Shown here: piece after piece, positions 1 through 64,000 of the stretch | Position numbering within the stretch: position 1 is the first letter of the stretch | Layout: the number at the start of each line of letters is the position of its first letter | NCBI RefSeq assembly: GCF_020166105.1 | Contig: NZ_JAIUJY010000003.1 | Span: 372,001 to 436,000 of the forward strand | DNA from: Blastococcus sp. LR1 | GTDB lineage: Bacteria > Actinomycetota > Actinomycetes > Mycobacteriales > Geodermatophilaceae | Direction: 5' to 3' | DNA: 64,000 nt | The notes under the pieces: generated by a model | The model's input: only the letters and a program-made list of their open reading frames with translations | Databases searched by the model: none | What the model was told of the DNA's origin: nothing | Program-made: the position numbers and the translations under genes

Positions 1-382
1 CCGCCTCGATGGGGGACGAGCCCTTTCCGACGCCGATGTCCAGCCGGCCGTGGCTGAGCTGGTCGAGCATGCAGATCTCCTGCACGAGCCGCAGCGGGTC
101 GTAGAGCGGCACGATGAAGGTGGTGGGCGCCAGCCGGATGCGCTCGGTCACCCGGGCGGCCGCGGCGATGAACACGGCGGGGGAGGGCGACAGGCCCAGC
201 GGCGTGCCGTGGTGCTCGGCCAGGTGGTAAGTGGTGAACCCGCCCTGGTCGGCCTCGGCGAGCACGCGGAGCCGGGCGTCGTAGATCTCGGCCGTGGACG
301 ACCCGGGCACGGCGTCCACCCAGTCGAACAAGCCGAACTCGAGGTCGTCCCGGACGTCGTTCCCGGCCTGCTGCGCTGACAT
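1..382 (-). CDS. LLM-class flavin-dependent oxidoreductase, N-terminal part (gene runs off the left edge)
   Basis: Reading the minus strand from an ATG at 382-380 gives an open frame of 127 codons that leaves the window without a stop. It begins MSAQQAGNDVRDDLEFGLFDW. It contains AEHHGTPLGLSPSPAVFIAA (about residues 55-74), the conserved core of the bacterial-luciferase-like fold, then a second strand ending LAPTTFIVPLYDPLRLVQE and the LSHGRLDIGVGKG motif that packs near the flavin. Family members use FMN or F420 to oxidise or hydroxylate aliphatic or aromatic substrates; the substrate cannot be told from this half. It is divergent from the alcohol dehydrogenase at 523, so the 140 bp between them should hold both promoters. 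The family call is firm. Confidence 0.85.
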   Translation of the reverse strand, partial: MSAQQAGNDVRDDLEFGLFDWVDAVPGSSTAEIYDARLRVLAEADQGGFTTYHLAEHHGTPLGLSPSPAVFIAAAARVTERIRLAPTTFIVPLYDPLRLVQEICMLDQLSHGRLDIGVGKGSSPIEA

Positions 383-522
383 CGCATCCCCTTAGCTGCC
401 GGCCCCGGTGCGCGGTGGAACGGAACCTACCGACACCCCGTGACGGCGCGTCCTGGGGTGGCGCCGGGCGCCTTCCGGGTGTCCGATCGGAGCGGCCGGA
501 CGCACGAGCGAGGAGGACGGGC

Positions 523-1626
523 ATGAGGATCACCGCTGCCGTCGTGGAGGAGCTGCACGGCCCGTTCGTCGTGCGGGAGGTCGAGCTGGACGAGCCGGGC
601 CCCGGGGACGTCCTGGTCAAAGTGGCCGCCACCGGGTTCTGCCACACCGACGGCATCGCGCGCGACGGCGACCTGCCCTTTCCGCTGCCCGGCGTGCTCG
701 GCCACGAGGGCGCCGGGACGGTGGTCGCGGTGGGGGACGGGGTGACCGGCGTCCGCGAGGGCCAGGACGTCGTCCTCGGCTGGCCGTCGTGCGGAGCCTG
801 CCGTAACTGCGGAGCCGGGGAGCCGCGCTACTGCCTGCGCATGGGCGAGCTGGTCGGCGGCGGCCACCGGCTCGACGGCGCCTCTGCCCTGCGCGGAACC
901 GACGGGTCCCCGCTGGCCAGCCACTTCTTCGGGCAGTCCTCCTTCGGGACCTACGCGATCACCACGGCGTCGTCGCTGGTCCCCGTTCCGGACGGCCTGC
1001 CCGTGGAGCTCCTGGGCCCGCTCGCCTGCGGGCTGGCCACCGGCGCCGGGGCGGTGTTCAACACGCTGAGGCCCCAGCCGGGCAGCTCGATCGTCGTCTA
1101 CGGCACCGGCACCGTCGGCCTGGCCGCGGTGATGGCCGCCCGCAACTCCGCGGCGACGACGATCATCGCCGTCGACCGGCACGCCGGCCGGCTGCGGCTG
1201 GCCGAGGGCCTGGGCGCCACGCACACGATCGACGCGACCGACACCGACCCGGTGGCGGCGGTGACCGACATCTGCGGAGGTCCCGCCGACGCGTCGCTGG
1301 ACTGCACCGGCAACCTCGCGGTGATCCGGCAGGCGATCGACTCGGTGGGCATGCTCGGAACGGCGCTGCTCATCGGCGGCGCTCCCGCCGGAGCGGAGTT
1401 CAGCGCCGACCACCTGACCACCCTGTGGGGCAAGACGATCCGCGGCACCCTCGGCGGCAGTGGCCATGGCCAGCAGCTGATCGCCGCCCTGATGGACCTC
1501 CACCTGCAGGGTCGGTTCCCGTTCGACCAGCTGGTGCAGTACTTCTCGCTGGACCGCATCGAGGACGCCGTCGAGGCCTCCTACAGCGGCGCCGTCGTCA
1601 AGCCGATCCTGACCATGCCGCACTGA
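523..1626 (+). CDS. Zinc-dependent alcohol dehydrogenase, aryl-alcohol (XylB/AdhC) type
   Basis: MDR-superfamily NAD(P)-dependent dehydrogenase of 367 residues. The catalytic zinc ligands are Cys40 and His61-Glu62, with Cys169 later. The structural zinc lobe is Cys90, Cys93, Cys96 and Cys104, and the Rossmann motif is GTGTVG at 194-199. The closest recognisable relatives are benzyl/aryl-alcohol dehydrogenases, which convert aromatic alcohols to aldehydes. I start at ATG 523 because AGGAGG lies at 511-516 and homology begins at MRITAAVVEE; the open frame extends upstream but looks non-coding. It is convergent with the transporter ending at 1645, 18 bp away. A role in aromatic alcohol metabolism is inferred from family and from the dioxygenase and nitroreductase nearby. 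Confidence 0.88.
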   Translation: MRITAAVVEELHGPFVVREVELDEPGPGDVLVKVAATGFCHTDGIARDGDLPFPLPGVLGHEGAGTVVAVGDGVTGVREGQDVVLGWPSCGACRNCGAGEPRYCLRMGELVGGGHRLDGASALRGTDGSPLASHFFGQSSFGTYAITTASSLVPVPDGLPVELLGPLACGLATGAGAVFNTLRPQPGSSIVVYGTGTVGLAAVMAARNSAATTIIAVDRHAGRLRLAEGLGATHTIDATDTDPVAAVTDICGGPADASLDCTGNLAVIRQAIDSVGMLGTALLIGGAPAGAEFSADHLTTLWGKTIRGTLGGSGHGQQLIAALMDLHLQGRFPFDQLVQYFSLDRIEDAVEASYSGAVVKPILTMPH

Positions 1627-1644
1627 CGCCCGGCCGGGCGGTCG

Positions 1645-2991
1645 TCACACGTTCTCGGGTGCCCGCTCGCCGCGGATCTCCTCCTTGGTGCGGGTCTCGC
1701 GCAGGACGAGCGCCGAGATGAACGTGATCACGCCCATGACGCAGATGTAGGCCGACACCGAGGCGGAGGAGTCCGTGGCCGCCAGCAACGCGGTCATGAT
1801 GAACGGCGTCGCACCGCTCACCAGGATGGCCGCCAGCTGATAGGCCAGGGACGCACCGGAGTAGCGGATCCGCGGCTCGAACATCTCGGCCAGGAAGGCG
1901 GCCAGCGGCCCGTAGGTGAGCGAGGAGCCGATCAGCCCGCCGACGAGCGCCACGAAGATCCACGGCAGCGACGCCGTGTCGATCAGCCAGAAGAACGGGA
2001 ACGCCCACAGCGAGATGACTGCCGCGCCCACCAGGATGGGTGGCCGCCGGCCGATGCGGTCCGACACGCTGCCGCTGAAGTAGATGATGAACACCGAGAT
2101 CGCCGAGGCCGCGAGCGTGACGGCGAGCAGTTCGTCGCGGTCGACGCCGAGGTCGCGGGTGGCGTAGTCCAGGACCCCGGCGATGCTGATGTAGAAGATC
2201 GCGTTGGTGCCGAACAGCAGGCCCGCGCCCAGCAGCACCGGCCGCCGGTGCTTGCGCACGACCTCCTTGAGCGGCGCCTGCGCCACCTTCTCGTCGGCGG
2301 CCTCCTCGTGGTGCCCCTGCAGCTGACGGAAGACCGGCGTGTCCTCGACCCGCAGCTGGATGAACATGACCACCGGGAGCAGCACGGCGCTGGCCAGGAA
2401 CGGGATGCGCCATCCCCAGGAGACGAAGGCCTCCGCGCTCGTGGTGGCGCTCACGGTCAGGAAGACGACGTTGCCCAGGATGACGCCGATGGGGACGCCC
2501 ATCTGCCCGAAGGTGCCCGCACGGCCCTGGCGGTCCCGGCCGGCGTTCTCGGTGAGCAGCAGGATCACTCCGCCCCACTGGCCGCCGACCGCGATGCCCT
2601 GCAGGAACCGCAGCAGGACCAGCGCGATCGGCGCGAGCACGCCGATCGAGTCGGCCGTCGGCAGGAGGCCGATGAGGAAGGTGGCGGAGCCCATCAGGAT
2701 CAGGCAGGTGACCAGGGCCGGCTTGCGGCCGACCTTGTCCCCGAAGTGGCCGAAGACCAGGCCGCCGATCGGGCGCGCGATGAAGCCGGCCCAGAAGGTG
2801 CTGAAGGACAGCAGGGTGCCGACGAGCGGAGAGGCGTTCGGGAAGAAGAGCTCGCCGAACACCAGCGCCGCCGCAGTGGCGTAGATGAAGAAGTCGTACC
2901 ACTCGATCGAACTGCCGATGAGTCCCGCGGCCATGAGTTTGCGCAGCGAGCGACGGTCGAGGGGAGACGCTTCGTTCTGCGGGTTCGTCAT
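1645..2991 (-). CDS. MFS transporter, metabolite:H+ symporter (MHS) type
   Basis: A 448-residue twelve-helix permease. The N-terminus (MTNPQNEASPLDRRSL) is followed by the family's GSSIEWYDFFIYATAAALVF first helix. The loop 2-3 motif GHFGDKVGRKPALV and the later SVSDRIGRRPPI repeat are classical MFS signatures. The MHS family takes up small carboxylates such as citrate, alpha-ketoglutarate, shikimate or aromatic acids by proton symport. The frame continues upstream to 3132 with basic low-complexity residues. I prefer the ATG at 2991 because it sits where MHS proteins begin and leaves 194 bp for divergent promoters with the nitroreductase gene. The substrate is unknown; an aromatic or carboxylate compound is a guess from the neighbours. 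Confidence 0.85.
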   Translation of the reverse strand: MTNPQNEASPLDRRSLRKLMAAGLIGSSIEWYDFFIYATAAALVFGELFFPNASPLVGTLLSFSTFWAGFIARPIGGLVFGHFGDKVGRKPALVTCLILMGSATFLIGLLPTADSIGVLAPIALVLLRFLQGIAVGGQWGGVILLLTENAGRDRQGRAGTFGQMGVPIGVILGNVVFLTVSATTSAEAFVSWGWRIPFLASAVLLPVVMFIQLRVEDTPVFRQLQGHHEEAADEKVAQAPLKEVVRKHRRPVLLGAGLLFGTNAIFYISIAGVLDYATRDLGVDRDELLAVTLAASAISVFIIYFSGSVSDRIGRRPPILVGAAVISLWAFPFFWLIDTASLPWIFVALVGGLIGSSLTYGPLAAFLAEMFEPRIRYSGASLAYQLAAILVSGATPFIMTALLAATDSSASVSAYICVMGVITFISALVLRETRTKEEIRGERAPENV

Positions 2992-3185
2992 CGCTGTGCC
3001 CGTCGCCGTCGCAGGGTCGCCATTGACCTTGCTGGGACGGTAGGACCGCAGAGCCCGGACGGCAAAAGCTGGGCCGAACCCTCGCCGGCGGCGAGATCCG
3101 AACCGGCTCCGCTTGGAAGCTCGAAGTCCCACATGCCTCGGCGTACCGTGACAGTTGAAGGTTCAAGCAACTTCTCGGAGGATCT

Positions 3186-3776
3186 GTGAGCACCCCGCAC
3201 AAGACCGCTGCCACCGCCGTTCCGCTGCACCCGCTGCTGGCCGGCCGCTGGAGCCCCCGCGGCCTGGATCCCCGGCACGAGCTCACCGACGAGCAGGTGA
3301 CCGCGCTGCTCGAGGCGGCCCGCTGGGCGCCCAGCGCGTCGAACACCCAGCCCTGGCGGTTCGCCGTCACGCACCGAGGCACTCCGGAGCACGCCGCCGT
3401 CCTCGATGCGCTCGCCGGAGGCAACCGGATCTGGGCGCACGCCGCGTCCACCCTCGTCGTCGTCGCCGCCGAGACGCACACCTCCGAGGGCAAGGAGCGG
3501 CCCTGGGCGGTCTACGACACCGGTCAGGCCGTGGCCCACCTGTCGGTGCAGGCCGAGGTCGAGGGGCTGGCGGTGCACCAGATGGGTGGCTTCGACAGCG
3601 GCCGGATCGCCGCCCTGCTGCCCGACGGCGTCATTCCGCTCGTCGTCCTGGCCATCGGCCGCCGGGACGAGACCGCGGAACTGCCGGAGGTGCTCGCCGG
3701 CCGGGAGGCGGCGGCACGCGACCGACTGCCGCTGGAGGCGCTGCAGGTTCCGCTCGGCGTCCCCACCGCAGTCTGA
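3186..3776 (+). CDS. Nitroreductase family protein
   Basis: FMN-dependent oxidoreductase of 196 residues, typical for the family. It shows the N-terminal RWSPRGLD box (21-28) and the flavin-phosphate-binding ASNTQPWRF box (51-59). A GTG start at 3186 is preceded by GGAGG. It is the first gene of a tight operon: 17 bp to the ring-cleavage dioxygenase at 3794, then 10 bp to a MarR regulator at 4707. Family members reduce nitroaromatics, quinones or flavins with NAD(P)H. With a LigB-type dioxygenase and MarR protein alongside, a detoxification or aromatic-compound role is likely, though no substrate can be named. It is divergent from the MHS transporter. Confidence 0.88.
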   Translation: MSTPHKTAATAVPLHPLLAGRWSPRGLDPRHELTDEQVTALLEAARWAPSASNTQPWRFAVTHRGTPEHAAVLDALAGGNRIWAHAASTLVVVAAETHTSEGKERPWAVYDTGQAVAHLSVQAEVEGLAVHQMGGFDSGRIAALLPDGVIPLVVLAIGRRDETAELPEVLAGREAAARDRLPLEALQVPLGVPTAV

Positions 3777-3793
3777 CCAGGAAGGACGGCGCC

Positions 3794-4696
3794 GTGACGA
3801 CCACACCGCTGAGCAGCACCGCTGCCGCTGACGCGCTCATCGATCCGCGCCATCCGTTCGCCGCGCACCTCCGGCACGTCGCCGCCGTCGAGGCGGCCGG
3901 GCCGCACCGGTCCTGGACGGCCGACGACGGTCCGCTGCCGGCGCTGTACCTGTCCCACGGCGCTCCGCCGACCTTCGAGGACGGGCCGTGGATGCGGCAG
4001 CTGCACGACTGGGCCCGGGCGCTGCCCCGGCCGACGGCGGTGCTCATCGTCAGCGCGCACTGGGAGTCCGACGGCCTGGGCATCACCAGCACGGTGCCGA
4101 CGGAGCTGGTCTACGACTTCGGCGGCTTCGCCCCGATGTACTACCGGATGCGCTACGACACCCCGGACCCCTCGGCGCTGGCGCAGCAGGTGCTGTCGGT
4201 GCTGCCGGCCGACCAGCACGTGTACGAGCACCGCAACCGGGGTCTGGACCACGGGGCCTGGCTGCCGCTCAAGGTCATGTACCCCGACGCCGACATCCCG
4301 GTGCTGCAGCTGAGCCTGCCCACCCACGACACGACCACGCTGCTCGGCCTGGGGGAGCGGCTGCGCACGCTGCGGGAGCAGGGCGTGCTGGTGATCGGCT
4401 CCGGGTTCATGACCCACGGCCTGCCCTTCATCGACTGGTCGCGGCCCGACGTCGTCCCCGGGTGGTCGTCGGACTTCGACCTCTGGGCCGCCGACGCGCT
4501 GCACCGCGGCGACGTCGAGGAGCTCGCCCGGTTCCGGCTCCGGGCGCCGGGCCTGCGCTATGCCCACCCGACCGTCGAGCACTTCACGCCGCTGTTCGTC
4601 ACCCTCGGCGCCGCGACCGATCCGGGCGCACCGGTCACCACGGCCATCGAGGGCTTCACCCTGGGCCTGTCCAAGCGCTCCTTCCAGGTCGCCTGA
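3794..4696 (+). CDS. LigB-type extradiol dioxygenase (4,5-DOPA dioxygenase family)
   Basis: Predicted class III non-haem metal dioxygenase of 300 residues. Candidate metal ligands match the YgiD/DODA pattern: His55 in LYLSHGAPPT, His89 in VSAHWES, His208 in SGFMTHGLP and His263 in HPTVEHFTPLF. RNRGLDHGAWLPLK (148-160) is the conserved substrate-side loop. These enzymes open catechol-type rings. There is a roughly 35-residue N-terminal extension compared with E. coli YgiD. The GTG at 3794 is chosen over an implausible upstream frame because it follows a GAAGGA ribosome-binding site and begins just after the nitroreductase stop. The natural substrate is unknown. Confidence 0.87.
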   Translation: MTTTPLSSTAAADALIDPRHPFAAHLRHVAAVEAAGPHRSWTADDGPLPALYLSHGAPPTFEDGPWMRQLHDWARALPRPTAVLIVSAHWESDGLGITSTVPTELVYDFGGFAPMYYRMRYDTPDPSALAQQVLSVLPADQHVYEHRNRGLDHGAWLPLKVMYPDADIPVLQLSLPTHDTTTLLGLGERLRTLREQGVLVIGSGFMTHGLPFIDWSRPDVVPGWSSDFDLWAADALHRGDVEELARFRLRAPGLRYAHPTVEHFTPLFVTLGAATDPGAPVTTAIEGFTLGLSKRSFQVA

Positions 4697-4706
4697 GGCC
4701 GCGGCC

Positions 4707-5231
4707 GTGACTGCGCAGGACGGGGCGACGACGCCGCGCTGGCTCGACGAGCAGGAGATGGCCGCCTGGCTGCCGCTGCTCCGGGTGGTCCAGCTGCTGC
4801 CGCAGGCGCTGGACCGCCGGCTGCGCTCGGAGGCCGGCATCGGCCACGCCTATGACCAGGTGCTGGCCACGCTCTCCGCCCAGCCGGAGCGCGCCCTCGC
4901 CATGGGCGAGCTCGCGCGGCTGACCGCCACCAGCCCGTCCCGGCTCAGCCATGCCGTCGCCGCGTTGGAGGAGCGTGGCTGGGTGTCCCGCCGACCGTGC
5001 CCGACCGACCGGCGCATCCAGTACGCCTGCCTCACCGACGGGGGGTTCGCGCTCCTCGCCGGGATCGCTCCGGGTCACGTGGCAGAGGTGCGCCGGGTGG
5101 TCTTCGACGGGCTGGACGCCGAGGACGTCGCCCGGCTCCGCGTGCTCATGACGACGCTGAGCGGGGTTCTCGCCGAGCCTCCCGTACCTTCCGCGCAGGT
5201 CGCCAGGGAGGGGCACGTGCGGGGCGCCTGA
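4707..5231 (+). CDS. MarR family transcriptional regulator
   Basis: A 174-residue winged-helix protein. The helix-turn-helix is MGELARLTATSPSRLSHAVA and the wing is RRPCPTDRRIQYACLTDGG, both diagnostic of MarR. The GTG start at 4707 lies 10 bp after the dioxygenase stop. The frame upstream overlaps the dioxygenase in another reading frame and is a shadow. As the last gene of the nitroreductase-dioxygenase operon it is probably the local regulator, likely responding to a phenolic or quinone ligand as many MarR proteins do; no operator was identified with confidence in the 194-bp divergent region at 2992-3185. Confidence 0.88.
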   Translation: MTAQDGATTPRWLDEQEMAAWLPLLRVVQLLPQALDRRLRSEAGIGHAYDQVLATLSAQPERALAMGELARLTATSPSRLSHAVAALEERGWVSRRPCPTDRRIQYACLTDGGFALLAGIAPGHVAEVRRVVFDGLDAEDVARLRVLMTTLSGVLAEPPVPSAQVAREGHVRGA

Positions 5232-5298
5232 TGGGCGTGCGAGATAGTCGTGGCTCCTCGACCCGCAGCGATGGCTGCTGCCCCAGGAGGCCCCGGAC

Positions 5299-6495
5299 AT
5301 GCCCAGAGCACTGCTGCTGGAGAACATCGACCCGGTCGCCGTGGACCTGCTGTCCGCCGCCGGCTACGAGGTGGAGACCGTCCGGGGGGCGCTGGACCCC
5401 GCTGACCTGTCCGCCGCGCTGGACGGCGTCGACGTGCTGGGCATCCGGTCGAAGACGCAGGTGGACGCTGACGTCCTCGCCCGCCACCCGGGCCTGGGCG
5501 CCATCGGAGCTTTCTGCATCGGCACGAACCAGATCGACCTGACCGCCGCCGCGGCGGCCGGGGTGGCGGTGTTCAACGCGCCCTACTCCAACACCCGCAG
5601 CGTCGTGGAGCTGGCGATCGCGGAGATCATCAGCCTGGCCCGGCGGCTGATCGACCGGGACCGGGCGCTGCACGCCGGCACCTGGGACAAGTCGGCGTCC
5701 GGCAGCCACGAGATCCGCGGACGGACGCTCGGCATCATCGGCTACGGCAACATCGGCAGCCAGCTGTCGGTGCTGGCCGAGGCCCTGGGCATGCGCGTCG
5801 TCTACTACGACCTCGAGGACAAGCTGGCGCTGGGCAACGCCGAGCGCTGCAACAGCCTCGACGAGCTGCTGGAGCGCGCGGAGACCGTGACGCTGCACGT
5901 CGACGGTCGAGGCGGCAACGCCGGCATGTTCGGCGCCGAGCAGTTCGCCAAGATGCGGCCGCGCAGCCTGTTCCTCAACCTCTCGCGCGGCTTCGTCGTC
6001 GACCACGAGGCGCTGCGCGACAACATCCTCAGCGGGCACATCGCCGGCGCGGCCGTCGACGTCTTCCCCGAGGAGCCGCGGGAGCAGGGCGACGAGTTCG
6101 TCTCGGCCCTGCGCGGGCTGCCCAACGTCATCCTCACCCCGCACGTCGGTGGCTCGACCCAGGAGGCGCAGTACGACATCGGGCGGTTCGTCGCCGGGAA
6201 GCTGGCCGACTACACCCGCACCGGCACGACGACGCTGAGCGTCAACCTTCCCGCGGTGGCGCTGCACGGCTCGTCCGCGGACCGGTTCGGCCTGCTGCAC
6301 CACAACATCCCCGGCGTGCTGGCCCGTGTCGACGCGCTCGTCGGCGACCACGGGCTGAACGTGGACGGGCAGGTCCTCGGCACCCGCGGCCAGATCGGGT
6401 ACGTGGTCACCGACGTCAACGCGGTCCTGCCGGCCGAACTGCTGGCGGCGCTGCGGGAGCTGCCGGAGACGGTCCGCCTGACGACGTTCCGCTGA
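5299..6495 (+). CDS. serA: D-3-phosphoglycerate dehydrogenase with C-terminal ACT domain
   Basis: Catalyses the first step of the phosphorylated serine pathway, oxidising 3-phosphoglycerate to 3-phosphohydroxypyruvate. The 398-residue length, the GYGNIG nucleotide-binding motif (148-153), the catalytic arginine in LSRG (Arg230) and His282 in PHVGGSTQEA all fit. The C-terminal 75 residues form an ACT regulatory domain starting near FGLLHHNIPGVLARVDALV, the serine-sensing arrangement of the short E. coli-type SerA rather than the long mycobacterial form with an ASB domain. The ATG at 5299 follows CAGGAGG. It stands alone between a MarR gene and the membrane-protein pair. Another 2-hydroxyacid dehydrogenase activity is possible but the architecture favours SerA. 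Confidence 0.88.
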   Translation: MPRALLLENIDPVAVDLLSAAGYEVETVRGALDPADLSAALDGVDVLGIRSKTQVDADVLARHPGLGAIGAFCIGTNQIDLTAAAAAGVAVFNAPYSNTRSVVELAIAEIISLARRLIDRDRALHAGTWDKSASGSHEIRGRTLGIIGYGNIGSQLSVLAEALGMRVVYYDLEDKLALGNAERCNSLDELLERAETVTLHVDGRGGNAGMFGAEQFAKMRPRSLFLNLSRGFVVDHEALRDNILSGHIAGAAVDVFPEEPREQGDEFVSALRGLPNVILTPHVGGSTQEAQYDIGRFVAGKLADYTRTGTTTLSVNLPAVALHGSSADRFGLLHHNIPGVLARVDALVGDHGLNVDGQVLGTRGQIGYVVTDVNAVLPAELLAALRELPETVRLTTFR

Positions 6496-6552
6496 CCTCG
6501 GGGTTTCGGATCCGCAGCACCAGGGCAGTGGCAGGCGCCGAGAGGAGGCGCC

Positions 6553-6939
6553 GTGAACCTGGAGAAGGTCGTCTTCGGGTTCTTCGTCGTCCTGGCTGCG
6601 ACCCTCAACTTCGGGTTCTTCCTCGGTGACATCGACGACCCCGCCCTGCACAACCCCTACGAGCTCTTCGCCGCCGTCGTCGTCAACCTGATCGCCACGG
6701 TGCTGAAGTTCGGCGACCGGACGCAGATCGGGGCGGTGCACCTCGCGACGAGCCTGGTGGCGGTGCTGCAGCTCATCGCCGCGACGCTGCTGTTCGGCTA
6801 CGCGACGCACATCTCGTCGGCGGGGATGAACGAGTCGTGGACGGCGAGCGTGGTCTCCCTGTCGGGCGGTGCGCTCCTGGCCAACATCATCTCGATCGTC
6901 CTGCTCGTCGTGGAGACGGTCTCCTTCCACCGCGGCTGA
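6553..6939 (+). CDS. Small membrane protein, DUF6394-like
   Basis: A 128-residue protein that I recognise as resembling DUF6394. It has about four hydrophobic segments: residues 5-24, 38-55, 68-92 and 103-124. The GTG start at 6553 follows GAGAGGAGG. Only 2 bp separate its stop from the start of the two-RCK potassium channel at 6942, so the two are surely co-transcribed and probably translationally coupled. That supports a role as an accessory subunit or in ion homeostasis; this is inference from context, as I know of no experimental function for the family. Confidence 0.75.
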   Translation: MNLEKVVFGFFVVLAATLNFGFFLGDIDDPALHNPYELFAAVVVNLIATVLKFGDRTQIGAVHLATSLVAVLQLIAATLLFGYATHISSAGMNESWTASVVSLSGGALLANIISIVLLVVETVSFHRG

Positions 6940-6941
6940 CG

Positions 6942-8786
6942 ATGGGCAACCCCGTCGCGGCGCTGGTGCGGAGGCTCGCCGGCCGGCACTCCGAGGGCGA
7001 CCGCCGGGTCCGCCGCGGAACCGTCCGCGTCGCCGCGGCCTCGGCCGCGCAGGCGTCGGCCACGGTCTTCCTGATCATGCGCCGCATGCGGGCGCCGCTG
7101 ATCGTCCTGATCGTCATCTTCGCCGTCAGCGTGCTCGGTCTGACCCTGATCCCGGGCCAGACCGCGGACGGCGAGCCCCTGCGGATGAGCTTCTTCGACG
7201 CCTTCTACGTCATGAGCTACACCGCGACGACCATCGGATTCGGCGAGATCCCGGAGCCCTTCACCTACAACCAGCGGATGTGGGTGACGGTCTCGATCTA
7301 CCTGACCGTGATCGGCTGGGCCTACGCGATCGGCTCGCTGCTGGCCCTCCTCCAGGACCGCGCGTTCCGCTCGGCGCTTGCGCTGCAGCACTTCAGCCGG
7401 AAGGTGGCGCGGCTGCGTGAGCCCTTCCTGCTCATCACCGGTCACGGCCGCACCGGCGAGCTGGTCGGGCGGTCCTTCGACAAGCTGGGCCGCCGCTTCG
7501 TCGTCCTCGACGTCGACCAGGAGCGCATCGACCGCCTGGAACTGGGGTCGTACGTCTCCGACGTGCCCGGCCTGGCGGCGGACGCCCGCGACGCCGGTCA
7601 CCTGGCGGTCGCGGGACTGGGCCATCCCTGCTGCGAGGCCGTCGTCGCGCTGACGAACGACGAGGAGGCGAACCTGACCGTCGTCATGGCGGCCGCGCTG
7701 CTCCGCCCGGAGTTGCCGGTCATCGCCAGGGTCACCTCCCGCACGGTCGCCGAGCGCATGCAGGCCTTCGGCAACCCGAGCCTGGTCAACGCGTTCGACC
7801 GCTTCGGCGACCACATGCGGCTCGCGCTCCGGTCGCCCGCCGCCTACCAGCTGAAGACCTGGCTGGAGAGCGGGCCGGGAGCGGAGCTGCCCGAGCGCGG
7901 GACGCCGCCGGCCAGCGGACGCTGGGTGGTCTTCGGGTACGGGCGGCTGGGCCGGGAGCTCACCTCCGACCTGCGCGCCGAGGGGCTGGACGCCACGGTC
8001 GTCGAGCTGGCGCCGACCGATGCCGACGGCGCCGACCTGCTGGTCGGCGACGGCTCCGATCCATGGGTGCTCGCGCAGACCGACCTGGACCGGGCGGTGG
8101 GACTGGTCGCGGGCACGGACAACGACACCACCAACCTCTCCCTGGTCGCGGCGGCCCGGCGCAGCAACCCGTCGCTGTTCGTCGTCGCCCGGCAGAACCG
8201 GCCCGCGAGCGCGCCGCTGTTCGCCGCGATGGACATCGACGCGCTGCTCGTGCCGACCGAGGTGGTCGCGCACGAGGTCTACGCGCAGCTGTCGACGCCG
8301 CTGCTGTGGCGGTTCCTGCGCGAGATGCCGGGGATGGGCGAGGAGTGGGCGCAGCAGATGGTCGACCGGCTGACCGACGTCTGCGGAACCCGCGTGCAGA
8401 CGCTGTGGAAGGTGCGGCTCACCGCGCAGGACGCTCCCGCGGTGGAGAGCTGGCTGGCGACGGGCGAGGCGACCCTCGGCGCCCTGATGCGCAATCCCGA
8501 GGACCGGTCGGACCCGCTGCACGCGGTGGTGCTCGCGATCCTCCGCGACGGTGGGACGACGCTGGCGCCCGGTGAGGAGTTCGTGCTGCGTCCGGGCGAC
8601 GAGCTCCTGATCGCGGGGTGGGCGGCGGCCCGCCGTGCGCTGTCGACGGTCCTGCTGGTCGAGGGGGTCCTCGAGTACGTCCTCACCGGCCACCGCGTGC
8701 CGGCGGGCTGGATCTGGCGCCGGCTGACGGCCGGCCGGCGGCGCAGCGACTCGTCTTCGGATGCGGCCCGCGGCCGTTCCACCTAG
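6942..8786 (+). CDS. Potassium channel with two RCK (TrkA-N/TrkA-C) modules
   Basis: A 614-residue ion channel. The N-terminus is cytoplasmic and basic. The first membrane helix is at about 52-72, the pore loop carries the K+ selectivity filter TTIGFGE (96-102), and the second helix is at about 114-137. Two RCK domains follow, each beginning with a Rossmann motif: ITGHGRTGELVGRSF near 164 and VFGYGRLGRELTS near 330. A TrkA-C-like domain ends the protein around GEEFVLRPGDELLIAG. Unlike tetramers with one RCK per subunit, two RCKs in tandem let the tetramer form its own gating ring. The filter reads GFGE rather than GYGD, common in bacterial RCK channels. The ATG at 6942 is chosen for its 2-bp spacing from the upstream gene. 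Confidence 0.9.
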   Translation: MGNPVAALVRRLAGRHSEGDRRVRRGTVRVAAASAAQASATVFLIMRRMRAPLIVLIVIFAVSVLGLTLIPGQTADGEPLRMSFFDAFYVMSYTATTIGFGEIPEPFTYNQRMWVTVSIYLTVIGWAYAIGSLLALLQDRAFRSALALQHFSRKVARLREPFLLITGHGRTGELVGRSFDKLGRRFVVLDVDQERIDRLELGSYVSDVPGLAADARDAGHLAVAGLGHPCCEAVVALTNDEEANLTVVMAAALLRPELPVIARVTSRTVAERMQAFGNPSLVNAFDRFGDHMRLALRSPAAYQLKTWLESGPGAELPERGTPPASGRWVVFGYGRLGRELTSDLRAEGLDATVVELAPTDADGADLLVGDGSDPWVLAQTDLDRAVGLVAGTDNDTTNLSLVAAARRSNPSLFVVARQNRPASAPLFAAMDIDALLVPTEVVAHEVYAQLSTPLLWRFLREMPGMGEEWAQQMVDRLTDVCGTRVQTLWKVRLTAQDAPAVESWLATGEATLGALMRNPEDRSDPLHAVVLAILRDGGTTLAPGEEFVLRPGDELLIAGWAAARRALSTVLLVEGVLEYVLTGHRVPAGWIWRRLTAGRRRSDSSSDAARGRST

Positions 8787-8789
8787 CCT
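8784..8789 (+). promoter_or_regulatory. Putative -10 box for a leaderless transcript
   Basis: TAGCCT matches the actinobacterial TANNNT -10 consensus and ends 6 nt before the ATG at 8796. There is no ribosome-binding site in between. This spacing is what is expected when transcription begins at the start codon. Confidence 0.45.
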
Positions 8790-8795
8790 GCAGGC

Positions 8796-9113
8796 ATGGC
8801 CGGAGATGAGCTGCAGGCGCTCGTCCGCCGTCGTCTCTGGGAGCTCGCCCGGTCCACCGACGAGGCGGCACGTCGCTCGCGGTGGGTCATCCCCGCCGAG
8901 ACGCTCGCCCTCATGGCCCGCAGCGGCGGCAGGAGCTTCATCAGCGAGGGGCTCGCCGGGGTCCTCGCGCGCGCTCTCGACGTCCCGGAGAACCGGGTCC
9001 GCCGCGCGGCCGGACTGCCGGCGGTGCCGGACCAGCGGGAGAGCATCACGACCCGGCCGGACCTCCGCCTCATCCACGGCGGCGCCGAGCGGTCGGGCCC
9101 CTCGGCTCCGTAG
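8796..9113 (+). CDS. Small protein of unknown function, possible XRE-like DNA-binding fold
   Basis: A 105-residue soluble protein I do not recognise by name. The middle (about residues 30-65) has the spacing of a lambda-repressor-type helical bundle: IPAETLALMARSGGRSFISE, then GLAGVLARALDVPENRVRRA. It ends in a disordered tail. This pattern recurs in actinobacterial XRE-like accessory proteins, but the recognition helix is not clear-cut. It starts 6 nt after a TAGCCT box without a Shine-Dalgarno sequence, suggesting a leaderless message, 9 bp after the channel gene. It may act on its own promoter or be unrelated to the channel. Confidence 0.6.
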   Translation: MAGDELQALVRRRLWELARSTDEAARRSRWVIPAETLALMARSGGRSFISEGLAGVLARALDVPENRVRRAAGLPAVPDQRESITTRPDLRLIHGGAERSGPSAP

Positions 9114-9122
9114 CAGCGGGCG

Positions 9123-9485
9123 TCAGCGGGACGTCCGAACCGTCACGAGGAAGTCGAGGCCGGGCGCGGTGACGGGTTCCCCTGTCCACGGCGCCTCGAG
9201 GTGGCCGTCGTCGTCCGGGTCGAAGCCCCGCAGCGCCCGACCGCTGGGCACGCGGTGGACGGCCTGCCTGCCCCCGGCGCCGTCGACCACCTCGATCTCG
9301 GTCACGCGCCCGTGGACCCGCTCGTCGGCTGCGACGCCGAGTCCGCCGTGGTGGCTCTCGATGAGCTGCAGCCGACCGTCGGGCGCCGTGAACCGGATGC
9401 ACTGGAAATCCACGAGCTCGTTCCGCTCGATGGCGTCCCCGCAGCACTCGTGCTCCCAACCCCCGACCTCCACGACGACGTCCAC
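9123..9485 (-). CDS. Small conserved protein, DUF6578-like
   Basis: A 120-residue protein starting VDVVVEVGGWEHECCGDAIE. The opening strand followed by the paired-cysteine motif ECCGD resembles DUF6578 proteins, whose function is unknown. The second half is beta-rich and contains the acidic stretch RGFDPDDDGHLEAPW. The GTG at 9485 is chosen because the motif begins there; the longer frame upstream is antisense to the epimerase gene. No Shine-Dalgarno is visible. A minus-strand TAGATT box 7 nt upstream suggests leaderless translation. It is convergent with the 8796 gene, 9 bp away. Confidence 0.65.
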   Translation of the reverse strand: MDVVVEVGGWEHECCGDAIERNELVDFQCIRFTAPDGRLQLIESHHGGLGVAADERVHGRVTEIEVVDGAGGRQAVHRVPSGRALRGFDPDDDGHLEAPWTGEPVTAPGLDFLVTVRTSR

Positions 9486-9492
9486 GCCCAGG

Positions 9493-9498
9493 AATCTA
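9493..9498 (-). promoter_or_regulatory. Putative -10 box for a leaderless transcript
   Basis: On the minus strand TAGATT ends 7 nt before the GTG at 9485. It matches TANNNT, and no ribosome-binding site intervenes. Confidence 0.45.
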
Positions 9499-9548
9499 GG
9501 CCCGACCGGGCCGGGCGCGATCGAGCAGTCGCTGGCAGGGTGGTCACC

Positions 9549-10457
9549 ATGGCTGACTCCTCTCCCGTCGTCGTGGTGACCGGTGCGAACGGGCTGGTGG
9601 GCAGCGCGGTGTGCCGAGCGCTCGCGGAGCGGTCGGCGACGGTGCGCGCCGTCGTCCGCCGCGCCGGCAGCGCGCCCGCGCTCGACGGGCTCACCGAGCA
9701 CGTCGGCGACTTCGCCGACGAGTCCTTCGCCCGCACGGTGACCGAGGGCGCCGACGCCGTCGTCACGACAGTGCACCCGATGGGCTCGTCCCGGGAGGTC
9801 CAGCACCAGGTGGGCGCCGAGGGCACGCCGGTCCTCGCCCGGGCCGCACGGGACGCGGGCGTCTCGCGGCTGGTGCACGTCTCCACGGCCGGGGTCTACG
9901 ACCGCTCGGCCGGGATCGGCGACGTCGTCGAGGACAGCGCGCTCCTGCCCGAGGGCAGCGGCGCCTACCCCGACACCAAGAACGCCACCGACGTCGCGCT
10001 GGCGCAGGTCGAGGGCCTGACGACGGTCCTGGTCCGCCCGCCCGCGATCCTGGGCGAGGGCGAGACCTCGGTCTGGAACACGCTGCGACCGCAGGCGGCC
10101 CGCGACGGCGAGCGACGGGCCAACCCGGAGCAGACCTGGGCCTGGGTGCACGTCGAGGACCTGGCGGCCTTTCTCGCCGACGTCGCCATCGGCGCCGTCG
10201 CGGACGCCGACGACCCCGAGCGCGGCCCCGTGGCCGGCAGCACCACCCCGGTCATCGTCGCGGGCGAGCCCGCGACGTGGCGCGACTACCTGGGCACGGT
10301 CACCGAGGCGCTGGGCGTCGCGCCCGAGTGGACCGACGAGTCGGTCTGGACCGGGCGTATGCCCGCCCATCGCGCGAAGGCGTGGGGCTGGGCGCCGAAG
10401 GTGAACCTGGCGCAGGCCATGGACGAGCTCCGACGGGGCCTGACGGCGCGGTCCTGA
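9549..10457 (+). CDS. NAD(P)-dependent epimerase/dehydratase-like extended SDR
   Basis: A 302-residue protein with the extended-SDR nucleotide fold. It shows TGANGLVGSAV near residue 11, an HVSTAGVY strand, and a tyrosine/lysine pair in GAYPDTKNATD that fits YxxxK. The PPAILGEGE segment and the AWVHVEDLAAFLADV segment are typical of nucleoside-diphosphate-sugar epimerase relatives and NmrA-like proteins. The ATG at 9549 is preceded by in-frame GTG codons, so the start could be a few residues upstream. The substrate cannot be inferred. Many of these single genes act on small-molecule ketones or alcohols rather than sugars. Confidence 0.8.
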   Translation: MADSSPVVVVTGANGLVGSAVCRALAERSATVRAVVRRAGSAPALDGLTEHVGDFADESFARTVTEGADAVVTTVHPMGSSREVQHQVGAEGTPVLARAARDAGVSRLVHVSTAGVYDRSAGIGDVVEDSALLPEGSGAYPDTKNATDVALAQVEGLTTVLVRPPAILGEGETSVWNTLRPQAARDGERRANPEQTWAWVHVEDLAAFLADVAIGAVADADDPERGPVAGSTTPVIVAGEPATWRDYLGTVTEALGVAPEWTDESVWTGRMPAHRAKAWGWAPKVNLAQAMDELRRGLTARS

Positions 10458-10551
10458 CCGAGTCGCCGGTCCGGTCCACTCGGCTCGGCTCGCCGTCGGC
10501 CGCCCGGTGTGGTCAGATCCGGGACGAGATTCGAGCGCCGAGGGGGGCGCG

Positions 10552-11499
10552 GTGACCGAGGTCCAACGCAGCGTCGCGGTGATCGGCGCGGGCACGATCG
10601 GCTTGTCGTGGGCGGCCCTGTTCGCCGCGCACGGGTTGTCCGTCCGCGTGCAGGATCCCCGTCCGGACGTCGGCCCGGAGGTCGAGCGGGCGGTGCGGCA
10701 CCTGGCGGCGCTGCAGCCGCAGCTGGCCGGCGATGCCGAGCGCGTGCTGGCGGCCATCGGGGTGGTCGACGACGTCGAGACCGCGGTCACCGGCGTCGAC
10801 GTCGTCCAGGAGAACGCGCCGGAGCGGCTGCAGCTCAAGCAGGAGCTGTTCGCCCGGATCGAGGCGGCGGCGCCCGAGCAGGCGCTCATCGCGTCGTCGA
10901 CGTCGGCGCTGATGCCCAGCGACCTGGCGCGCGAGATGCGCACTCCGGAGCGGCTCGTGGTCGGACACCCGTTCAACCCGCCCGAGGTCCTGCCGCTGGT
11001 CGAGGTCGTGCCGGGGGAGCGGACCTCGCCGGAGACGGTGCAGCGCGCGGTCGACTTCTACCGGTCGGTCGGCAAGAAGCCCGTCGTCCTGCACAAGGAG
11101 CTGAACGGCTTCGTCGCCAACCGGCTGCAGTCGACGCTGTTCCGCGAGTGCGTGTGGCTGGTCAGCCAAGGGGTGGTGAGCGCCGCCGAGCTCGACGAGA
11201 TCGTCACCGAGTCCATCGGCGTGCGATGGGCGACCGCCGGACCCTTCGAGAGCTTCCACCTCGGCGGCGGGCCGGGCGGCATGCGGCACTTCCTCGAGCA
11301 CCTCGGCCCAGGCATGGCCCGGCGGTGGAAGAAGGTCGAGCAGCCCGAGCTGGACGAGGCGACCGTGGAGCTGATCAGCAGCCAGATGGAGAGCCGGTTC
11401 GGCGACCGCGGGTACGAGCAGCACATCGAGACGCGCGACCGGGCCCAGCTGGCGGTCATCGAGGCGCGCGACGCGGCCCGTGCGGAGGAGACGCGGTGA
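10552..11499 (+). CDS. 3-hydroxyacyl-CoA dehydrogenase family protein (L-carnitine dehydrogenase/lambda-crystallin branch)
   Basis: A 315-residue NAD-dependent dehydrogenase. The N-terminal Rossmann motif VIGAGTIGLSWAALFAAHG is followed by the NAPERLQLKQELF segment, SSTSALMPSDL, and the catalytic-histidine strand GHPFNPPEVLPLVEVVPG. The short single-module form and the GTIGxSWA motif match L-carnitine dehydrogenase, L-gulonate 3-dehydrogenase (lambda-crystallin) and related 3-hydroxyacid dehydrogenases rather than FadB. The GTG at 10552 sits behind a G-rich AGGGGGG site. Its stop overlaps the next start by 4 bp (GTGA), so it is coupled to the acetoacetate-decarboxylase-like gene; oxidising a 3-hydroxy acid to a 3-keto acid would supply that enzyme. 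Confidence 0.82.
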   Translation: MTEVQRSVAVIGAGTIGLSWAALFAAHGLSVRVQDPRPDVGPEVERAVRHLAALQPQLAGDAERVLAAIGVVDDVETAVTGVDVVQENAPERLQLKQELFARIEAAAPEQALIASSTSALMPSDLAREMRTPERLVVGHPFNPPEVLPLVEVVPGERTSPETVQRAVDFYRSVGKKPVVLHKELNGFVANRLQSTLFRECVWLVSQGVVSAAELDEIVTESIGVRWATAGPFESFHLGGGPGGMRHFLEHLGPGMARRWKKVEQPELDEATVELISSQMESRFGDRGYEQHIETRDRAQLAVIEARDAARAEETR

Positions 11500-12233
11500 A
11501 CATCGAGGAGGTCCGCCGGCAGTCGACGACGCCGCTGGGCGCGCCTGCCTACCCGTCGGGGCGCTACCGCTTCACCGACCGCGAGTACCTGAACATCCTC
11601 TACCGGACCGACGTCGACGCGATGCGGCGGCTCGTCCCGGAGCCGCTGCAGGTGACCGAGCCGCTCGTGCGGTTCGAGGTCATGCGGATGCCCGACGTCA
11701 CCGGTCTGGGCTCCTTCACCGAGTCGGGCCAAGTGCTGCAGGTCGAGTACGACGGCGAACCCGCCGACTACCTGCACGCCATGTACGTCGACAGCCTCGC
11801 GTCCATCGCCAGCGGCCGGGAGATCAGCGCCTTTCCGAAGAAGATGGGGGCGCCCCAGCTGTACGTGGACACCGACACCCTCGTCGGCACCCTGGACTAC
11901 GGCACGCTGCGGGTGGCCACCGCGACGATGGGCTACAAGCACGCCCCGATGTCGGAGGAGGCCGCGCGCGCGGAGATCGGGCGCCCGACCTACGGGCTCA
12001 AGATGCTGCCCGGCTACGACCGGCGGCCGCGCGTCCTGGAGCTGGCCCGCAGCCAGATCACCGACATGACGATCAAGGGGGCCTGGACCGGTCCCGCCCG
12101 GCTCCAGCTGTTCGAGCACGTGCTGGCGCCGCTGGCCGACCTGCCGGTCCGGGAGATCGTGTCGGCGAGCCACATCCTGGTCGACCTCACCCTGGGCCGG
12201 GCCAGCTGCGTCTTCGACTACCTCGCGGACTGA
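11496..12233 (+). CDS. Acetoacetate decarboxylase family protein
   Basis: A 245-residue protein of the ADC fold. SAFPKKMGAP places a lysine pair at 115-116, the positions of the Schiff-base lysine and its neighbour in Clostridium acetobutylicum acetoacetate decarboxylase. FEVMRMPDVTGLGSFTESGQ and the preceding arginine-rich strand also fit. The enzyme would decarboxylate a beta-keto acid; some ADC homologues instead do aldol or hydration chemistry. It overlaps the upstream dehydrogenase by 4 bp and is followed 92 bp later by a CoA-transferase. The three genes look like a pathway around a 3-hydroxy/3-keto acid and its CoA ester, perhaps carnitine or ketone-body-like; this is inference. Confidence 0.82.
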   Translation: MNIEEVRRQSTTPLGAPAYPSGRYRFTDREYLNILYRTDVDAMRRLVPEPLQVTEPLVRFEVMRMPDVTGLGSFTESGQVLQVEYDGEPADYLHAMYVDSLASIASGREISAFPKKMGAPQLYVDTDTLVGTLDYGTLRVATATMGYKHAPMSEEAARAEIGRPTYGLKMLPGYDRRPRVLELARSQITDMTIKGAWTGPARLQLFEHVLAPLADLPVREIVSASHILVDLTLGRASCVFDYLAD

Positions 12234-12237
12234 AGAA

Positions 12238-12292
12238 GGACCCCCTGCCCCCCGCCGCTCGCACGCTCGCAACGGGCCCCTGCAGGGGGCCA
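12238..12292 (+). other. Overlapping inverted repeats in the intergenic leader of the CoA-transferase gene
   Basis: GCAGGGGG at 12282-12289 can pair with CCCCCTGC at 12241-12248 (8 bp). Alternatively the local palindrome at 12274-12291 can fold on itself around TGCA. The two foldings are mutually exclusive. This lies inside a three-gene operon, 34 bp before the start codon at 12326. It could be a processing or attenuation hairpin; GC-rich chance pairing is also possible. Confidence 0.3.
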
Positions 12293-12325
12293 CCACCTGC
12301 ACTTCTCATCGACGAGGAGGGAACC

Positions 12326-13552
12326 GTGGTTGCTCCGCTGGACGGCGTGCGCGTCGTCGAGGTGGCCAACTGGATGGCTGCGCCGGGCGCCGCCGCGCTG
12401 CTGGCCGACATGGGCGCCGACGTCGTCAAGGTGGAGCCGCTGCGTGGCGACGCGATGCGCGGTGCCACGCGCCAGCCGGCCGTGCCCGAGGGCGAGGCGC
12501 CGGTCGACGCCGCCTTCGCGATGGACAACCGGGGCAAACGGAGCATCGCCGTCGCCCTCAACCGAGCCGAGGGGACCGACCTGGTCCGCCGGCTGGCCGC
12601 CGGTGCCGACGTGTTCCTGTGCAATCTGCTGCCCGCCCGGCAGGCGAAGTACGGGCTCGACCCCGCCACCCTGTTCGGCGTCAATCCACGGCTGGTGCAC
12701 GCCACGCTCACCGGTTACGGCACCGTCGGCCCGGACGTGGCGCGTCCGGGCTACGACCTCACGGCGTTCTTCGGGCGGGGGGCGGTCCTCGCCGCCATGA
12801 GCGAGCCGGACAACCCGGCGCCACCGCGGCTCCGGCCGGCGCAGGGTGACCACACCGCCGCGCTGGCGCTGTTCGGCTCCGTCCTCGCCGCCCTGCGGCT
12901 GGCCGAGGCCACCGGGGAGGGCCAGGTGGTCGACGTCAGCCTGCTCGGCGCCGCCGCCTGGAGCATGTCCAGCGACCTGTCCGCCACCCTGATCGACGGG
13001 GTGACGCCGACGCCGCAGGGCCGGATCGCCCGGCCGCACGCGCTGCACGGCGGGTTCCGCTGCGCGGACTCCCGGTGGATCCTGCTGTTCATGCCGGAGC
13101 CGCACTGGTGGCCGGCGTTCTGCGCCGCGGTCGGCCGCCCGGAGTGGGCCGACGACGACCGGTTCGCCGACCGGGCCGCGCGGTCGGCGAACATGCCGGA
13201 GCTGACCCGGCTGCTGGACGAGCTGTTCGCCACCCGGCCGCTCAAGGAGTGGTGCGCGCTGTTCGACCAGCACGGCTTCATCTGGGGGCCGGCGTCCACG
13301 GTGTCGGAGTTCGCCGCCGACGAGCAGGCCGCCGCCGACGGTCTGTTCCCGGAGATCAGCGAACCGTCCGGACGCCGCTATCGGACCGTCCGTGCCCCGT
13401 TCCGCGTGCAGGGCGCCGACATCGCGCCCCGCGGCCCCGCGCCGGCAGTCGGAGAGCACACGACCGCGGTGCTGAGCGAGCTCGGCGTGCCGGACGAGGA
13501 GCTCGGCCGGCTGGCCGAGGCGGGGGTCATCGGCGGTCATCCGGGGGGCTGA
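12326..13552 (+). CDS. CaiB/BaiF (family III) CoA-transferase
   Basis: A 408-residue protein with the interlocked-ring family III fold. It starts with LDGVRVVEVANWMAAPGAA, has ADVVKVEPLRGD near 31-42 and FAMDNRGKRSIAVALN, and the RPGYDLTAFFGRGA segment whose Asp144 aligns with the family's conserved aspartate. These enzymes move CoA between carboxylic acids such as carnitine/crotonobetaine or oxalate/formate. GAGGAGG precedes the GTG at 12326. As the last gene of the 10552-13552 operon it probably activates the substrate that the dehydrogenase and decarboxylase-like protein handle. Its 3' end overlaps the convergent membrane-protein gene by 26 bp. Confidence 0.88.
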   Translation: MVAPLDGVRVVEVANWMAAPGAAALLADMGADVVKVEPLRGDAMRGATRQPAVPEGEAPVDAAFAMDNRGKRSIAVALNRAEGTDLVRRLAAGADVFLCNLLPARQAKYGLDPATLFGVNPRLVHATLTGYGTVGPDVARPGYDLTAFFGRGAVLAAMSEPDNPAPPRLRPAQGDHTAALALFGSVLAALRLAEATGEGQVVDVSLLGAAAWSMSSDLSATLIDGVTPTPQGRIARPHALHGGFRCADSRWILLFMPEPHWWPAFCAAVGRPEWADDDRFADRAARSANMPELTRLLDELFATRPLKEWCALFDQHGFIWGPASTVSEFAADEQAAADGLFPEISEPSGRRYRTVRAPFRVQGADIAPRGPAPAVGEHTTAVLSELGVPDEELGRLAEAGVIGGHPGG

Positions 13553-13976
13553 GGAACCAGAGCAGTCCCGCCAGGAAGCCGTAGACCAGCGCCGGCCCGG
13601 TGTGCGGCAGCCGCTTGCCCGCAGCCGCTCGCCGCTGCCCGCGGCGGAAGATCAGCCGTTCCATGAAGGCCAGCCAGCCGACCATGGCGCCGACGACGGC
13701 GACCACCGGGGTGAGGGCGACGGCCTTCCGCGAGGTCGGCATGGAGCGGAACAGCTCCGCGAGGGAGGCCTCGCCGTCGGGCGCCTGGCGGTCGCTGGAC
13801 CAGGTGGCCCGCACTTCCGGCACCGACGCGATGAGGGCGACGCCGGTGATCGCCACCTTCGCCCAGCCGCGGGTCCGGCGATCGGTGATGACGTCGGGGG
13901 AGGCGTAGTGCAAGGTCGTGGCCGCTCCGGTGACCACAGCTGCCAGCACTCGCGAGGACGGCGGACGCGTAGGCAT
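13527..13976 (-). CDS. Four-helix membrane protein of unknown function
   Basis: A 149-residue protein I do not recognise. Hydrophobic segments lie at about 9-26, 41-53, 85-106 and 127-143, with a basic loop FRRGQRRAAAGKR before the last helix. The C-terminal tail SPPDDRR overlaps the 3' end of the CoA-transferase gene by 26 bp on the opposite strand. It is divergent from the glutamine synthetase-like gene at 14080, with 103 bp between them. The codon pattern and helix spacing make it a credible gene; the function is unknown. Confidence 0.6.
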   Translation of the reverse strand: MPTRPPSSRVLAAVVTGAATTLHYASPDVITDRRTRGWAKVAITGVALIASVPEVRATWSSDRQAPDGEASLAELFRSMPTSRKAVALTPVVAVVGAMVGWLAFMERLIFRRGQRRAAAGKRLPHTGPALVYGFLAGLLWFLSPPDDRR

Positions 13977-14079
13977 GCGGTCATTCTGTCGCCCGGACGC
14001 GGTTCCGGTGCCTCCGTGCGGGCCGATGCGGTGTCGCTTTCACCGGACCGTTCCGGCTCAACACTGGTACGAACACCCA

Positions 14080-15558
14080 ATGCCCATCGACGCGTTCGAG
14101 CCCCATCCCGTCGTCCGCCTGCTCGGCAAGCCCTCGGCTCACTTCACGGCCGGCGATCTCGTGCGGGCGGTCGAAGAGCTCGGACTGCGCCAGGTGAACC
14201 TGCGCTACGTCGGCGGTGACGGTCGGCTGAAGACGCTTGCCTTCGCCATCAACTCGCGTGACCACCTCCTGGAGGTGCTGACCCGTGGTGAGCGCGTGGA
14301 CGGCTCGAGCGTCTTCGCCGGCACGGACACCGACGCCAGCGACGTGTACGTCGTACCGCGTCACCGCACCGCGTTCGTCAACCCCTTCGGCGAGCGGCCC
14401 TCGCTCGACGTGCTGTGCTCCTTCTACGACGAGGACGGGCAGCCGCTCTCCTACGCGCGCGAGCAGATCGTGCGCCGGGCCGCGGAGGCGCTGACCCAGG
14501 AGACCGGCATGGTCCTCGAGGCGTTCGGCGAGCTGGAGTACTACCTGGTCGACGAGCCCGACCGGATCTACCCCGTCGAAGAGGAGCGCGGCTACCAGGA
14601 GTCAGCCCCGTTCTCGAAGGGGCAGCGGGTCCGTGAGCAGGTGCTGGGGCACCTCAGCGCCATGGGCGTGCCGCTGAAGTACGCCCACGGCGAGGTCGGC
14701 AACATCCTCGAGGACGACCGGCAACTGGTGCAGCACGAGATCGAGCTCCAGCCCGTGCCCCTGGAGCAGGCGGCCGACAACCTCGTCCTGGCGAAGTGGG
14801 TGGTGCGCGAGGTCGCCGCAGCAGCCGGACTGGAGGCGACGTTCGCCCCCTCGGTGAGCAGCGAGGGGGCAGGGAACGGCCTGCACATCCACAGCCGGCT
14901 GGTGCGCAACGGCGCGAGCACCATCGTGCGGAAGGACGGGATCAACGACACCGGGCGACGGCTGGTCGCCGGCTACCTCTCGGCGGCGAAGGCGCTCACC
15001 GCCTTCGGCAACACTGTCCCGACGTCCTACCTGCGGTTCGCCGACGGTGACGAGTCACCGGGCGACATCTGCTGGGGCGAGAAGGACCGCACCGGGCTGG
15101 TCCGGGTGCCCCTGGCCTGGAACGGCGACGTACTGCCCGGGATGCTCGCGCACGCCAATCCCGGCAGCGCCGAACCCGTCCCGGAGCCCGCCATCCATCC
15201 GCAGACGGTCGAGCTCCGGGTCGGCGACGGCTCGGCCGACGTGCACCTGCTGCTGGCCGGCATGGCCGTCGCGGCACGGCGTGGGCTGAGCGATCCCACG
15301 AGCCTGGAGCTGGCCGCGAAGCTCAGCACGGCCGACCACGACGACTTCGAGCAGCTGCCGACCTCGTGCGCCGGAGCGGCCGACGCCCTCGAGTCCGCCC
15401 GCGAGATGTTCGAGGCCGACGGGGTGTTCCCGGCCGCGCTCGTCGACGCCGTCATCGAGAGCCTGCGCGAGGCCGACGAGGCCGTGCAGGACGTCGACCT
15501 CTCGGGCGACGACGCTGCTCGCGAGGAACTCGTCCGGCGCTACTGGCACGTCGGCTGA
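14080..15558 (+). CDS. Glutamine synthetase-family ligase (divergent GS)
   Basis: A 492-residue protein with the GS N-terminal beta-grasp and C-terminal catalytic domain. Recognisable GS elements are the acidic pair in FGELEYYL (Glu151 and Glu153), Glu205 in YAHGEVG, Glu220 and Glu222 in QHEIEL, the HxH in GNGLHIHS (His269 and His271) and the NTVPTSYLRF strand (311-320) equivalent to NxxxxSYKR. Spacing and several motif residues differ from GlnA, and the adenylylation loop is not evident. Gamma-glutamyl ligation to an amine other than ammonia is therefore as likely as true glutamine synthesis. The ATG at 14080 matches the start of homology (MPIDAFEPHP); upstream sequence in this frame looks non-coding. 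Confidence 0.8.
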   Translation: MPIDAFEPHPVVRLLGKPSAHFTAGDLVRAVEELGLRQVNLRYVGGDGRLKTLAFAINSRDHLLEVLTRGERVDGSSVFAGTDTDASDVYVVPRHRTAFVNPFGERPSLDVLCSFYDEDGQPLSYAREQIVRRAAEALTQETGMVLEAFGELEYYLVDEPDRIYPVEEERGYQESAPFSKGQRVREQVLGHLSAMGVPLKYAHGEVGNILEDDRQLVQHEIELQPVPLEQAADNLVLAKWVVREVAAAAGLEATFAPSVSSEGAGNGLHIHSRLVRNGASTIVRKDGINDTGRRLVAGYLSAAKALTAFGNTVPTSYLRFADGDESPGDICWGEKDRTGLVRVPLAWNGDVLPGMLAHANPGSAEPVPEPAIHPQTVELRVGDGSADVHLLLAGMAVAARRGLSDPTSLELAAKLSTADHDDFEQLPTSCAGAADALESAREMFEADGVFPAALVDAVIESLREADEAVQDVDLSGDDAAREELVRRYWHVG

Positions 15559-15585
15559 CCGCCTGGACCTCCCGGGGTGCACCAG

Positions 15586-15891
15586 CTAGTCGGTCACCCG
15601 ACTCGGAGGCGCGTTGAACAAGAGGTCCCCGTACTCCCCGTGCCGCTCGATCCAGGCTTTGATGAAGGGGCACAGGGGCATCACCTTGAGCCCGCGTCCT
15701 CGGGCGTCGTCCAGTCCTTCTCGCGCCAGGCTTCCGCCCACACCGCGTCCTTCGTAACTCGGATCGACCTCCGTGTGCGAGAAGATGATGAGGTCGCCGG
15801 CGAGCATGTACGCGGCGAAACCGGCCAGCGTTCCGTCGTCATGAGCCTCGAATCGCTTGTCGACGGCGTTGTGAGACATGACCAGGTTCAT
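15586..15891 (-). CDS. Small GNAT-like N-acetyltransferase (YjdJ/PF14542 type)
   Basis: A 101-residue protein of the short GNAT branch. HTEVDPSYEGRGVGGSLAR (about residues 39-57) contains the acetyl-CoA pyrophosphate-binding loop (R/Q)xxGxG. It is followed by ARGRGLKVMPLCPFIKAWI, with the conserved cysteine-proline of this subfamily. The family is widespread in bacteria without a settled substrate. The ATG at 15891 could alternatively be replaced by Met5 (MSHNAVDKRFEA). It is convergent with the GS-like gene, 27 bp away. Confidence 0.82.
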   Translation of the reverse strand: MNLVMSHNAVDKRFEAHDDGTLAGFAAYMLAGDLIIFSHTEVDPSYEGRGVGGSLAREGLDDARGRGLKVMPLCPFIKAWIERHGEYGDLLFNAPPSRVTD

Positions 15892-16070
15892 GATCGTCTG
15901 CCTTTCGGTGATGGCCGGGTCGTCAGGCGGACGGTCCCACGCTCCCGGTCGTCCGGCGACTGTCCCGGTGCTCGGGTGGGCGGGCCCATCTCCCGTGGTC
16001 CCTCCGCCTGCCAGGAACAGGCCGACTTCGGTGTCGGCACCCGCTTCTGCGCATCCTGTGTTCCACGGTC

Positions 16071-16110
16071 ACGAAAGGGCCCGGTCATCACGGTGACCGG
16101 GCCCTTTCGT
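16071..16110 (-). terminator. Perfect 17-bp hairpin terminator
   Basis: Positions 16071-16087 and 16094-16110 are perfect reverse complements around a 6-nt loop, and the arms begin and end in AAAGGG/CCCTTT. It lies 40 bp past the stop of the acyl-CoA dehydrogenase at 16150, so it most likely ends that minus-strand transcript. Its symmetry would allow bidirectional use. Confidence 0.8.
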
Positions 16111-16149
16111 CGTGGACTCGGGGTGATCCGCTCGCGGGACCCTGCGTGC

Positions 16150-17445
<1,296 letters not shown>

Positions 17446-17473
17446 CCGGTCTTCCTCTCAGCTGGTCCATGCG

Positions 17474-17487
17474 GTGACGGTCGTCAC
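17474..17487. promoter_or_regulatory. Crp/GlxR-like operator upstream of the acyl-CoA dehydrogenase
   Basis: GTGACGGTCGTCAC matches the GTGA-N6-TCAC core of the Crp/FNR superfamily and is flanked by a further G/C pair. It sits 29 bp before the start codon at 17445. Similar sites occur at 38697 and 49016. Confidence 0.45.
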
Positions 17488-17568
17488 CGAGAGTCTGCAC
17501 AGCGGGCGTCCACCTGCTCGGACCGGGGCGAACCCCCGGTGCTGGCCCGCCTGCCGGGACCCGACTCG

Positions 17569-19791
17569 TCAGCCGCCACTCTTGTCGAGGTACATGGCGG
17601 CGTCTGCGTGGGCGATCAGCTCCGCTGCCTCTGCGGCGTCGCGGGGGAACAGAGCGGCTCCGCTACTTGCGCTGAGGCGGACCTCGGCGTGGGCCAGCGC
17701 CAGTGGGCGATCGAGGGCGGCGTGGATGTGCTCCTGGACCCGACGGAGCGTCTCGTCGGCCGACGGCCCCGGGCTCTCCAGCGGGCCCGTCGTCGGGGGC
17801 AGGCCGGCGAGTACCACGAGGAACTCGTCGCCGCCGAGGCGTCCGAGCAGGTCACCAGCGCGGATTGCCGATCGGAGACGGCGCGCTGCCCAGCGCAGCG
17901 CGCTGTCCCCGGCAGCATGGCCGAACCGGTCGTTGATCTCCTTGAACTGGTCCAGATCCAGCATGACGACGGCGACGCTCCCGCCGTTCCGCCGCGCGCG
18001 TCGCAGTTCCAGGCGGAGGTGGTCGAGGGTGTGTGCCCGGTTGGGGAGCGCGGTCAGCTCGTCGTGGTGGGCCAGGTAGGTCGTCCGTCGCTCGCGCTCC
18101 ACCCGGCTCGAGACGTCGAGCTGGTTGCCGATGTAGTGCGTGATGTCGCCGGCGGCATCCGTGACCGGGCTGATGTGGAGCTCGTTCCAGAAGGCCGACC
18201 CGTCGCGCCGGTAGTTGAGCAGGACGGTGTGGACGTCGCGCCCGGCGAGCAGCCGGCGGCTGATTGGCTGCACCTGGGTCGGGTCGGTGGCCGGGCCCTG
18301 CAGGAAGCGGCAGTTGCGGCCCAGCACCTCGTCCGCGGAATAGCCCGTCAGGCGCAGGAACGCTGCGTTGACGTAGACCAGCGGGAGATCCGGCTGCGTG
18401 GCGTCCGCGATGACGATGCCGTTGCTGGCGGTCGAGATGGCCCGGAGCAGGAGATCCGGGAGGACAGCGGGGGGCACGCCCACGGCGCGCGGGGTCTGTG
18501 TGCTGCGTGCAGGCGGCCTCGCGGGCGCAGCGGCGGACATCGCGCGGACCTTCGACAGCACCAGTCCCGCCACCTCGAGGACCCGTTGCCGGTCGTAGGT
18601 CAGGACGTAGTCCAGGCGGCGCGTCGAGTGGCCGACCGGACCGTGCGCGCGGACGGGTTCGTCGCCGCACTCGGCCGTCACGTCCCGAGCGACGAGGGCA
18701 GCGGCGAAGTGCGGGCTGACGACGGTGATCACCCACTGTTCGGTGAGCGGGTCGCCGGACTCGAGTGCCGTGCCGTGCACCCCGGGGGCCGGCTCGTCGG
18801 GCATACCCGCGCCGGTGACGGCGGTCAGCGCGGAGAGGCTGGCCAGGGACTCGTACCTCCGGCGGGTCGCCGGGGTCATGGCCGCTGCGTCCTGGAAGTT
18901 CGCGAGCACCACGGTCTGGTCGTCGAGGAGCAGTGCCTGCCGTTCCAGTTGCCGGGTCATCGAGGCGACCAGCGGCACGGTGGCACGTTGTGCGGCTGAG
19001 GTGGCGGTGAGCATCTCGTACGGCGTCCGGGCGCCTGCGCCTGCATGTCCGCCCCGAGCGGGCGGGGGCGGCGGGACGGGCAGGGCGGACATGCCCTCGG
19101 TCGCCAACGGACCGGGACGTCCGAACATCCATCCCTGACCCAGTCGAGCGCCCATCGCCAGGGCGCGTTCGAGATGCTGCTCGTTCTCGATCCCCTCGGC
19201 GAGGAGGATCGCGCCGGAACGCTCGGCCTCGGCGCGCACGGCGTTGACCACCGCGGCGGTCTGCAGGGTCGTGTGGCCGCGGACCAGGGCGAGGTCGAGC
19301 TTGATCACGTCGGGCCGGAGGAACGGCATGAGCGCGAGCCCCTTGGGCTCGGCGCCGGCGTCGTCCAGGGCGACGTCCCATCCCAGGTCGCGAACGGCAT
19401 GGACGCCGCGGACGAGTTCCGCGGCATTCTCCAGGAGGTCGCGTTCGGTGACCTCGACGACGACGCGCACGTGCTCCGCCGCCAGGTCCGCCCACTCCGC
19501 CAGTCGTCTCGGGGTCAGTGCCGACAGCGTGACCGCTTCGATGTTGACGAACAGCGTGACGGGCCCAGGGCTCCGCCCGGCACCGTGCAGCGCGGCGTGC
19601 AGGCAGCCCTCGTCGAGCTCGGTCAGCGTTCCGGAGGCGCGTGCAGAGGCGAAGAGCGCCTGCGCCGACTCCCGCGGCCCCGGTTCCCCTCGCGACAGCG
19701 CCTCCACCGCGACGAGCGAGCCGTCCCGGAGGTCGACGATCGGTTGGTACAACGTCCGGATCGTCCACCGGGAAGAGGCGGTCGACGTCAC
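17569..19791 (-). CDS. Cyclic-di-GMP protein with EAL, DICT, LOV-type PAS and GGDEF domains
   Basis: A 740-residue signalling protein. Domains in order: EAL phosphodiesterase (about 12-228), a DICT sensory domain (about 257-420), a PAS domain of LOV type (about 447-563) and GGDEF diguanylate cyclase (about 570-735). EAL catalytic residues look intact: Glu30 in VEALSR, Asn83, Glu113/116, Asp143-Asp144, Lys164, Glu199/202 and Gln219. The usual DDFGTG loop reads DDAGAE. The PAS domain has GRNCRFLQG with Cys494, the flavin-adduct cysteine of blue-light LOV receptors. GGDEF is at 653-657 and an RxxD inhibitory site (RAGD, 644-647) lies exactly five residues before it. GTG 19791 follows GGGAGGG. 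Both activities could be present, gated by light or a DICT ligand. Confidence 0.9.
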   Translation of the reverse strand: MTSTASSRWTIRTLYQPIVDLRDGSLVAVEALSRGEPGPRESAQALFASARASGTLTELDEGCLHAALHGAGRSPGPVTLFVNIEAVTLSALTPRRLAEWADLAAEHVRVVVEVTERDLLENAAELVRGVHAVRDLGWDVALDDAGAEPKGLALMPFLRPDVIKLDLALVRGHTTLQTAAVVNAVRAEAERSGAILLAEGIENEQHLERALAMGARLGQGWMFGRPGPLATEGMSALPVPPPPPARGGHAGAGARTPYEMLTATSAAQRATVPLVASMTRQLERQALLLDDQTVVLANFQDAAAMTPATRRRYESLASLSALTAVTGAGMPDEPAPGVHGTALESGDPLTEQWVITVVSPHFAAALVARDVTAECGDEPVRAHGPVGHSTRRLDYVLTYDRQRVLEVAGLVLSKVRAMSAAAPARPPARSTQTPRAVGVPPAVLPDLLLRAISTASNGIVIADATQPDLPLVYVNAAFLRLTGYSADEVLGRNCRFLQGPATDPTQVQPISRRLLAGRDVHTVLLNYRRDGSAFWNELHISPVTDAAGDITHYIGNQLDVSSRVERERRTTYLAHHDELTALPNRAHTLDHLRLELRRARRNGGSVAVVMLDLDQFKEINDRFGHAAGDSALRWAARRLRSAIRAGDLLGRLGGDEFLVVLAGLPPTTGPLESPGPSADETLRRVQEHIHAALDRPLALAHAEVRLSASSGAALFPRDAAEAAELIAHADAAMYLDKSGG

Positions 19792-19991
19792 GTCCCGCAC
19801 CCTCCCACGGAGTCGGCGGGCGTGCGCCGTCTGACGTGGGCGCCTGCATGCCGCTCCCGTGGATGGCATCGGCGGCCGTGCCGTCACGGGGTGCGCATCG
19901 AGTTCGCCGTCGACCCTGCGCCGTGATGTGATCCACAGCACACCGCGTCGGCTGCGGTCCTGCGGGGTTCCTGGGCACGAGGGGGCGTTCC

Positions 19992-21548
19992 ATGCTCGGA
20001 CTGTTCGGCATCATCCTGTCGCTGGTGCTGCTCATGGTGCTGGCCTACCGCGGGATCAACGTGCTGATCCTCGCGCCGCTGATGGCGCTGCTCGCCACCG
20101 CCTTCGCCGGGGGCCTGCCGCTGCTGGCCACGTACACCCAGGTCTTCATGCCGGCCCTCGGCAACTACGTCATCACGTACTTCCCGCTGTTCCTGCTCGG
20201 GGCCATCTTCGGCAAGCTGATGGACGACTCCGGAGCGGCCAGAGTCATCGCGCACTCCCTGGTCGACAAGCTCGGCGGCAAGCGCGCGATTCTCGCGATC
20301 GTCCTGGCCGTCGGCATCCTCACCTACGGCGGCGTGTCCCTGTTCGTCGTCGCCTTCGCGGTGTTCCCCATCGCCGCAGCGCTGTTCCGCGAAGCCGCCG
20401 TCCCCAAGCGGCTGATCCCGGCCGCGATCGCACTGGGTTCGTCCACCTTCACGATGACCGCGCTGCCCGGCACCCCGGCCATCCAGAACGCCATCCCGGC
20501 GCCCTTCTTCGGCACCAACGCCTTCGCCGCGCCCGTTCTGGGCATCATCGCCGGGTTGGTCATGTTCGGTGGCGGCATGGCCTGGCTGACCTGGCGGGCG
20601 CGACGGGCCGCGGCGGCCGGCGAGGGGTACCTCGACGACCCCTCGGGCAACCCGGACGACCGTGGTGACACCCCACCCGGAGGCGCCGGCTCCGGGGGAG
20701 CGCGCCCGCTGGCGTCCGGCCCGGGTGGGGGTGCGGCCGGACCCGGCACCGGGGCGGCCGACCCCACCGGAGAGCTCGACCAGCCCTCCGGCAGCTCCAC
20801 GGCCGGTGGCTCCGTCGTCGACGAGCAGACCGAGCGGCCGGCGAACCGGCCGTCGGTGGCCGTGTCCTACCTGCCGATCCTCGTGGTCATCGCGACCAAC
20901 TACGTATTGGTGACGTGGGTCTTCCCCGCCATGAACACCGACTACCTGGCCGAGGACGCCTACGGCGCCACCGACATCCAGACGGTCGGCGGCATCTGGG
21001 CGATCATCGTCGCGCTGGTCGCCTCCTGCGCGCTCATCCTCGCCCTCAACTGGAGGCGGTTGCCGAGTGCGAAGCAGTCGATCAACGCCGGCACGATGGG
21101 CTCGCTGCTGCCCATCTTCAACACCGCCAGCGAGGTCGGCTACGGCGCGGTCATCGCCTCTCTGCCGGCCTTCCGCATGGTGCGCGACGCCGTGCTGGGA
21201 GTCTCGGGCAACCCGCTGATCTCCCTGGCCGTCGCAGTCAACGTGCTCGCCGGCATCACCGGTTCGGCGTCCGGCGGCATGAGCATCGCGCTGCAGACGC
21301 TCGGTGACGACTTCCGCGCCCTCGCCGAGGACCAGGGCATCAGCCTGGAGCTCATGCACCGGGTGACCGCTATCGCCTCCGGTGGGTTCGACGCCCTGCC
21401 GCACAACGGCGCCGTCATCACTCTGCTGGCCATCTGCGGGCTGACCCATCGGCAGTCCTACAAGGACATCTTCGTGGTGGCCGTCGCCGTCCCGGTGCTG
21501 GCCCTGATCGTGGTGATCGCGCTCGGCACCTTCTTCGGGGGTTTCTGA
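19992..21548 (+). CDS. GntP-family permease
   Basis: A 518-residue integral membrane protein resembling GntP-family transporters for gluconate or D-3-hydroxybutyrate. Signatures include PLFLLGAIFGKLMDDSG (about 58-74), the STFTMTALPGTPAIQN stretch (about 151-166) and AGITGSASGGMSIALQTLG near the C-terminus. Between helices there is an unusual cytoplasmic insert of roughly 70 residues (about 212-280) almost wholly Gly, Pro, Ala, Ser and Asp, presumably disordered. It is divergent from the EAL-LOV-GGDEF gene with 200 bp between them. No operon partner is obvious. The transported acid is unknown; hydroxybutyrate would fit the acyl-CoA theme but is conjecture. Confidence 0.82.
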   Translation: MLGLFGIILSLVLLMVLAYRGINVLILAPLMALLATAFAGGLPLLATYTQVFMPALGNYVITYFPLFLLGAIFGKLMDDSGAARVIAHSLVDKLGGKRAILAIVLAVGILTYGGVSLFVVAFAVFPIAAALFREAAVPKRLIPAAIALGSSTFTMTALPGTPAIQNAIPAPFFGTNAFAAPVLGIIAGLVMFGGGMAWLTWRARRAAAAGEGYLDDPSGNPDDRGDTPPGGAGSGGARPLASGPGGGAAGPGTGAADPTGELDQPSGSSTAGGSVVDEQTERPANRPSVAVSYLPILVVIATNYVLVTWVFPAMNTDYLAEDAYGATDIQTVGGIWAIIVALVASCALILALNWRRLPSAKQSINAGTMGSLLPIFNTASEVGYGAVIASLPAFRMVRDAVLGVSGNPLISLAVAVNVLAGITGSASGGMSIALQTLGDDFRALAEDQGISLELMHRVTAIASGGFDALPHNGAVITLLAICGLTHRQSYKDIFVVAVAVPVLALIVVIALGTFFGGF

Positions 21549-21616
21549 CCCGACGGAGGCGAGCGGCACGGACGGCTGATCCGTCGCGGCGTGCCAGGAG
21601 TCGTGCGGCGGTCTCG

Positions 21617-21622
21617 TATGTT
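21617..21622 (+). promoter_or_regulatory. Putative -10 box for a leaderless transcript
   Basis: TATGTT ends 8 nt before the ATG at 21631, with no Shine-Dalgarno sequence between. Confidence 0.4.
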
Positions 21623-21630
21623 CCTCAGGC

Positions 21631-22797
21631 ATGCGGGCCCCAGCATCGGTCGACTCCGTGCGCGGCTGGGTCATGGTGGCCGCCGCGTTCGCCGCGATGT
21701 TCGTCTCGTTCGGGATCGCCTACTCCTTCGGCGCGTTCCTCGAGCCGATGTCGGAAGAGTTCGGGTCGGGTCGTGGCATCACGTCGGCCTTCTTCGCCCT
21801 GACGTCCCTCACATACTTCGGCCTCGGCGCCCTGAGCGGCATCGCGGTGGACCGCTACGGCCCTCGGCGGGTGCTGCTCGTCGGTGCGCTCGCCCTGGGT
21901 GCCGGGCTCGCCGCGACATCGGTGGCAGGAGAGCTGTGGATCGGCCTGGCCACCTACGGCCTGGGGGTCGGCATCGGAGTCGCCTGTGCCTACGTTCCGA
22001 TGGTCGCCGTCGTCAGTGGGTGGTTCGAGCGACGGCGCACGCTGGCCATCGGGGTGGCAGTGACCGGGATCGGCCTGGGCACCCTCACCGTCGCGCCGCT
22101 GGCCGCCGCACTGATCGGCGACCTCGGATGGCGGAACACGCACCTCGTGCTGGGCCTGGCCGGCACGATCGTCCTCATCGCCTGCGCCCTGGTCGTCGAA
22201 CGCCCGCCGGTGCAGGCCGGCCCGGCGGCGCTGACCCTGCGCGAGGCCGTGCGGAACCGCGACTACCGGCGGTTGTACCTGGCGTCGGGCCTGCTGTCCG
22301 TCGCGCTCTTCGTGCCGTTCGTGCATCTCCCCGGGTACGCCGAGGCCGCCGGCGTGGGCCGGGTCGCGGCGGCGGCGCTGGTCGGGGTCATCGGCGCCGC
22401 GAGCATCGCCGGCCGACTGCTGCTCGGGCTGGTCGCGGCACGAACCGGTGCGCTGCGTGCCTTCCAGGGGTGCTTCCTGGCCATGGGCGCGAGCTTCGCG
22501 CTGTGGAGCCTCGGTGGCGGTTACGGCGTGCTGGTCGTCTTCGCCGTCGTGCTGGGTGTCGGATACGGGGGGTTCGTCGCGATCGGTCCGGCGGTCGTGG
22601 CCGAGCGCTTCGGCACGACACGCCTGGGCGGGCTGCTGGGGTTCCTCTACACCAGCGCCGGGATCGGTTCGGCGATCGGCTCCCCGCTGGCCGGCGCTGC
22701 TGTCGACGGCTTCGGTTCCTACACCCCGGCCATCGCCGGATGCCTCGCCCTCGGGTTGGCCGCCTACCTGGTCGTGCTCAGCGTCGGCCGTTCCTAG
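21631..22797 (+). CDS. MFS transporter, monocarboxylate/oxalate-formate-like
   Basis: A 388-residue twelve-helix permease starting MRAPASVDSVRGWVMVAAAF. The first helix pair (SFGIAYSFGAFLEPMSEEFG), LSGIAVDRYGPRRVLLVG as loop 2-3 motif, and VVSGWFERRRTLAIGVAVTG at helix 4-5 match MCT/OFA-type transporters of small monocarboxylates. The C-terminal half keeps the LGGLLGFLYTSAGIGSAIGS pattern of the group. Translation starts at ATG 21631, 8 nt behind a TATGTT box and without a ribosome-binding site. It ends 28 bp short of the convergent UvrA-type gene. The substrate is unknown. Confidence 0.83.
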   Translation: MRAPASVDSVRGWVMVAAAFAAMFVSFGIAYSFGAFLEPMSEEFGSGRGITSAFFALTSLTYFGLGALSGIAVDRYGPRRVLLVGALALGAGLAATSVAGELWIGLATYGLGVGIGVACAYVPMVAVVSGWFERRRTLAIGVAVTGIGLGTLTVAPLAAALIGDLGWRNTHLVLGLAGTIVLIACALVVERPPVQAGPAALTLREAVRNRDYRRLYLASGLLSVALFVPFVHLPGYAEAAGVGRVAAAALVGVIGAASIAGRLLLGLVAARTGALRAFQGCFLAMGASFALWSLGGGYGVLVVFAVVLGVGYGGFVAIGPAVVAERFGTTRLGGLLGFLYTSAGIGSAIGSPLAGAAVDGFGSYTPAIAGCLALGLAAYLVVLSVGRS

Positions 22798-22825
22798 GCG
22801 GTCCGGGTGACCGGCTGTGGGCGCA

Positions 22826-25294
22826 TCAGGAGCCGGCGAGCCGCCGCGCGAGGTAGGGCGCGGTGGCGCTGCCCGCGGCCGCGGCGATCTGGGCCGGGGT
22901 GCCGGAGGCGACCACGCGCCCGCCCGCATTCCCGCCGCCCGGGCCCAGGTCGATGACCCAGTCCGCGGAGACGATCGTGTCCAGGTCGTGCTCGACCAGG
23001 ACGACGGTGTTGCCGGCGTCGACGAGCCGGTGCAGCTGCTGCAGCAACAGCCGGATGTCGGCCGGGTGCAGGCCCGCCGTCGGCTCGTCGAGCAGGTAGA
23101 GGGCATGGCCCCTGCTGGCACGCTGCAGCTCGGTGGCGAGCTTGATGCGCTGGGCCTCGCCACCGCTGAGCTCGGTCGCCGGCTGGCCCAGCCGCAGGTA
23201 TCCCAGTCCGACGTCCTGCAGCGTCTGCAGGCTCCGCGTCGCGGCCGGGACATCGGCCAGGAACGCGACGGCGTCGTCGACCGACAGAGCCAGGACGTCG
23301 GCGATGCTCTTGCCGTGGTGGAGCACCTCGAGGGTCTCGGCGTTGTAGCGGGCGCCGGAGCAGGTCGGGCAGGGCGCGTAGGTGCCGGGCAGGAAGAGCA
23401 GTTCGACGGAGACGAAGCCTTCCCCCTGGCAGGTCTCGCAGCGGCCCTCGGCGACGTTGAAGGAGAACCGCCCGGCCGTGTAGCCGCGGGCCCGCGCCTC
23501 GTCGGTCGAGGCGTACAGCTTGCGCACGGCGTCGAACAGGCCGGTGTACGTGGCCAGGTTGGACCGGGGCGTGCGGCCGATGGGCCGCTGGTCGACCCGG
23601 ACGAGCCGGTCGAACGCCTCCAGCCCGGTCGCGTCCCGCAGGTCGATGTCGAGGTCCTCGTCGTCCGGGTCCTCCGACCGCGGGCCGAGGTGCCGTCGCA
23701 CGACCTCGGCGAGCACCTGCGTGACCAGCGTCGACTTGCCGGAGCCCGAGACCCCGGTCACCGCCGTCAGCACCCCGAGCGGCACGTCGACGGAGACGTC
23801 CTGCAGGTTGTGCCGGGAGATGCCGCGCAGGTGCAGCCAGCCCCGCGGCACCCGGGCGGAGTGCTCGATCGGCTCGGAGCGGCCGAAGAGGTACCGGCCG
23901 GTGGGGGAGTCCTCCACCGACTCCAGGCCGGCGACCGGTCCGCTGTAGAGCACCCGCCCGCCGCCGGCGCCCGCCGCGGGGCCGATGTCGATGACCCAGT
24001 CGGCCCGGCGGACGACGTCCATGTCGTGCTCGACGACGAAGAGCGAGTTGCCCGACGCCTTGAGCTGGTCGAGCACGTCCAGCAGCGGCTCCGCGTCCGC
24101 GGGGTGCAGGCCCGCCGAGGGCTCGTCGAGCACGTAGACGACGCCGAACAACCCGGACCGCAACTGGGTGGCGATCCGCAGCCGCTGGGCCTCGCCCGGC
24201 GACAGGGTGGTCGAGGGCCGGCCGAGTCCGAGGTACCCGAGGCCGAGGTCGAGCAGCACGTCGATGCGGGTGACCAGGTCGGCGCTGATCCGCACGGCGA
24301 CCTCGGTCGACTCGCCGGACTCCGCGCTCGACGTGGCGGCACCGGGCTCGGCGAGCAGCGCCACGGGCCGCAGCAGCGCCGCGACCTCGACGAGCGACAT
24401 CGCGTTGACCTCGGCGATCGAGTGGCCGGCGAAGGTCACCGCGAGCGCTTCGGGCCGCAGCCGGCTGCCGGAGCACTCGGGGCAGGCGATGCTCTCGACG
24501 AACCGCATCGCCCGGTCCCGCATCCGCTGACTCGGGGAGTCGGCGAGCACGTGCATGACGTGCTTGCGGGCGCTCCAGAACTTGCCGTGGTAGCTGTGGT
24601 CGATGCGGTCGCGCTCGGGCTTGATGAGGACGGAGGGCTGCTCGTCGGTGAACAGCAGCCAGGTCCGGTCCTTGCGGGCGAGGTCGCGCCACGGGGTGTC
24701 GACGTCGATGCCGAGCCCGGTCACGATGCTGCGCAGGTTGGCGCCCTGCCAGGCGCCGGGCCACGCCGCGATGGCGCCGTCGCGGATGCTCAGCGACGGG
24801 TCGGGGACCAGGAGGTCCTCGGTGACGTCGTGCACCTCACCGAGCCCCTGGCAGCGTGGGCAGGCGCCGGCCGCGGTGTTGGGGGAGAAGGCGTCGGCGG
24901 CCAGGCGGCCGGCTCCCGGCGGGTAGGTGCCGGCGCGCGAGTAGAGCATCCGCAGCAGGTTGGACAGCGTGGTCAGGGTGCCGACCGTCGACCTCGAGCT
25001 CGGCGCTCCGCGACGCTGCTGGAGGGCCACGGCCGGTGGCAGCCCGGTGATCTCCCGGACGTGCGGTGCGCCCACCTGCTGCACCAGCCGGCGGGCATAC
25101 GGTGCCACCGACTCGAAGTACCGCCGCTGCGCCTCGGCGTAGAGCGTGCCGAACGCGAGCGAGGACTTCCCGGAACCGGAGACGCCGGTGAAGGCGACCA
25201 TCGCGTTCCGCGGGATGTCGACGTCGACGTTGCGCAGGTTGTGCTCGGAGGCGCCGCGGACGTGCACGAAGGAATCGGTAGCCGCGTCTTCCAC
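22826..25294 (-). CDS. UvrA-type ABC ATPase (UvrA2/DrrC-like)
   Basis: An 822-residue ABC protein with two UvrA-type nucleotide-binding halves. Walker A motifs are GVSGSGKSSL (38-47) and a second GVSGSGKSTLV; ABC signatures are LSPGEAQRLR and LSGGEAQRIK. Zinc-binding cysteine pairs include CPRCQGLG, CPECSGSRL, CETCQGEG and CPTCSGARYN. At 822 residues it is about 130 shorter than housekeeping UvrA (around 950), consistent with the UvrA2 class that lacks the UvrB-interaction domain and includes the daunorubicin-resistance protein DrrC. A role in recognising drug- or damage-distorted DNA is likely; the canonical uvrA is presumably elsewhere. Both flanking genes appear unrelated. Confidence 0.88.
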   Translation of the reverse strand: MEDAATDSFVHVRGASEHNLRNVDVDIPRNAMVAFTGVSGSGKSSLAFGTLYAEAQRRYFESVAPYARRLVQQVGAPHVREITGLPPAVALQQRRGAPSSRSTVGTLTTLSNLLRMLYSRAGTYPPGAGRLAADAFSPNTAAGACPRCQGLGEVHDVTEDLLVPDPSLSIRDGAIAAWPGAWQGANLRSIVTGLGIDVDTPWRDLARKDRTWLLFTDEQPSVLIKPERDRIDHSYHGKFWSARKHVMHVLADSPSQRMRDRAMRFVESIACPECSGSRLRPEALAVTFAGHSIAEVNAMSLVEVAALLRPVALLAEPGAATSSAESGESTEVAVRISADLVTRIDVLLDLGLGYLGLGRPSTTLSPGEAQRLRIATQLRSGLFGVVYVLDEPSAGLHPADAEPLLDVLDQLKASGNSLFVVEHDMDVVRRADWVIDIGPAAGAGGGRVLYSGPVAGLESVEDSPTGRYLFGRSEPIEHSARVPRGWLHLRGISRHNLQDVSVDVPLGVLTAVTGVSGSGKSTLVTQVLAEVVRRHLGPRSEDPDDEDLDIDLRDATGLEAFDRLVRVDQRPIGRTPRSNLATYTGLFDAVRKLYASTDEARARGYTAGRFSFNVAEGRCETCQGEGFVSVELLFLPGTYAPCPTCSGARYNAETLEVLHHGKSIADVLALSVDDAVAFLADVPAATRSLQTLQDVGLGYLRLGQPATELSGGEAQRIKLATELQRASRGHALYLLDEPTAGLHPADIRLLLQQLHRLVDAGNTVVLVEHDLDTIVSADWVIDLGPGGGNAGGRVVASGTPAQIAAAAGSATAPYLARRLAGS

Positions 25295-25410
25295 CCGCGC
25301 AGGCTAGCCACCGTCGGCGCCACCGGCCCGGAAGGCTCCTGGTCAGGGGACCGCCGAGCGCGGTCACCGCGCCGGTGCGGGACCCCACGACGTCATCGGG
25401 CGACGTCCGG

Positions 25411-26385
25411 TCAGGCCATGTCCACCGCGATCTTCAGCTGCCCGGGGCGTGGAGAGGCCGCGGCGCTGAAGGCCGCCTGCACGTCGGCAACCGGGTGGAC
25501 GGAGCTGATGTAGCCCTCCCGCAGTTCCGGGTGCGCGGCCAGGTAGGCGTCGGCGTCCGCCAGCACCCGGCGTCGGTCCAGGGCGACTCCCGAGCGGAGC
25601 GTCAGGTTCTTCCGCAGGAAGGTCATCATGTCGAAGGGGTAGACCGGGTCGTCGGGAACGCCGAAGTAGAAGACCTGGCCGCCGAACGACACGGCGTCCA
25701 GGGCCGGCGCGAGCGTGGAGATCTGGTGGCCCACCGCCTCCACGACCACCGACGGCCGGTCGGCGTCGGACAGGCGCTCCGCCCACCGCTCGGCGCGGGC
25801 GGTGACCATGTCGTCCACGCCGAACATCGAGGCGACGTCGGTGCGGTCGACCGGGTCGATGCCGGTCACCCGGCGGGCGCCCCGGGCCTTGAGGACGTGG
25901 CTGAAGAGCAGGCCGATCGGGCCCTGGCCGATCACCGCCACCGACGTCCCGGAGACGTCGCCGAGCTGCTCGACGGCGTAGAGCACGCACGCCAGGGGCT
26001 GCAGGAGGACGGCGGTGGTGGGCGGGAGGCCGGGGTCGTAGCCGGCCAGGCCGTCGCCGTCGGTGGCCACGAGCTCGGCGATGCCGTCGAACATCGAGGC
26101 CCAGCCGACGACGAGGTCACCGGGGGAGTGGTCGGGGTGCCGGCTGGCCACGACCTCGCCGACGATCTCGTGCAGCGGGAAGCCCGGAGCCCGGGTCGCG
26201 CCCCAGCCGTCCTCGGCGGCCGGGTGCGGCCACAGCCCGCCCCGGAAGTTGGGCAGGTCGCTGCCGCAGATGGCCCCGGCACGGGTGGCCAGCAGCACGT
26301 GGCGGGGGGCCAGGGCCGCGGGGTCGGGGGCCGGGACCTCGACCTGCTCGAACCGGAAGGGGCCGCTGAGCGCCTGCGCCCACAT
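25411..26385 (-). CDS. Zinc-type MDR dehydrogenase lacking the structural zinc lobe
   Basis: A 324-residue medium-chain dehydrogenase. It has a catalytic-zinc cysteine in AGAICGSDLPNF and the cofactor motif VIGQGPIGLLFSHVLKARGA. It lacks the four-cysteine structural zinc cluster present in the ADH at 523. That places it nearer threonine/sorbitol-type or secondary metabolite dehydrogenases. The ATG at 26385 (MWAQALSGPFRFEQVEVPAP) follows a GGAG site; the frame upstream is arginine/proline noise. It borders the gene-poor accessory stretch that begins here. The substrate is unknown. Confidence 0.82.
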   Translation of the reverse strand: MWAQALSGPFRFEQVEVPAPDPAALAPRHVLLATRAGAICGSDLPNFRGGLWPHPAAEDGWGATRAPGFPLHEIVGEVVASRHPDHSPGDLVVGWASMFDGIAELVATDGDGLAGYDPGLPPTTAVLLQPLACVLYAVEQLGDVSGTSVAVIGQGPIGLLFSHVLKARGARRVTGIDPVDRTDVASMFGVDDMVTARAERWAERLSDADRPSVVVEAVGHQISTLAPALDAVSFGGQVFYFGVPDDPVYPFDMMTFLRKNLTLRSGVALDRRRVLADADAYLAAHPELREGYISSVHPVADVQAAFSAAASPRPGQLKIAVDMA

Positions 26386-26810
26386 GGCAGATCTCCGTCC
26401 TGCTGGTGCCCGCCACCGGACGGGTCGACGCCAGCCTGCCCGATGAACCGGGGCCACGGCCAGACGTGGACGGCTGCGTCGGAGCCGCGTCCGGGGCGCC
26501 GTCTCGGCACGTCGGTCGTCCTGCTCGTTCCTGCAGGAGGAAGTCGTAGGCGGCCCGTCCGCGGGGCGATCCCGACGAGAGAACCCCCACGGCTCGACAG
26601 CCGTGACGTCAATGTGTGTCCGAGGGGCGACACGCTACATACGCACACGCCTGCGCCCGGTCTGAGTCAACCGAACCATGGGCAGTCCCGCCCTTTGGCG
26701 GGGTCGGGTGTCGCGGCCCGGCGGTCCGGTAAGCGGGCACGACCAGGCGGAATCTCGGTCAGCAGTCCCCCCGAGAGATCTATGTGGCAACGAAGCCCGT
26801 GCCGCCGTGG
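26386..26810. other. Gene-free stretch at the left end of an accessory segment
   Basis: No convincing reading frame on either strand over 425 bp. Its base composition looks less GC-rich than the surroundings. It contains the left att-like repeat (26581-26631) and a 7-bp inverted repeat CACGGCT/AGCCGTG at 26588-26605. Confidence 0.5.
26581..26631. repeat. Left copy of an imperfect direct repeat (possible att site)
   Basis: Aligns with 27985-28046. Both copies have GAACCCCCAC, a GGC-N-GCCGTG hairpin, TCAA and then GTGTCCGAGGGG. The last block read on the minus strand (CCCCTCGGACAC) looks like the 3' acceptor end of an actinobacterial tRNA-Leu, a common integrase target. Identity is imperfect, roughly 70 % by eye, so this is a decayed or coincidental pair. 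Confidence 0.35.
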
Positions 26811-27701
26811 TCACCTGAGCACTCGGTGCTCGAACTCGTCACCGTCCTGCCAGATCACGTCGAGATCCAGGTACATCGATGCGGCGCATGAGAGGTCGTC
26901 CTGGGACGGTTCGCCGGGCAGCAGTACAGCTACTCGGTCGACGAGCGTCCGGTCGGCGGCGAGGTTCACGAGGTATCGGTACCGGTGCACCTGCCCGATC
27001 GCCGGGAACAGTCCGTCGACGGTGGCCTTCGCCTCGACGATCAGGCGACGGCGCTCGTCGTAGATGTCTGCGACGAGGTCCGTGCCCCCGACCCTCCCGA
27101 TCCGATACTCAAGCCGCGGCCTGTAGCCGAGCGTCGCGATATAGGAGGCGACGAGGTGGGCCTCGAGCCGTCTCTCGTCGGCGAGAGCCTGCGCGACCGT
27201 GGTGTGCGGATCGGCAAGCCGGGTCGCTGCGAGTGCCAGTTCGCCGCGGGCGCGCCAGCACTTCATGGCGTACAGCTCAAGCTCGCGCCCCTTGAGCCGC
27301 TCGTGCATCGCCCGGTAGACGTCGGCGTGCCGGTACCTGCCGTCGAGCGCCACGAAGGTCTGGTAGATCGTCCGGTGCCCACCGTCGGCCTTGGTCGGCC
27401 AGCCGAGTGCAAGCACAGCATCGGCGACCTCGGCGAGCGGCGCCTCCCGCGGGTCGGTCGGTCGAGCCCGCCGGTACTCCTCGGTCTCGAGGTCGTGGGC
27501 GAGCGCGCCAGTCGACTCAAGGTCGATCACGGCCCGCAGGACGGGATCGATGGTGAGCGCCGGCGCGATACCGAGGGTCTTGGCGAGGTGCTCCCGGGTG
27601 TCCTCCCAGGTGGCGGTGCCCGCGGCGTCGAGCTGCTGCTCGATGTAGCGGGTCGCACGGCTCACCCGGTGCTCGAGGGTCGGGCCGAGCGGGGACGTCA
27701 T
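26811..27701 (-). CDS. Predicted PD-(D/E)XK-superfamily nuclease, orphan
   Basis: A 296-residue protein I cannot name. The C-terminal third has a restriction-endonuclease-like active site: Asp212 in LVADIYDE, then Glu223 and Lys225 in IVEAKA, followed by IGQVHRYRYLV, where a Gln/Tyr helix is typical of the fold. The N-terminal 200 residues are helical (LEHRVSRATRYIEQQLDAAG opens it) and may bind DNA or a partner. No methyltransferase gene is next to it, so it is not a plain type II system. A short coding frame overlaps its start by 4 bp (27698-27850). It sits between two att-like repeats. A defence or mobile-element role is inference; the catalytic-motif reading is direct. Confidence 0.6.
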   Translation of the reverse strand: MTSPLGPTLEHRVSRATRYIEQQLDAAGTATWEDTREHLAKTLGIAPALTIDPVLRAVIDLESTGALAHDLETEEYRRARPTDPREAPLAEVADAVLALGWPTKADGGHRTIYQTFVALDGRYRHADVYRAMHERLKGRELELYAMKCWRARGELALAATRLADPHTTVAQALADERRLEAHLVASYIATLGYRPRLEYRIGRVGGTDLVADIYDERRRLIVEAKATVDGLFPAIGQVHRYRYLVNLAADRTLVDRVAVLLPGEPSQDDLSCAASMYLDLDVIWQDGDEFEHRVLR

Positions 27702-27850
27702 GGTGAAACCGTCCAGACGTCCGCCCGCAGCGGCGGGACCGTGCGGGCAACAGGGACCTCGATCGAGACCTGCACGACCTCAGGGCGCGGTGCGGGTCGA
27801 GCATGGGCGCGGAAGGTGAGCATGGCGCTCGGTGAGGTGGCAGGACACAT
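27698..27850 (-). CDS. Short ORF overlapping the start of the nuclease-like gene
   Basis: Reads from ATG 27850 for 50 codons and ends in a TGA that shares ATGA with the nuclease start at 27701, as in translationally coupled pairs. The product begins MCPATSPSAMLTFRAHARPA and ends in a beta-like stretch (VVQVSIEVPVARTVPPLRAD). Alternative starts are ATG 27853, ATG 27823 or a GTG slightly upstream. I recognise no family. It could be a partner or antidote-like small protein, the 3' remnant of a longer gene, or chance. Confidence 0.35.
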   Translation of the reverse strand: MCPATSPSAMLTFRAHARPAPRPEVVQVSIEVPVARTVPPLRADVWTVSP

Positions 27851-27984
27851 CATGACCGCGACCGTGCCATGCACCAGGCGCTACATGCAGGGCAGGCGCT
27901 TCGAAACACCCCATCCGCCCGGCGAGCAGGCTCGCCGGTGCCGGTGTTCAGGCATCAGACGAGCGTGCCGGCAGGTAAGACACG

Positions 27985-28019
27985 TGAACCCCCACCGGCC
28001 TGTCGGCCGTGGGGGTTCA
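27985..28019 (-). terminator. Strong hairpin next to the tRNA-end-like fragment
   Basis: Arms 27985-28000 and 28005-28019 pair over 15 bp around TGTC, with a single extra C in the left arm. On the minus strand it follows the tRNA-Leu-like 3' end, where a terminator would be expected. It could also be part of an att site. Confidence 0.5.
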
Positions 28020-28046
28020 ACTCGGTGTCCGAGGGGGGACTTGAAC
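27985..28046. repeat. Right copy of an imperfect direct repeat with tRNA-Leu 3'-end-like sequence
   Basis: Minus strand 28046-28024 reads GTTCAAGTCCCCCCTCGGAC followed by ACC, matching the T-loop and acceptor end of actinobacterial tRNA-Leu. The rest of the tRNA is absent, as when an integrated element leaves a copy of the tRNA 3' end. It pairs with 26581-26631. Confidence 0.4.
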
Positions 28047-28349
28047 TCCTGTCCTCGGTTCAGCATCTAGGTACGTCACGATGCTCTGAACTGGGCTTTT
28101 GCCTTGCGTCAGAGACGCCCAGACGACCCAGGTTCGCATCCAGATACCCCTAAATCCACGGGCAGCAGTATCACGCGGAGTATCACGAGGCGATCCTTCG
28201 CGGACCCGACTTCCGATCGGTCGGCCAGCTCAGGTCAACGAGTACGCCATCCCACGCAGACGATGCGCTGTCAGCTGGGCGGCGACTTGTCGGTACGGGG
28301 CCGCTAGGCGTCCTCGTTGCGATCAGCTGGGTCGTTGTGGAGTGCGCGG

Positions 28350-28586
28350 CTAACGACTACCAGCAGTGGTGTCGTTCGGGCCTCCGACAGCGTCGTCGAC
28401 TGCCACGCCGAGGACGGCCAGCAGGGGTAGGCGTGGGATCAGTAGTCGTCGACCCAACCGGACCACCGGCAGCTCGCCGTTCTCGATGGCCCGGGTAACC
28501 GTGCGGACGTCGACACCGAATACCGAGGCCGCCTGCGCGATCGTCACAACGGCGGAGCCGCTGGCCCTGAGGTCCTCAAGGTTCAC
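28350..28586 (-). CDS. Excisionase-type (MerR-like HTH) DNA-binding protein
   Basis: A 78-residue protein. TIAQAASVFGVDVRTVTRAIENGELPVVRLGRR (residues 15-47 in overview) is the helix-turn-helix plus wing of the excisionase/HTH_17 family used by integrative elements and phages to control excision or transcription. The GTG at 28586 follows GGGAGGG. Its start overlaps the stop of the next small gene by 4 bp (GTGA), so both are in one operon. No integrase gene is recognisable nearby, so the element looks incomplete. Confidence 0.7.
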   Translation of the reverse strand: MNLEDLRASGSAVVTIAQAASVFGVDVRTVTRAIENGELPVVRLGRRLLIPRLPLLAVLGVAVDDAVGGPNDTTAGSR

Positions 28587-28774
28587 CGCGGTCCCTCCCT
28601 ACGAGCGATGACGTCGGGCTGGATCGGGAGCGCCTTAGGACCGCACCCGTCCGTGCCGGAGGCCCGACGGATGGTCGTCTTACAGCCGGCCCCGAGCAGG
28701 CACACCGCCTCCTCCGGCGTCAGCAGCAAGGGACCGGCGCCCAGCACGTCGCGGAGCAGTTGCGCATCGCCCAT
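28583..28774 (-). CDS. Small HTH-like protein upstream of the excisionase-type gene
   Basis: A 63-residue protein starting MGDAQLLRDVLGAG. PLLLTPEEAVCLLGAGCKTT (14-33) resembles the first helices of HTH_17 domains found in element-borne control genes. The ATG at 28774 has GGAGG eight nucleotides before it; the frame continues upstream but without similarity. It overlaps the next gene by 4 bp. A role in controlling excision or plasmid-type genes is inferred from similarity and context. Confidence 0.55.
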   Translation of the reverse strand: MGDAQLLRDVLGAGPLLLTPEEAVCLLGAGCKTTIRRASGTDGCGPKALPIQPDVIARREGPR

Positions 28775-29666
28775 GTCGCTATCCTCCGGAACTGTCCCGC
28801 TCCGCTGCCACGGCCCGAACCGTGCTGGAGCGGTTGCTGCCTGCTGCCTGCTGCCTGCCGTCCAACGATCGCGAACGAGGCTCCAGAAGTTCTCTCGTTC
28901 CAGTGCACGGCAGCACCGCCCGCCCGCCGTCATCCGACAGGCCGGCGCCTCGGATCCGTCTTCTGCTACCGGAGGATCCCCCCGGAGAAGTACCGGAGGT
29001 CAGCCTTGAGTACGGGACATCGGCTACTGCCCGGGCGCGTCAGTAGTGGGGCGCCCTTACGGACGGCGCACCGAGCTCGACCGTGCGGTCCCGCCCGCAT
29101 GACCCCCCGGCCAGCGGGCCGTCGCCGATGCAAGTAGGGCACTCACAGGGCGGCCGGAACGTGCGGACCAGCTGGGGCAGGCCGACGGCCAGGTGAGGGT
29201 CAATGGGTCGCGCCGCCGCCGGGAAAGGGCCACCGGTGGCGAGTCCTGCATCCCGCTGGACGACACAACCCGCGCCGTCGGCGCCGAGGCCGGCTGGCTG
29301 ATGGACGACGTACCCCGGCCGGGAACCGGATCCACGTGCGCCGCACCGCCAACCTGGACACCGGCGGAACGATCCACGACATCACCGACCGGCTGCCCCC
29401 GAGGAATGCGCTCCGTCGGCCCCGATTGCCGGGGCCGACTACATCGCCGCAGCTCAGGTCCTTGCTGTCGTGACGTCCACCGTGACAGGCCGCATCCGTC
29501 GCTAGCTCGTCCTGCGGCACGGTCGGTGACGAGAGGTGGGCGTCGCTACTCACCGGTTCGCGGCCTCCGCTTGACGGAGTTCGGCTGGTCGTCGCAGCGA
29601 GGCACCCGCCGCCGGATGACCGGTTTAGCGGGGATAGCCTGCCGTGGCGCATCGGAGGAGGATCCA
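28775..29666. other. Non-coding or decayed stretch
   Basis: Almost 900 bp without a supported gene. Short frames have no recognisable family and poor coding character. It includes a 7-bp tandem repeat at 28835-28859. Around 29280-29400 one frame gives peptide-like stretches (for example NRIHVRRTANLDTGGT) that could be remains of a decayed gene, but I cannot identify it. Confidence 0.45.
28835..28859. repeat. Heptanucleotide tandem repeat, TGCTGCC x 3.6
   Basis: Three full copies of TGCTGCC plus TGCC in a row. A 7-bp period is not a multiple of 3, so copy change would shift any reading frame through it. No gene clearly spans it; it is 61 bp upstream of the small HTH gene start at 28774. Confidence 0.75.
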
Positions 29667-30554
29667 TTGGAGCACCACGATCCATCGCCGGAGACGGCAA
29701 CCACCCCCCGCTGGTTCTCGGCGGCGCTGGCCTCGCGCCCGGACCACGTGGACGTGGACGTGGACGGCTGCGCGATCCACCTCCGCTGCTGGGGGGACCC
29801 GGCGCTCCCGGGCCTGGTGCTGGTGCATGGCGGCGCCGCTCACTCCGGGTGGTGGGATCACGTAGCTCCCTTCTTCGCCGGCGAACAGCGGGTGGTGGCG
29901 CTCGATCTGAGCGGGCACGGCGACAGTGGTCACCGTGAGCACTACGACATGACTCTGTGGGCGACCGAGGTGATGGCTGCGGCGGCCGCCGGTGGGATCA
30001 CCCGGCCACCTGTGGTGGTCGGCCACAGCATGGGCGGCTGGGCGGCGGCAACCACAGGTGTCCAGCACGGCGAGCGACTCGCCGGCGTCGTCATCATCGA
30101 CTCGCCCTTGAACGACCAGCCCCCGGAGGAGAAGGGAATCCGCCACCGGATGCGGCCGCGGCGGGTCTACCCGACCCTGGAGGAGGCGGTGGCCCGCTTC
30201 ACCACGCTGCCGCGCCAGGACGTGATGCTCCCCTTCATCGCCCGGCACATCGCGGAGCAATCACTCCGGCAGGTGGAGGGTGGCTGGACCTGGAAGTTCG
30301 ACCCCGCGATGTTCGGCCAGCGCGCGTTGATGCGGGAACTGCTGCCCGCCCTACGCTGCCGGGCCGCACTCCTCCGGTCCGAGTTCGGGTTGGTCCCGCC
30401 GGCGATGGCGGTGCGGATGGAACAGTTGCTACCCGTGGGGGTTCCGGTGATCGAGCTGCCCGACGCGGGACATCACCCGATGCTCGACCAGCCGTTGCCG
30501 TTGGTCGCAGCCCTACGCACCCTTCTCACGTCCTGGACCGCAGCGGCCCGCTGA
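29667..30554 (+). CDS. Alpha/beta hydrolase
   Basis: A 295-residue alpha/beta-hydrolase-fold protein. It has the oxyanion strand LVLVHGGAAHSGWWD (HGG at 54-56), nucleophile elbow VVGHSMGGW (Ser121) and the catalytic histidine in PDAGHHPMLDQP near the end. An acid residue is plausible in the strand before the last helix. TTG 29667 is taken as start because GGAGGAGG precedes it by six bases and nothing recognisable lies upstream in frame. It could be an esterase, lactonase or epoxide hydrolase. It stands alone at the right end of the gene-poor region. Confidence 0.82.
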   Translation: MEHHDPSPETATTPRWFSAALASRPDHVDVDVDGCAIHLRCWGDPALPGLVLVHGGAAHSGWWDHVAPFFAGEQRVVALDLSGHGDSGHREHYDMTLWATEVMAAAAAGGITRPPVVVGHSMGGWAAATTGVQHGERLAGVVIIDSPLNDQPPEEKGIRHRMRPRRVYPTLEEAVARFTTLPRQDVMLPFIARHIAEQSLRQVEGGWTWKFDPAMFGQRALMRELLPALRCRAALLRSEFGLVPPAMAVRMEQLLPVGVPVIELPDAGHHPMLDQPLPLVAALRTLLTSWTAAAR

Positions 30555-31064
30555 GATCGGCCGCCGCTCTCAGCGGCGCACCACCCGGAGCAGTGCTGCC
30601 GGGGCGAGGTGTCCGGTGCCCCTGGCCGATCGTCGGACTCCGCCTCCGTCCACCCTCTACCGGGTCCCCGTCGGCGAGGTCGGGGACTGGTTGTAGTGCC
30701 CATGAGGGTTGTTGACGGCGTCGGGGGCTGGACCAATGGGGAGACCTCCGAGCGAAGGTGTGGGTGCTGACGCCGCACCGATCTTGCGAAGGTCCCATGT
30801 CCCTTCTGCGTCCCTCATTGCCGAATGGACGGCGTACCGGGGCGGCAACGATCACGGGCGACGCTCACCGGGCCGGTCCGTACGCCGAACCGACGGCAGT
30901 TCGGCCAACGGGATGAGCGTGAGGCGTCGGTGGCCTCCCGGAACTCCTTCCCCGACTCGTGGCCCCTGCTGGACCGGCTGGTGGAGCGAAACGCGGTATG
31001 GCGACGCTGGGAGGGCTGCTCCTCCATCTCCGGAAGCGGCCCTCCCAGCTGTCGCTCAGTGAGC
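30555..31064. other. Gene-free stretch
   Basis: About 510 bp between the alpha/beta hydrolase and the end of the MMPL gene. Frames here give arginine/proline/serine-rich peptides without family resemblance. I see no RNA gene, repeat or strong terminator beyond a small imperfect stem near 30556-30580. Confidence 0.45.
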
Positions 31065-33263
31065 TCAGCGACGGGCGTCGGCGAGCTCGCGGTCAGGCGC
31101 CGGGGTGTGGCGTTCCAGGGTCGAGCCTTCGATGTCCACGTTCGGCAGCCCGCGGTCCAGCCAACGGGGCAGATACCAGGCGCTGCGACCCAGCAGTGTC
31201 ATGACCGCAGGGACGAGCGCCATCCGGACGACGAAGGCGTCGACGAGGACGCCGAAGGCGAGGGCGAACCCGATGCTCTTGATGGTGGCGTCCGGGCCGA
31301 GGACGAATCCCGCGAACACCGACGCCATGATCAAGGCTGCGGCCGTCACGACCCGCGCGCCGTGACGGAAGCCGCCGATGACGGCCTCACGCGGCTCGGC
31401 GCCGTGCACGTGCTCCTCCCTCATCCGGCTGACCAGGAACACCTCGTAGTCCATCGCCAGGCCGAACAGCAGTCCGATGAGCAGGATGGGCAGGAAGCTC
31501 ACGATCGGCCCTGTCGAGGCGACGCCGAGCAGTTCGGCCAGCCAGCCCCACTGGAACACGGCGACGAGGGCACCGAAGGTGGCCGCAACGCTCAGGAGGA
31601 AGCCGAGCGTTGCCTTGAGCGGCACCAGGATGGAGCGGAATGCCACCATCAGCAGCAGCATCGCCAGGCCGACGACCACCGCGAGGAACAGCGGGAGTGC
31701 ATCGGCCAGCTTCTCGGAGATGTCGATGCCGAGCGCGGTGTTGCCCGTGACGGCGAGCTCGGAGCCGGTCTGCTCCCTCAGGCCGGGACGGAGGTCGCGG
31801 ATGTCGCCGACCAGATCCTCGGTCGCGGCCGCGGACGGCCCCTCGCTCGGGATGACAGTGATGGTTGCCGTATCGCCGGCCGGGTTCGGCCGCGGCGGTG
31901 CCGTGGTCGCCACGCCGTCGAGCGCGGCGATCGCCTCAGCAGTGGCGACGAAGGCAGTGTCCGGCGCCTCGGCGTCCGTAGCGTCCACGACCACGGTGAG
32001 CGGACCGTTGAAGCCGGGCCCGAAGCCCTCGGCCAGCAGGTCGTAGGCCTGCCGCTGAGTGGCCTCCTCCGACAGGTCCCCGTCGGTGGGCAGCCCCAAC
32101 CGCAGGTCCAGGGCCGGCAAGGCGATGACCCCGAGGCCGATGACGGCAGCGAGGACGACGGGTACCGGTCGGCGGGTGACGAAGCGCGCCCACCGCGTGC
32201 CCCAGGACTCCGTCGTGGCCAGTGCTGCCTGACGGCGCCGCAGACCAGGCACCGGCCAGCGGCTGAACCGATCGCCGGCGAAGCCCAGCATGGCCGGCAC
32301 CAGGGTCAGCGCGACCAGGACCGCCACGCCGACCATGCCGGCCGCCACGAGACCCATCGTGGTCAGGAACGGGATGCCGATGACGGCCAGCCCGGCCAGG
32401 GCGATCATGACGGTCAGCCCGGCGAAGACGACCGCACTGCCGGCGGTGCCGACCGCTCGCCCCGCCGCCTCGCGGGCCGGCGTGCCCGTCGCCAGCAGCT
32501 CCTTGTGCCGGATGATGATGAAGAGCGCGTAGTCGATCCCGACCGCAAGCCCGATCATCAGACCGAGGGTCGGTGTGGCGCTGTCCAAGTCGACGACGGC
32601 CGAGAGGGCTTGGACCGCGGCCATGCCGGTGGCCACGCCGATCAGGGCGGTCAGGAGCGGCAGGCCCGCGGCGAGCAGCGTGCCGAAGGTGATCGCGAGG
32701 ACGACGAGGGCGACGACGACCCCGGCCGCCTCGGCGATGCCCTGCTCGGGTGCGGCCTGGGTGGCCTCGCCGCCGAACTCCACCTGGAGCCCGGCGCCCC
32801 GGGCGCCCTCTCCCACGTCGAGAAGGTCGGCTCGCGCCTCGTCGGTGATGTTGTTGGGCTGCACCTCGTAGACGACCGTGGCGTAGGCGGTGGTCTGGTC
32901 CGCCGAGACGCCGCGGTCCTGGAAGGGGTCGCTGACCTCGGTCACCTGCTTCGCCTCCGCCGCGGCGGCGAGCGTCTCCTGGATGGCGGCGCCGATCTCC
33001 GGATCGCTCACCGTCCGACCTTCGGGAGCGCGGAAGACGATGCGGGCGGTGGCGCCACCCGCCGCGCCGTCGGGGAAGCGCTCCTGCAGCGTCTCCAACG
33101 CGGTGACCGACTCGACGCCGGGGATGGAGAGCTGAGCGTCGGCATCCTTTCCGACAGCGCCGGCCAGGCTGCCGAGCGCGACCAGGGCGAGCACCCAGGC
33201 CATGAGGACTGTCTTGCGACGGTGGAAGGCCCAGCGTCCGAGACGGTGGAGGAAGACGGCCAC
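31065..33263 (-). CDS. MMPL-family RND transporter
   Basis: A 732-residue membrane transporter with the MmpL layout. An N-terminal helix is followed by a large extracytoplasmic domain (about 40-170), then a block of helices starting near VVALVVLAITFG. The pattern repeats in the second half, with a periplasmic domain after LRLGLPTDGDLSEE. LMIGLAVGIDYALFI and GLLFGLAMDYEVFLVSRMRE are the two conserved helix-4 motifs carrying the proton-relay Asp-Tyr pairs. MmpL proteins export lipids, siderophores or drugs. GTG 33263 begins VAVFLHRLGRWAFHRR. It is divergent from TetR 33399 across a perfect operator, so it is almost certainly repressed by that protein. Confidence 0.9.
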   Translation of the reverse strand: MAVFLHRLGRWAFHRRKTVLMAWVLALVALGSLAGAVGKDADAQLSIPGVESVTALETLQERFPDGAAGGATARIVFRAPEGRTVSDPEIGAAIQETLAAAAEAKQVTEVSDPFQDRGVSADQTTAYATVVYEVQPNNITDEARADLLDVGEGARGAGLQVEFGGEATQAAPEQGIAEAAGVVVALVVLAITFGTLLAAGLPLLTALIGVATGMAAVQALSAVVDLDSATPTLGLMIGLAVGIDYALFIIIRHKELLATGTPAREAAGRAVGTAGSAVVFAGLTVMIALAGLAVIGIPFLTTMGLVAAGMVGVAVLVALTLVPAMLGFAGDRFSRWPVPGLRRRQAALATTESWGTRWARFVTRRPVPVVLAAVIGLGVIALPALDLRLGLPTDGDLSEEATQRQAYDLLAEGFGPGFNGPLTVVVDATDAEAPDTAFVATAEAIAALDGVATTAPPRPNPAGDTATITVIPSEGPSAAATEDLVGDIRDLRPGLREQTGSELAVTGNTALGIDISEKLADALPLFLAVVVGLAMLLLMVAFRSILVPLKATLGFLLSVAATFGALVAVFQWGWLAELLGVASTGPIVSFLPILLIGLLFGLAMDYEVFLVSRMREEHVHGAEPREAVIGGFRHGARVVTAAALIMASVFAGFVLGPDATIKSIGFALAFGVLVDAFVVRMALVPAVMTLLGRSAWYLPRWLDRGLPNVDIEGSTLERHTPAPDRELADARR

Positions 33264-33333
33264 GTGTGGTGCTCCGGAGGTCAGGGGGGGCGGTGAGGGG
33301 GACCGGCATCGGTGACTAGCTAATCGGCTAGAG

Positions 33334-33357
33334 GCTACTAGCCATGCGGCTAGTAGC
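33334..33357. promoter_or_regulatory. Perfect inverted repeat, likely TetR operator
   Basis: GCTACTAGCC at 33334-33343 and GGCTAGTAGC at 33348-33357 are perfect 10-bp complements around ATGC. Extra CTAG half-sites lie just left (33315-33331). It is placed between the divergent MMPL and TetR genes. Confidence 0.75.
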
Positions 33358-33389
33358 GCCGTGGGCCGTGGGGCACACGGGCTGATGGC

Positions 33390-33395
33390 TACCCT
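33390..33395 (+). promoter_or_regulatory. Putative -10 box for the TetR gene, leaderless
   Basis: TACCCT ends 6 nt before the second GTG (33402) of the GTGGTG start. No Shine-Dalgarno is present. Confidence 0.4.
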
Positions 33396-33398
33396 GAC

Positions 33399-34034
33399 GT
33401 GGTGACCAGCCCGCAGCTCGCGACGTCGGCAGCAGGTAGCCCGACATCGGCTCCCCGCACTCCTGGGGCGCAGCGCGTGCTGGAGGCCGCCCTCGACCTG
33501 TTCGCCGCCCAGGGGTTCGACGGCACCTCGTTGCAGGAGATCGCGGATCGGCTCGGCGTGACGAAGGCGGCCGTGTACTACCACTTCCGGACCAAGGACG
33601 AATTGCTCCTCGCACTGGTCAGGCCGGCACTGGACGAGTTGATCCGACTGGTCGAGGCCAACAGCTCGAGGGAGAGCCGGCACCGGAGCCGGGGTATCGA
33701 GGTGGCCGGCTACGTCGACTACCTGCTGCGGCACCGTCGGCTGGCCGGGTACCTCGTCCGCGACGCCGCCGCCATGTCCAGACCTGCCGTCCTGGAACTC
33801 ACGACGCGGCTCCGGGGCAAGGTGGAGTCGATGCTCCTGGGGGACGGGGCAGATGATCTGGGCGCGGTGTGGGGAGGCGCGACGCTGCAGGCGCTCACCG
33901 GGGCCTTGCTCGCCGCGCCGGCCGACGTCACCGAGGACTGGCTCCGCGAAGAGCTCACCGAGATCACCGCGCAGATGCTCGCCGGCTACCGCAAGGCAGT
34001 CCGTCGCCGGGGAGCCATGCTCTCCGTCGGGTGA
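33399..34034 (+). CDS. TetR family regulator of the MMPL transporter
   Basis: A 211-residue protein. SLQEIADRLGVTKAAVYYHF with the following RTKDELLLALV is the TetR DNA-binding domain (about residues 45-75). The C-terminal ligand domain is all-helical and unassigned. The start is one of two consecutive GTG codons; 33402 fits the leaderless spacing better. It is divergent from the MMPL gene over 135 bp containing a perfect 10-4-10 operator, so autoregulation and control of the transporter are the natural reading. The inducer is unknown. Confidence 0.88.
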   Translation: MVTSPQLATSAAGSPTSAPRTPGAQRVLEAALDLFAAQGFDGTSLQEIADRLGVTKAAVYYHFRTKDELLLALVRPALDELIRLVEANSSRESRHRSRGIEVAGYVDYLLRHRRLAGYLVRDAAAMSRPAVLELTTRLRGKVESMLLGDGADDLGAVWGGATLQALTGALLAAPADVTEDWLREELTEITAQMLAGYRKAVRRRGAMLSVG

Positions 34035-34258
34035 GCCGGACCGCGGAACAGCCCACGTGCGGGGTCACCCGCTGAGTCCGCCCGCCTCGTGTCCGCACTC
34101 CATGCCGTGAGATGTGACGGGTGGCGAACCACCGCGCCTTCCAGGAGTCAGGACTGACAAAGGTCGGTATGACCCCCTCGGGCGACTAGGATCCCCTTCT
34201 TCCGTACGGGCGCCGTGGCCCCCGGGGACCGCGGCGCCACCGGTTGATCGGCGGCGAC

Positions 34259-34579
34259 ATGGACGGTGTCTCGTTCTCGGCCTGGCAAGCGCTGGATGCA
34301 GCGCTCTGGCGTCTGCTGGAGGAGACCCTGTCCGTCTTCACCTGGACGGCGGCAGCCGCATCATGTCTGGGGGCCGCGGCCTTGTCCTGCTACGGCATCT
34401 ACGCCGCCGCCGGACACCTGCTCGGCCGTCGCCTCGGGCCGACCGAGCTCGTCGACAGCTTGCCTCCATCGGGAGTCGACGATCAGGTCGTGCACCGTGA
34501 GGCGGTGCGGGGTATTGCTGCCTTGGAGTCCTGGCTCGCCCAGGCGTCACCGGGATCGGTGGGCGACGACGATGCCTGA
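34259..34579 (+). CDS. Small membrane protein, paralogue of the 37111 gene
   Basis: A 106-residue protein with two hydrophobic segments (about 27-47 and 38-57, continuous) and a C-terminal tail VHREAVRGIAALESWLAQA. The tail strongly resembles MIALEAARGFAELESWMRAG in the product at 37111-37443. I know no family name. The ATG at 34259 is preferred over TTG 34244; neither has a good ribosome-binding site. It precedes MarR (34654) and the DHA2 pump (35172), while its paralogue follows the pump, so the two bracket an efflux module. Confidence 0.55.
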   Translation: MDGVSFSAWQALDAALWRLLEETLSVFTWTAAAASCLGAAALSCYGIYAAAGHLLGRRLGPTELVDSLPPSGVDDQVVHREAVRGIAALESWLAQASPGSVGDDDA

Positions 34580-34641
34580 TCGCGGCCGGGGAGGCTGCGG
34601 CGGACCAGCTCTGTGCGGCTGGACGCCGTACAGCAGCCGAG

Positions 34642-34647
34642 TATGGT
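34642..34647 (+). promoter_or_regulatory. Putative -10 box for the MarR gene, leaderless
   Basis: TATGGT ends 6 nt before ATG 34654 with no ribosome-binding site. Confidence 0.45.
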
Positions 34648-34653
34648 TGGGAC

Positions 34654-35175
34654 ATGCAACCGGATCAGGGTGGGGTTGCCCTCGAGTCGCTGGAGCGCAT
34701 TGAACAGGCGCTGACCCACCTCGTCCACCGAGCACAGCGCGTCCGGCTTCATACCGATGGGCCCGTACAGCTGCTGGACCGGAGCGCGTACACGATCCTC
34801 GGCCTCCTGAACGACGCGGGACCCATGCGCAACGGGGCGTTGGCGGCCCGCCTGCACCTCGACGCCTCGACGGTGAGCCGGCACGTGGCCGCCCTGCAGC
34901 AGGCCGGGCTTACCACGCGGGAGGCGGATCCGGACGACGGACGGGCCTGCCGGCTGCGACTGACGTCCGCCGGGCAGAGTGCAGTCGCGGAGACACGCCA
35001 GCTCCGCCGGAATGCCGTCCGCGAGCTGGTCGGCTCCTGGCCGACCGACGAACAGGACATGTTCGCGGCGCTGCTGGAACGGTTGAACGCGGATCTCGAC
35101 GGCCTGGCCAGCGACGCAGCGCCTGGCGGACAGCCTGCCGACACGACTCGTGCGGAAGAGGTCGTGCGCGCGTGA
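34654..35175 (+). CDS. MarR family regulator coupled to the DHA2 pump
   Basis: A 173-residue winged-helix regulator. RNGALAARLHLDASTVSRHV is the recognition unit and READPDDGRACRLRLTSAG the wing. It probably starts a leaderless mRNA (TATGGT box at 34642). The stop overlaps the start of the drug transporter by 4 bp (GTGA), so the two are translated together. This is the standard arrangement in which MarR represses its own pump operon until a drug-like ligand binds. Confidence 0.9.
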   Translation: MQPDQGGVALESLERIEQALTHLVHRAQRVRLHTDGPVQLLDRSAYTILGLLNDAGPMRNGALAARLHLDASTVSRHVAALQQAGLTTREADPDDGRACRLRLTSAGQSAVAETRQLRRNAVRELVGSWPTDEQDMFAALLERLNADLDGLASDAAPGGQPADTTRAEEVVRA

Positions 35176-36881
35176 GTTCTCCTGCTCCCCGTAACCCGCC
35201 TCCGGACTCCGCCGGCGGCGAGGGTCTGCCGCCGCTGGGGCACCGGCAGATCGTGACAGTGCTGGTCGGCCTCATGCTGGGCATGCTCGTCGCGGCGCTG
35301 TCGCAGACGATCGTGGCGACGGCGTTGCCGACCATCGTGGGGGAGCTCGGTGGGCAGGAACAGCTCGCCTGGGTGGTGTCGGCGACGCTGCTGACTTCGA
35401 CTGCATCCACGCCGATCTGGGGCAAGTTGTCCGACCTCTACGGGCGGAAGATCATGTTCCAGTCCGCCATCGGGATCTTCCTGCTCGCCTCTCTCGCCTG
35501 TGGCTTCGCCCAGGACATGGCCCAGTTGATTGCATTCCGCGCGGTCCAGGGCATCGGCGCCGGTGGGCTGATGGCGTTGTCGCAGGCGATCCTCGGCGAC
35601 ATCGTCAGTCCGCGGGAGCGTGGTCGCTACCAGGGCTACATCGGATCGGTGTTCGGCATTGCCACCGTTGCGGGGCCCTTGCTCGGCGGGTTCCTCGTCG
35701 AGCACCTGTCCTGGCGATGGACCTTCTGGGTAGGCATCCCGATCGGCGTGGCCGCCCTGCTGGTCACCGAGCGGGTGCTGCGACTGCCGTTCCCGCGCAG
35801 CAAGCGCTCGATCGACTGGCTGGGCGCGTTCTTCATCGTGGGCTCGGTCAGCGCTCTGCTGCTGGTGCTGTCGCTGGGCGGCAAGGAGTTCGCCTGGAAC
35901 TCCGCGTGGACCTACGCGCTCGCCGCCGCGGCGGCCGTCCTGCTGGCCCTCGCCGTGTGGCAGGAGCGTCGCGCTCGCGAGCCGATCATGCCGCCGCACC
36001 TGTTCGCGAACCACACGTTCGTCATCACAAGTCTGGCGGGCTTCGTCGTCGGCGTCGCCATGTTCGGGGCGATCGTCTTCCTGCCGCAGTATCTGCAGAT
36101 CGTCAAGGGGCAGTCGCCGACCGCCTCCGGGCTGCTCACGCTCCCCTTGATGGTGGGCCTGCTCGGCGCCTCGATCGGGTCCGGGCGAGCCATCACCGCC
36201 ACCGGCCGGTACAAGATGTTCCCGGTCGTCGGCCTGCTGCTGGCCGCCGCCGGGCTGGGACTCATGAGCCGGCTGGCCGCCGACACCTCGCTGGTCGTGG
36301 CCGGGGGGTACATGTTCGTCACCGGTGCCGGGATCGGGCTGGTCATGCAGGTCCTCGTTCTTGCCACCCAGAACGCCGTGGAGCGGAAAGATCTCGGCGT
36401 CGCGACCTCTGGTGCCACGTTCTTCCGCTCGCTCGGTGGCGCGCTGGGGGTGGCCGTGTTCGGCGCCCTGCTCACGCATCGCCTCGCCGACACCATCCCG
36501 TCCCGGCTCGCCGAGGCCGGCGTCCCGGCCGACAGGCTCGGGGGAGGGGCTCCGACGCTCGGCAGCCCTGAAGAGATCGGCGCGCTGCCCGAGCCGGTGT
36601 ACACCGCGGTCATCACAGGCTTCGCCGATGCGCTGCAGACCACCTTCCTCGCCGCCGTCCCGTTCGCCTTGGTCGGTTTTCTCGTTCTGCTGTTCCTGCG
36701 GGAGACCCCGCTGCGCCGTCACCCGCAGGAGCAGACAAGCGGTGAAGACCTCGCCGAGGCCTTCGAGACGGCGGTCGTTCCGGACTCCGATCTCCGGCGC
36801 GGAACCGACGACGTCGCTCGCCCTCCTCATTCCGACACTCACGGCACGGCAGGCACGCAACCACCGAAGGCCCGGCCGTAG
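35172..36881 (+). CDS. DHA2-type (EmrB/QacA) multidrug MFS transporter
   Basis: A 569-residue fourteen-helix proton antiporter. It has LSQTIVATALPTIVGELGG after helix 1 (motif D1), WGKLSDLYGRKIMFQSAI as motif A, RAVQGIGAGGLMALSQAILG as motif B/C region and the YQGYIGSVFGIATVAGPLLGG antiporter motif C. The C-terminal tail after about residue 515 is hydrophilic and variable. Drug or toxic-metabolite export across the membrane is the expected role. The GTG at 35172 overlaps MarR. Confidence 0.92.
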   Translation: MSSPAPRNPPPDSAGGEGLPPLGHRQIVTVLVGLMLGMLVAALSQTIVATALPTIVGELGGQEQLAWVVSATLLTSTASTPIWGKLSDLYGRKIMFQSAIGIFLLASLACGFAQDMAQLIAFRAVQGIGAGGLMALSQAILGDIVSPRERGRYQGYIGSVFGIATVAGPLLGGFLVEHLSWRWTFWVGIPIGVAALLVTERVLRLPFPRSKRSIDWLGAFFIVGSVSALLLVLSLGGKEFAWNSAWTYALAAAAAVLLALAVWQERRAREPIMPPHLFANHTFVITSLAGFVVGVAMFGAIVFLPQYLQIVKGQSPTASGLLTLPLMVGLLGASIGSGRAITATGRYKMFPVVGLLLAAAGLGLMSRLAADTSLVVAGGYMFVTGAGIGLVMQVLVLATQNAVERKDLGVATSGATFFRSLGGALGVAVFGALLTHRLADTIPSRLAEAGVPADRLGGGAPTLGSPEEIGALPEPVYTAVITGFADALQTTFLAAVPFALVGFLVLLFLRETPLRRHPQEQTSGEDLAEAFETAVVPDSDLRRGTDDVARPPHSDTHGTAGTQPPKARP

Positions 36882-37110
36882 CGTTGTACGCCCGCGGCGG
36901 CCGCGACACGACCGCCTCCGCCGACCTCCGAAACGCGGAGGCCCGAGGGGTCATTCGGGTCGCAACCCCACCCGGTCGCGTGGGACAGCGGGGGCCGAAA
37001 CCCTTCCTATTGCGGCGCCACGGGGCGACGATGGTTGCTGCGTGCAACGCCGGGAGAAGCGCCGACCGGCGGTGCTGTCTCACCCCCTGACGGCGCTGGA
37101 CCCCTACGGA

Positions 37111-37443
37111 GTGGGGTGCGCGGTGGACTGCTATCTCAGAGGCACCCTGTATCTCCAGGCCGCTGCGATGTGGCTTCGGGCCGTGGCGCGGTTCCTGCTG
37201 TGGTGCCTCATGACTGGCGGCCTGGCCATGGGCACGTCGTGGGCAGGGCGTCCGGCGGTACTGACCAACTGGCTGGCGGCCGGGCCCCCGACCTGGCAGG
37301 GGCCGTGTCGCCGACAGGTCATGATCGCGCTGGAGGCGGCGCGGGGGTTCGCCGAGCTGGAGTCCTGGATGCGGGCCGGCTGTCCGCCACGGGCTGTTCG
37401 GCCGGAGCGGGACCGCACAGGGCCGCCGAAGACCTCTGACTGA
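37111..37443 (+). CDS. Small membrane protein, paralogue of the 34259 gene
   Basis: About 110 residues from GTG 37111 (GTG 37123 is an alternative). A hydrophobic N-terminal half (about residues 12-50, with WLRAVARFLLWCLMTGGLAM) precedes a charged tail with MIALEAARGFAELESWMRAG, the motif shared with the 34259 product. The longer frame upstream runs through the DHA2 gene in another phase and is rejected. Function unknown. The repeated occurrence on both sides of the MarR-DHA2 operon argues that both are real genes. Confidence 0.5.
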   Translation: MGCAVDCYLRGTLYLQAAAMWLRAVARFLLWCLMTGGLAMGTSWAGRPAVLTNWLAAGPPTWQGPCRRQVMIALEAARGFAELESWMRAGCPPRAVRPERDRTGPPKTSD

Positions 37444-37562
37444 GCGGCCTCAGGGAAAGGCTCAGTCCTGGGGTCGGTGCAGCCCTGGAGGGCCCGGCGC
37501 GTCGCTTCTCGACCCTCCGATGCGACACCGGGGTTCGATGCGCAGCTCAGCCCGCGCCGCCG

Positions 37563-38669
37563 TCACTCCGGCCCGGCCGCAGGCCGGGACGTGTCACCGC
37601 TCGTGGACGGCCGGGTTTCCCCCTCCCTCCAGCGGCCGGGGCTGACTCCCTTCCACCGCCGGAAGGCATGGACGAAGGTGGAGGCATCCGTGTAGCCGAG
37701 GCGTCGAGCGACCTGCTCGACGTTCAGACCGGCGGTCACGAGCAACTCCTCCGCCAGGTGTTCACGTGTCTGCTCCACGATCGCGCGGAACGTGGTTGCC
37801 TCGTCGCGGAGCATCCGGCGCAAGGTCCGCACGCTGACGTGCATCTCCGCGGCGACCTCCTCCTGTCCGAGGATCCGGCCCCCGGTGTGCACCAGGAGGT
37901 CACGCACCCGCCCGCTCGTCCCTCGCCGTGAGTGGCGGCGCTGGAGGAGGTCCCGGCACTGGGCCTCGCAGAGTGCGGCGGTCAGGGGGGCTGCCTGCGG
38001 CAACGGCTGGTCGAGGAGGGCAGCGTCGAAGACCAGGACCGACCGTGCGGCGCCGAACCGCGGCGGCACTCCGAACGCGGTCTCGTACGGCGTCGGATCG
38101 GCGGGCTGCGGCAGTCGCAGCGCCACGCGCAGCGGCACGACAGGGCGCCCCAGTGTCTCCCGCCACAGCTGCAGGGCCGCCGAGCTGTCGCGGAGCAGGA
38201 CGAAGCGCCGGACGTGTTCCGGGACGTCCAGGTCGTCGAAGAACAGCCGGACCTCGCCGTCGTCCTCCCGGGCGCTGACGCGCGTCAGCGCGTACGTGAG
38301 GTCCACGAATCGCATCGCGACCTCGGTCCCCTCGCGGAGGGTGCGGCTCGAGAGCAGGGCGAAGCCCCAGATGCCGTAGCTCGCCAGCCGGTATCGCGCT
38401 CCGGCGGTCAGGCCTGCGTCCTCGGGCAGCGAGCCGGCGATGGCAGCGATTGCACGCATCTCCTGCTCGCCGGTGATCTCGGCAGCCGGGTCCTCGAGGG
38501 CTTCTTCCGGTATCCCCCCGCCGGCCAGCACGTCACGGCGGGGGAGGCCGTGCTCCACGGCCAGCCCACACAGAAGTGCCACGCTGCCCGTGCCGCGGAC
38601 GGGCGCGTCGAAGGGGTGTTGGGGGTTGGCCGGAATACTCAACTCACGGCCGATTGTGGCATGGCTCAC
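37563..38669 (-). CDS. AraC-family regulator, VirS-like
   Basis: A 368-residue regulator. The N-terminal 250 residues have the arabinose-binding-like domain of the OruR/VirS group (SVALLCGLAVEHGLPRRDVL opening). The C-terminal double HTH is VAAEMHVSVRTLRRML and VEQVARRLGYTDASTFVHAF, then RWKGVSPGRWR. It is divergent from a MymA-like Baeyer-Villiger monooxygenase, exactly the virS-mymA arrangement of Mycobacterium tuberculosis (Rv3082c-Rv3083). The GTG start at 38669 has GAGG six bases upstream. It probably activates the monooxygenase operon from the 62-bp intergenic space. Confidence 0.88.
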   Translation of the reverse strand: MSHATIGRELSIPANPQHPFDAPVRGTGSVALLCGLAVEHGLPRRDVLAGGGIPEEALEDPAAEITGEQEMRAIAAIAGSLPEDAGLTAGARYRLASYGIWGFALLSSRTLREGTEVAMRFVDLTYALTRVSAREDDGEVRLFFDDLDVPEHVRRFVLLRDSSAALQLWRETLGRPVVPLRVALRLPQPADPTPYETAFGVPPRFGAARSVLVFDAALLDQPLPQAAPLTAALCEAQCRDLLQRRHSRRGTSGRVRDLLVHTGGRILGQEEVAAEMHVSVRTLRRMLRDEATTFRAIVEQTREHLAEELLVTAGLNVEQVARRLGYTDASTFVHAFRRWKGVSPGRWREGETRPSTSGDTSRPAAGPE

Positions 38670-38685
38670 CTCCGCCTCGCACGGC

Positions 38686-38710
38686 TAGCTTCCGTCGTGA
38701 CCGACATCAC
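38686..38710 (+). promoter_or_regulatory. -10 box plus Crp/GlxR-like repeat in front of the monooxygenase
   Basis: TAGCTT at 38686-38691 fits a -10 box. GTGACCGACATCAC at 38697-38710 matches GTGA-N6-TCAC. The repeat would cover the transcription start, a repressing position. The same GTG could also open a 12-codon leaderless ORF ending on ATGA at 38732-38735. Confidence 0.4.
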
Positions 38711-38731
38711 CAGGCAGATGGGCAATGAAGC

Positions 38732-40234
38732 ATGACCTTGACGGCAGAAGCAGCAACCGGCACCGCGGCGGAGACCCAGCACGTCGACGTGCTCGTGGTC
38801 GGGGCGGGGATCTCCGGGATCGGCGCCGCCTATCACCTGAAGCAGCAGTTCCCGGACAAGAGCTTCGTCATCCTCGACGCGCTGGACGCCCGAGGCGGCA
38901 CCTGGTGGACCCACCGCTACCCCGGCGTCCGGTCCGACAGCGACCTGTTCACCTTCGGGTACAAGTTCAAGCCCTGGCGGGGGGCGTCGATCGCCACCTC
39001 GGACGAGATCCTGTCCTACCTGGACGAGGTCATCCAGGAGAACGACCTGGGCGACCGGATCCGCTACCGGCACCGGGTGAGCGCGGCCAGCTGGTCCTCG
39101 GAGGAGAAGCGCTGGACTGTGCAGGTGACCCGTGAGGACACCGGCGAGTCGCTGCGGTTCACCACCGACTTCCTCTGGATGTGCCAGGGCTACTACGACC
39201 ACTCCCGGCCCCACCAGCCGCAGTGGGAGGGGCTGGACCGGTTCCGCGGTCATGTCGTGCACCCGCAGCAGTGGCCCGCGGACCTCGACTACGCCGGCAA
39301 GCGCGTCGTCGTCATCGGATCCGGAGCCACCGCGGCCACCCTCGTGCCGGCCATGGCGCAGGAGGCGGCGCACGTGACGATGCTGCAGCGCTCGCCGACG
39401 TTCTTCTTCGCCCGCCCCAGGACCCACGAGCTGGCGAACACACTCCGCGCCCTGGACGTCCCTGACGAGTGGACCCACGAGATCCTCCGGCGCGCGTACA
39501 TCGCCGAGGGGGACGAGATCACCCGGATGTCCAAGGAGGCGCCCGACGAACTGCGGGCCTTCATCATCGAATCGATGCGTCCGCTGCTACCCGAAGGCTT
39601 CGACATCGACAAGCACTTCAACCCCACCTACCGGCCGTGGCAGCAGCGGCTCGCCCTACTCCCGGACGGCGACCTGTTCACCGCCATCCGGGAGGGCAAG
39701 GCATCGGTGGTCACCGACACCATCGAGACGTTCACCGCGACCGGGATCCGCACGTCCTCGGGTGAGGAGATCGAGGCCGACGTCGTCGTCACCGCCACCG
39801 GATTCGACCTGAGCCTGTTCGGGGGAGTTGCCTTCACAGTCGACGGAGAGCCGGTCGACTTCACCGAGCGGGTCACGTGGCGCGGCATGATGATCAGCGG
39901 CGTTCCCAACATGGCCTACGTGTTCGGGTACTTCCGCGCCAGCTGGACCCTGCGTGCCGACCTGGTCAGCGAGTTCGTCTGCCGGTTGCTCGCTCACATG
40001 GAGGAGCGGGGTGTGGCGACCGTCGTCCCCACGCTGCGCCGGGAGGACGACGGTATGCAGCTGCGGCCCTGGGGCGACCCGGAGAACTTCAACGCCGGCT
40101 ACGTCATGCGCACCATGCACCTGATGTTCAAGCAGGGGGACCAGGAGCCCTGGGTCCACCTGCGCGAGTACGCCGAGGAGCGCGACTCGTTGCCTGCGCT
40201 CGACCTCGACGACAGCTCGCTGGTGTACGGCTGA
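38732..40234 (+). CDS. Flavin-containing Baeyer-Villiger monooxygenase, MymA/EthA-like
   Basis: A 500-residue class B flavoprotein monooxygenase. The FAD motif is GAGISG (24-29). The Baeyer-Villiger fingerprint FRGHVVHPQQWP (171-182) fits FxGxxxHxxxWP, and the NADPH motif is GSGATA (196-201). Length and sequence style match EthA and MymA of mycobacteria, which oxygenate ketones and activate thioamide prodrugs. MymA belongs to an acid-induced operon acting on envelope lipids. ATG 38732 is preceded only by a weak GAAG. A putative 12-codon leader ORF overlaps it by 4 bp. The next gene (40308) is a LipR-like hydrolase, as in the mymA operon. Confidence 0.92.
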   Translation: MTLTAEAATGTAAETQHVDVLVVGAGISGIGAAYHLKQQFPDKSFVILDALDARGGTWWTHRYPGVRSDSDLFTFGYKFKPWRGASIATSDEILSYLDEVIQENDLGDRIRYRHRVSAASWSSEEKRWTVQVTREDTGESLRFTTDFLWMCQGYYDHSRPHQPQWEGLDRFRGHVVHPQQWPADLDYAGKRVVVIGSGATAATLVPAMAQEAAHVTMLQRSPTFFFARPRTHELANTLRALDVPDEWTHEILRRAYIAEGDEITRMSKEAPDELRAFIIESMRPLLPEGFDIDKHFNPTYRPWQQRLALLPDGDLFTAIREGKASVVTDTIETFTATGIRTSSGEEIEADVVVTATGFDLSLFGGVAFTVDGEPVDFTERVTWRGMMISGVPNMAYVFGYFRASWTLRADLVSEFVCRLLAHMEERGVATVVPTLRREDDGMQLRPWGDPENFNAGYVMRTMHLMFKQGDQEPWVHLREYAEERDSLPALDLDDSSLVYG

Positions 40235-40307
40235 CCGGCCGTCGCGCCGCACCGCTTCCGGAGTCCCTTCCCGCACGTCCCCAGCCGTCCCCCACAAGGA
40301 GAACCCT

Positions 40308-41243
40308 GTGCCGGTTGACCCGCACATCGCCGCCGTCCTCAGCATGATCGACCAGGCAGGCATGCCGCCCATGTACGAGGGGAGCGCCGAGGCCGGGCGC
40401 GCCCAGTACCTCGCGCTCACCCACGGCTCCCGGGCGCCCGAACACGTCGTCCAGGTCGGGAGCAGTGAGGACCGGACGGTGCCCGGTGCCGAGGGTGACC
40501 TCGAGGCGCGCGTCTACCGCCCGGAAGGCGAGGGCCCTTTCCCCACGGTGATCTTCTTCCACGGCGGAGGCTGGGTCATCGGCGATCTCGACACCCACGA
40601 CAACATGGCGCGCAACGTCTGCAAGGGCAGCAACGCCGTCGTGGTGGCCGTGGACTACCGGCTGGCCCCGGAGCACCCGTTCCCGGCCGCAGCGGACGAC
40701 GCGGTGGCCTCCGCCCGCTGGATCGCCGGGCACCTCGACGAGTTCGGCGGGGACCAGCGGCTGGGCCTCGCCGGGGACAGCGCCGGCGGCAACCTCGCCG
40801 CGGTCGTGGCGCAGGTACTGCACGCCGACGGGACGCCGCTGGCCGGCCAGTTCCTGATCTACCCGGCCGTGGACGCGGAGGGGGAGTACCCCTCCCGCGT
40901 GGAGAACGCCAAGGGCTACTTCCTCGAGAAGGACACCATGGACTGGTTCTACGGCCACTACGCAGGCGCCTGGGACGACGCCAAGGACGCCCGACTGTCG
41001 CCGCTGCACGGCGCCGACCTGTCGGGGCTGCCTCCTGCGGTCGTCGTGACGGCGGAGTTCGACCCGCTCCGGGACGAGGGCGAGGCCTACGGCGAGGCGC
41101 TGCGTGCCGCGGGCGTCGCCGCGGACGTCCGTCGCTACGGCGGCATGATCCACGGGTTCTTCGACATGGGCGCCATCTCGCCGGCAGCGCAGAGCGCGAT
41201 CGACGAGAGCAGCGCCCGGTTCGGCGAGCTGCTGCGCGGCTGA
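40308..41243 (+). CDS. HSL-family alpha/beta hydrolase, LipR-like
   Basis: A 311-residue esterase/lipase of the hormone-sensitive-lipase group. HGGG at 85-88 forms the oxyanion hole, GDSAGG at 156-161 carries Ser158, an aspartate lies in EFDPLRDEG and a histidine in GGMIHGFF. The YRLAPEHPFPAA strand is also diagnostic. AAGGAGAA precedes the GTG at 40308. It is 73 bp behind the BVMO; an ester formed by Baeyer-Villiger oxidation could be hydrolysed by this enzyme, as proposed for such pairs. A hairpin terminator follows at 41250. Confidence 0.9.
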   Translation: MPVDPHIAAVLSMIDQAGMPPMYEGSAEAGRAQYLALTHGSRAPEHVVQVGSSEDRTVPGAEGDLEARVYRPEGEGPFPTVIFFHGGGWVIGDLDTHDNMARNVCKGSNAVVVAVDYRLAPEHPFPAAADDAVASARWIAGHLDEFGGDQRLGLAGDSAGGNLAAVVAQVLHADGTPLAGQFLIYPAVDAEGEYPSRVENAKGYFLEKDTMDWFYGHYAGAWDDAKDARLSPLHGADLSGLPPAVVVTAEFDPLRDEGEAYGEALRAAGVAADVRRYGGMIHGFFDMGAISPAAQSAIDESSARFGELLRG

Positions 41244-41249
41244 GGGGTC

Positions 41250-41286
41250 CGGGCAGCCGACCCGCCACGGGGGGGCCGGCTGCCCG
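41250..41286. terminator. Hairpin between convergent genes
   Basis: CGGGCAGCCG at 41250-41259 pairs perfectly with CGGCTGCCCG at 41277-41286. It lies 6 bp past the LipR-like stop and 37 bp before the SDR stop on the other strand, so it can serve both. Confidence 0.65.
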
Positions 41287-41322
41287 GCGCTCGAGCCGTG
41301 GGTGCGACGAACCGCGGGTCGG

Positions 41323-42129
41323 TCACGCGGGGGACGTGTCCACCGGCGGGACGAATTCCCGGGCCACGACGCGGAGATCGTTGTGCTCTCTCGCCGCTGG
41401 AGAGCACAACCACCGGATGGCCGGGCCCATCACCGCAGGCTCCAGCAGGCCGCCCCGGGCCTCATCCGGCAGGTCGTCGGGGATCATGCCGGTGACCGTG
41501 GCGCCACCGGGCAGCAGCAGGTGGACGTGGACGCCCGTGCCGGCAAGGTCGGCGGCCATGACGCGGGACATCGCGTCGGTGGCGGCCCTGGACGGGCCGT
41601 AGGGCACGAACCCTCGGCGACGCATCGTCTCCTCGTTGATGCTGACGTTGACCACGGTGCCGTGTCCCGCCGCGACCATGTCGGGTACGACCGCGCGGGC
41701 CACCAGGAAGTAGCCGGTGACGTTGGTGGCAATGAGGTCGGCGAAGCCCGCCGGGGCGACCTCGTAGAACCGTCGCGGCTCGGTCAGGAACCGCGGATTG
41801 ACAGTCCGCATGCCGATGCCGGCGTTGTTCACCAGGACGTCGATGCCACCCAGGGCAGCGCGCGCCGCCGCCACGCCATCGGCGACGGAGGCCTCGTCCC
41901 GCACGTCCATCGCAATTCCGGTCGCCGATCCGGGCCCGGCGGCAGTCTCCTGCTCGGCGACCCGGCGCGCGCGGTCGGCGTCCCGGCCGGTCAGGACCAC
42001 TGAGGCCCCATCGGCCACCAGAGCCCGCACCATGCCCAGCCCCAGCCCGCTGGTGCCGCCGGTCAGCAGCACCCGCACGCCGCTGACATCGGTCTCCCGC
42101 GCTTGGCTCTCGATCGCCTGATCGGGCAT
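41323..42129 (-). CDS. Short-chain dehydrogenase/reductase with altered active-site lysine
   Basis: A 268-residue classical SDR. TGGTSGLGLG (23-32) binds the nucleotide, NNAG is at 101-104 and Ser163 lies in VVNVSINEE. The catalytic tyrosine is Tyr177 in PYGPSRAAT, so the usual YxxxK is YxxxR (Arg181). Arginine at this place is rare and may reduce or change activity. The C-terminal extension LRVVAREFVPPVDTSP is short. ATG 42129 is the best start. It is convergent with the LipR-like gene; the M. tuberculosis mymA operon also has an SDR (sadH), but here the strand is opposite and I make no orthology claim. Confidence 0.82.
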   Translation of the reverse strand: MPDQAIESQARETDVSGVRVLLTGGTSGLGLGMVRALVADGASVVLTGRDADRARRVAEQETAAGPGSATGIAMDVRDEASVADGVAAARAALGGIDVLVNNAGIGMRTVNPRFLTEPRRFYEVAPAGFADLIATNVTGYFLVARAVVPDMVAAGHGTVVNVSINEETMRRRGFVPYGPSRAATDAMSRVMAADLAGTGVHVHLLLPGGATVTGMIPDDLPDEARGGLLEPAVMGPAIRWLCSPAAREHNDLRVVAREFVPPVDTSPA

Positions 42130-42212
42130 CCGATCCTCCACCGCCGGGTTCCGCGTCCCCCAGAACCCTGCCATGACGCCGGGGCCCTCGCCGGGCGATG
42201 ACGGACGGGCGA

Positions 42213-42533
42213 TCAGGTCGAGGACGCAGCGGGTGGCCGTCCCGGGAGACGCAGGTGCAGGACCAGGACGAGCGCGCTGACGGCGAACAGGCACCAGGCC
42301 AGTCGGTGCAGGTTCCCGGTGTCGATCTGGTCGCCGAACAGCAGTCCCAGCAGGCTGGCCGAGAGGATGGTCCCCGAGGTAGCGCGAGGTCTGGAAGAGG
42401 CCGGCTGCCGCCCCGACCTCGTCAGGCGGGACCGTGTCGTACAACGCCGTCTGCAGCCCCAGGTTGGTGGATCCGACGCTCACGCCGATCACCGCGAGCA
42501 GCCCCGCCGTCGCCGCGTTCGACAGCTCCACGA
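42213..42533 (-). pseudogene. MFS transporter pseudogene, C-terminal fragment
   Basis: Minus-strand translation gives LLAVIGVSVGSTNLGLQTAL then VPPDEVGAAAGLFQTSRYLG, the end of a DHA-type MFS protein. An extra G in the CTCGGGGACC run then breaks the frame. In the next frame it continues SASLLGLLFGDQID, FAVSALVLVLHLRLPG and a stop at 42213. Upstream of about 42533 the sequence changes abruptly into a yedK-like gene. The matching N-terminal half is at 44765-45188 on the same strand, so these are the two ends of one broken gene. Confidence 0.75.
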
Positions 42534-42752
42534 GGGCACCAGGCCCCAGCGCACCGCCCGGAGCTCGCGGTGCACGCCGCGGGTCAGCGCGCCCTCGGCG
42601 TCGCGCTCCTTCTTCCAGCGGACGACGTGCACGTCCTTGGTCGGGGCGACGTTGTAGTCGGCCGGCACCGGGGACTGCCCGCCGGCCGGTACGGCCTCGA
42701 ACTCCAGCGCCAGGTCCTCGGGTTTGCGGCTGGCGGCGTAGCAACCGCACAT
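42534..42752 (-). pseudogene. SRAP/YedK (HMCES-like) gene, N-terminal fragment
   Basis: ATG 42752 follows GGAGGCGCCC and gives MCGCYAASRKPEDLALEFEA, then PADYNVAPTKDVHVVRW and AVRWGLVPSW. These are the catalytic Cys2, the Asn-bearing strand and the WGLVPSW motif of SOS-response-associated peptidases that trap abasic sites. After about 72 codons the sequence switches to the MFS fragment, losing more than half of the protein, including the active-site histidine region. It is therefore non-functional. In mycobacteria yedK lies beside aroA, and an aroA fragment is indeed present at 44383. Confidence 0.78.
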
Positions 42753-42888
42753 GGGCGCCTCCTGGCACAGGTTCGGCTGACCTCTCGCCCTGTAGGTGCG
42801 CCCGCTGACAGCGGGCCGCCCCGTGACAGCCGGGCACTCGTGGGGTAGGCCTAGGCGGAACAAGCCCCCCAGAGACGAGGATCACCGC

Positions 42889-44340
42889 GTGACCGCTACG
42901 CAGAACGCCCCCACCACCGCCAGCGACAGCGCCGAGCGGCGCTACGCGACCGTCAACCCGTTCACCGGCGAGACGGAGAAGGAGTACCCCTTCACCGAGA
43001 CGTCGGAGATCGACGGCATCATCGGCCAGGCGCACACCGCGTACCTGGAGTGGCGCGACCGCTCGGTCGAGGAGCGCGCGGCCGTTGTCCAGAAGGCCGC
43101 CGAGCTGCTCGACGAGCGGATCATGGACTTCGCCGCCCTCATCACCAAGGAGATGGGCAAGCGCCGGGACGAGGCCGTCGGCGAGCTCTTCCTCTGCTCG
43201 ATGATCCTGAAGTACTACGCCGGCAACGGCCCGAAGTTCCTCGAGCCGACCTCGATCGAGCCGATGATGGGCGGCGGAGAGGCCGTCATCGAGACGCGCC
43301 CCGTCGGCGTGCTCCTGGCCATCGAGCCGTGGAACTTCCCCTTCTACCAGGTCGTCCGCGTCGCCGGCCCGAACCTGGTGCTGGGCAACACCGTCATCCT
43401 CAAGCACTCGGAGATCACCCCGCAGTGCGCCGTGGCGATCGAGCAGCTGTTCCGTGACGCCGGCGCCCCCGAGGGCGCGCTCATCAACACCTTCCTCAAG
43501 ATCGAGGACGTCGAGCAGGTCATCGCCGACCCCCGCATCCAGGGCGTGACGCTGACCGGCAGCGAGCGGGCCGGCTCGTCGGTCGCCGCCCTGGCCGGCA
43601 AGCACCTCAAGAAGTCCGTGCTGGAGCTCGGCGGCAGCGACCCGTTCATCGTCCTCGACGGTGAGAACCTGGAGGCGACCGTCAAGGCGGCCACCGCCGG
43701 GCGCATGGGTAACACCGGGCAGGCCTGCACCGCCTCCAAGCGGCTGATCGTCACCGAGGACGCCTACGAGCCCTTCGTCGAGGGCCTGAAGCAGGCATTC
43801 GGCATCTTCGCCCCCGGCGACCCGGCCGACCCGGCGACGTCGCTCGCGCCACTGTCGAGCGAGAAGGCGGCCGCGGACCTGCAGGCGCAGATCCAGGACG
43901 CCATCGACAAGGGCGCCACCGTCGTCGCGGGCGGCCAGCGCCCCGATCACGCCGGCGCGTTCGTGTCGGCGACGATCCTCACCGACGTCACTCCCGACAT
44001 GCGGGCCTACCGCGAGGAGCTCTTCGGTCCCGCGGCCGTCGTCTACAAGGTGAAGAACGCCGACGAGGCGGTCGCGCTGGCCAACGACAGCGACTTCGGC
44101 CTGGGTGCAACCGTCATGGGCAGCAACCCCGAGGAGGCGCGGTCGGTGGCCGAGCGGCTGGAGGCAGGCATGGTCTGGATCAACCAGCCCACCGGCTCCT
44201 CCCCGGAGCTGCCCTTCGGTGGCGTCAAGCGGTCCGGCTACGGCCGCGAGCTCTCCGAGCTGGCCATGTTCGAGTTCGCCAACCGGCGGCTGCTCCGCAC
44301 GGTCCCGGTCAAGAAGACCGAGAAGCCGCAGGCCGGCTGA
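42889..44340 (+). CDS. NAD(P)-dependent aldehyde dehydrogenase (succinate-semialdehyde type)
   Basis: A 483-residue ALDH, full length. PWNFP at 147-151 and Lys172 in ILKHSE belong to the cofactor site. The general base is Glu246 in LELGGSDPF and the nucleophile Cys280 in GNTGQACTASKR. The pattern resembles GabD2-type succinate-semialdehyde dehydrogenases, but substrate range in this group is broad. The GTG at 42889 has GACGAGG upstream. Unlike every close neighbour (truncated yedK, truncated aroA, split MFS) it is intact, and it is carried inside what appears to be a translocated piece. Confidence 0.9.
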   Translation: MTATQNAPTTASDSAERRYATVNPFTGETEKEYPFTETSEIDGIIGQAHTAYLEWRDRSVEERAAVVQKAAELLDERIMDFAALITKEMGKRRDEAVGELFLCSMILKYYAGNGPKFLEPTSIEPMMGGGEAVIETRPVGVLLAIEPWNFPFYQVVRVAGPNLVLGNTVILKHSEITPQCAVAIEQLFRDAGAPEGALINTFLKIEDVEQVIADPRIQGVTLTGSERAGSSVAALAGKHLKKSVLELGGSDPFIVLDGENLEATVKAATAGRMGNTGQACTASKRLIVTEDAYEPFVEGLKQAFGIFAPGDPADPATSLAPLSSEKAAADLQAQIQDAIDKGATVVAGGQRPDHAGAFVSATILTDVTPDMRAYREELFGPAAVVYKVKNADEAVALANDSDFGLGATVMGSNPEEARSVAERLEAGMVWINQPTGSSPELPFGGVKRSGYGRELSELAMFEFANRRLLRTVPVKKTEKPQAG

Positions 44341-44382
44341 GCACGTGCGGGGAGGTGCGGCGCGGGCGGGCAGACTGACCTC

Positions 44383-44735
44383 GTGAGAGACGTCTGGCCC
44401 GCGCCGCACCACCCTGCTCCGGTCGACGCCGTCGTGTCCCTGCCCGGGTCGAAGTCGCTGACCGCCCGGGCACTCGTGCTCGCCGCGCTGGCGGACGGCC
44501 CCAGTCGGCTCGTGCACCCCCTCAGGGCGCGCGACACCGACCTCATGGCCGCAGGCCTGGGCGCACTCTGAGTCGGCATCGACGACGTCGACGGCAGCGA
44601 CTGGCTGGTCGCACCCGGAACGCTCAGCGGTCCGGTCACGGTCGACGCCGGGCTGGCCGGCACGGTGCTGCGGTTCCTCCCCCCGGTGGCCGCCCTCGCC
44701 GACGGCCCGGTCACCGTGGACGGCGACCCGCGACC
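44383..44735 (+). pseudogene. aroA: aroA (EPSP synthase) N-terminal fragment
   Basis: GTG 44383 begins [20 protein letters not shown], then the [20 protein letters not shown] motif of EPSP synthase. An in-frame TGA interrupts it at 44569-44571. The frame then resumes with [20 protein letters not shown] and [20 protein letters not shown], both classical AroA segments, before the match stops near 44735. Only the first quarter is present, so the working aroA must be elsewhere in the genome. Confidence 0.8.
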
Positions 44736-44764
44736 TGCACGACCGCCCCAACGCCGGGCTGATC

Positions 44765-45188
44765 GACGGCCAGCGCGCGGGCCCGGCCCTCCACGACCAG
44801 CCGGCGGATGATCGCCATGCCGGAGGGGGTAGATCGCGGAGCTGCCCAGCGCCTGGACCGCCCGGATGGCCAGGAGCGTGGCGAAGTTCGGGGGAGAGCG
44901 GCGCCGCGGGCTGGCCAGGCCGACCAGCGCGAGCCCCGCGAGGAACAGTCGGCGTGGCCCGAACACGTCTCCGAGCCGGCCGGAGACCGGCTGGGCCACC
45001 GCGCTGGTCAGGTGGAACAGCGAGATCATCCAGGAGACGCAGGCGAACAACAGCTCGAAGTCCTCCGCCAGCTGGATCAGGGCGACGGCGATCAGCGAGG
45101 AATTGAGCGGGTTCAGCACCGTGCCGGAGGCGGTGGCGACGAGCAGGGGCCCGCGTCGCGGCCCCGCTCGCCCCCGGGACCCGGCACC
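44765..45188 (-). pseudogene. MFS transporter pseudogene, N-terminal fragment
   Basis: The minus strand reads LLVATASGTVLNPLNSSLIA, FACVSWMISLFHLTSAVAQP, SGRLGDVFGPRRLFLAGLAL and IRAVQALGSSAIYP, which are helices 1-4 of a DHA-type MFS pump. An extra C in CCCCCTCC shifts the frame; it continues [20 protein letters not shown] and stops matching at about 44765. No clear start codon is left. Its missing C-terminus is at 42213-42533, with the middle lost. Confidence 0.75.
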
Positions 45189-45329
45189 GGAGCCCCCCCA
45201 CCGGTGCGACGGTAGAGCCGCCGCCGCCTCCCGCGCCCGCCGGCAATGGGAAATCGGTCGAGGGAGCGCAGTCCCCTGGACCGACGCGGGTGCCGTCCCC
45301 CGTCGCACCGGAGGACGGCACCCGGCAGC

Positions 45330-45641
45330 TCAGGGAGTGAAGTCCTCTATGTCGTAGTGGCTCATGCTCGCGCCGCCGGTGGCGAAGTTCGGCACGTCGC
45401 CGGCGGCGGCCGTGCCCTCGGGGGACCCCATGCCGGAAGCGAACGCCTCGGCGGAGGCGAAGTCGAGCACGGCAACCAGGTACGGCGCGGTGTCGCCGTC
45501 CAGAGCGTTGGCGTGGCCGATGTCGAAGCGCACCACGCCGGGGATCTTCCGTGCGAGCGGGACGTGGACGTCGCGGTAGTGCTGGTCGAACGCAGAAGGG
45601 TCCGTCGGACGGCCGTACTGGACGAGCAATCTGTGCGTCAT
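45330..45641 (-). CDS. EthD-domain protein
   Basis: A 103-residue dimeric alpha/beta-barrel (ferredoxin-like) protein. LLVQYGRPTDPSAFDQHYRD followed by HVPLARKIPGVVRFD is the EthD/DABB signature, and the end is MSHYDIEDFTP. Such small proteins act as ring-modifying or accessory enzymes in ether, steroid and aromatic degradation. ATG 45641 has a GGGAGAA site. It is divergent from the acyl-CoA dehydrogenase operon at 46003. The 15-nt sequence at its 3' end (45350-45364) recurs at 45890-45904. Confidence 0.82.
   Translation of the reverse strand: MTHRLLVQYGRPTDPSAFDQHYRDVHVPLARKIPGVVRFDIGHANALDGDTAPYLVAVLDFASAEAFASGMGSPEGTAAAGDVPNFATGGASMSHYDIEDFTP
45350..45364. repeat. 15-nt direct repeat, copy 1
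   Basis: TGTCGTAGTGGCTCA encodes the SHYD(I/T) end of the EthD protein on the minus strand. It recurs exactly at 45890-45904 in non-coding DNA, where the minus strand reads NDVSHYDTSS, possibly the tail of a lost EthD duplicate. Confidence 0.6.
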
Positions 45642-45839
45642 GCGTTCTCCCTACCGCACTGGTGGGCGATCTGGCGGTACTCCCGCTCCCGCAGGACGTG
45701 GTGGATCGCGCGTAGTGGAGCCGACATCCGCCACCGCTGCAGCCAGCGCAACCGGAGCCTCTCGGCGCTGCGAGTCCGCTGTCGGAATGGCCGGCGCGAA
45801 CGATGCGGGTGTTGTGCGCCACATCCACGGACGACTAAC

Positions 45840-45855
45840 CTGACGGTGACGTCAA
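45840..45855. promoter_or_regulatory. TetR-type operator, CTGACG-GTGA-CGTCAA
   Basis: Arms TGACG and CGTCA with a 4-nt spacer repeat the pattern of TTGACG-ACAC-CGTCAA at 48983-48998, which lies beside the TetR gene 48278-48946. This suggests one regulator for both sites. It is 148 bp upstream of the acyl-CoA dehydrogenase start. Confidence 0.55.
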
Positions 45856-45889
45856 GTCCTCCGTGGCCGTCCCTACGACCTGCTTGAGG

Positions 45890-45904
45890 TGTCGTAGTGG
45901 CTCA
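45890..45904. repeat. 15-nt direct repeat, copy 2
   Basis: Identical to 45350-45364. The preceding GTCAAGTCCT also resembles GTGAAGTCCT before copy 1, hinting at a small duplication of the EthD 3' end. Confidence 0.55.
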
Positions 45905-46002
45905 CGTCGTTCGAGGCGCGGAGGGTGCATCGCGGCCCTGCTCGACATGCACGCGGCCGCCTGTGTACCAGCTGCGGGAGGACCGACCGGAGGAGAGCAG
46001 TC

Positions 46003-47172
46003 ATGAGCCCTACCGACGTCACCGCGCACGCCCCCGACCCATGGAGCACGCCCGAGCGGGTGGCCCTCCGCCGGCTCGCCCGCGACTTCGTGGCCCGGGA
46101 GATCGCTCCGAACATGGCCGAGTGGGAACGGGATGGCGAGCTGCCGCGCGATCTGCACCGTAAGGCGGCCGGCGCGGGCCTGCTCGGCGTCGGGTTCGCC
46201 GAAGAGGTGGGCGGCAGCGGCGGCAACGCGATCGACTCGGCGGTCATGACCGAGGAGATCCTGCACGGGGGTGGGTCCACAGGTGTCTGTGCCTCGCTGT
46301 TCACCCACGGCATCGCCGTGCCGCACATCGCCGCCCACGGCAGCGCCGAGCTGGTCGACCGCTACGTCCGACCCACGCTGGCCGGGGAGCTGATCGGTTC
46401 GCTCGCGGTGACCGAGCCCGGCGGGGGCTCGGATGTCGCAAATCTGCGCACCCGGGCCGTGCGCGAAGGCGACGAGTACGTGGTCAACGGAGCCAAGACC
46501 TTCATCACCAGCGGGGTCCGCGCCGACTTCGTGACCACCGCTGTGCGCACCGGCGGACCGGGTCACGGCGGTGTCTCGCTGCTCGTCATCGACACGAACA
46601 CGCCCGGGTTCAGCGTCTCCCGGCGGCTGGACAAGATGGGCTGGCGGTGCAGCGACACAGCCGAGCTGGCCTTCACCGACGTCCGCGTGCCGGCCGCGCA
46701 GCTGGTGGGCACAGAGAACTCCGGCTTCGTGCAGATCATGCAGCAGTTCCAGAGCGAGCGGATCGGCCTGGCAGTCCAGGCCTACGCCACCGCGGCCCGC
46801 GCCCTGGACCTGGCCCTCGGGTGGGCGCGGGACCGGGAGACCTTCGGGCGGCCGCTCTCCTCTCGACAGGTGATCCGGCACAAGCTCGCCGAGATGGCGC
46901 GTCAGGTCGACGTCGCCCGCACCTACACGCGAGCTGTGGCGCAGCGCTACCTGGCCGGGGAGGACGTCGTCACCGAGGTGTCGATGGCGAAGAACACCGC
47001 CGTCTACGCCTGTGACTTCGTGGTTGACGAGGCGGTGCAGATCTTCGGCGGCATGGGATACATGCGGGAGTCGGAGGTCGAACGGCACTACCGGGACGCC
47101 CGGATACTCGGCATCGGCGGCGGGGCGAACGAGATCATGAACGAGGTCATCAGCAAGCGGATGGGTCTGTGA
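46003..47172 (+). CDS. Acyl-CoA dehydrogenase (long-chain/isovaleryl-like)
   Basis: A 389-residue FAD enzyme. SLAVTEPGGGSDVANLRTRA and NGAKTFITSGVRADFV are the standard flavin-binding segments, and QIFGGMGYMRESEVERHYRD ends the domain. The C-terminal YEGT position reads IGGGANEIM, so the catalytic glutamate is not there; the SERIGLAVQAYATA helix provides a glutamate at the place used by long-chain and isovaleryl-CoA dehydrogenases. GGAGGAG precedes ATG 46003. Its stop overlaps the MBL-hydrolase start by 4 bp. A TetR-type operator lies upstream, so it is probably fatty-acyl-responsive. Electrons should pass to EtfD (56922). Confidence 0.9.
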   Translation: MSPTDVTAHAPDPWSTPERVALRRLARDFVAREIAPNMAEWERDGELPRDLHRKAAGAGLLGVGFAEEVGGSGGNAIDSAVMTEEILHGGGSTGVCASLFTHGIAVPHIAAHGSAELVDRYVRPTLAGELIGSLAVTEPGGGSDVANLRTRAVREGDEYVVNGAKTFITSGVRADFVTTAVRTGGPGHGGVSLLVIDTNTPGFSVSRRLDKMGWRCSDTAELAFTDVRVPAAQLVGTENSGFVQIMQQFQSERIGLAVQAYATAARALDLALGWARDRETFGRPLSSRQVIRHKLAEMARQVDVARTYTRAVAQRYLAGEDVVTEVSMAKNTAVYACDFVVDEAVQIFGGMGYMRESEVERHYRDARILGIGGGANEIMNEVISKRMGL

Positions 47173-48233
47173 CCGCGGGGTCCGCCGGCCCGTTGTGGGT
47201 CACCGGCGTCAAGCAGCAACGGGCGTGGGTCGAAAACGTACTGCCGCCGGTGGAGCGGGTCCAGCAGGGGCTGTGGTCGATCCCGGTGCCCATTCCCGAC
47301 AGCCCCCTGCGCTACGTCCTCGTCTACGCCCTCGAGCTCGATGACGGGGTGGCACTGATCGACGCCGGGTGGGACACCGACGACGCCTGGCAAGCCCTCA
47401 CCCAGGGCCTGGCGACGGCGGGGTACGTGGTCGCCGACGTCCGCGGCGTCATGGTGACGCACATCCATCCCGATCACTACGGCCTGGCGGGCCGGGTCCG
47501 TGAGGCGTCAGGGGCCTGGGTGGGGCTGCATCCCGACGACGCTGCGCTGCTGCCGGCCCGGTACGGGGCCGGCATCACCGACCTGCTGGAGGGCATGGTC
47601 GCACTGCTGCGGAACTGCGGAGTGCCCGAGGACGAGCTCCGGGTCCTGTCCGGGGCCTCGCTGCAGATCGCCGACTACGTCCGCCAGGCCGAACCGGACC
47701 GCCTCATCCGCGACGGTGACCGGCTGCCCTTGCCTGGATGGGATCTGCGTGCCGTGCACACTCCCGGCCATTCGCCCGGGCACCTGTGCTTCCACGAGCA
47801 CCGTCGTCGCCTCCTCTTCTCCGGCGACCACGTCCTGCCCCGCATCACACCCAACATCGGGGTGCACGCGCAGTCGGGCGGCAACCCGCTGGCCGACTTC
47901 ATCGATTCCGTGGCGCGTGTCGGGGCGCTGGACTCCCACCTGGACGAGGTGCTGCCCGGGCACGAGTACCGCTTCGCCGGTCTGGCGGCGCGCGTGTCGG
48001 CGCTGGTGGGCCACCACGACGCCCGACTGCAGGAGATCCACGCTGCTGTGACGACGGCGCCCACGACCTGGGAGCTGACCGCCGCGCTGAGCTGGTCGCG
48101 GCCATGGCAGCAGATCTCGGGTTTCATGCGCAGAGCGGCTGTTGCCGAGACCCTGGCGCACCTGGTTCTCCTGGAGAGCAGGGGTCGGGTGCGGCGCAGC
48201 CGCGAGACGCCGTGGCATTGGGTGCAGCACTGA
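47169..48233 (+). CDS. MBL-fold metallo-hydrolase
   Basis: A 354-residue metallo-beta-lactamase-fold protein. MVTHIHPDHYG gives the HxHxDH metal motif (His98, His100, Asp102, His103). HTPGHSPGHLCF adds the next ligand histidine and LLFSGDHVLP the bridging aspartate. The GTG at 47169 overlaps the acyl-CoA dehydrogenase stop (GTGA). The C-terminal 70 residues are helical. Relatives next to acyl-CoA dehydrogenases are often thioesterase- or lactonase-like; the true substrate is unknown. It is convergent with TetR, 44 bp away. Confidence 0.88.
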   Translation: MTAGSAGPLWVTGVKQQRAWVENVLPPVERVQQGLWSIPVPIPDSPLRYVLVYALELDDGVALIDAGWDTDDAWQALTQGLATAGYVVADVRGVMVTHIHPDHYGLAGRVREASGAWVGLHPDDAALLPARYGAGITDLLEGMVALLRNCGVPEDELRVLSGASLQIADYVRQAEPDRLIRDGDRLPLPGWDLRAVHTPGHSPGHLCFHEHRRRLLFSGDHVLPRITPNIGVHAQSGGNPLADFIDSVARVGALDSHLDEVLPGHEYRFAGLAARVSALVGHHDARLQEIHAAVTTAPTTWELTAALSWSRPWQQISGFMRRAAVAETLAHLVLLESRGRVRRSRETPWHWVQH

Positions 48234-48277
48234 CCGGCCGGGCCGCCCCGCGCGGTCCCTCGGCGGTCCCAGCAGGG

Positions 48278-48946
48278 TCAGCCCGCGCCGGGGCTCTCGG
48301 CGGTGCCTTCACCGGCGGGTCGGGCCGGCGGCGCCAGACCTATCGCCCCCGCCCACAACCGGGTGAGGACGTCGACGGCGGCGGCTTCGTCGAGTTCTTC
48401 CACCGGGTCCTGCCACACGTGGGCGAAGGACTCCACCATCGCGCCCAGCGCGCTGGCCGTCGCCCGCGGTGGCAGCAGCGGGTCGGCCAGGCCCAGCTCC
48501 TGCAGCCGGATCAGGCCCTCCATCCCACGCTGGACGAACGACTCACGCATCTCCGAGCGGAGCTGTCGGAAGTCCTCCTGGGTGTCCGCCAGCGAGTCCA
48601 GCACTCGGAGGATGCGGGAGTGCCGGGTGACAGCACGCAGGAAGGACCGGTTGGCGGCCTCGATGCGCGCGTACGCAGCTTTGGCCGGCAGGCGGGTACC
48701 GATCGAGGTCGCCGAGAAGACCTCTGCGGCGACCTCGCTGACGATCTCGCGGAGCAACGTCTCCTTGGAGTCGAACCACGTGTAGAACGTGCCGTGGGAG
48801 ACCCCCGCGCGTAAGGCGATGTCATCGATCCCCACGGCGGAGAACCCGCACTCCTCGAACAGCTGCCGTCCGGCCGTCAGCAGTGCGGATCGGGTGCGGC
48901 GGCCACGCGCCGTGGCCGGAGGTGACGCAGGTCCTGCCGAGGTCAT
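48278..48946 (-). CDS. TetR family regulator of acyl-CoA genes
   Basis: A 222-residue protein. VGIDDIALRAGVSHGTFYTW then FDSKETLLREIV is the DNA-binding domain (about residues 38-70). The C-terminal domain is helical and unassigned. ATG 48946 is behind GGAAGGGACGGAGC. A TTGACG-ACAC-CGTCAA repeat is 37 bp upstream, between it and the divergent acyl-CoA ligase. A matching repeat lies before the acyl-CoA dehydrogenase operon at 46003. It is therefore a good candidate for a repressor, relieved by acyl-CoA, of both transcription units and of itself. Confidence 0.88.
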   Translation of the reverse strand: MTSAGPASPPATARGRRTRSALLTAGRQLFEECGFSAVGIDDIALRAGVSHGTFYTWFDSKETLLREIVSEVAAEVFSATSIGTRLPAKAAYARIEAANRSFLRAVTRHSRILRVLDSLADTQEDFRQLRSEMRESFVQRGMEGLIRLQELGLADPLLPPRATASALGAMVESFAHVWQDPVEELDEAAAVDVLTRLWAGAIGLAPPARPAGEGTAESPGAG

Positions 48947-48982
48947 GCTCCGTCCCTTCCGCCGATGGCCGCGGGCTCCATC

Positions 48983-48998
48983 TTGACGACACCGTCAA
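48983..48998. promoter_or_regulatory. TetR-type operator, TTGACG-ACAC-CGTCAA
   Basis: Perfect 6-bp arms with a 4-nt spacer in the divergent region of the TetR gene and the acyl-CoA ligase. It has the same pattern as 45840-45855. Confidence 0.65.
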
Positions 48999-49014
48999 GT
49001 TTGGACCAAGCTGC

Positions 49015-49030
49015 CGTGACCTGGGTCACG
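49015..49030. promoter_or_regulatory. Crp/GlxR-like operator upstream of the acyl-CoA ligase
   Basis: CGTGACCTGGGTCACG is a perfect 7-2-7 inverted repeat containing GTGA-N6-TCAC, 30 bp before the start at 49060. It resembles sites at 17474 and 38697. Confidence 0.55.
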
Positions 49031-49059
49031 GACTGTTGTCCCGACGAAGAGGGTGGCGC

Positions 49060-50607
49060 ATGGACGAGGGAATCGGTGGCTGGGTCGCCACGAGGGCGTT
49101 CCTGTCCGGGGACCGGCTCGCACTGGTGGACGGAAACCGGCGCCTCACCTATGCCGAGCTGGACAGGAACATCGATCAGCTGGCCCGAGCGCTGCGTGCG
49201 CTCGGGGTCCGCCAAGGGGACCGGGTCGCCGGGCTCCTGCTCAACAGCACAGCGTTCCTCGAGACCATGCTGGCCACCGCGAAGCTGGGGGCTGTGTTCG
49301 TGCCCATGAACGTGCGGCTCGGGCCGGCGGAGGTCGCCTACCTCCTGGTCGACTCTGGGTCGGACACCTTCGTGTACTCGGCGCCCCTCGCGCCAGTGGC
49401 GCGCGCAGCAGTCACCGCGGACGGGGTGCGGGTCCGGTCCCGCCTGGTCGTCGGCGGAGAGCCCGAGGACGGGGAGCTCGACTACGAGCAGGTGCTGAGC
49501 AGCGGCGATCCCCGGCCCGTGGATACCGACGTCGACCGTCGGGACCTGTCCTGTCTGATGTACACGTCCGGGACCACGGGACGTCCCAAGGGGGCGATGC
49601 TGACCCACGACAACCACCTGTGGAACGTCGTGAACAGTCTCTCCTTCGGCCGAGGGCTTCGCGAGAGCGACGTCACGGTGACAGTGGCGCCGATGTTCCA
49701 CATCGGTGGCCTGGGTGTCCACACGCTGCCGCTGCTCTACGTCGGCGGGACCAACGTCCTGCTGCCGTCGTTCGATCCGCTCCGGACCGTGGAGGCCATG
49801 TCCCGGGAGCGGACCACCGTGCAGTTCATGGTCCCGGCGATGTGGGCGGCGCTCATGTCGGTGCCCGGTTTGGACGACTTCGACCTGTCGTCGCTGGAGC
49901 TGGCAGTGTCCGGGGGAGCGCCGTGCCCGCTGCCGGTCATCGACTTCTTCCAGGGGAAGGGACTGCCCTTCCAGGAGGGCTTCGGGATGACCGAGACAGC
50001 GCCCGGTGTGTCAGTGCTGGACGCCGACCACGTCAAGGAGAAGGCGGGTTCCATCGGCCGGCCGATGTTCCACGTCCGGGCGCGCATCGTCGATGACGCC
50101 GACAGGGACGTCCGCACCGGGGAGGTCGGAGAGCTCGTGCTGCGCGGACCCAACGTGTTCGCCGGCTACTGGGGTCTACCGGAGGCCACGGCCGAGGCAT
50201 TCCGCGGTGGGTGGTTCCACACCGGCGACCTCGGGCGCATGGACCCCGAGGGCTTCATGACGCTCGTCGACCGCAAGAAGGACATGATCATCACCGGTGG
50301 CGAGAACGTGTACCCCATCGAGGCCGAGCAGGTGCTCTACCGGCATGATTCCGTCCGCGAGGTGGCTGTCGTCGGCGTCCCCCACGACCGCTGGGGGGAG
50401 ACACCGGTGGCCGTCGTCGCGCTCCAGGACGGCGCCGCGACGACGGCCGAGGAACTGATCGCGTACGCCCGCGAACGGCTCGCACACTTCAAGTGCCCCA
50501 CGCGGGTCGAGTTCGTCGCCGAGCTCCCGCGCAACGCCACCGGCAAGGTGCTGAAGACGGTGTTGCGGCAGCAGCACGGCGGAGGAGAAGCGGCGGTACA
50601 CCGCTGA
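49060..50607 (+). CDS. Acyl-CoA ligase (AMP-binding, FadD13-like)
   Basis: A 515-residue adenylate-forming enzyme. The P-loop YTSGTTGRPKG is at 168-178, followed by QEGFGMTETAPGVSVLD (A4/A5), GWFHTGDLGRMDPEGF (A7), VDRKKDMIITGGENVYPIE (A8 hinge) and the catalytic lysine in PRNATGKVLK near the end. Length and the lack of an N-terminal extension resemble FadD13, which in M. tuberculosis belongs to the VirS/mymA regulon. GAAGAGGG precedes ATG 49060. The region upstream carries both a TetR operator and a Crp-like repeat. It would activate fatty or aryl acids for the nearby dehydrogenases. Confidence 0.92.
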   Translation: MDEGIGGWVATRAFLSGDRLALVDGNRRLTYAELDRNIDQLARALRALGVRQGDRVAGLLLNSTAFLETMLATAKLGAVFVPMNVRLGPAEVAYLLVDSGSDTFVYSAPLAPVARAAVTADGVRVRSRLVVGGEPEDGELDYEQVLSSGDPRPVDTDVDRRDLSCLMYTSGTTGRPKGAMLTHDNHLWNVVNSLSFGRGLRESDVTVTVAPMFHIGGLGVHTLPLLYVGGTNVLLPSFDPLRTVEAMSRERTTVQFMVPAMWAALMSVPGLDDFDLSSLELAVSGGAPCPLPVIDFFQGKGLPFQEGFGMTETAPGVSVLDADHVKEKAGSIGRPMFHVRARIVDDADRDVRTGEVGELVLRGPNVFAGYWGLPEATAEAFRGGWFHTGDLGRMDPEGFMTLVDRKKDMIITGGENVYPIEAEQVLYRHDSVREVAVVGVPHDRWGETPVAVVALQDGAATTAEELIAYARERLAHFKCPTRVEFVAELPRNATGKVLKTVLRQQHGGGEAAVHR

Positions 50608-50719
50608 GCACGCCGGTCGGCGACGCCGAAGTTGCCCCCATCCGGCTCGCCGGGACGCACGGGCCGGAGTGTGCACGCGTGAAATCTCAATCAGACGGGT
50701 CCGACAGGAGGCAGTGGTG

Positions 50720-51226
50720 GTGGACGACGTGAATTCGGTGGTCGGCGACTGGGCGCGGGGGTTCGCCGGGCACGACCATGCCCGAGACCTGCCCCCGCAC
50801 CATCCACGCTGCCTCGGCTGTGGCCCGGAGAACCCACACGGCCACCACCTGCAGGTCTGGCGAGAAGGGGACGCGGTCCGCGCCGAGCACGCCTTCGACG
50901 AGCGGCATGTCGGCGCGCCGGGCATCGCGCACGGTGGCGCGGTCGCCACGGTGCTGGACGACCTGTTCGGCTTCCTCCTCTACCGGATCGGGGAGCCCGC
51001 TGTCACCCGCCATCTCGAGGTCGGTTACCGGGCGCCGGTGCTGCTCGGAACCCCGTATCTGCTCGAGGCCGGACTACAGCGCCGGGAGGGCAGGAAGCTG
51101 TTCGTCCGGGCGCAGGGCACCGACGAGGGGGGCGCGCTCGTCGTCGAAGCGAACGCCGTCTTCGTCGTCGTCGGCCGGGAGCACTTCGCTCGTGGCGGCG
51201 GCGACGTGGTGAGGGTGGCACCGTGA
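50720..51226 (+). CDS. Hotdog-fold thioesterase (PaaI-like)
   Basis: About 168 residues. RCLGCGPENPHGHHLQVWRE opens the hotdog domain, and GAPGIAHGGAVATVLDDLFG is the central helix with the HGG motif of PaaI/4HBT enzymes. AGGAGG at 50706-50711 is followed by a run of three GTG codons; I take 50720 for spacing, though 50717 is also possible. The stop overlaps the BtrH-like gene by 4 bp (GTGA). It would release CoA from an acyl- or aryl-CoA made by the ligase 110 bp upstream. Confidence 0.86.
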   Translation: MDDVNSVVGDWARGFAGHDHARDLPPHHPRCLGCGPENPHGHHLQVWREGDAVRAEHAFDERHVGAPGIAHGGAVATVLDDLFGFLLYRIGEPAVTRHLEVGYRAPVLLGTPYLLEAGLQRREGRKLFVRAQGTDEGGALVVEANAVFVVVGREHFARGGGDVVRVAP

Positions 51227-52296
51227 CCGGGGGACGGCTGCTGGAGGGTTACCCCCACCGCATGGCCGGGCACTGCGGATCCGGAGCCCTGCGGGATCTG
51301 CTGGAGTGGGCCGGCCTTGCCTGGGGAGGGGAGGCGGCCGCGGAAGGCCTGGTGTTCGGCCTCGGTGGTGCACTGCACTTCTCGTACATGCGGGTGCCGG
51401 GCCTGACCCCGCCGGTCTACCTCGTCGGCAGGGGAGGAGACATGGAGGTGGACCTGCTCGGTCGCCTCGGAGCCGGCGTGGACCTGCGGCGTACCGATGA
51501 TGAGGCGCTGGGGTGGCAGTGGGTCCGCGACGAGCTGGTCGCCGGCCGGCCCGTCATGGTGTGGGCTGACATCGCCGAGCTCCCTTACCTCCGCGTCCGG
51601 CTGCAGATGAGCCGGCACGATGTCGTCATCGTCGGCTACGACGACGAGCGGGAGATCGCCTACGTCGTCGACAACGACCGCGAGGACGTCCAGGAGGTGC
51701 CCTACGCGGCGCTGGCCCGGGCGCGCCGCTCGACGGGGTTCCCGGCGCCCACACGGCACGCGACGTTCGCCGTGGAGTGGCCGGAGCGGCTTCCGGACCT
51801 GCGCTCCACCGCTGCGGACGCGTTCGCCGCCGCGGGGGCCGGGATGCGCAGCGGGGGTTCCGGGCTGGCGAACCGCCCTGACCTGCCGCCGGGCTCGATC
51901 AGTGCAGCCGGGCTGGCCGGCATCCGCCGATTCGCCGACGACCTGGCCCGCTGGCCGCAGGTCCTCGACGACGTGACCCTGGAGTCCGCGCTGGCTGCCC
52001 TCCCCGTGTTCATCGAGAAGGCGGGCACCGGGGGTGGGCTGTTCCGTCGGCTGCAGGCCGAGTGCTGCCATGACGTGGCCAGGCGGACGGGGAGCGCGGC
52101 GAGCGAACAGGCGGGCCTCGCCTACGACAGGTGCGCCGAAGGCTGGAGCCGGCTGGGCCGGTCTGCCAGAGTCGACACCCCGCTGCCGGACCGGGTCGCT
52201 GCCGTGGCGGAGGTGGCCGACCGGTTGCCCGGCCTGGAGGAGGAGGCCGTGGAGTTCCTGGAGGCGGCCGCCGAGGAACTGCGGGCGTCCATGTGA
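51223..52296 (+). CDS. BtrH N-terminal/DUF4872-type protein
   Basis: A 357-residue protein. The first 180 residues look like the BtrH N-terminal domain, a papain/C39-like fold. GHCGSGALRDLL has the putative nucleophile Cys18, and QMSRHDVVIVGYDDEREIAY contains the paired histidine and aspartate. The second half is helical (DUF4872-like). In butirosin biosynthesis BtrH transfers an acyl group from a carrier protein to an amine. Here it is translationally coupled to a thioesterase (4-bp overlap) and followed by a dienelactone hydrolase. An acyl-transfer or peptidase-like role is possible; no carrier protein is adjacent. Confidence 0.78.
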   Translation: MTGGRLLEGYPHRMAGHCGSGALRDLLEWAGLAWGGEAAAEGLVFGLGGALHFSYMRVPGLTPPVYLVGRGGDMEVDLLGRLGAGVDLRRTDDEALGWQWVRDELVAGRPVMVWADIAELPYLRVRLQMSRHDVVIVGYDDEREIAYVVDNDREDVQEVPYAALARARRSTGFPAPTRHATFAVEWPERLPDLRSTAADAFAAAGAGMRSGGSGLANRPDLPPGSISAAGLAGIRRFADDLARWPQVLDDVTLESALAALPVFIEKAGTGGGLFRRLQAECCHDVARRTGSAASEQAGLAYDRCAEGWSRLGRSARVDTPLPDRVAAVAEVADRLPGLEEEAVEFLEAAAEELRASM

Positions 52297-52348
52297 CGCC
52301 GGGCCTGCCCCACAGCTCATCGACTGGTACTTGACCCCGGAGGCCGTG

Positions 52349-53077
52349 ATGCCCGAGACGACGATCGGCGGGGCCGCGAGCGCCTCGCAGTTGAAGGCCT
52401 ATCTCGCCGTACCGCCGGTCGGCACGGGCCCGTGGCCCGGCGTCGTGGTGGTGCACGAGGCCTTCGGACTCACCGACGACACCCGGCAGCAGGCCGACCG
52501 CCTGGCGGCCGGCGGCTACCTGGCCCTGGCGCCGGACCTGTTCAGCGCCGGGGGAGCTGTCCGCTGCCTTCGCTCGACGTTCCGGACGCTGGCCCGTGGA
52601 GAAGGTCCGGCCTTCGACGATCTGGCGGCTGCCCGTTCCTGGCTCACGGGGCGCTCCGACTGCACTGGGAGCGTGGGAATCCTCGGCTTCTGCATGGGGG
52701 GCGGCTTCGCCCTGCTCGCAGCCACCCGCGGCTTCGACGCCTCGGCCCCGAACTACGGGCAGATCCCATCGGACCTCGAGCGCGTGCTGCAGGGCGCGTG
52801 CCCCGTGGTGGCCAGCTACGGGGGTCGCGACAGGACCCTGCCCGGTGCGGCCGAGCGATTGGACGAGGCCTTGACCGGCCTCGCGGTCGACCACGACGTC
52901 AAGGAGTACCCACAGGCCGGCCACTCCTTCATGAACCGGCACAACGCCGGGCCACTCGCCGTCCTCGAGCGGGTGGCCGGCTTCGGCTACCACCATCCAT
53001 CCGCGGAGGACGCCTGGCGGCGGATCCTCGGCTTCTTCTCCCACCACCTCCACGACGGGGACCCTGCTGCCGGCTGA
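52349..53077 (+). CDS. Dienelactone hydrolase family protein
   Basis: A 242-residue alpha/beta hydrolase of the DLH group. The nucleophile is Cys115 in GFCMGGGF instead of serine, supported by Glu37 in VVVHEAFGL. An aspartate follows in YGGRDRTLPG and a histidine in QAGHSFMN. GGAGG lies five bases upstream of the GTG-ATG start; ATG 52349 is taken. It is 52 bp after the BtrH-like gene. DLHs hydrolyse cyclic esters in aromatic degradation and related small esters. The substrate is unknown. Confidence 0.88.
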   Translation: MPETTIGGAASASQLKAYLAVPPVGTGPWPGVVVVHEAFGLTDDTRQQADRLAAGGYLALAPDLFSAGGAVRCLRSTFRTLARGEGPAFDDLAAARSWLTGRSDCTGSVGILGFCMGGGFALLAATRGFDASAPNYGQIPSDLERVLQGACPVVASYGGRDRTLPGAAERLDEALTGLAVDHDVKEYPQAGHSFMNRHNAGPLAVLERVAGFGYHHPSAEDAWRRILGFFSHHLHDGDPAAG

Positions 53078-53125
53078 ACCTGCAGAGCGCTCGCCGAGCG
53101 GCCGGACGGCCGGCCGCCCGCGGCC

Positions 53126-53557
53126 CTACGGGCGCCGGCGGGCGAGGCGGCGTAGAAGCAGCCCGGCGGCGGCGGTGGCCGCGATGAGGTCCTGGCTGAG
53201 CAGGGCGGCCGGCATGCCCAGGACCCGTTGCGGGATGCGGTGCTGGTCGTAGGGGGACGTCCCGGGCACCAGCAGCGTGAGGTTGAACGGCGCCCAGCGG
53301 ACGATGGGCAGCAGTGCGGCGGCGACGAGCAGACGCTCGTCGGGCCGATGCTCGTCGCCGGCGGCACGGAGCAGCCAGAGGGCGAGGACTCCCTCCGCCG
53401 TCGCACCGAGGACCTCGGAGGTCCCGTGCCACCGGGCGTGCGGACCGTACTCGGGACCGAAGGTGTGGCCGTGGTTCCAGTCGGCGAGCCAGGGGAGGGT
53501 CGCCGACGCTACGGCGGATCCGGTGATCAACCGTCGTCCCCACCGCGCGAGGGTCAT
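53126..53557 (-). CDS. Membrane protein of unknown function downstream of the MMPL gene
   Basis: A 143-residue protein with four hydrophobic segments (about 10-25, 48-66, 78-97 and 113-133). It contains the conserved-looking ADWNHGHTFGPEYGPHARWH motif between helices 1 and 2. I recognise related DUF-type proteins without known function. ATG 53557 overlaps the stop of the MMPL gene by 4 bp (ATGA), so it belongs to that operon and may be an accessory subunit of the exporter. Confidence 0.7.
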   Translation of the reverse strand: MTLARWGRRLITGSAVASATLPWLADWNHGHTFGPEYGPHARWHGTSEVLGATAEGVLALWLLRAAGDEHRPDERLLVAAALLPIVRWAPFNLTLLVPGTSPYDQHRIPQRVLGMPAALLSQDLIAATAAAGLLLRRLARRRP

Positions 53558-55914
53558 CGGGATCCTCCCCCCGCGGGGATCGACGCCGGCTCCCGACCAG
53601 GCTGATCCGTGGCGGCGGGAACCTCCCCGCGCTCTTCGTCGAGCCGCTGGAGGAGCTTCTCACCTTCGACGTCGAGGTCGGGGAGGAGCCGGTCGAGCCA
53701 TGCGGGCAGCCACCAGGCCCGGTCGCCGAACATGGCCATGACCGCCGGGACCAGGGTGAGCCGGATCAGGAACGCATCGATCAGGATGCCGACGGCGAGC
53801 GCGAAGCCGACCTGCTTGACCGTCGGGTCGGCGTTGAAGATGAAGCCGGCGAAGACCGCAGTCATGATGATCGCCGCAGCGACCACCACGCGGCTCGCCT
53901 GGGTGAACCCGTCGGTGACGCTGTCGGCTCCGTGACTTCCGTGGACGTGGGACTCGCGGATCGAGGAGACCAGGAAGATCTGGTAGTCCATCGCCAGCCC
54001 GTAGAGCACGCCGGTCGCGATGATCGGGATCACGCTCATCACCACGGTGGTGCTGTCGAGCCCGAACACCTGGTTGAGCCAGCCCCACTGGAAGACGGCC
54101 GTCGTCGCCCCGAACGTCGCCAGGATGCTGAGCAGGAACCCGACTGTCGCCTTGATCGGGACGAGGACGGACCGGAACACCAGGAGCAGCACGATCAGCG
54201 ACAGGCCGAGGACGACCGCCAGGTAGAGGGGCAGCACCTCGGACAGTCGCTCGGACATGTCGATGCCGATGGCTGTCAGGCCGGTGACGCCGAGGGTGAC
54301 CCCGAGGTCGCCCGCGTACTGCGTCGAGCGGTCGCGGATCTCCGCGACCAGGTCCTCGGTCGCCTCGTCGGTCGGACCCGTGGTCGGAACGACCTGCAGA
54401 ACCGCGATGGTGCCGTCCTGGCTGGCGCCGGCGGGCATGGTCGTCTGGACGCCCTCGAGCGCGTCGAGGTCTGCCGCCAGTTGCTCCAGAGTCGGCGGCT
54501 CGATCGGTGCGCCCGGCTCGGCGGTCCGCACGGCCACGGTCAGCGGCCCGTTGAAGCCTTCGCCGAAGCCCTCGGCGACCACGTCATAACCTTCGCGCTG
54601 TGCGCTGCCGCTGCCGTAGCTCTCGGCCGAGGGCATCCCGAGCCGCATGCTGGACAGCGGCAGGGCGAGCAGCGCGGTGACCCCGGTGACCAGGAGGACG
54701 GCCGCCCAGCGGTGTCGCACGACGAGCCCGACCCAGCGACGCGCCGGGCTCCGGGAGCGGTCGCCGGGCCGGGCCTGGTGTGCCCGGGCGCGAGGTGAGC
54801 AGATGCGTTCCCTGACCAGGCCGAGCAGGGCCGGAAGCAGGGTCAGGGCGACCACGACGGCGATGGCGACTGTCGCGGCGGCGATGAGCGCCATCACCGT
54901 CAGCAGTTCGATACCCACGACCAACAGCCCGGTGAGCGCGATGACGACAGTCGTTCCGGCGAAGAACACGGCGCTTCCGGCGGTGCCCACGGCTCGGGCC
55001 GCGGCTTCTCCTGCGTCCAGACCGCGGGTCAGGATGAGCCACCGCTGCCGGTTGACGATGAACAGGGCGTAGTCGATGCCTACGGCGAGCCCCAGCATCA
55101 GCGCCAGGACCACGGACAAGGAGTTCAGTTCGAACAGGTGGGCCAGCGCGAAGGCGCCGCCGATGCCCGCGCCGACCCCGGCCAGGGCGGTGAGCAGCGG
55201 CAGCCCGGCGGCAACCACGGAGCCGAGCGTGACGACGAGGACCAGGGCCGCCACGGCGAGGCCGACGATCTCCCCGATGCCGATGATCTCGGGGATCTCC
55301 TGCAGGGTGGCGCCCGGAAGCACGGCCACCCCCGCTTCTTCCGCCGGTGCCTCCGCCGCTGCGACGGTGTCGGCCACGGTGCCCTGGGGGAGCTCGAACA
55401 GCTGGTCCTCGAACTGGAACTGGAACAGCGCGACGCGGCCGTCCTCGGACACCATCACGCCCGGGATCGGCCGGCCGTCCACGACCAATGCCCCCGGCGC
55501 GACAGCCGCCGCGCCGGGAGGCTGCGGTACGTCGCCCGGGGAACCGGCTGCGGGCGGGCCCCCTGGCTCTCGGGCTCCGGTCAGTTCGGCCGGATCCACG
55601 ACCGGATCGATCCCGTAGACGCCCTGAACGGCCTCGGCGACCACCGGGGCGAGCCGGTCCGAGTCGAGACGCTCGCCGGACGACGCCTGGAACACCAGCG
55701 AACCCTGACCGCCGCTCACTTCCGGGAGTTCCCGGGCCAGTTCGTCGATCACCTCCTGGGCCGGTGTCCCGTCGATGCGGAACTCCGTGCTCAGCTTGGG
55801 GGGATTGAGGGCCAGTGCGCCGACGAGCGCGACCAGCAGCACCACCCACACCGCGACCACACGGAACGGGTGCCGATACGTCGCCCGCCCCACCCTGTAC
55901 AGCAATGTCGACAC
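53554..55914 (-). CDS. MMPL-family RND transporter
   Basis: A 786-residue exporter, second of its kind in the window. MSTLLYRVGRATYRHPFRVV begins the first helix. A large extracytoplasmic loop contains a Gly/Pro-rich insert (about residues 115-140). LALMLGLAVGIDYALFIVNR and GVLYGLAMDYQIFLVSSIRE are the conserved helix-4 motifs with Asp-Tyr proton-relay residues. The tail after PAWLDRLLPDLDVEG is cytoplasmic. A partner membrane gene follows with 4-bp overlap, and a TetR gene is divergent. MmpL-type transport of lipids or drugs is likely; the envelope-lipid context supports lipid. Confidence 0.9.
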   Translation of the reverse strand: MSTLLYRVGRATYRHPFRVVAVWVVLLVALVGALALNPPKLSTEFRIDGTPAQEVIDELARELPEVSGGQGSLVFQASSGERLDSDRLAPVVAEAVQGVYGIDPVVDPAELTGAREPGGPPAAGSPGDVPQPPGAAAVAPGALVVDGRPIPGVMVSEDGRVALFQFQFEDQLFELPQGTVADTVAAAEAPAEEAGVAVLPGATLQEIPEIIGIGEIVGLAVAALVLVVTLGSVVAAGLPLLTALAGVGAGIGGAFALAHLFELNSLSVVLALMLGLAVGIDYALFIVNRQRWLILTRGLDAGEAAARAVGTAGSAVFFAGTTVVIALTGLLVVGIELLTVMALIAAATVAIAVVVALTLLPALLGLVRERICSPRARAHQARPGDRSRSPARRWVGLVVRHRWAAVLLVTGVTALLALPLSSMRLGMPSAESYGSGSAQREGYDVVAEGFGEGFNGPLTVAVRTAEPGAPIEPPTLEQLAADLDALEGVQTTMPAGASQDGTIAVLQVVPTTGPTDEATEDLVAEIRDRSTQYAGDLGVTLGVTGLTAIGIDMSERLSEVLPLYLAVVLGLSLIVLLLVFRSVLVPIKATVGFLLSILATFGATTAVFQWGWLNQVFGLDSTTVVMSVIPIIATGVLYGLAMDYQIFLVSSIRESHVHGSHGADSVTDGFTQASRVVVAAAIIMTAVFAGFIFNADPTVKQVGFALAVGILIDAFLIRLTLVPAVMAMFGDRAWWLPAWLDRLLPDLDVEGEKLLQRLDEERGEVPAATDQPGREPASIPAGGGSR

Positions 55915-55978
55915 CGCAGCCCCCAGAGCCGGTCAGTGCGTCACGGCTCCCATGAGGGCACCGTGGAAGACCAGAAGT

Positions 55979-55992
55979 GATAGGGAGCTATC
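55979..55992. promoter_or_regulatory. Inverted repeat between the MMPL and TetR genes
   Basis: GATAG-GGAG-CTATC, 5-bp arms around a 4-nt spacer, overlapping possible promoter elements (TATCGT). It is a candidate TetR operator, weaker than the one at 33334. Confidence 0.4.
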
Positions 55993-56077
55993 GTATGCAC
56001 GGAAGGCCCTGGCTGCAGCCGGTGGTCTCCAGCGGTACTGCGGGTGCCGCTCGCGTCGGCTGAGAGGATCCCCTGCC

Positions 56078-56782
56078 ATGACACCGCCGGCGAGTACACG
56101 GCGGCGAGACGCCCTCGCGAACAGCGAACGGTTGATCGCGGCCGCCCGCAAGGTGTTCGCCTCCGGTGGTCAGGGTTCGCTGGAGGAGATCGCGAGCGAA
56201 GCCGGAGTCGGGATCGCCACCCTGTACCGCCACTTCTCCGGCCGGGAGAGCCTGACCCGGGCGGTGTACCGATCGATCATGCGGGACGAGCTCCTGCCCC
56301 TGCTTCGTCAGTCGTGCGCCCAAGGCAGCGCCCGGCAGTCGTTCCTGCTGATCGTCGAGCGACTGCTGGAGCTACTCGACCGGGAGCGCGGACTGATCGC
56401 CTCGTCCGCTGACTTCGCGGTGCTGACCGACGACCTGCTGAGGGAGTTCCTGGAGCCCTTCGCCGTCCTGCTGCGGCACGCGCAGGAGAGGAACGAGATC
56501 CGGGCGGACCTGCAGCCCTACGACATCCCGCGTGTGCTCAGCATCCTCGTCGTCGGTCTCTCCACGCCCCCGGCCTCGCCGGCAGACCGGCGCCGGTACG
56601 TGTCCCTGGTCTTCGATGCAATGGGACCCGACCAGGCTGAGTCGCTGCCTCCCCTCGACGAGAAGGACGGCGTGGAGGGTATGCGAAGCGGCTTCATGGC
56701 AATCCGGATGGCCAGCTCCTCGCGCGAGCCGGACAGCAGCCGTCCGAACGGCGCCAGCCCTCAGGAAGGGGACGCCGGGTGA
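56078..56782 (+). CDS. TetR family regulator divergent from an MMPL transporter
   Basis: A 234-residue protein. SLEEIASEAGVGIATLYRHF then SGRESLTRAVYR is the DNA-binding domain (about residues 36-70). LSILVVGLSTPPASPADRRR lies in the ligand domain, and the last 40 residues are disordered. ATG 56078 follows GAGAGGATCCCC. It is divergent from the MMPL-membrane protein operon with a short palindrome between, so it is likely their repressor. The same MMPL/TetR layout occurs at 31-34 kb with an unrelated operator. Confidence 0.87.
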   Translation: MTPPASTRRRDALANSERLIAAARKVFASGGQGSLEEIASEAGVGIATLYRHFSGRESLTRAVYRSIMRDELLPLLRQSCAQGSARQSFLLIVERLLELLDRERGLIASSADFAVLTDDLLREFLEPFAVLLRHAQERNEIRADLQPYDIPRVLSILVVGLSTPPASPADRRRYVSLVFDAMGPDQAESLPPLDEKDGVEGMRSGFMAIRMASSSREPDSSRPNGASPQEGDAG

Positions 56783-56921
56783 TCGCCGAGGCCGCGTTCT
56801 CGCGCGCGAGTTCCGGGGCGCGGAGCGATGAGCCCCCAGGCGCACACCGCACAGAGTTTCGCCGTCGCCGATCGGCGCACGGGAGTCAACCGACGCCGTC
56901 AGGCGTGCGGGGGAGGAATTG

Positions 56922-59222
56922 ATGACGGGCCCGCTGCAGGTCGTCCTGGGGACGATCAGCGTCCTGTTCCTGTTCGTTTCGGTGGTGATGGCCTACCGGG
57001 CCGTCCGCGCGATGGTGCGGATCATCCGCACCGGCCAGCCCGACGGCACCCGGTGGGGGCCGGTGAGGACCCGCCTGAAGACGACGCTGGTCGAGTCGCT
57101 GGGTCACACCCGGATGCTGAAGTGGTCCTCGATCGGGGTCGCGCACTGGTTCGTCTTCATGGGGTTCTACGGCCTCGTGCTGACGCTGGTGGAGGCGTTC
57201 GGTGAGGTGTGGAACCCCGCTTTCCACATCCCGCTGATCGGTGAGTGGGGCGTCTGGAACCTGTTCGCGGACATCATCGGCACCGGCACGATCCTCGGGA
57301 TCGGCTACCTGATCTACCGGCGCCAGCGGGACCACCCGCGCCGGCAGGGCCGCAAGAGCCGCTTCGCCGGGTCGAACGAGGGCCGGGGCTACTTCGTCGA
57401 GGCGGTCATCCTGACCATCGGGATCTGCATCCTGCTGATCCGTGCGCTGAAGGTGTCCTCGGGCCTGACCGATGCGCCTGGCTGGTCGCATCCGATCTCC
57501 GGCGCGCTGGCGAACGTGATGCCCGACAGCCCGGACCTGCTGACCGTCGTGGCGTTCGTGAAGGTCGTGGTCAGCCTGACCTGGCTGGTGGTGATCAGCC
57601 GGGTGCTGAACATGGGTGTGGCGTGGCACCGGTTCAGCGCGTTCCTCAACATCTACGCCAAGCGGGAGGGTGCCAGTGGCGCGCCGGCCCTGGGCCCGCT
57701 GCCGGCGATGACCTCGGGTGGGAAGCCGATCGACTTCGAGGATCCCGACGAGGACGCGGTGTTCGGCCGCGGGAAGATCGAGGACTTCACGTGGAAGGGC
57801 ATGCTGGACTTCACGACCTGCACCGAGTGCGGGCGGTGCCAGAGCCAGTGCCCGGCGTGGAACACGGGCAAGCCGCTCAGCCCGAAGATGGTGATCATGG
57901 ACCTCCGCGATCACCTCTACGCGAAGGCCCCCTACCTCCTCGGTGAGAAGACCGCGTCGGAGACGGCGCCGGACTACGACATCCTCAAGCCCAGCGACGA
58001 GCAGGTCTGGGCCAGCGGCTACGCCCGCATCGAGGGCACCAACGACGCGCAGGCGCACCGCCCGCTGGTCGGCACCCTCGAGGAGGGCGGGGTCATCGAC
58101 CCCGACGTCTTGTGGAGCTGCACGAACTGCGGCGCCTGCGTCGAACAGTGCCCGGTGGACATCGAGCACATCGACCACATCGAGGACATGCGGCGCTACC
58201 AGGTGCTCATCGAGTCGAACTTCCCCTCCGAGGCCGGCGTGATGCTGACCAACCTGGAGAAGCGCGGGAACCCGTGGGGCATGGGCGGCAACGTCCGCGA
58301 GGACTGGATCAAGGAGCTCGACTTCGAGGTGCGCATGGCCGACGGCCCGCTGCCCCACGAGGTCGAGTACCTGTTCTGGGTCGGCTGTGCCGGCGCCGTC
58401 GACGACCGCGCCAAGAAGGTCACCAAGGCCGTCGCGGAGCTCCTGCACACCGCGGGCGTCGAGTTCGCCGTCCTGGGCAGCGGGGAGACCTGCTCCGGGG
58501 ACCCGGCCCGCCGCCTGGGCAACGAGTTCGTCTTCCAGCAGCTGGCCATGGAGAACGTCGAGACCCTCAACGGCGTCTTCGAGGGCCGCGTCCCCGGCAC
58601 CCGCAAGATCGTGGCCACCTGCCCGCACTGCTTCAACTCGCTGGGCAAGGAGTACCCGCAGGTCGGTGGCGAGTACGAGGTCATCCACCACACGCAGCTG
58701 CTCGGCCAGCTGATCGAGGAGGGCCGGCTCGTCCCGGTCACCCCGATCGACCGCAAGGTGACCTACCACGACCCGTGCTTCCTGGGCCGGCACAACAAGG
58801 TCTACACGCCTCCGCGCGAGATCCTCGACGCCGTCGAGGGCCTCACCACGCAGGAGATGCACCGCTGCAAGGACCGCGGCTTCTGCTGCGGCGCCGGCGG
58901 TGCGCGCATGTGGATGGAGGAGAAGATCGGCAAGCGGATCAACGTCGAGCGCACCGAGGAGGCGCTCGAGCTCGATCCCGACGTCATCTCCACCGCCTGC
59001 CCGTTCTGCATCACGATGCTCTCCGACGCCCTCACGTCGAAGAAGCAGAACGGCGAGGCCGGCGAGCACGTCGAGGTCCTCGACGTCAGCCAGATCCTGC
59101 TGCGCTCGATGCAGCCGGTGGCGGCGGGCGTCCAGGGCGCGGCCTCCGGTGCCGACGTCGGCACCAAGACCGACGACGTCGTCGGGCTCGACTCCGCGGC
59201 GACGGAGCACGACCCTAAGTAG
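56922..59222 (+). CDS. etfD: Membrane-bound Fe-S oxidoreductase, EtfD-like (ETF:menaquinone oxidoreductase)
   Basis: A 766-residue protein. About five membrane helices in the first 240 residues form a heme-b/NarI-like anchor. A 4Fe-4S ferredoxin pair follows: CTECGRCQSQCPAW near 300 and CTNCGACVEQCPVD near 400. Two CCG domains come next, with GCAGAVDDRAKKV, ATCPHCFNSLGKEY, DPCFLGRHNKVY and GFCCGAGGARMW. The architecture is that of M. tuberculosis EtfD (Rv0338c), which passes electrons from acyl-CoA dehydrogenases via ETF to menaquinone. ATG 56922 follows GGGAGG. A strong terminator at 59232 closes it as a single-gene unit. It fits the two acyl-CoA dehydrogenases in this window. Confidence 0.87.
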   Translation: MTGPLQVVLGTISVLFLFVSVVMAYRAVRAMVRIIRTGQPDGTRWGPVRTRLKTTLVESLGHTRMLKWSSIGVAHWFVFMGFYGLVLTLVEAFGEVWNPAFHIPLIGEWGVWNLFADIIGTGTILGIGYLIYRRQRDHPRRQGRKSRFAGSNEGRGYFVEAVILTIGICILLIRALKVSSGLTDAPGWSHPISGALANVMPDSPDLLTVVAFVKVVVSLTWLVVISRVLNMGVAWHRFSAFLNIYAKREGASGAPALGPLPAMTSGGKPIDFEDPDEDAVFGRGKIEDFTWKGMLDFTTCTECGRCQSQCPAWNTGKPLSPKMVIMDLRDHLYAKAPYLLGEKTASETAPDYDILKPSDEQVWASGYARIEGTNDAQAHRPLVGTLEEGGVIDPDVLWSCTNCGACVEQCPVDIEHIDHIEDMRRYQVLIESNFPSEAGVMLTNLEKRGNPWGMGGNVREDWIKELDFEVRMADGPLPHEVEYLFWVGCAGAVDDRAKKVTKAVAELLHTAGVEFAVLGSGETCSGDPARRLGNEFVFQQLAMENVETLNGVFEGRVPGTRKIVATCPHCFNSLGKEYPQVGGEYEVIHHTQLLGQLIEEGRLVPVTPIDRKVTYHDPCFLGRHNKVYTPPREILDAVEGLTTQEMHRCKDRGFCCGAGGARMWMEEKIGKRINVERTEEALELDPDVISTACPFCITMLSDALTSKKQNGEAGEHVEVLDVSQILLRSMQPVAAGVQGAASGADVGTKTDDVVGLDSAATEHDPK

Positions 59223-59231
59223 GAGAAGGAC

Positions 59232-59280
59232 CGGCGACGGCGCGTGTTCCCCGCCCGGGGAGCACGCGCCGTCGCCGTTT
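59232..59280 (+). terminator. Rho-independent-type hairpin after etfD
   Basis: Arms 59232-59246 and 59263-59277 are perfect 15-bp complements, the inner loop can pair further (TCCCC/GGGGA), and TTT follows at 59278-59280. It begins 10 bp after the etfD stop. Confidence 0.85.
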
Positions 59281-59440
59281 CCTGCACAGTGGCCGCGTGC
59301 TCCTGCGGCTGCGCCTGACAGTCCCTCCGGACGGGACGCGCAAGGTGCGGGCATGCCGCTCGACCACGCCGCCTCGAGGCGTAGGCGGAGACTGCTGGAC
59401 AGGGTGGGGGAGGGCGCAGTGCGTGACGAATCCCCACAGG

Positions 59441-60415
59441 TCAATCACTGAAGACAGCGGAGAGCGCCGCAGCGACGTCCCGGTGGTCGCTGACCAGCCT
59501 GGCCCGGCCGCGACCCAGCCGGGCGAGGTCGCGGCCGAGCTCGACGTCCTGCTCCCCGGAGGTGTCAACCAGGACGTCCAGCCGCGGAAGCCGCGCAGCG
59601 GTCAGCCGCGGGTCGGGTCCGGCGTTGTGCACGCAGTCCGACAGCAGGAGCACCCGTGCGTCACGCGGCGGCACGCCCTCCAGCTGATGGGCCGCGGTAT
59701 CCAGCGCGAAGGACACGTTCGTCAGCCCCTGGGTCGGCACCCGCAGCAACAGGTCGAGCACGGCGAGCGGCGCGACCTGCTCGCCCATCCGCACCAACAC
59801 CGCAGCGTCGGACCAGAAGGCGACGACGGCGAGCGAGTCGCGGGCCAGCTCGCCGGCCAGCGCCCCCACCGTGGCCGCCGCCGTCCGCACCCGCTCGCCC
59901 TTCATCGACCCCGACACGTCCACGACGAGCACGACCGAGCGACGCTGCCGTACCCGCTCGCGCACCACCAGGTCGGTGCCCTCCGGGTACGGGATGCCGA
60001 CGATCGCCTCGAGGGTGCGCTCCAGGTCCAGCTCGTCGGACCCCCCGCTCCAGGACAGACTGGCCAGCTCGCCCACGCCGCGCCGGGACCGCTGGTCGCG
60101 CGGCGGGCGCGGCACAGCGAGCCGGCGGGCGATCTGCCGCGCGCGTGCCCGGGTCAGCTGGTCCGCCCCGCTCTCGGTCGCCAGGTCGGCCAGCGCGATG
60201 AGGTCGGCCGGTTCGTCGGTCGTGCCGGACGCGGTCCCGCCGGCCCGGGTCGCCGCCGTCTGCGTCCGCCGCCGGTCGCCGGAGACGAGCGCCATGCCGC
60301 CCTCGCCGCGGGACGGCTCATAGAGCGTCGGCTGCTCGGTGAGCTGCTTGGGCCTGCGCCGGAGTGGTCGCATTCCCCGGGTCCGGCTCGCGCCCGGGCG
60401 GTCGCGGCGGGTCAC
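59441..60415 (-). CDS. VWA-domain protein of a MoxR/VWA pair
   Basis: A 324-residue protein. The N-terminal 155 residues are charged and of no clear fold. The von Willebrand A domain starts at RSVVLVVDVSGSMKG, with the metal-dependent adhesion site Asp166-x-Ser-x-Ser, and a later SDCVHNAGPDPR loop. MoxR-type AAA ATPases and VWA proteins act together as chaperones that load metals or assemble enzymes. Here the ATPase gene lies 24 bp upstream and two dehydrogenase genes precede that. GTG 60415 is the likely start; further in-frame options exist downstream. Confidence 0.85.
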   Translation of the reverse strand: MTRRDRPGASRTRGMRPLRRRPKQLTEQPTLYEPSRGEGGMALVSGDRRRTQTAATRAGGTASGTTDEPADLIALADLATESGADQLTRARARQIARRLAVPRPPRDQRSRRGVGELASLSWSGGSDELDLERTLEAIVGIPYPEGTDLVVRERVRQRRSVVLVVDVSGSMKGERVRTAAATVGALAGELARDSLAVVAFWSDAAVLVRMGEQVAPLAVLDLLLRVPTQGLTNVSFALDTAAHQLEGVPPRDARVLLLSDCVHNAGPDPRLTAARLPRLDVLVDTSGEQDVELGRDLARLGRGRARLVSDHRDVAAALSAVFSD

Positions 60416-60439
60416 CGGGGAGTCGGCGTCGACGGCTCT

Positions 60440-61438
60440 TCAACCAGGCTCCGCCGCCGCCGGGTGGAGCAGGAAGTGGTCCTGCCAGATCTCCCGGAGC
60501 ACCGTCTCCGGCGTCGTCTCCAGCGTCTCGTCGAGGAACACGCGCCCGGACAGGGCCAGCAGCATCGCGTCCAGGACGATGTCGGTGTACTCCTCGGGCA
60601 GCCCACGCGGCGGCGCGACCGACGGTTCGGCCGGCAGCTGCACGTCGCGGATCGCGGCCAGTTGGGCGGCGATCAGCGCGAGGTCGATCGCGCCCCGCAC
60701 GCTGCTGCCCTGCCGCAGGTCATCCCGCTCCCGGGTCGCCCGGGTGAGCGCCACTGCGTCCGCGAGGAGCCGCGGCGACTCCAGCCCGGTCCGGCGGCCG
60801 GCTATGCCCCGCTCGGCCTCGGCATCCTGGTAACCGATCACCAGCCGGCACAACCGGTCGTGCACGGACGTGGACAGCCGGGTGGTGCCGATCGTGTCGT
60901 AGGGGTTCATCGAGGCGATGACGCGGAAGCTGGCCTCCGCCTCGACCGTGCCGACCCGGGGCACCGCGATCCGCCGCTCGGCCATCGCTGTGAGCAGCGT
61001 GTTGAGGGTGTCCTCCGGCGCCCGGTTGAACTCCTCCACGTAGAGGAAGCCGCCTGAGCGCATCGCCTCGACCAGCGGGCCTGGCACGAAGTTCTCCGGG
61101 GAGTAGTCCTCGCGCAGCACCCGGGCGGGGTCGTGGTGCCCGACGAGCCGGGTGGGAGTGAGGTCGGCGTTGCCCTCGACGAAGACCAGCGGGATGCCCC
61201 ACTCGGCCGTGATCGAGCGCAGCAGCGTCGACTTCGACGTCCCCGGCGGTCCCTCGAGCAGCACGTCCCGGCCGGCCGCGACCGCGGCCAGCAGCAGGTC
61301 CAGCTCCCTGGTGCGTCCGACGAGGTGCTGGGCGACCCGGGTGCGGATCGTGCGGACGTGCGCGCCGTCGTCGAAGGTGACCCGGTGGCCGGTGACGACC
61401 GGGTCGTCGCCGGTGGCGTGCGGGATGTGCTCGGTCAG
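60440..61438 (-). CDS. MoxR-type AAA+ ATPase, apparently with a CTG start
   Basis: Walker A is GPPGTSKST (63-71 from the CTG) and a Walker B-like GGFLYVEEFNRAPEDTL, with sensor 1 in RVIASMNPYDTIGTTRLS. MoxR proteins need about 40-60 residues before Walker A, including the VGRTRELDLLLAAVAAGRDV strand, which is present and well coded here. Yet between the upstream TAG stop (61471-61469, also the stop of the preceding SDR) and that strand there is no ATG, GTG or TTG. CTG 61438 has GAGGAG six bases before it and is the best start; the first standard codon, GTG 61264, would delete the domain up to four residues before Walker A. It is paired with VWA 59441. Confidence 0.8.
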   Translation of the reverse strand: MTEHIPHATGDDPVVTGHRVTFDDGAHVRTIRTRVAQHLVGRTRELDLLLAAVAAGRDVLLEGPPGTSKSTLLRSITAEWGIPLVFVEGNADLTPTRLVGHHDPARVLREDYSPENFVPGPLVEAMRSGGFLYVEEFNRAPEDTLNTLLTAMAERRIAVPRVGTVEAEASFRVIASMNPYDTIGTTRLSTSVHDRLCRLVIGYQDAEAERGIAGRRTGLESPRLLADAVALTRATRERDDLRQGSSVRGAIDLALIAAQLAAIRDVQLPAEPSVAPPRGLPEEYTDIVLDAMLLALSGRVFLDETLETTPETVLREIWQDHFLLHPAAAEPG

Positions 61439-61468
61439 GACGAGCTCCTCGGAGAAAGGCGGCGGGCG

Positions 61469-62305
61469 CTACTTGACGGTGTACCCGGCGTCCACCGGGA
61501 GGGTCACCCCGGTGATGTATCGCGCCTCGTCGGAGACGAGGAACAGGATGGCGTTGGAGATGTCGACAGGCTCCACCCACGGGACGGGCAGCGCATTGGT
61601 GGACTGGAAGATCGGCTCGGCCTTCTCCCGGCTGGGTGCCGGATCGTCGGGCGCGAACAGTCCCCAGGTCTTCTCGTTCTGGATCATCACCGTGTCGACC
61701 CCCGTCGGGTGAACGCTGTTGACCCGGATCGAGTGCTGGGCGAACTCGTTCGCCAGCGTCCGCATGATCCCCACGACGCCGTGCTTGGCCGCGGTGTAGT
61801 GGATCGTGTTCGGCGTCCCCTTGAGCCCGGCCGTCGAGCTGGTGAGGACCATCGCCCCGCCCCGGCCGCCTTCGATGAGGTGCGGGAGCGCGACCTTGCA
61901 CGTGTTCCACACCCCGGTCAGGTTGATGTCGATCATCTCCCGCCAGGCGTCGTCGGAGACCTCGAGGGCCGGCTGGATCTCGAAGACGCCGGCGTTCGCC
62001 AGCACGATGTCCAGCCGTCCCAGCTGGGCGACCCCCTCGTCCACCGCGGCCTTGAGCGCCCCGCTGTCGCGCACGTCGGCCTTGGTGGCGACGATCCGCC
62101 GGTCCAGCGCCTCGACCTGCCGCACTGTCTCGGCCAGGTCGTCCTCGGTGGCCGGCGGGTACATCTGGATGGACGGCACCGGCCCGGCGATGTCGACGGC
62201 GATGATGTCTGCGCCCTCCTGGGCCAGCCGCAGCGCGTGGCTGCGGCCCTGGCTCCGGGCGGCGCCGGTGATGAATGCGACCTTGCCCTCGACGCGTCCG
62301 GCCAT
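61469..62305 (-). CDS. Mycofactocin-coupled SDR family oxidoreductase, copy 2
   Basis: A 278-residue SDR of the mycofactocin-associated subfamily. VEGKVAFITGAARSQGRSHA opens it and LAQEGADIIAVDI follows. LANAG is the NNAG variant. SSTAGLKGTPNTIHYTAAKH contains Ser and YTAAK (YxxxK). VEPVDISNAILFLVSDEARY and ITGVTLPVDAGYTVK close it. This group keeps its NAD tightly bound and hands electrons to the peptide cofactor mycofactocin. It overlaps the previous SDR by one base (TGATG) and is about 70 % alike by eye, so it arose by tandem duplication. The mft biosynthesis genes are not in this window. Confidence 0.88.
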   Translation of the reverse strand: MAGRVEGKVAFITGAARSQGRSHALRLAQEGADIIAVDIAGPVPSIQMYPPATEDDLAETVRQVEALDRRIVATKADVRDSGALKAAVDEGVAQLGRLDIVLANAGVFEIQPALEVSDDAWREMIDINLTGVWNTCKVALPHLIEGGRGGAMVLTSSTAGLKGTPNTIHYTAAKHGVVGIMRTLANEFAQHSIRVNSVHPTGVDTVMIQNEKTWGLFAPDDPAPSREKAEPIFQSTNALPVPWVEPVDISNAILFLVSDEARYITGVTLPVDAGYTVK

Positions 62306-63141
62306 CACTTGATCACCGACCCGGCGTCGACCGGCAGCTGGACGCCGGTGACGTACCGGGCCTCGTCGCTGACCAGCCACAGGATCGCGTTGCTGATGTC
62401 GACCGGCTCGACCCACTCGATCGGGAGTGCGTTGAGGCTCTGGAACGCCTCGCCGACGTCGTCCCGGGTGACGTCCGACGGCGACTTGTCCGGCCGGAAG
62501 AGGGTGTAGGTCTGCTCGTTGTGGATCATCGTGGTGTCCACCGCGGTGGGGTGCACCGAGTTCACCCGGATCATGTGCGGCGCCAGTTCGTTGGCCAGTG
62601 TCTTCACCAGTCCGACGACGCCGTGCTTGGCCGCGACGTAGTGCGCCAGGTTGGCCAGACCCTTGATCCCGGCGGTCGAACTGGTCAGAACGATGGCCCC
62701 GCCGTTCCCCCCGGCCTTCAGGTGGGGAAGAGCGGCTCGCACCGTCTTGAAGACCCCGGTGAGGTTGACGTCGATCATGTCGTCCCACATCTCGTCGGTC
62801 ATCTCGTCGACCGGTGCGAAACTGGCGATCCCGGCATTGGCCAGCACGATGTCCAGCCGGCCGAGCTGGGCGACACCGTCGTCCACCGCGGCCTTCAGCG
62901 CGGCGCTGTCCCGGACATCGGCCTTGCTGGCGATGATCCGTCGGTCCAGCGCCTCCACCTGGCGGACCGTCTCGTCCAGGTCCTCCTGCGTCGCCAGCGG
63001 GTACCCCACCGTCCCGACCGTCCCCAGCAGGTCGACGGCGATGATGTCCGCGCCCTCCTGCGCCAGCCGCACCGCGTGGCTGCGGCCCTGGCCGCGAGCC
63101 GCCCCGGTGATGAAGGCGACCTTGCCTTCGACTCGTCCCAC
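62305..63141 (-). CDS. Mycofactocin-coupled SDR family oxidoreductase, copy 1
   Basis: A 278-residue SDR starting MGRVEGKVAFITGAARGQGR. It has the same subfamily marks as its neighbour: LANAGIASFAPVDEM, SSTAGIKGLANLAHYVAAKH with YVAAK, and VTGVQLPVDAGSVIK. The loop after GADIIAVDL differs from copy 2 (GTVGTVGYPLAT against AGPVPSIQMYPPAT), suggesting different substrates. First gene of the SDR-SDR-MoxR-VWA operon. It is divergent from a TetR gene with a 7-5-7 inverted repeat between (63179-63197). Confidence 0.88.
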   Translation of the reverse strand: MGRVEGKVAFITGAARGQGRSHAVRLAQEGADIIAVDLLGTVGTVGYPLATQEDLDETVRQVEALDRRIIASKADVRDSAALKAAVDDGVAQLGRLDIVLANAGIASFAPVDEMTDEMWDDMIDVNLTGVFKTVRAALPHLKAGGNGGAIVLTSSTAGIKGLANLAHYVAAKHGVVGLVKTLANELAPHMIRVNSVHPTAVDTTMIHNEQTYTLFRPDKSPSDVTRDDVGEAFQSLNALPIEWVEPVDISNAILWLVSDEARYVTGVQLPVDAGSVIK

Positions 63142-63178
63142 GGCGATCTCCCTTCGTGCGCCGGCCGATTGCCGACTG

Positions 63179-63197
63179 TGACCTGCGTCTCAGGTTA
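63179..63197. promoter_or_regulatory. Inverted repeat between the SDR operon and the TetR gene
   Basis: TGACCTG-CGTCT-CAGGTTA, 7-bp arms with one mismatch and a 5-nt spacer. It lies 38 bp upstream of the SDR start and 34 bp upstream of the TetR start. It is a likely operator of the 63231 regulator. Confidence 0.5.
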
Positions 63198-63230
63198 TGG
63201 CACCGTGTGTCAGAAATGGAAGGGCGCTCG

Positions 63231-63866
63231 ATGCCTGGATCCGGAGGGGAGGTTGCTGAGGGGATGGAGCAGGGGCGGGTCGCGACTGGCGACCGCGGCG
63301 GCAGGCCGGCGATCACGAGCGCCCACGAGCTGGCGGCCGTGGCGCAGCGGCTGTTCGTCGCCCACGGGTTCGACGAGACCAGCGTGGAGGACATCGCGAC
63401 GGCGGCCGGTATCAGTCGGCGCACCTTCTTCCGCTACTTCTCGGTCAAGGCCGACGTCTGCTTCGCTGACTCGCCGACAGAGCTGGTCCGGCTGCAGCAG
63501 GCGTTGTCGGCGGCGGACCCGCATGAGTCCTACCGCCTCGTCATCGTCCGAGCGGTGGTGGCGGCCCTGCGCTTTCCGCCCGGGGAGCGGGAGTGGGCGT
63601 GGCAGCGGGCGCAGCTGGTGCTGGAAGTACCTGTCCTGCAGGCCCATGCGACGCGGATCTACGCGCAGTGGCGAAAGGCGGCCGCCGAGTTCGCGCGAGG
63701 CAGACGACCCGACGACGACGTGTTCCCGGTGGTCGTCGGGCACGCGGTGCTGGCGGGCACCCTGGCCGCGCACGAGTACTGGATCACCCATCCGGCCAGC
63801 GGACTGGATGACGCGCTCGTCCGGATGTTGGACCTCCTGCTCCCACCCGAGCCGCCCGCACCCTGA
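63231..63866 (+). CDS. TetR family regulator, MftR-like
   Basis: A 211-residue protein. TSVEDIATAAGISRRTFFRY followed by FSVKADVCF is the DNA-binding domain (about residues 50-80). RRTFFRYF is the motif typical of the mycofactocin regulator MftR and close relatives, although MftR's WGDFD reads CFADS here. ATG 63231 has GGAAGGG seven bases upstream; ATG 63264 is an alternative. Divergent from two mycofactocin-type SDRs across a palindrome, it is probably their repressor. A hairpin follows at 63900. Confidence 0.83.
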   Translation: MPGSGGEVAEGMEQGRVATGDRGGRPAITSAHELAAVAQRLFVAHGFDETSVEDIATAAGISRRTFFRYFSVKADVCFADSPTELVRLQQALSAADPHESYRLVIVRAVVAALRFPPGEREWAWQRAQLVLEVPVLQAHATRIYAQWRKAAAEFARGRRPDDDVFPVVVGHAVLAGTLAAHEYWITHPASGLDDALVRMLDLLLPPEPPAP

Positions 63867-63899
63867 CTCAGCTCGGCTTCCTCCACACCTTCCACAGCT

Positions 63900-63917
63900 G
63901 CCTCACGGCCGTGAGGC
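63900..63917. terminator. Perfect palindrome downstream of the TetR gene
   Basis: GCCTCACGGCCGTGAGGC can fold as a 7-bp stem with a GGCC loop, 34 bp after the TetR stop. There is no T-run. It could be a terminator or a protein-binding site for an unseen gene to the right; nothing else is identifiable up to the window edge. Confidence 0.35.
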
Positions 63918-64000
63918 CGACTCGCGCGAGCGCCGGGCCGGTCGGAATGCCCGGTCAGGGCCGCAGCGTCCCGGACCATGGCAATGGCCCCAGAGCTGAG

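Follow-up and report, generated by a model that had tools for sequence, protein, structure and literature searches.

The analysed DNA, a stretch of 64,000 nucleotides from Blastococcus sp. LR1 (hereafter the window), encodes a protein of two modules, EAL-DICT and LOV-GGDEF, which we consider rather likely to be a receptor of blue light whose two c-di-GMP outputs oppose each other. This reading is based on sequence comparison, from which we infer flavin binding, the light response, the enzymatic activities, their sign and their coupling. The EAL-DICT-LOV-GGDEF protein has 740 amino acids and is encoded at 17569..19791 on the minus strand, with a GTG start at 19791 and a stop codon ending at 17569; the assigned start fits, since in an ortholog (L009) just 7 codons lie between the upstream stop and residue 1. 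Pfam analysis of the translated ORF placed all four domains above cut-off (for DICT, PF10069, 32.5 bits against a gathering cut-off of 23.8) and agreed with the coordinates and domain order proposed in an earlier note on this DNA, which had left the strand unstated. The features are the following.

17569..19791, minus strand: EAL-DICT-LOV-GGDEF ORF, the window protein P0001 (ORF call and Pfam)
19114..19773, minus strand: EAL domain, residues 7-226 (Pfam PF00563, 6.7e-35)
19348..19365, minus strand: loop 6 of the EAL domain, DDAGAE, residues 143-148, where the canonical sequence is DDFGTG (motif and alignment)
18685..18984, minus strand: DICT domain, Pfam match at residues 270-369, conserved block about 262-420 (PF10069, 9.3e-8)
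18103..18453, minus strand: LOV domain, residues 447-563 (Pfam PAS_9 at 457-561, 7.5e-20, and PDB sequence search)
18310..18312, minus strand: codon of Cys494, the predicted photo-adduct cysteine (motif pattern and alignment)
18055..18117, minus strand: 21-residue LOV-GGDEF linker, from Asp559 (DVS) to Leu579 (DxLT) (alignment)
17578..18072, minus strand: GGDEF domain, residues 574-738, with GGDEF653-657, D612 and I-site R644/D647 (Pfam, 4e-39)

Distribution of the family

We collected 96 distinct full-length EAL-DICT-LOV-GGDEF proteins including that of the window, 85 from Geodermatophilaceae and 11 from other families, a set that excludes at least two further full-length matches at class level (G159:C1 and G188:C4). 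Since so many distinct proteins share both the domains and their order, the arrangement in the window protein is not due to chance. At the family level 75 of the 96 genomes (the window's included) match at 1e-60, at the class level 29/394 at 1e-40 and at the phylum level 26/396 at 1e-50, many of the class- and phylum-level matches being EAL-DICT or LOV-GGDEF only. The relatives found at these three levels rule out a rare or one-off fusion. The earlier note had suggested a domain-architecture search to see how rare the order is; within the clade it is not rare, an approximately full-length copy being present, by our reading of the table of matches, in 67/96 Geodermatophilaceae genomes (that of G030 has its N-terminus out of frame). 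Among the best 80 of 351 relatives, orthologs with 75-82% identity were found in Modestobacter excelsi, Blastococcus endophyticus, Blastococcus sp. DSM 46786 and Geodermatophilus sabuli, and 22 ORFs carried both EAL and GGDEF, with EAL first in four of them, all from Geodermatophilaceae.

Four loci, L234 (G051), L242 (G074), L222 (G032) and L229 (G030), have an interrupted reading frame or an N-terminus out of frame, reflecting either assembly error or decay. It was also observed that in many separate Geodermatophilaceae assemblies the gene with a 35-residue LOV-GGDEF linker is located some 15-20 kb in from the beginning of a contig, as if a nearby repeat broke them.

Two modules in swapped order

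The layout had been described in the earlier note as reversing the common PAS-GGDEF-EAL order. This holds for the ends of the protein, where EAL is N-terminal and GGDEF C-terminal; however, a simple reversal has to be rejected, because the order within LOV-GGDEF is the usual one and it is EAL-DICT alone that has moved. Judged from the domain layouts compared here, the order is a rotation in which the modules EAL-DICT and LOV-GGDEF are swapped, and the unswapped order, LOV-GGDEF-EAL-DICT, is found in Solirubrobacter soli (L082). Concerning partial arrangements, one relative (L193) reads GGDEF-EAL-DICT, and EAL-DICT occurs by itself in a number of actinobacteria, including Herbiconiux daphne. 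Eight fetched relatives are EAL-DICT-LOV proteins with no GGDEF domain (two others of equal extent appear in the family search) and five are EAL-DICT-GGDEF proteins with no LOV domain. In an EAL-DICT tree of 103 sequences, a quick one with long branches, without bootstrap and with GGDEF labels partly misread by pattern, both reduced forms (8 and 4 rows) nest within the clade of 35-residue linkers, one group each, with 100% SH-aLRT.

A natural mosaic, L037 (G088:C1:2334966-2340149), is 95% and 92% identical to L065 in its EAL and DICT domains, and 88% and 88.5% identical to L049 in its LOV and GGDEF domains. The join falls between DICT and LOV, the EAL-DICT part being of the type found in Blastococcus proteins with a dead GGDEF domain and the LOV-GGDEF part of another paralog type.

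In three genomes (G053:C10, G081:C11 and G091:C7) a second gene, encoding EAL-DICT and a degenerate GGDEF with no LOV, stands directly downstream of the full-length gene. A second EAL-first arrangement, EAL-LOV-GGDEF with no DICT and with the loop DDLGSG, was seen in L077 (G014:C8).

The LOV domain and its predicted flavin pocket

When the window PAS domain was searched against PDB sequences, it matched chains of aureochrome, phototropin and blue-light-activated histidine kinase. The top match, 8c05, is a sensor-domain diguanylate cyclase that we take to be MsLadC, a member of the LadC group discussed below. The span 447-563 proposed for the LOV domain was confirmed, as was Cys494, which the earlier note had read within GRNCRFLQG as the photo-adduct motif: the cysteine is kept in 96/96 full-length proteins. 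A check for the further Asn/Gln flavin contacts of LOV domains found Q498, N526, N536 and Q557; together with R495 they are invariant in all 96 aligned proteins, and we take these five residues as equivalents of phototropin flavin contacts.

One position departs from this pattern. Seventeen residues after the cysteine (C+17), where we assume the counterpart of Arg467 of phototropin LOV2, the FMN-phosphate arginine, the window protein has Ser511, followed by R512 and R513, and the second FMN-phosphate arginine is missing. An arginine at C+17 is present in 81/96 full-length proteins and in 7 of the 15 nearest to the window protein; it is lost in the other 8 of these 15, all of which have Arg-Arg just after, and retained in 45/46 others. 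Because some working LOV domains do without this arginine, it was not treated as defining the domain; its loss in the window protein may, we presume, mean fast dark recovery. The alignment thus supports a LOV domain in which every flavin contact but that at C+17 is present.

The same loss in P0001 would also fit a flavin redox or oxygen sensor in place of a light sensor, and a precedent could be RmcA, whose cysteine-free LOV-like PAS domain is tied to phenazines, possibly through the redox state of flavin, in the available part of PMC8846402. This reading appears quite improbable to us, since an adduct cysteine that never varies is hard to explain without photochemistry and the solved relatives include named photoreceptors.

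Two exact linker lengths

Counted from the Asp in D(V/I)(T/S), a LOV motif, up to the Leu in DxLT, the linker between LOV and GGDEF is of 21 residues in 21 proteins and of 35 residues in 75, with no third length among the 96 aligned. These are the two linker lengths of LOV-activated cyclases described in the available part of PMC10396304: enzymes with the long linker behave as switches, with stimulation of the order of 10,000-fold, and those with the short one are more active in the dark and show a moderate gain. We evaluated whether the shorter length was specific by a control outside the family, in which 28/32 PAS-GGDEF linkers were also of 21 residues, a count made by a crude pattern (it misreads P0001 as 31) on loci fetched by likeness to P0001. 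Being so common in other PAS-GGDEF proteins, the 21-residue linker does not single out LOV control and was rejected as evidence of light control; the notable class is that of 35 residues. In the same source, two 21-linker LOV-GGDEF pieces cut from LOV-GGDEF-EAL proteins gave no light-regulated synthesis, one of them lacking the GGDEF residues (PMC10396304).

The GGDEF domain

The GGDEF motif and the correctly spaced RxxD site noticed earlier are both present in the window protein, whose GGDEF domain is intact in sequence, with its metal Asp612 and with five residues between the I-site, R644xxD647, and the motif. Across the alignment the motif is intact (GGDEF, GGEEF, SGDEF or AGDEF) in 83/96 proteins and broken in 13/96, and R644 and D647 of the I-site are each retained in 94/96. 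Twelve of the 13 broken copies come from Blastococcus; all twelve lack metal Asp612, and all have an RxGD I-site and intact EAL and LOV domains. In seven of these twelve proteins the GGDEF domains are on average 64% identical and the EAL domains 90%. Decay should however be read from such divergence with caution, because also in intact groups with the 35-residue linker the divergence of GGDEF is roughly double that of EAL: the ratio of GGDEF to EAL divergence is 2.0-2.4 in three such groups, 3.7 in the seven dead proteins and 1.1 in the group of the window protein.

The broken copies with their RxGD site, the eight fetched EAL-DICT-LOV relatives without GGDEF, and EAL residues kept throughout (except for two frame-broken N-termini) would suit a protein that is mainly a phosphodiesterase, with a GGDEF domain that is regulatory or decaying; that EAL output may outweigh in phytochrome-GGDEF-EAL proteins is suggested in the available part of PMC9587094. 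For the window protein we nevertheless judge this unlikely, as the motif is intact in 21/21 proteins of its own short-linker class and GGDEF is nearly as conserved as EAL in its 15 closest proteins (74.0% against 76.5% identity). Since LOV and EAL are kept where GGDEF is dead (twelve proteins) or absent (eight), LOV can arguably act on EAL-DICT, and going by these patterns of conservation EAL is probably a real light output.

The EAL domain and its loop 6

The EAL catalytic residues reported in the earlier note were found again, all ten positions that we checked being intact in the window protein: E30, N83, E113, E116, D143, D144, K164, E199, E202 and Q219. Nine of them are invariant in the alignment of 96 full-length proteins, and E30 is present in 94/96, the remaining two having an N-terminus out of frame. 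The roles of these positions are partly our own assignment, which we assume to hold here. In part, the roles of the metal and catalytic positions were taken from PMC9683572.

The canonical DDFGTG sequence of loop 6 is absent from the window EAL. The earlier note had proposed that DDAGAE in its place may mark a distinct EAL subclass, and this was borne out by a tie to DICT: loop 6 ends in Gly in 0/112 DICT-linked EALs (three of them without a readable motif) against 26/33 EALs without a detected DICT, counts that include some duplicate loci. Of the seven EALs of the latter kind that do not end in Gly, one (L077) owes this to a misreading by the pattern, and four (L184-L187) have the loop of the DICT type, probably alongside a divergent DICT. 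Loop 6 reads DD[V/A]GA[E/D] in 93/96 full-length proteins, so that the variant is to be regarded as a feature and not as decay. In canonical EAL enzymes loop 6 brings two Asp to the metals on dimerisation, according to the available part of PMC5301497, and DICT may, we infer, act on this loop. A search of PDB sequences with DICT gave no credible solved relative, the single match being 7on7 (SAKe6BE-L2), with no stretch passing by itself. In this protein DICT may serve as a second sensor, in line with the second signal suggested in the earlier note, or as a coupling domain.

The departure from DDFGTG throughout the DICT-linked subclass (all 109 readable loops of the 112, none ending in Gly) is a point against the predicted phosphodiesterase activity. 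It favors a different reading, in which EAL binds c-di-GMP without hydrolysis and EAL-DICT is the read-out arm of a diguanylate cyclase driven by light, or of a c-di-GMP effector. This deserves some attention but is doubtful in our opinion, given that 96/96 proteins retain the catalytic Lys, the loop-stabilising Glu and the metal residues, the two loop Asp among them; the inactive FimX, by contrast, lacks a motif needed for metal coordination, as stated in the available part of PMC5301497. Class II EALs with deviating motifs are described as functional in what is available of PMC12900916. An EAL domain with the DDAGAE loop, to judge from its conserved residues, may still be an active phosphodiesterase.

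Paralogs and predicted light inputs in the window genome

Both linker classes occur in the genome of the window, where P0001 has the 21-residue linker and two paralogs, L002 and L003, have that of 35 residues; the GGDEF domain of L003 is dead. An exact LOV pattern, a strict one that can miss variants (the G058 copy has the Cys and yet no match), gave three matches in this genome, all in these three proteins, and none in a backward control. DICT likewise gave three matches, all in the same proteins, and BLUF had no match in this genome at 0.01. Reading the tables of matches, we found that all 19 LOV-pattern matches in 19 Blastococcus genomes lie at most 400 bases from DICT; in other Geodermatophilaceae some LOV-pattern matches stand apart from DICT. 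The 29 EAL domains of the window genome are distributed, again from the table, as 20 after GGDEF, six alone and three before GGDEF, the last being those of P0001, L002 and L003. Since a twin-motif RsiG was reported in 16/16 Geodermatophilaceae species (PMC8325347, available part), a c-di-GMP effector is to be expected. With 40 GGDEF domains beside the 29 EAL domains in 4.0 Mb, this genome has a large c-di-GMP repertoire. Beside L002, an ORF at L002:3857-5173 on the minus strand resembles, by eye, a GAF and methyl-accepting signalling protein.

Comparison with known systems

The closest known group is LadC. The available part of PMC10396304 describes proteins that share with the window family a LOV domain followed by GGDEF, the photo-adduct cysteine and the same two exact linker lengths, 21 or 35 residues. 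The window protein, with one LOV, one GGDEF and a 21-residue linker, may by analogy work like them. The LadC proteins of that text lack EAL and DICT, in contrast to the window family, in which an N-terminal EAL-DICT module precedes LOV in the same chain and one genome has paralogs of both linker classes. EAL-bearing proteins are set apart there as close relatives, and because of its further effector domains (EAL and DICT) we did not file the window protein as a LadC.

Three of the four domains are shared with Synechococcus SL2, a LOV-GGDEF-EAL protein said to hydrolyse c-di-GMP in blue light (PMC8846402, available part); the window protein differs in having EAL at the other end, a DICT domain and a non-canonical loop 6. 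The Solirubrobacter soli protein has the same four domains, a 21-residue linker and a DDLGAD loop 6, but the opposite module order and the LOV motif GRSCSVLQ. EAL-first and GGDEF-last proteins are also known from Streptomyces (PMC6205966) and Azospirillum (PMC5845226). The former lacks a key EAL glutamate and has GGDDF, and the words DICT and LOV are absent from PMC6205966; for the latter, the available part of PMC5845226 makes no mention of LOV or DICT. In BlrP1-type BLUF-EAL proteins blue light acts on an EAL phosphodiesterase (PMC8846402) with the involvement of loop 6 (PMC5301497), in the available parts of both; they differ from the window protein in having BLUF in place of LOV and, in our alignment, the loop DDFGAG. 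A Microcystis protein resembles the window protein in that DICT adjoins a c-di-GMP phosphodiesterase, which however is HD-GYP, with DICT N-terminal, and the available part of PMC7063779 does not mention LOV.

Individually, LOV-GGDEF and LOV-GGDEF-EAL proteins are already known, as are EAL-first proteins and phosphodiesterases linked to DICT. The combination and order EAL-DICT-LOV-GGDEF was not found described in the literature searched, mostly outside subscription journals, where it may be listed in a survey of LOV architectures.

Proposed mechanism and significance

We propose that the EAL-DICT module would be a phosphodiesterase of a distinct subclass, with an altered loop 6 that goes with the following DICT. 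In blue light, FMN in the LOV domain would form an adduct with Cys494 and the LOV dimer would shift, and this shift would change, through the 21-residue coiled coil, the register between the paired GGDEF domains. If the comparison with LadC proteins holds, the window GGDEF would be appreciably active in the dark and gain moderately from light, and its RxxD site would provide feedback inhibition. The EAL-DICT phosphodiesterase could be set by the same LOV movement, by a cue bound at DICT, or by both, and light would thereby shift the balance between making and breaking c-di-GMP. Of the two paralogs with a 35-residue linker, L002 is predicted to be switch-like and L003 phosphodiesterase-only, the latter because its GGDEF is dead.

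A broader and quite tentative idea, which we think has a small chance of being right, is that EAL-DICT forms a separate class of EAL phosphodiesterases in which loop 6 is under the control of DICT as well as of a second EAL, and that its fusion to LOV-GGDEF wires light to synthesis and breakdown in one chain. Blastococcus would then run its LOV input through paralogs of different gearing (graded with 21 residues, switch-like with 35, phosphodiesterase-only), so that c-di-GMP would report light intensity and not simply on or off.

The question of how a single sensor can drive two enzymes of opposite effect within the same chain arises for the many GGDEF-EAL proteins, and the family offers natural test pieces: swapped modules, two exact linker lengths, a dead or missing GGDEF, LOV-less relatives and a natural mosaic. 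The purpose of DICT is given as unknown in the available part of PMC8846402 and its link to light has so far been a prediction (PMC8612252); the window family puts it in the same chain as a predicted light sensor. According to the available part of PMC9587094, phytochrome-cyclases differing in linker length did not occur together in any organism of the set studied; in contrast, one Blastococcus genome has LOV-GGDEF proteins of both lengths.

Gene neighbourhood

Six genes neighbouring the window gene were looked for around 19 loci in 17 distinct places, with flanks of 1.5 kb for 15 loci and of 6 kb for four, and none of them turned up; no neighbour within these flanks pointed to a process, and the neighbourhood was dropped as a clue. 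Further along the window, at 22826-25294 on the minus strand, a UvrA-like protein of 822 amino acids with a UvrA DNA-binding domain is encoded, presumably shorter than the usual UvrA.
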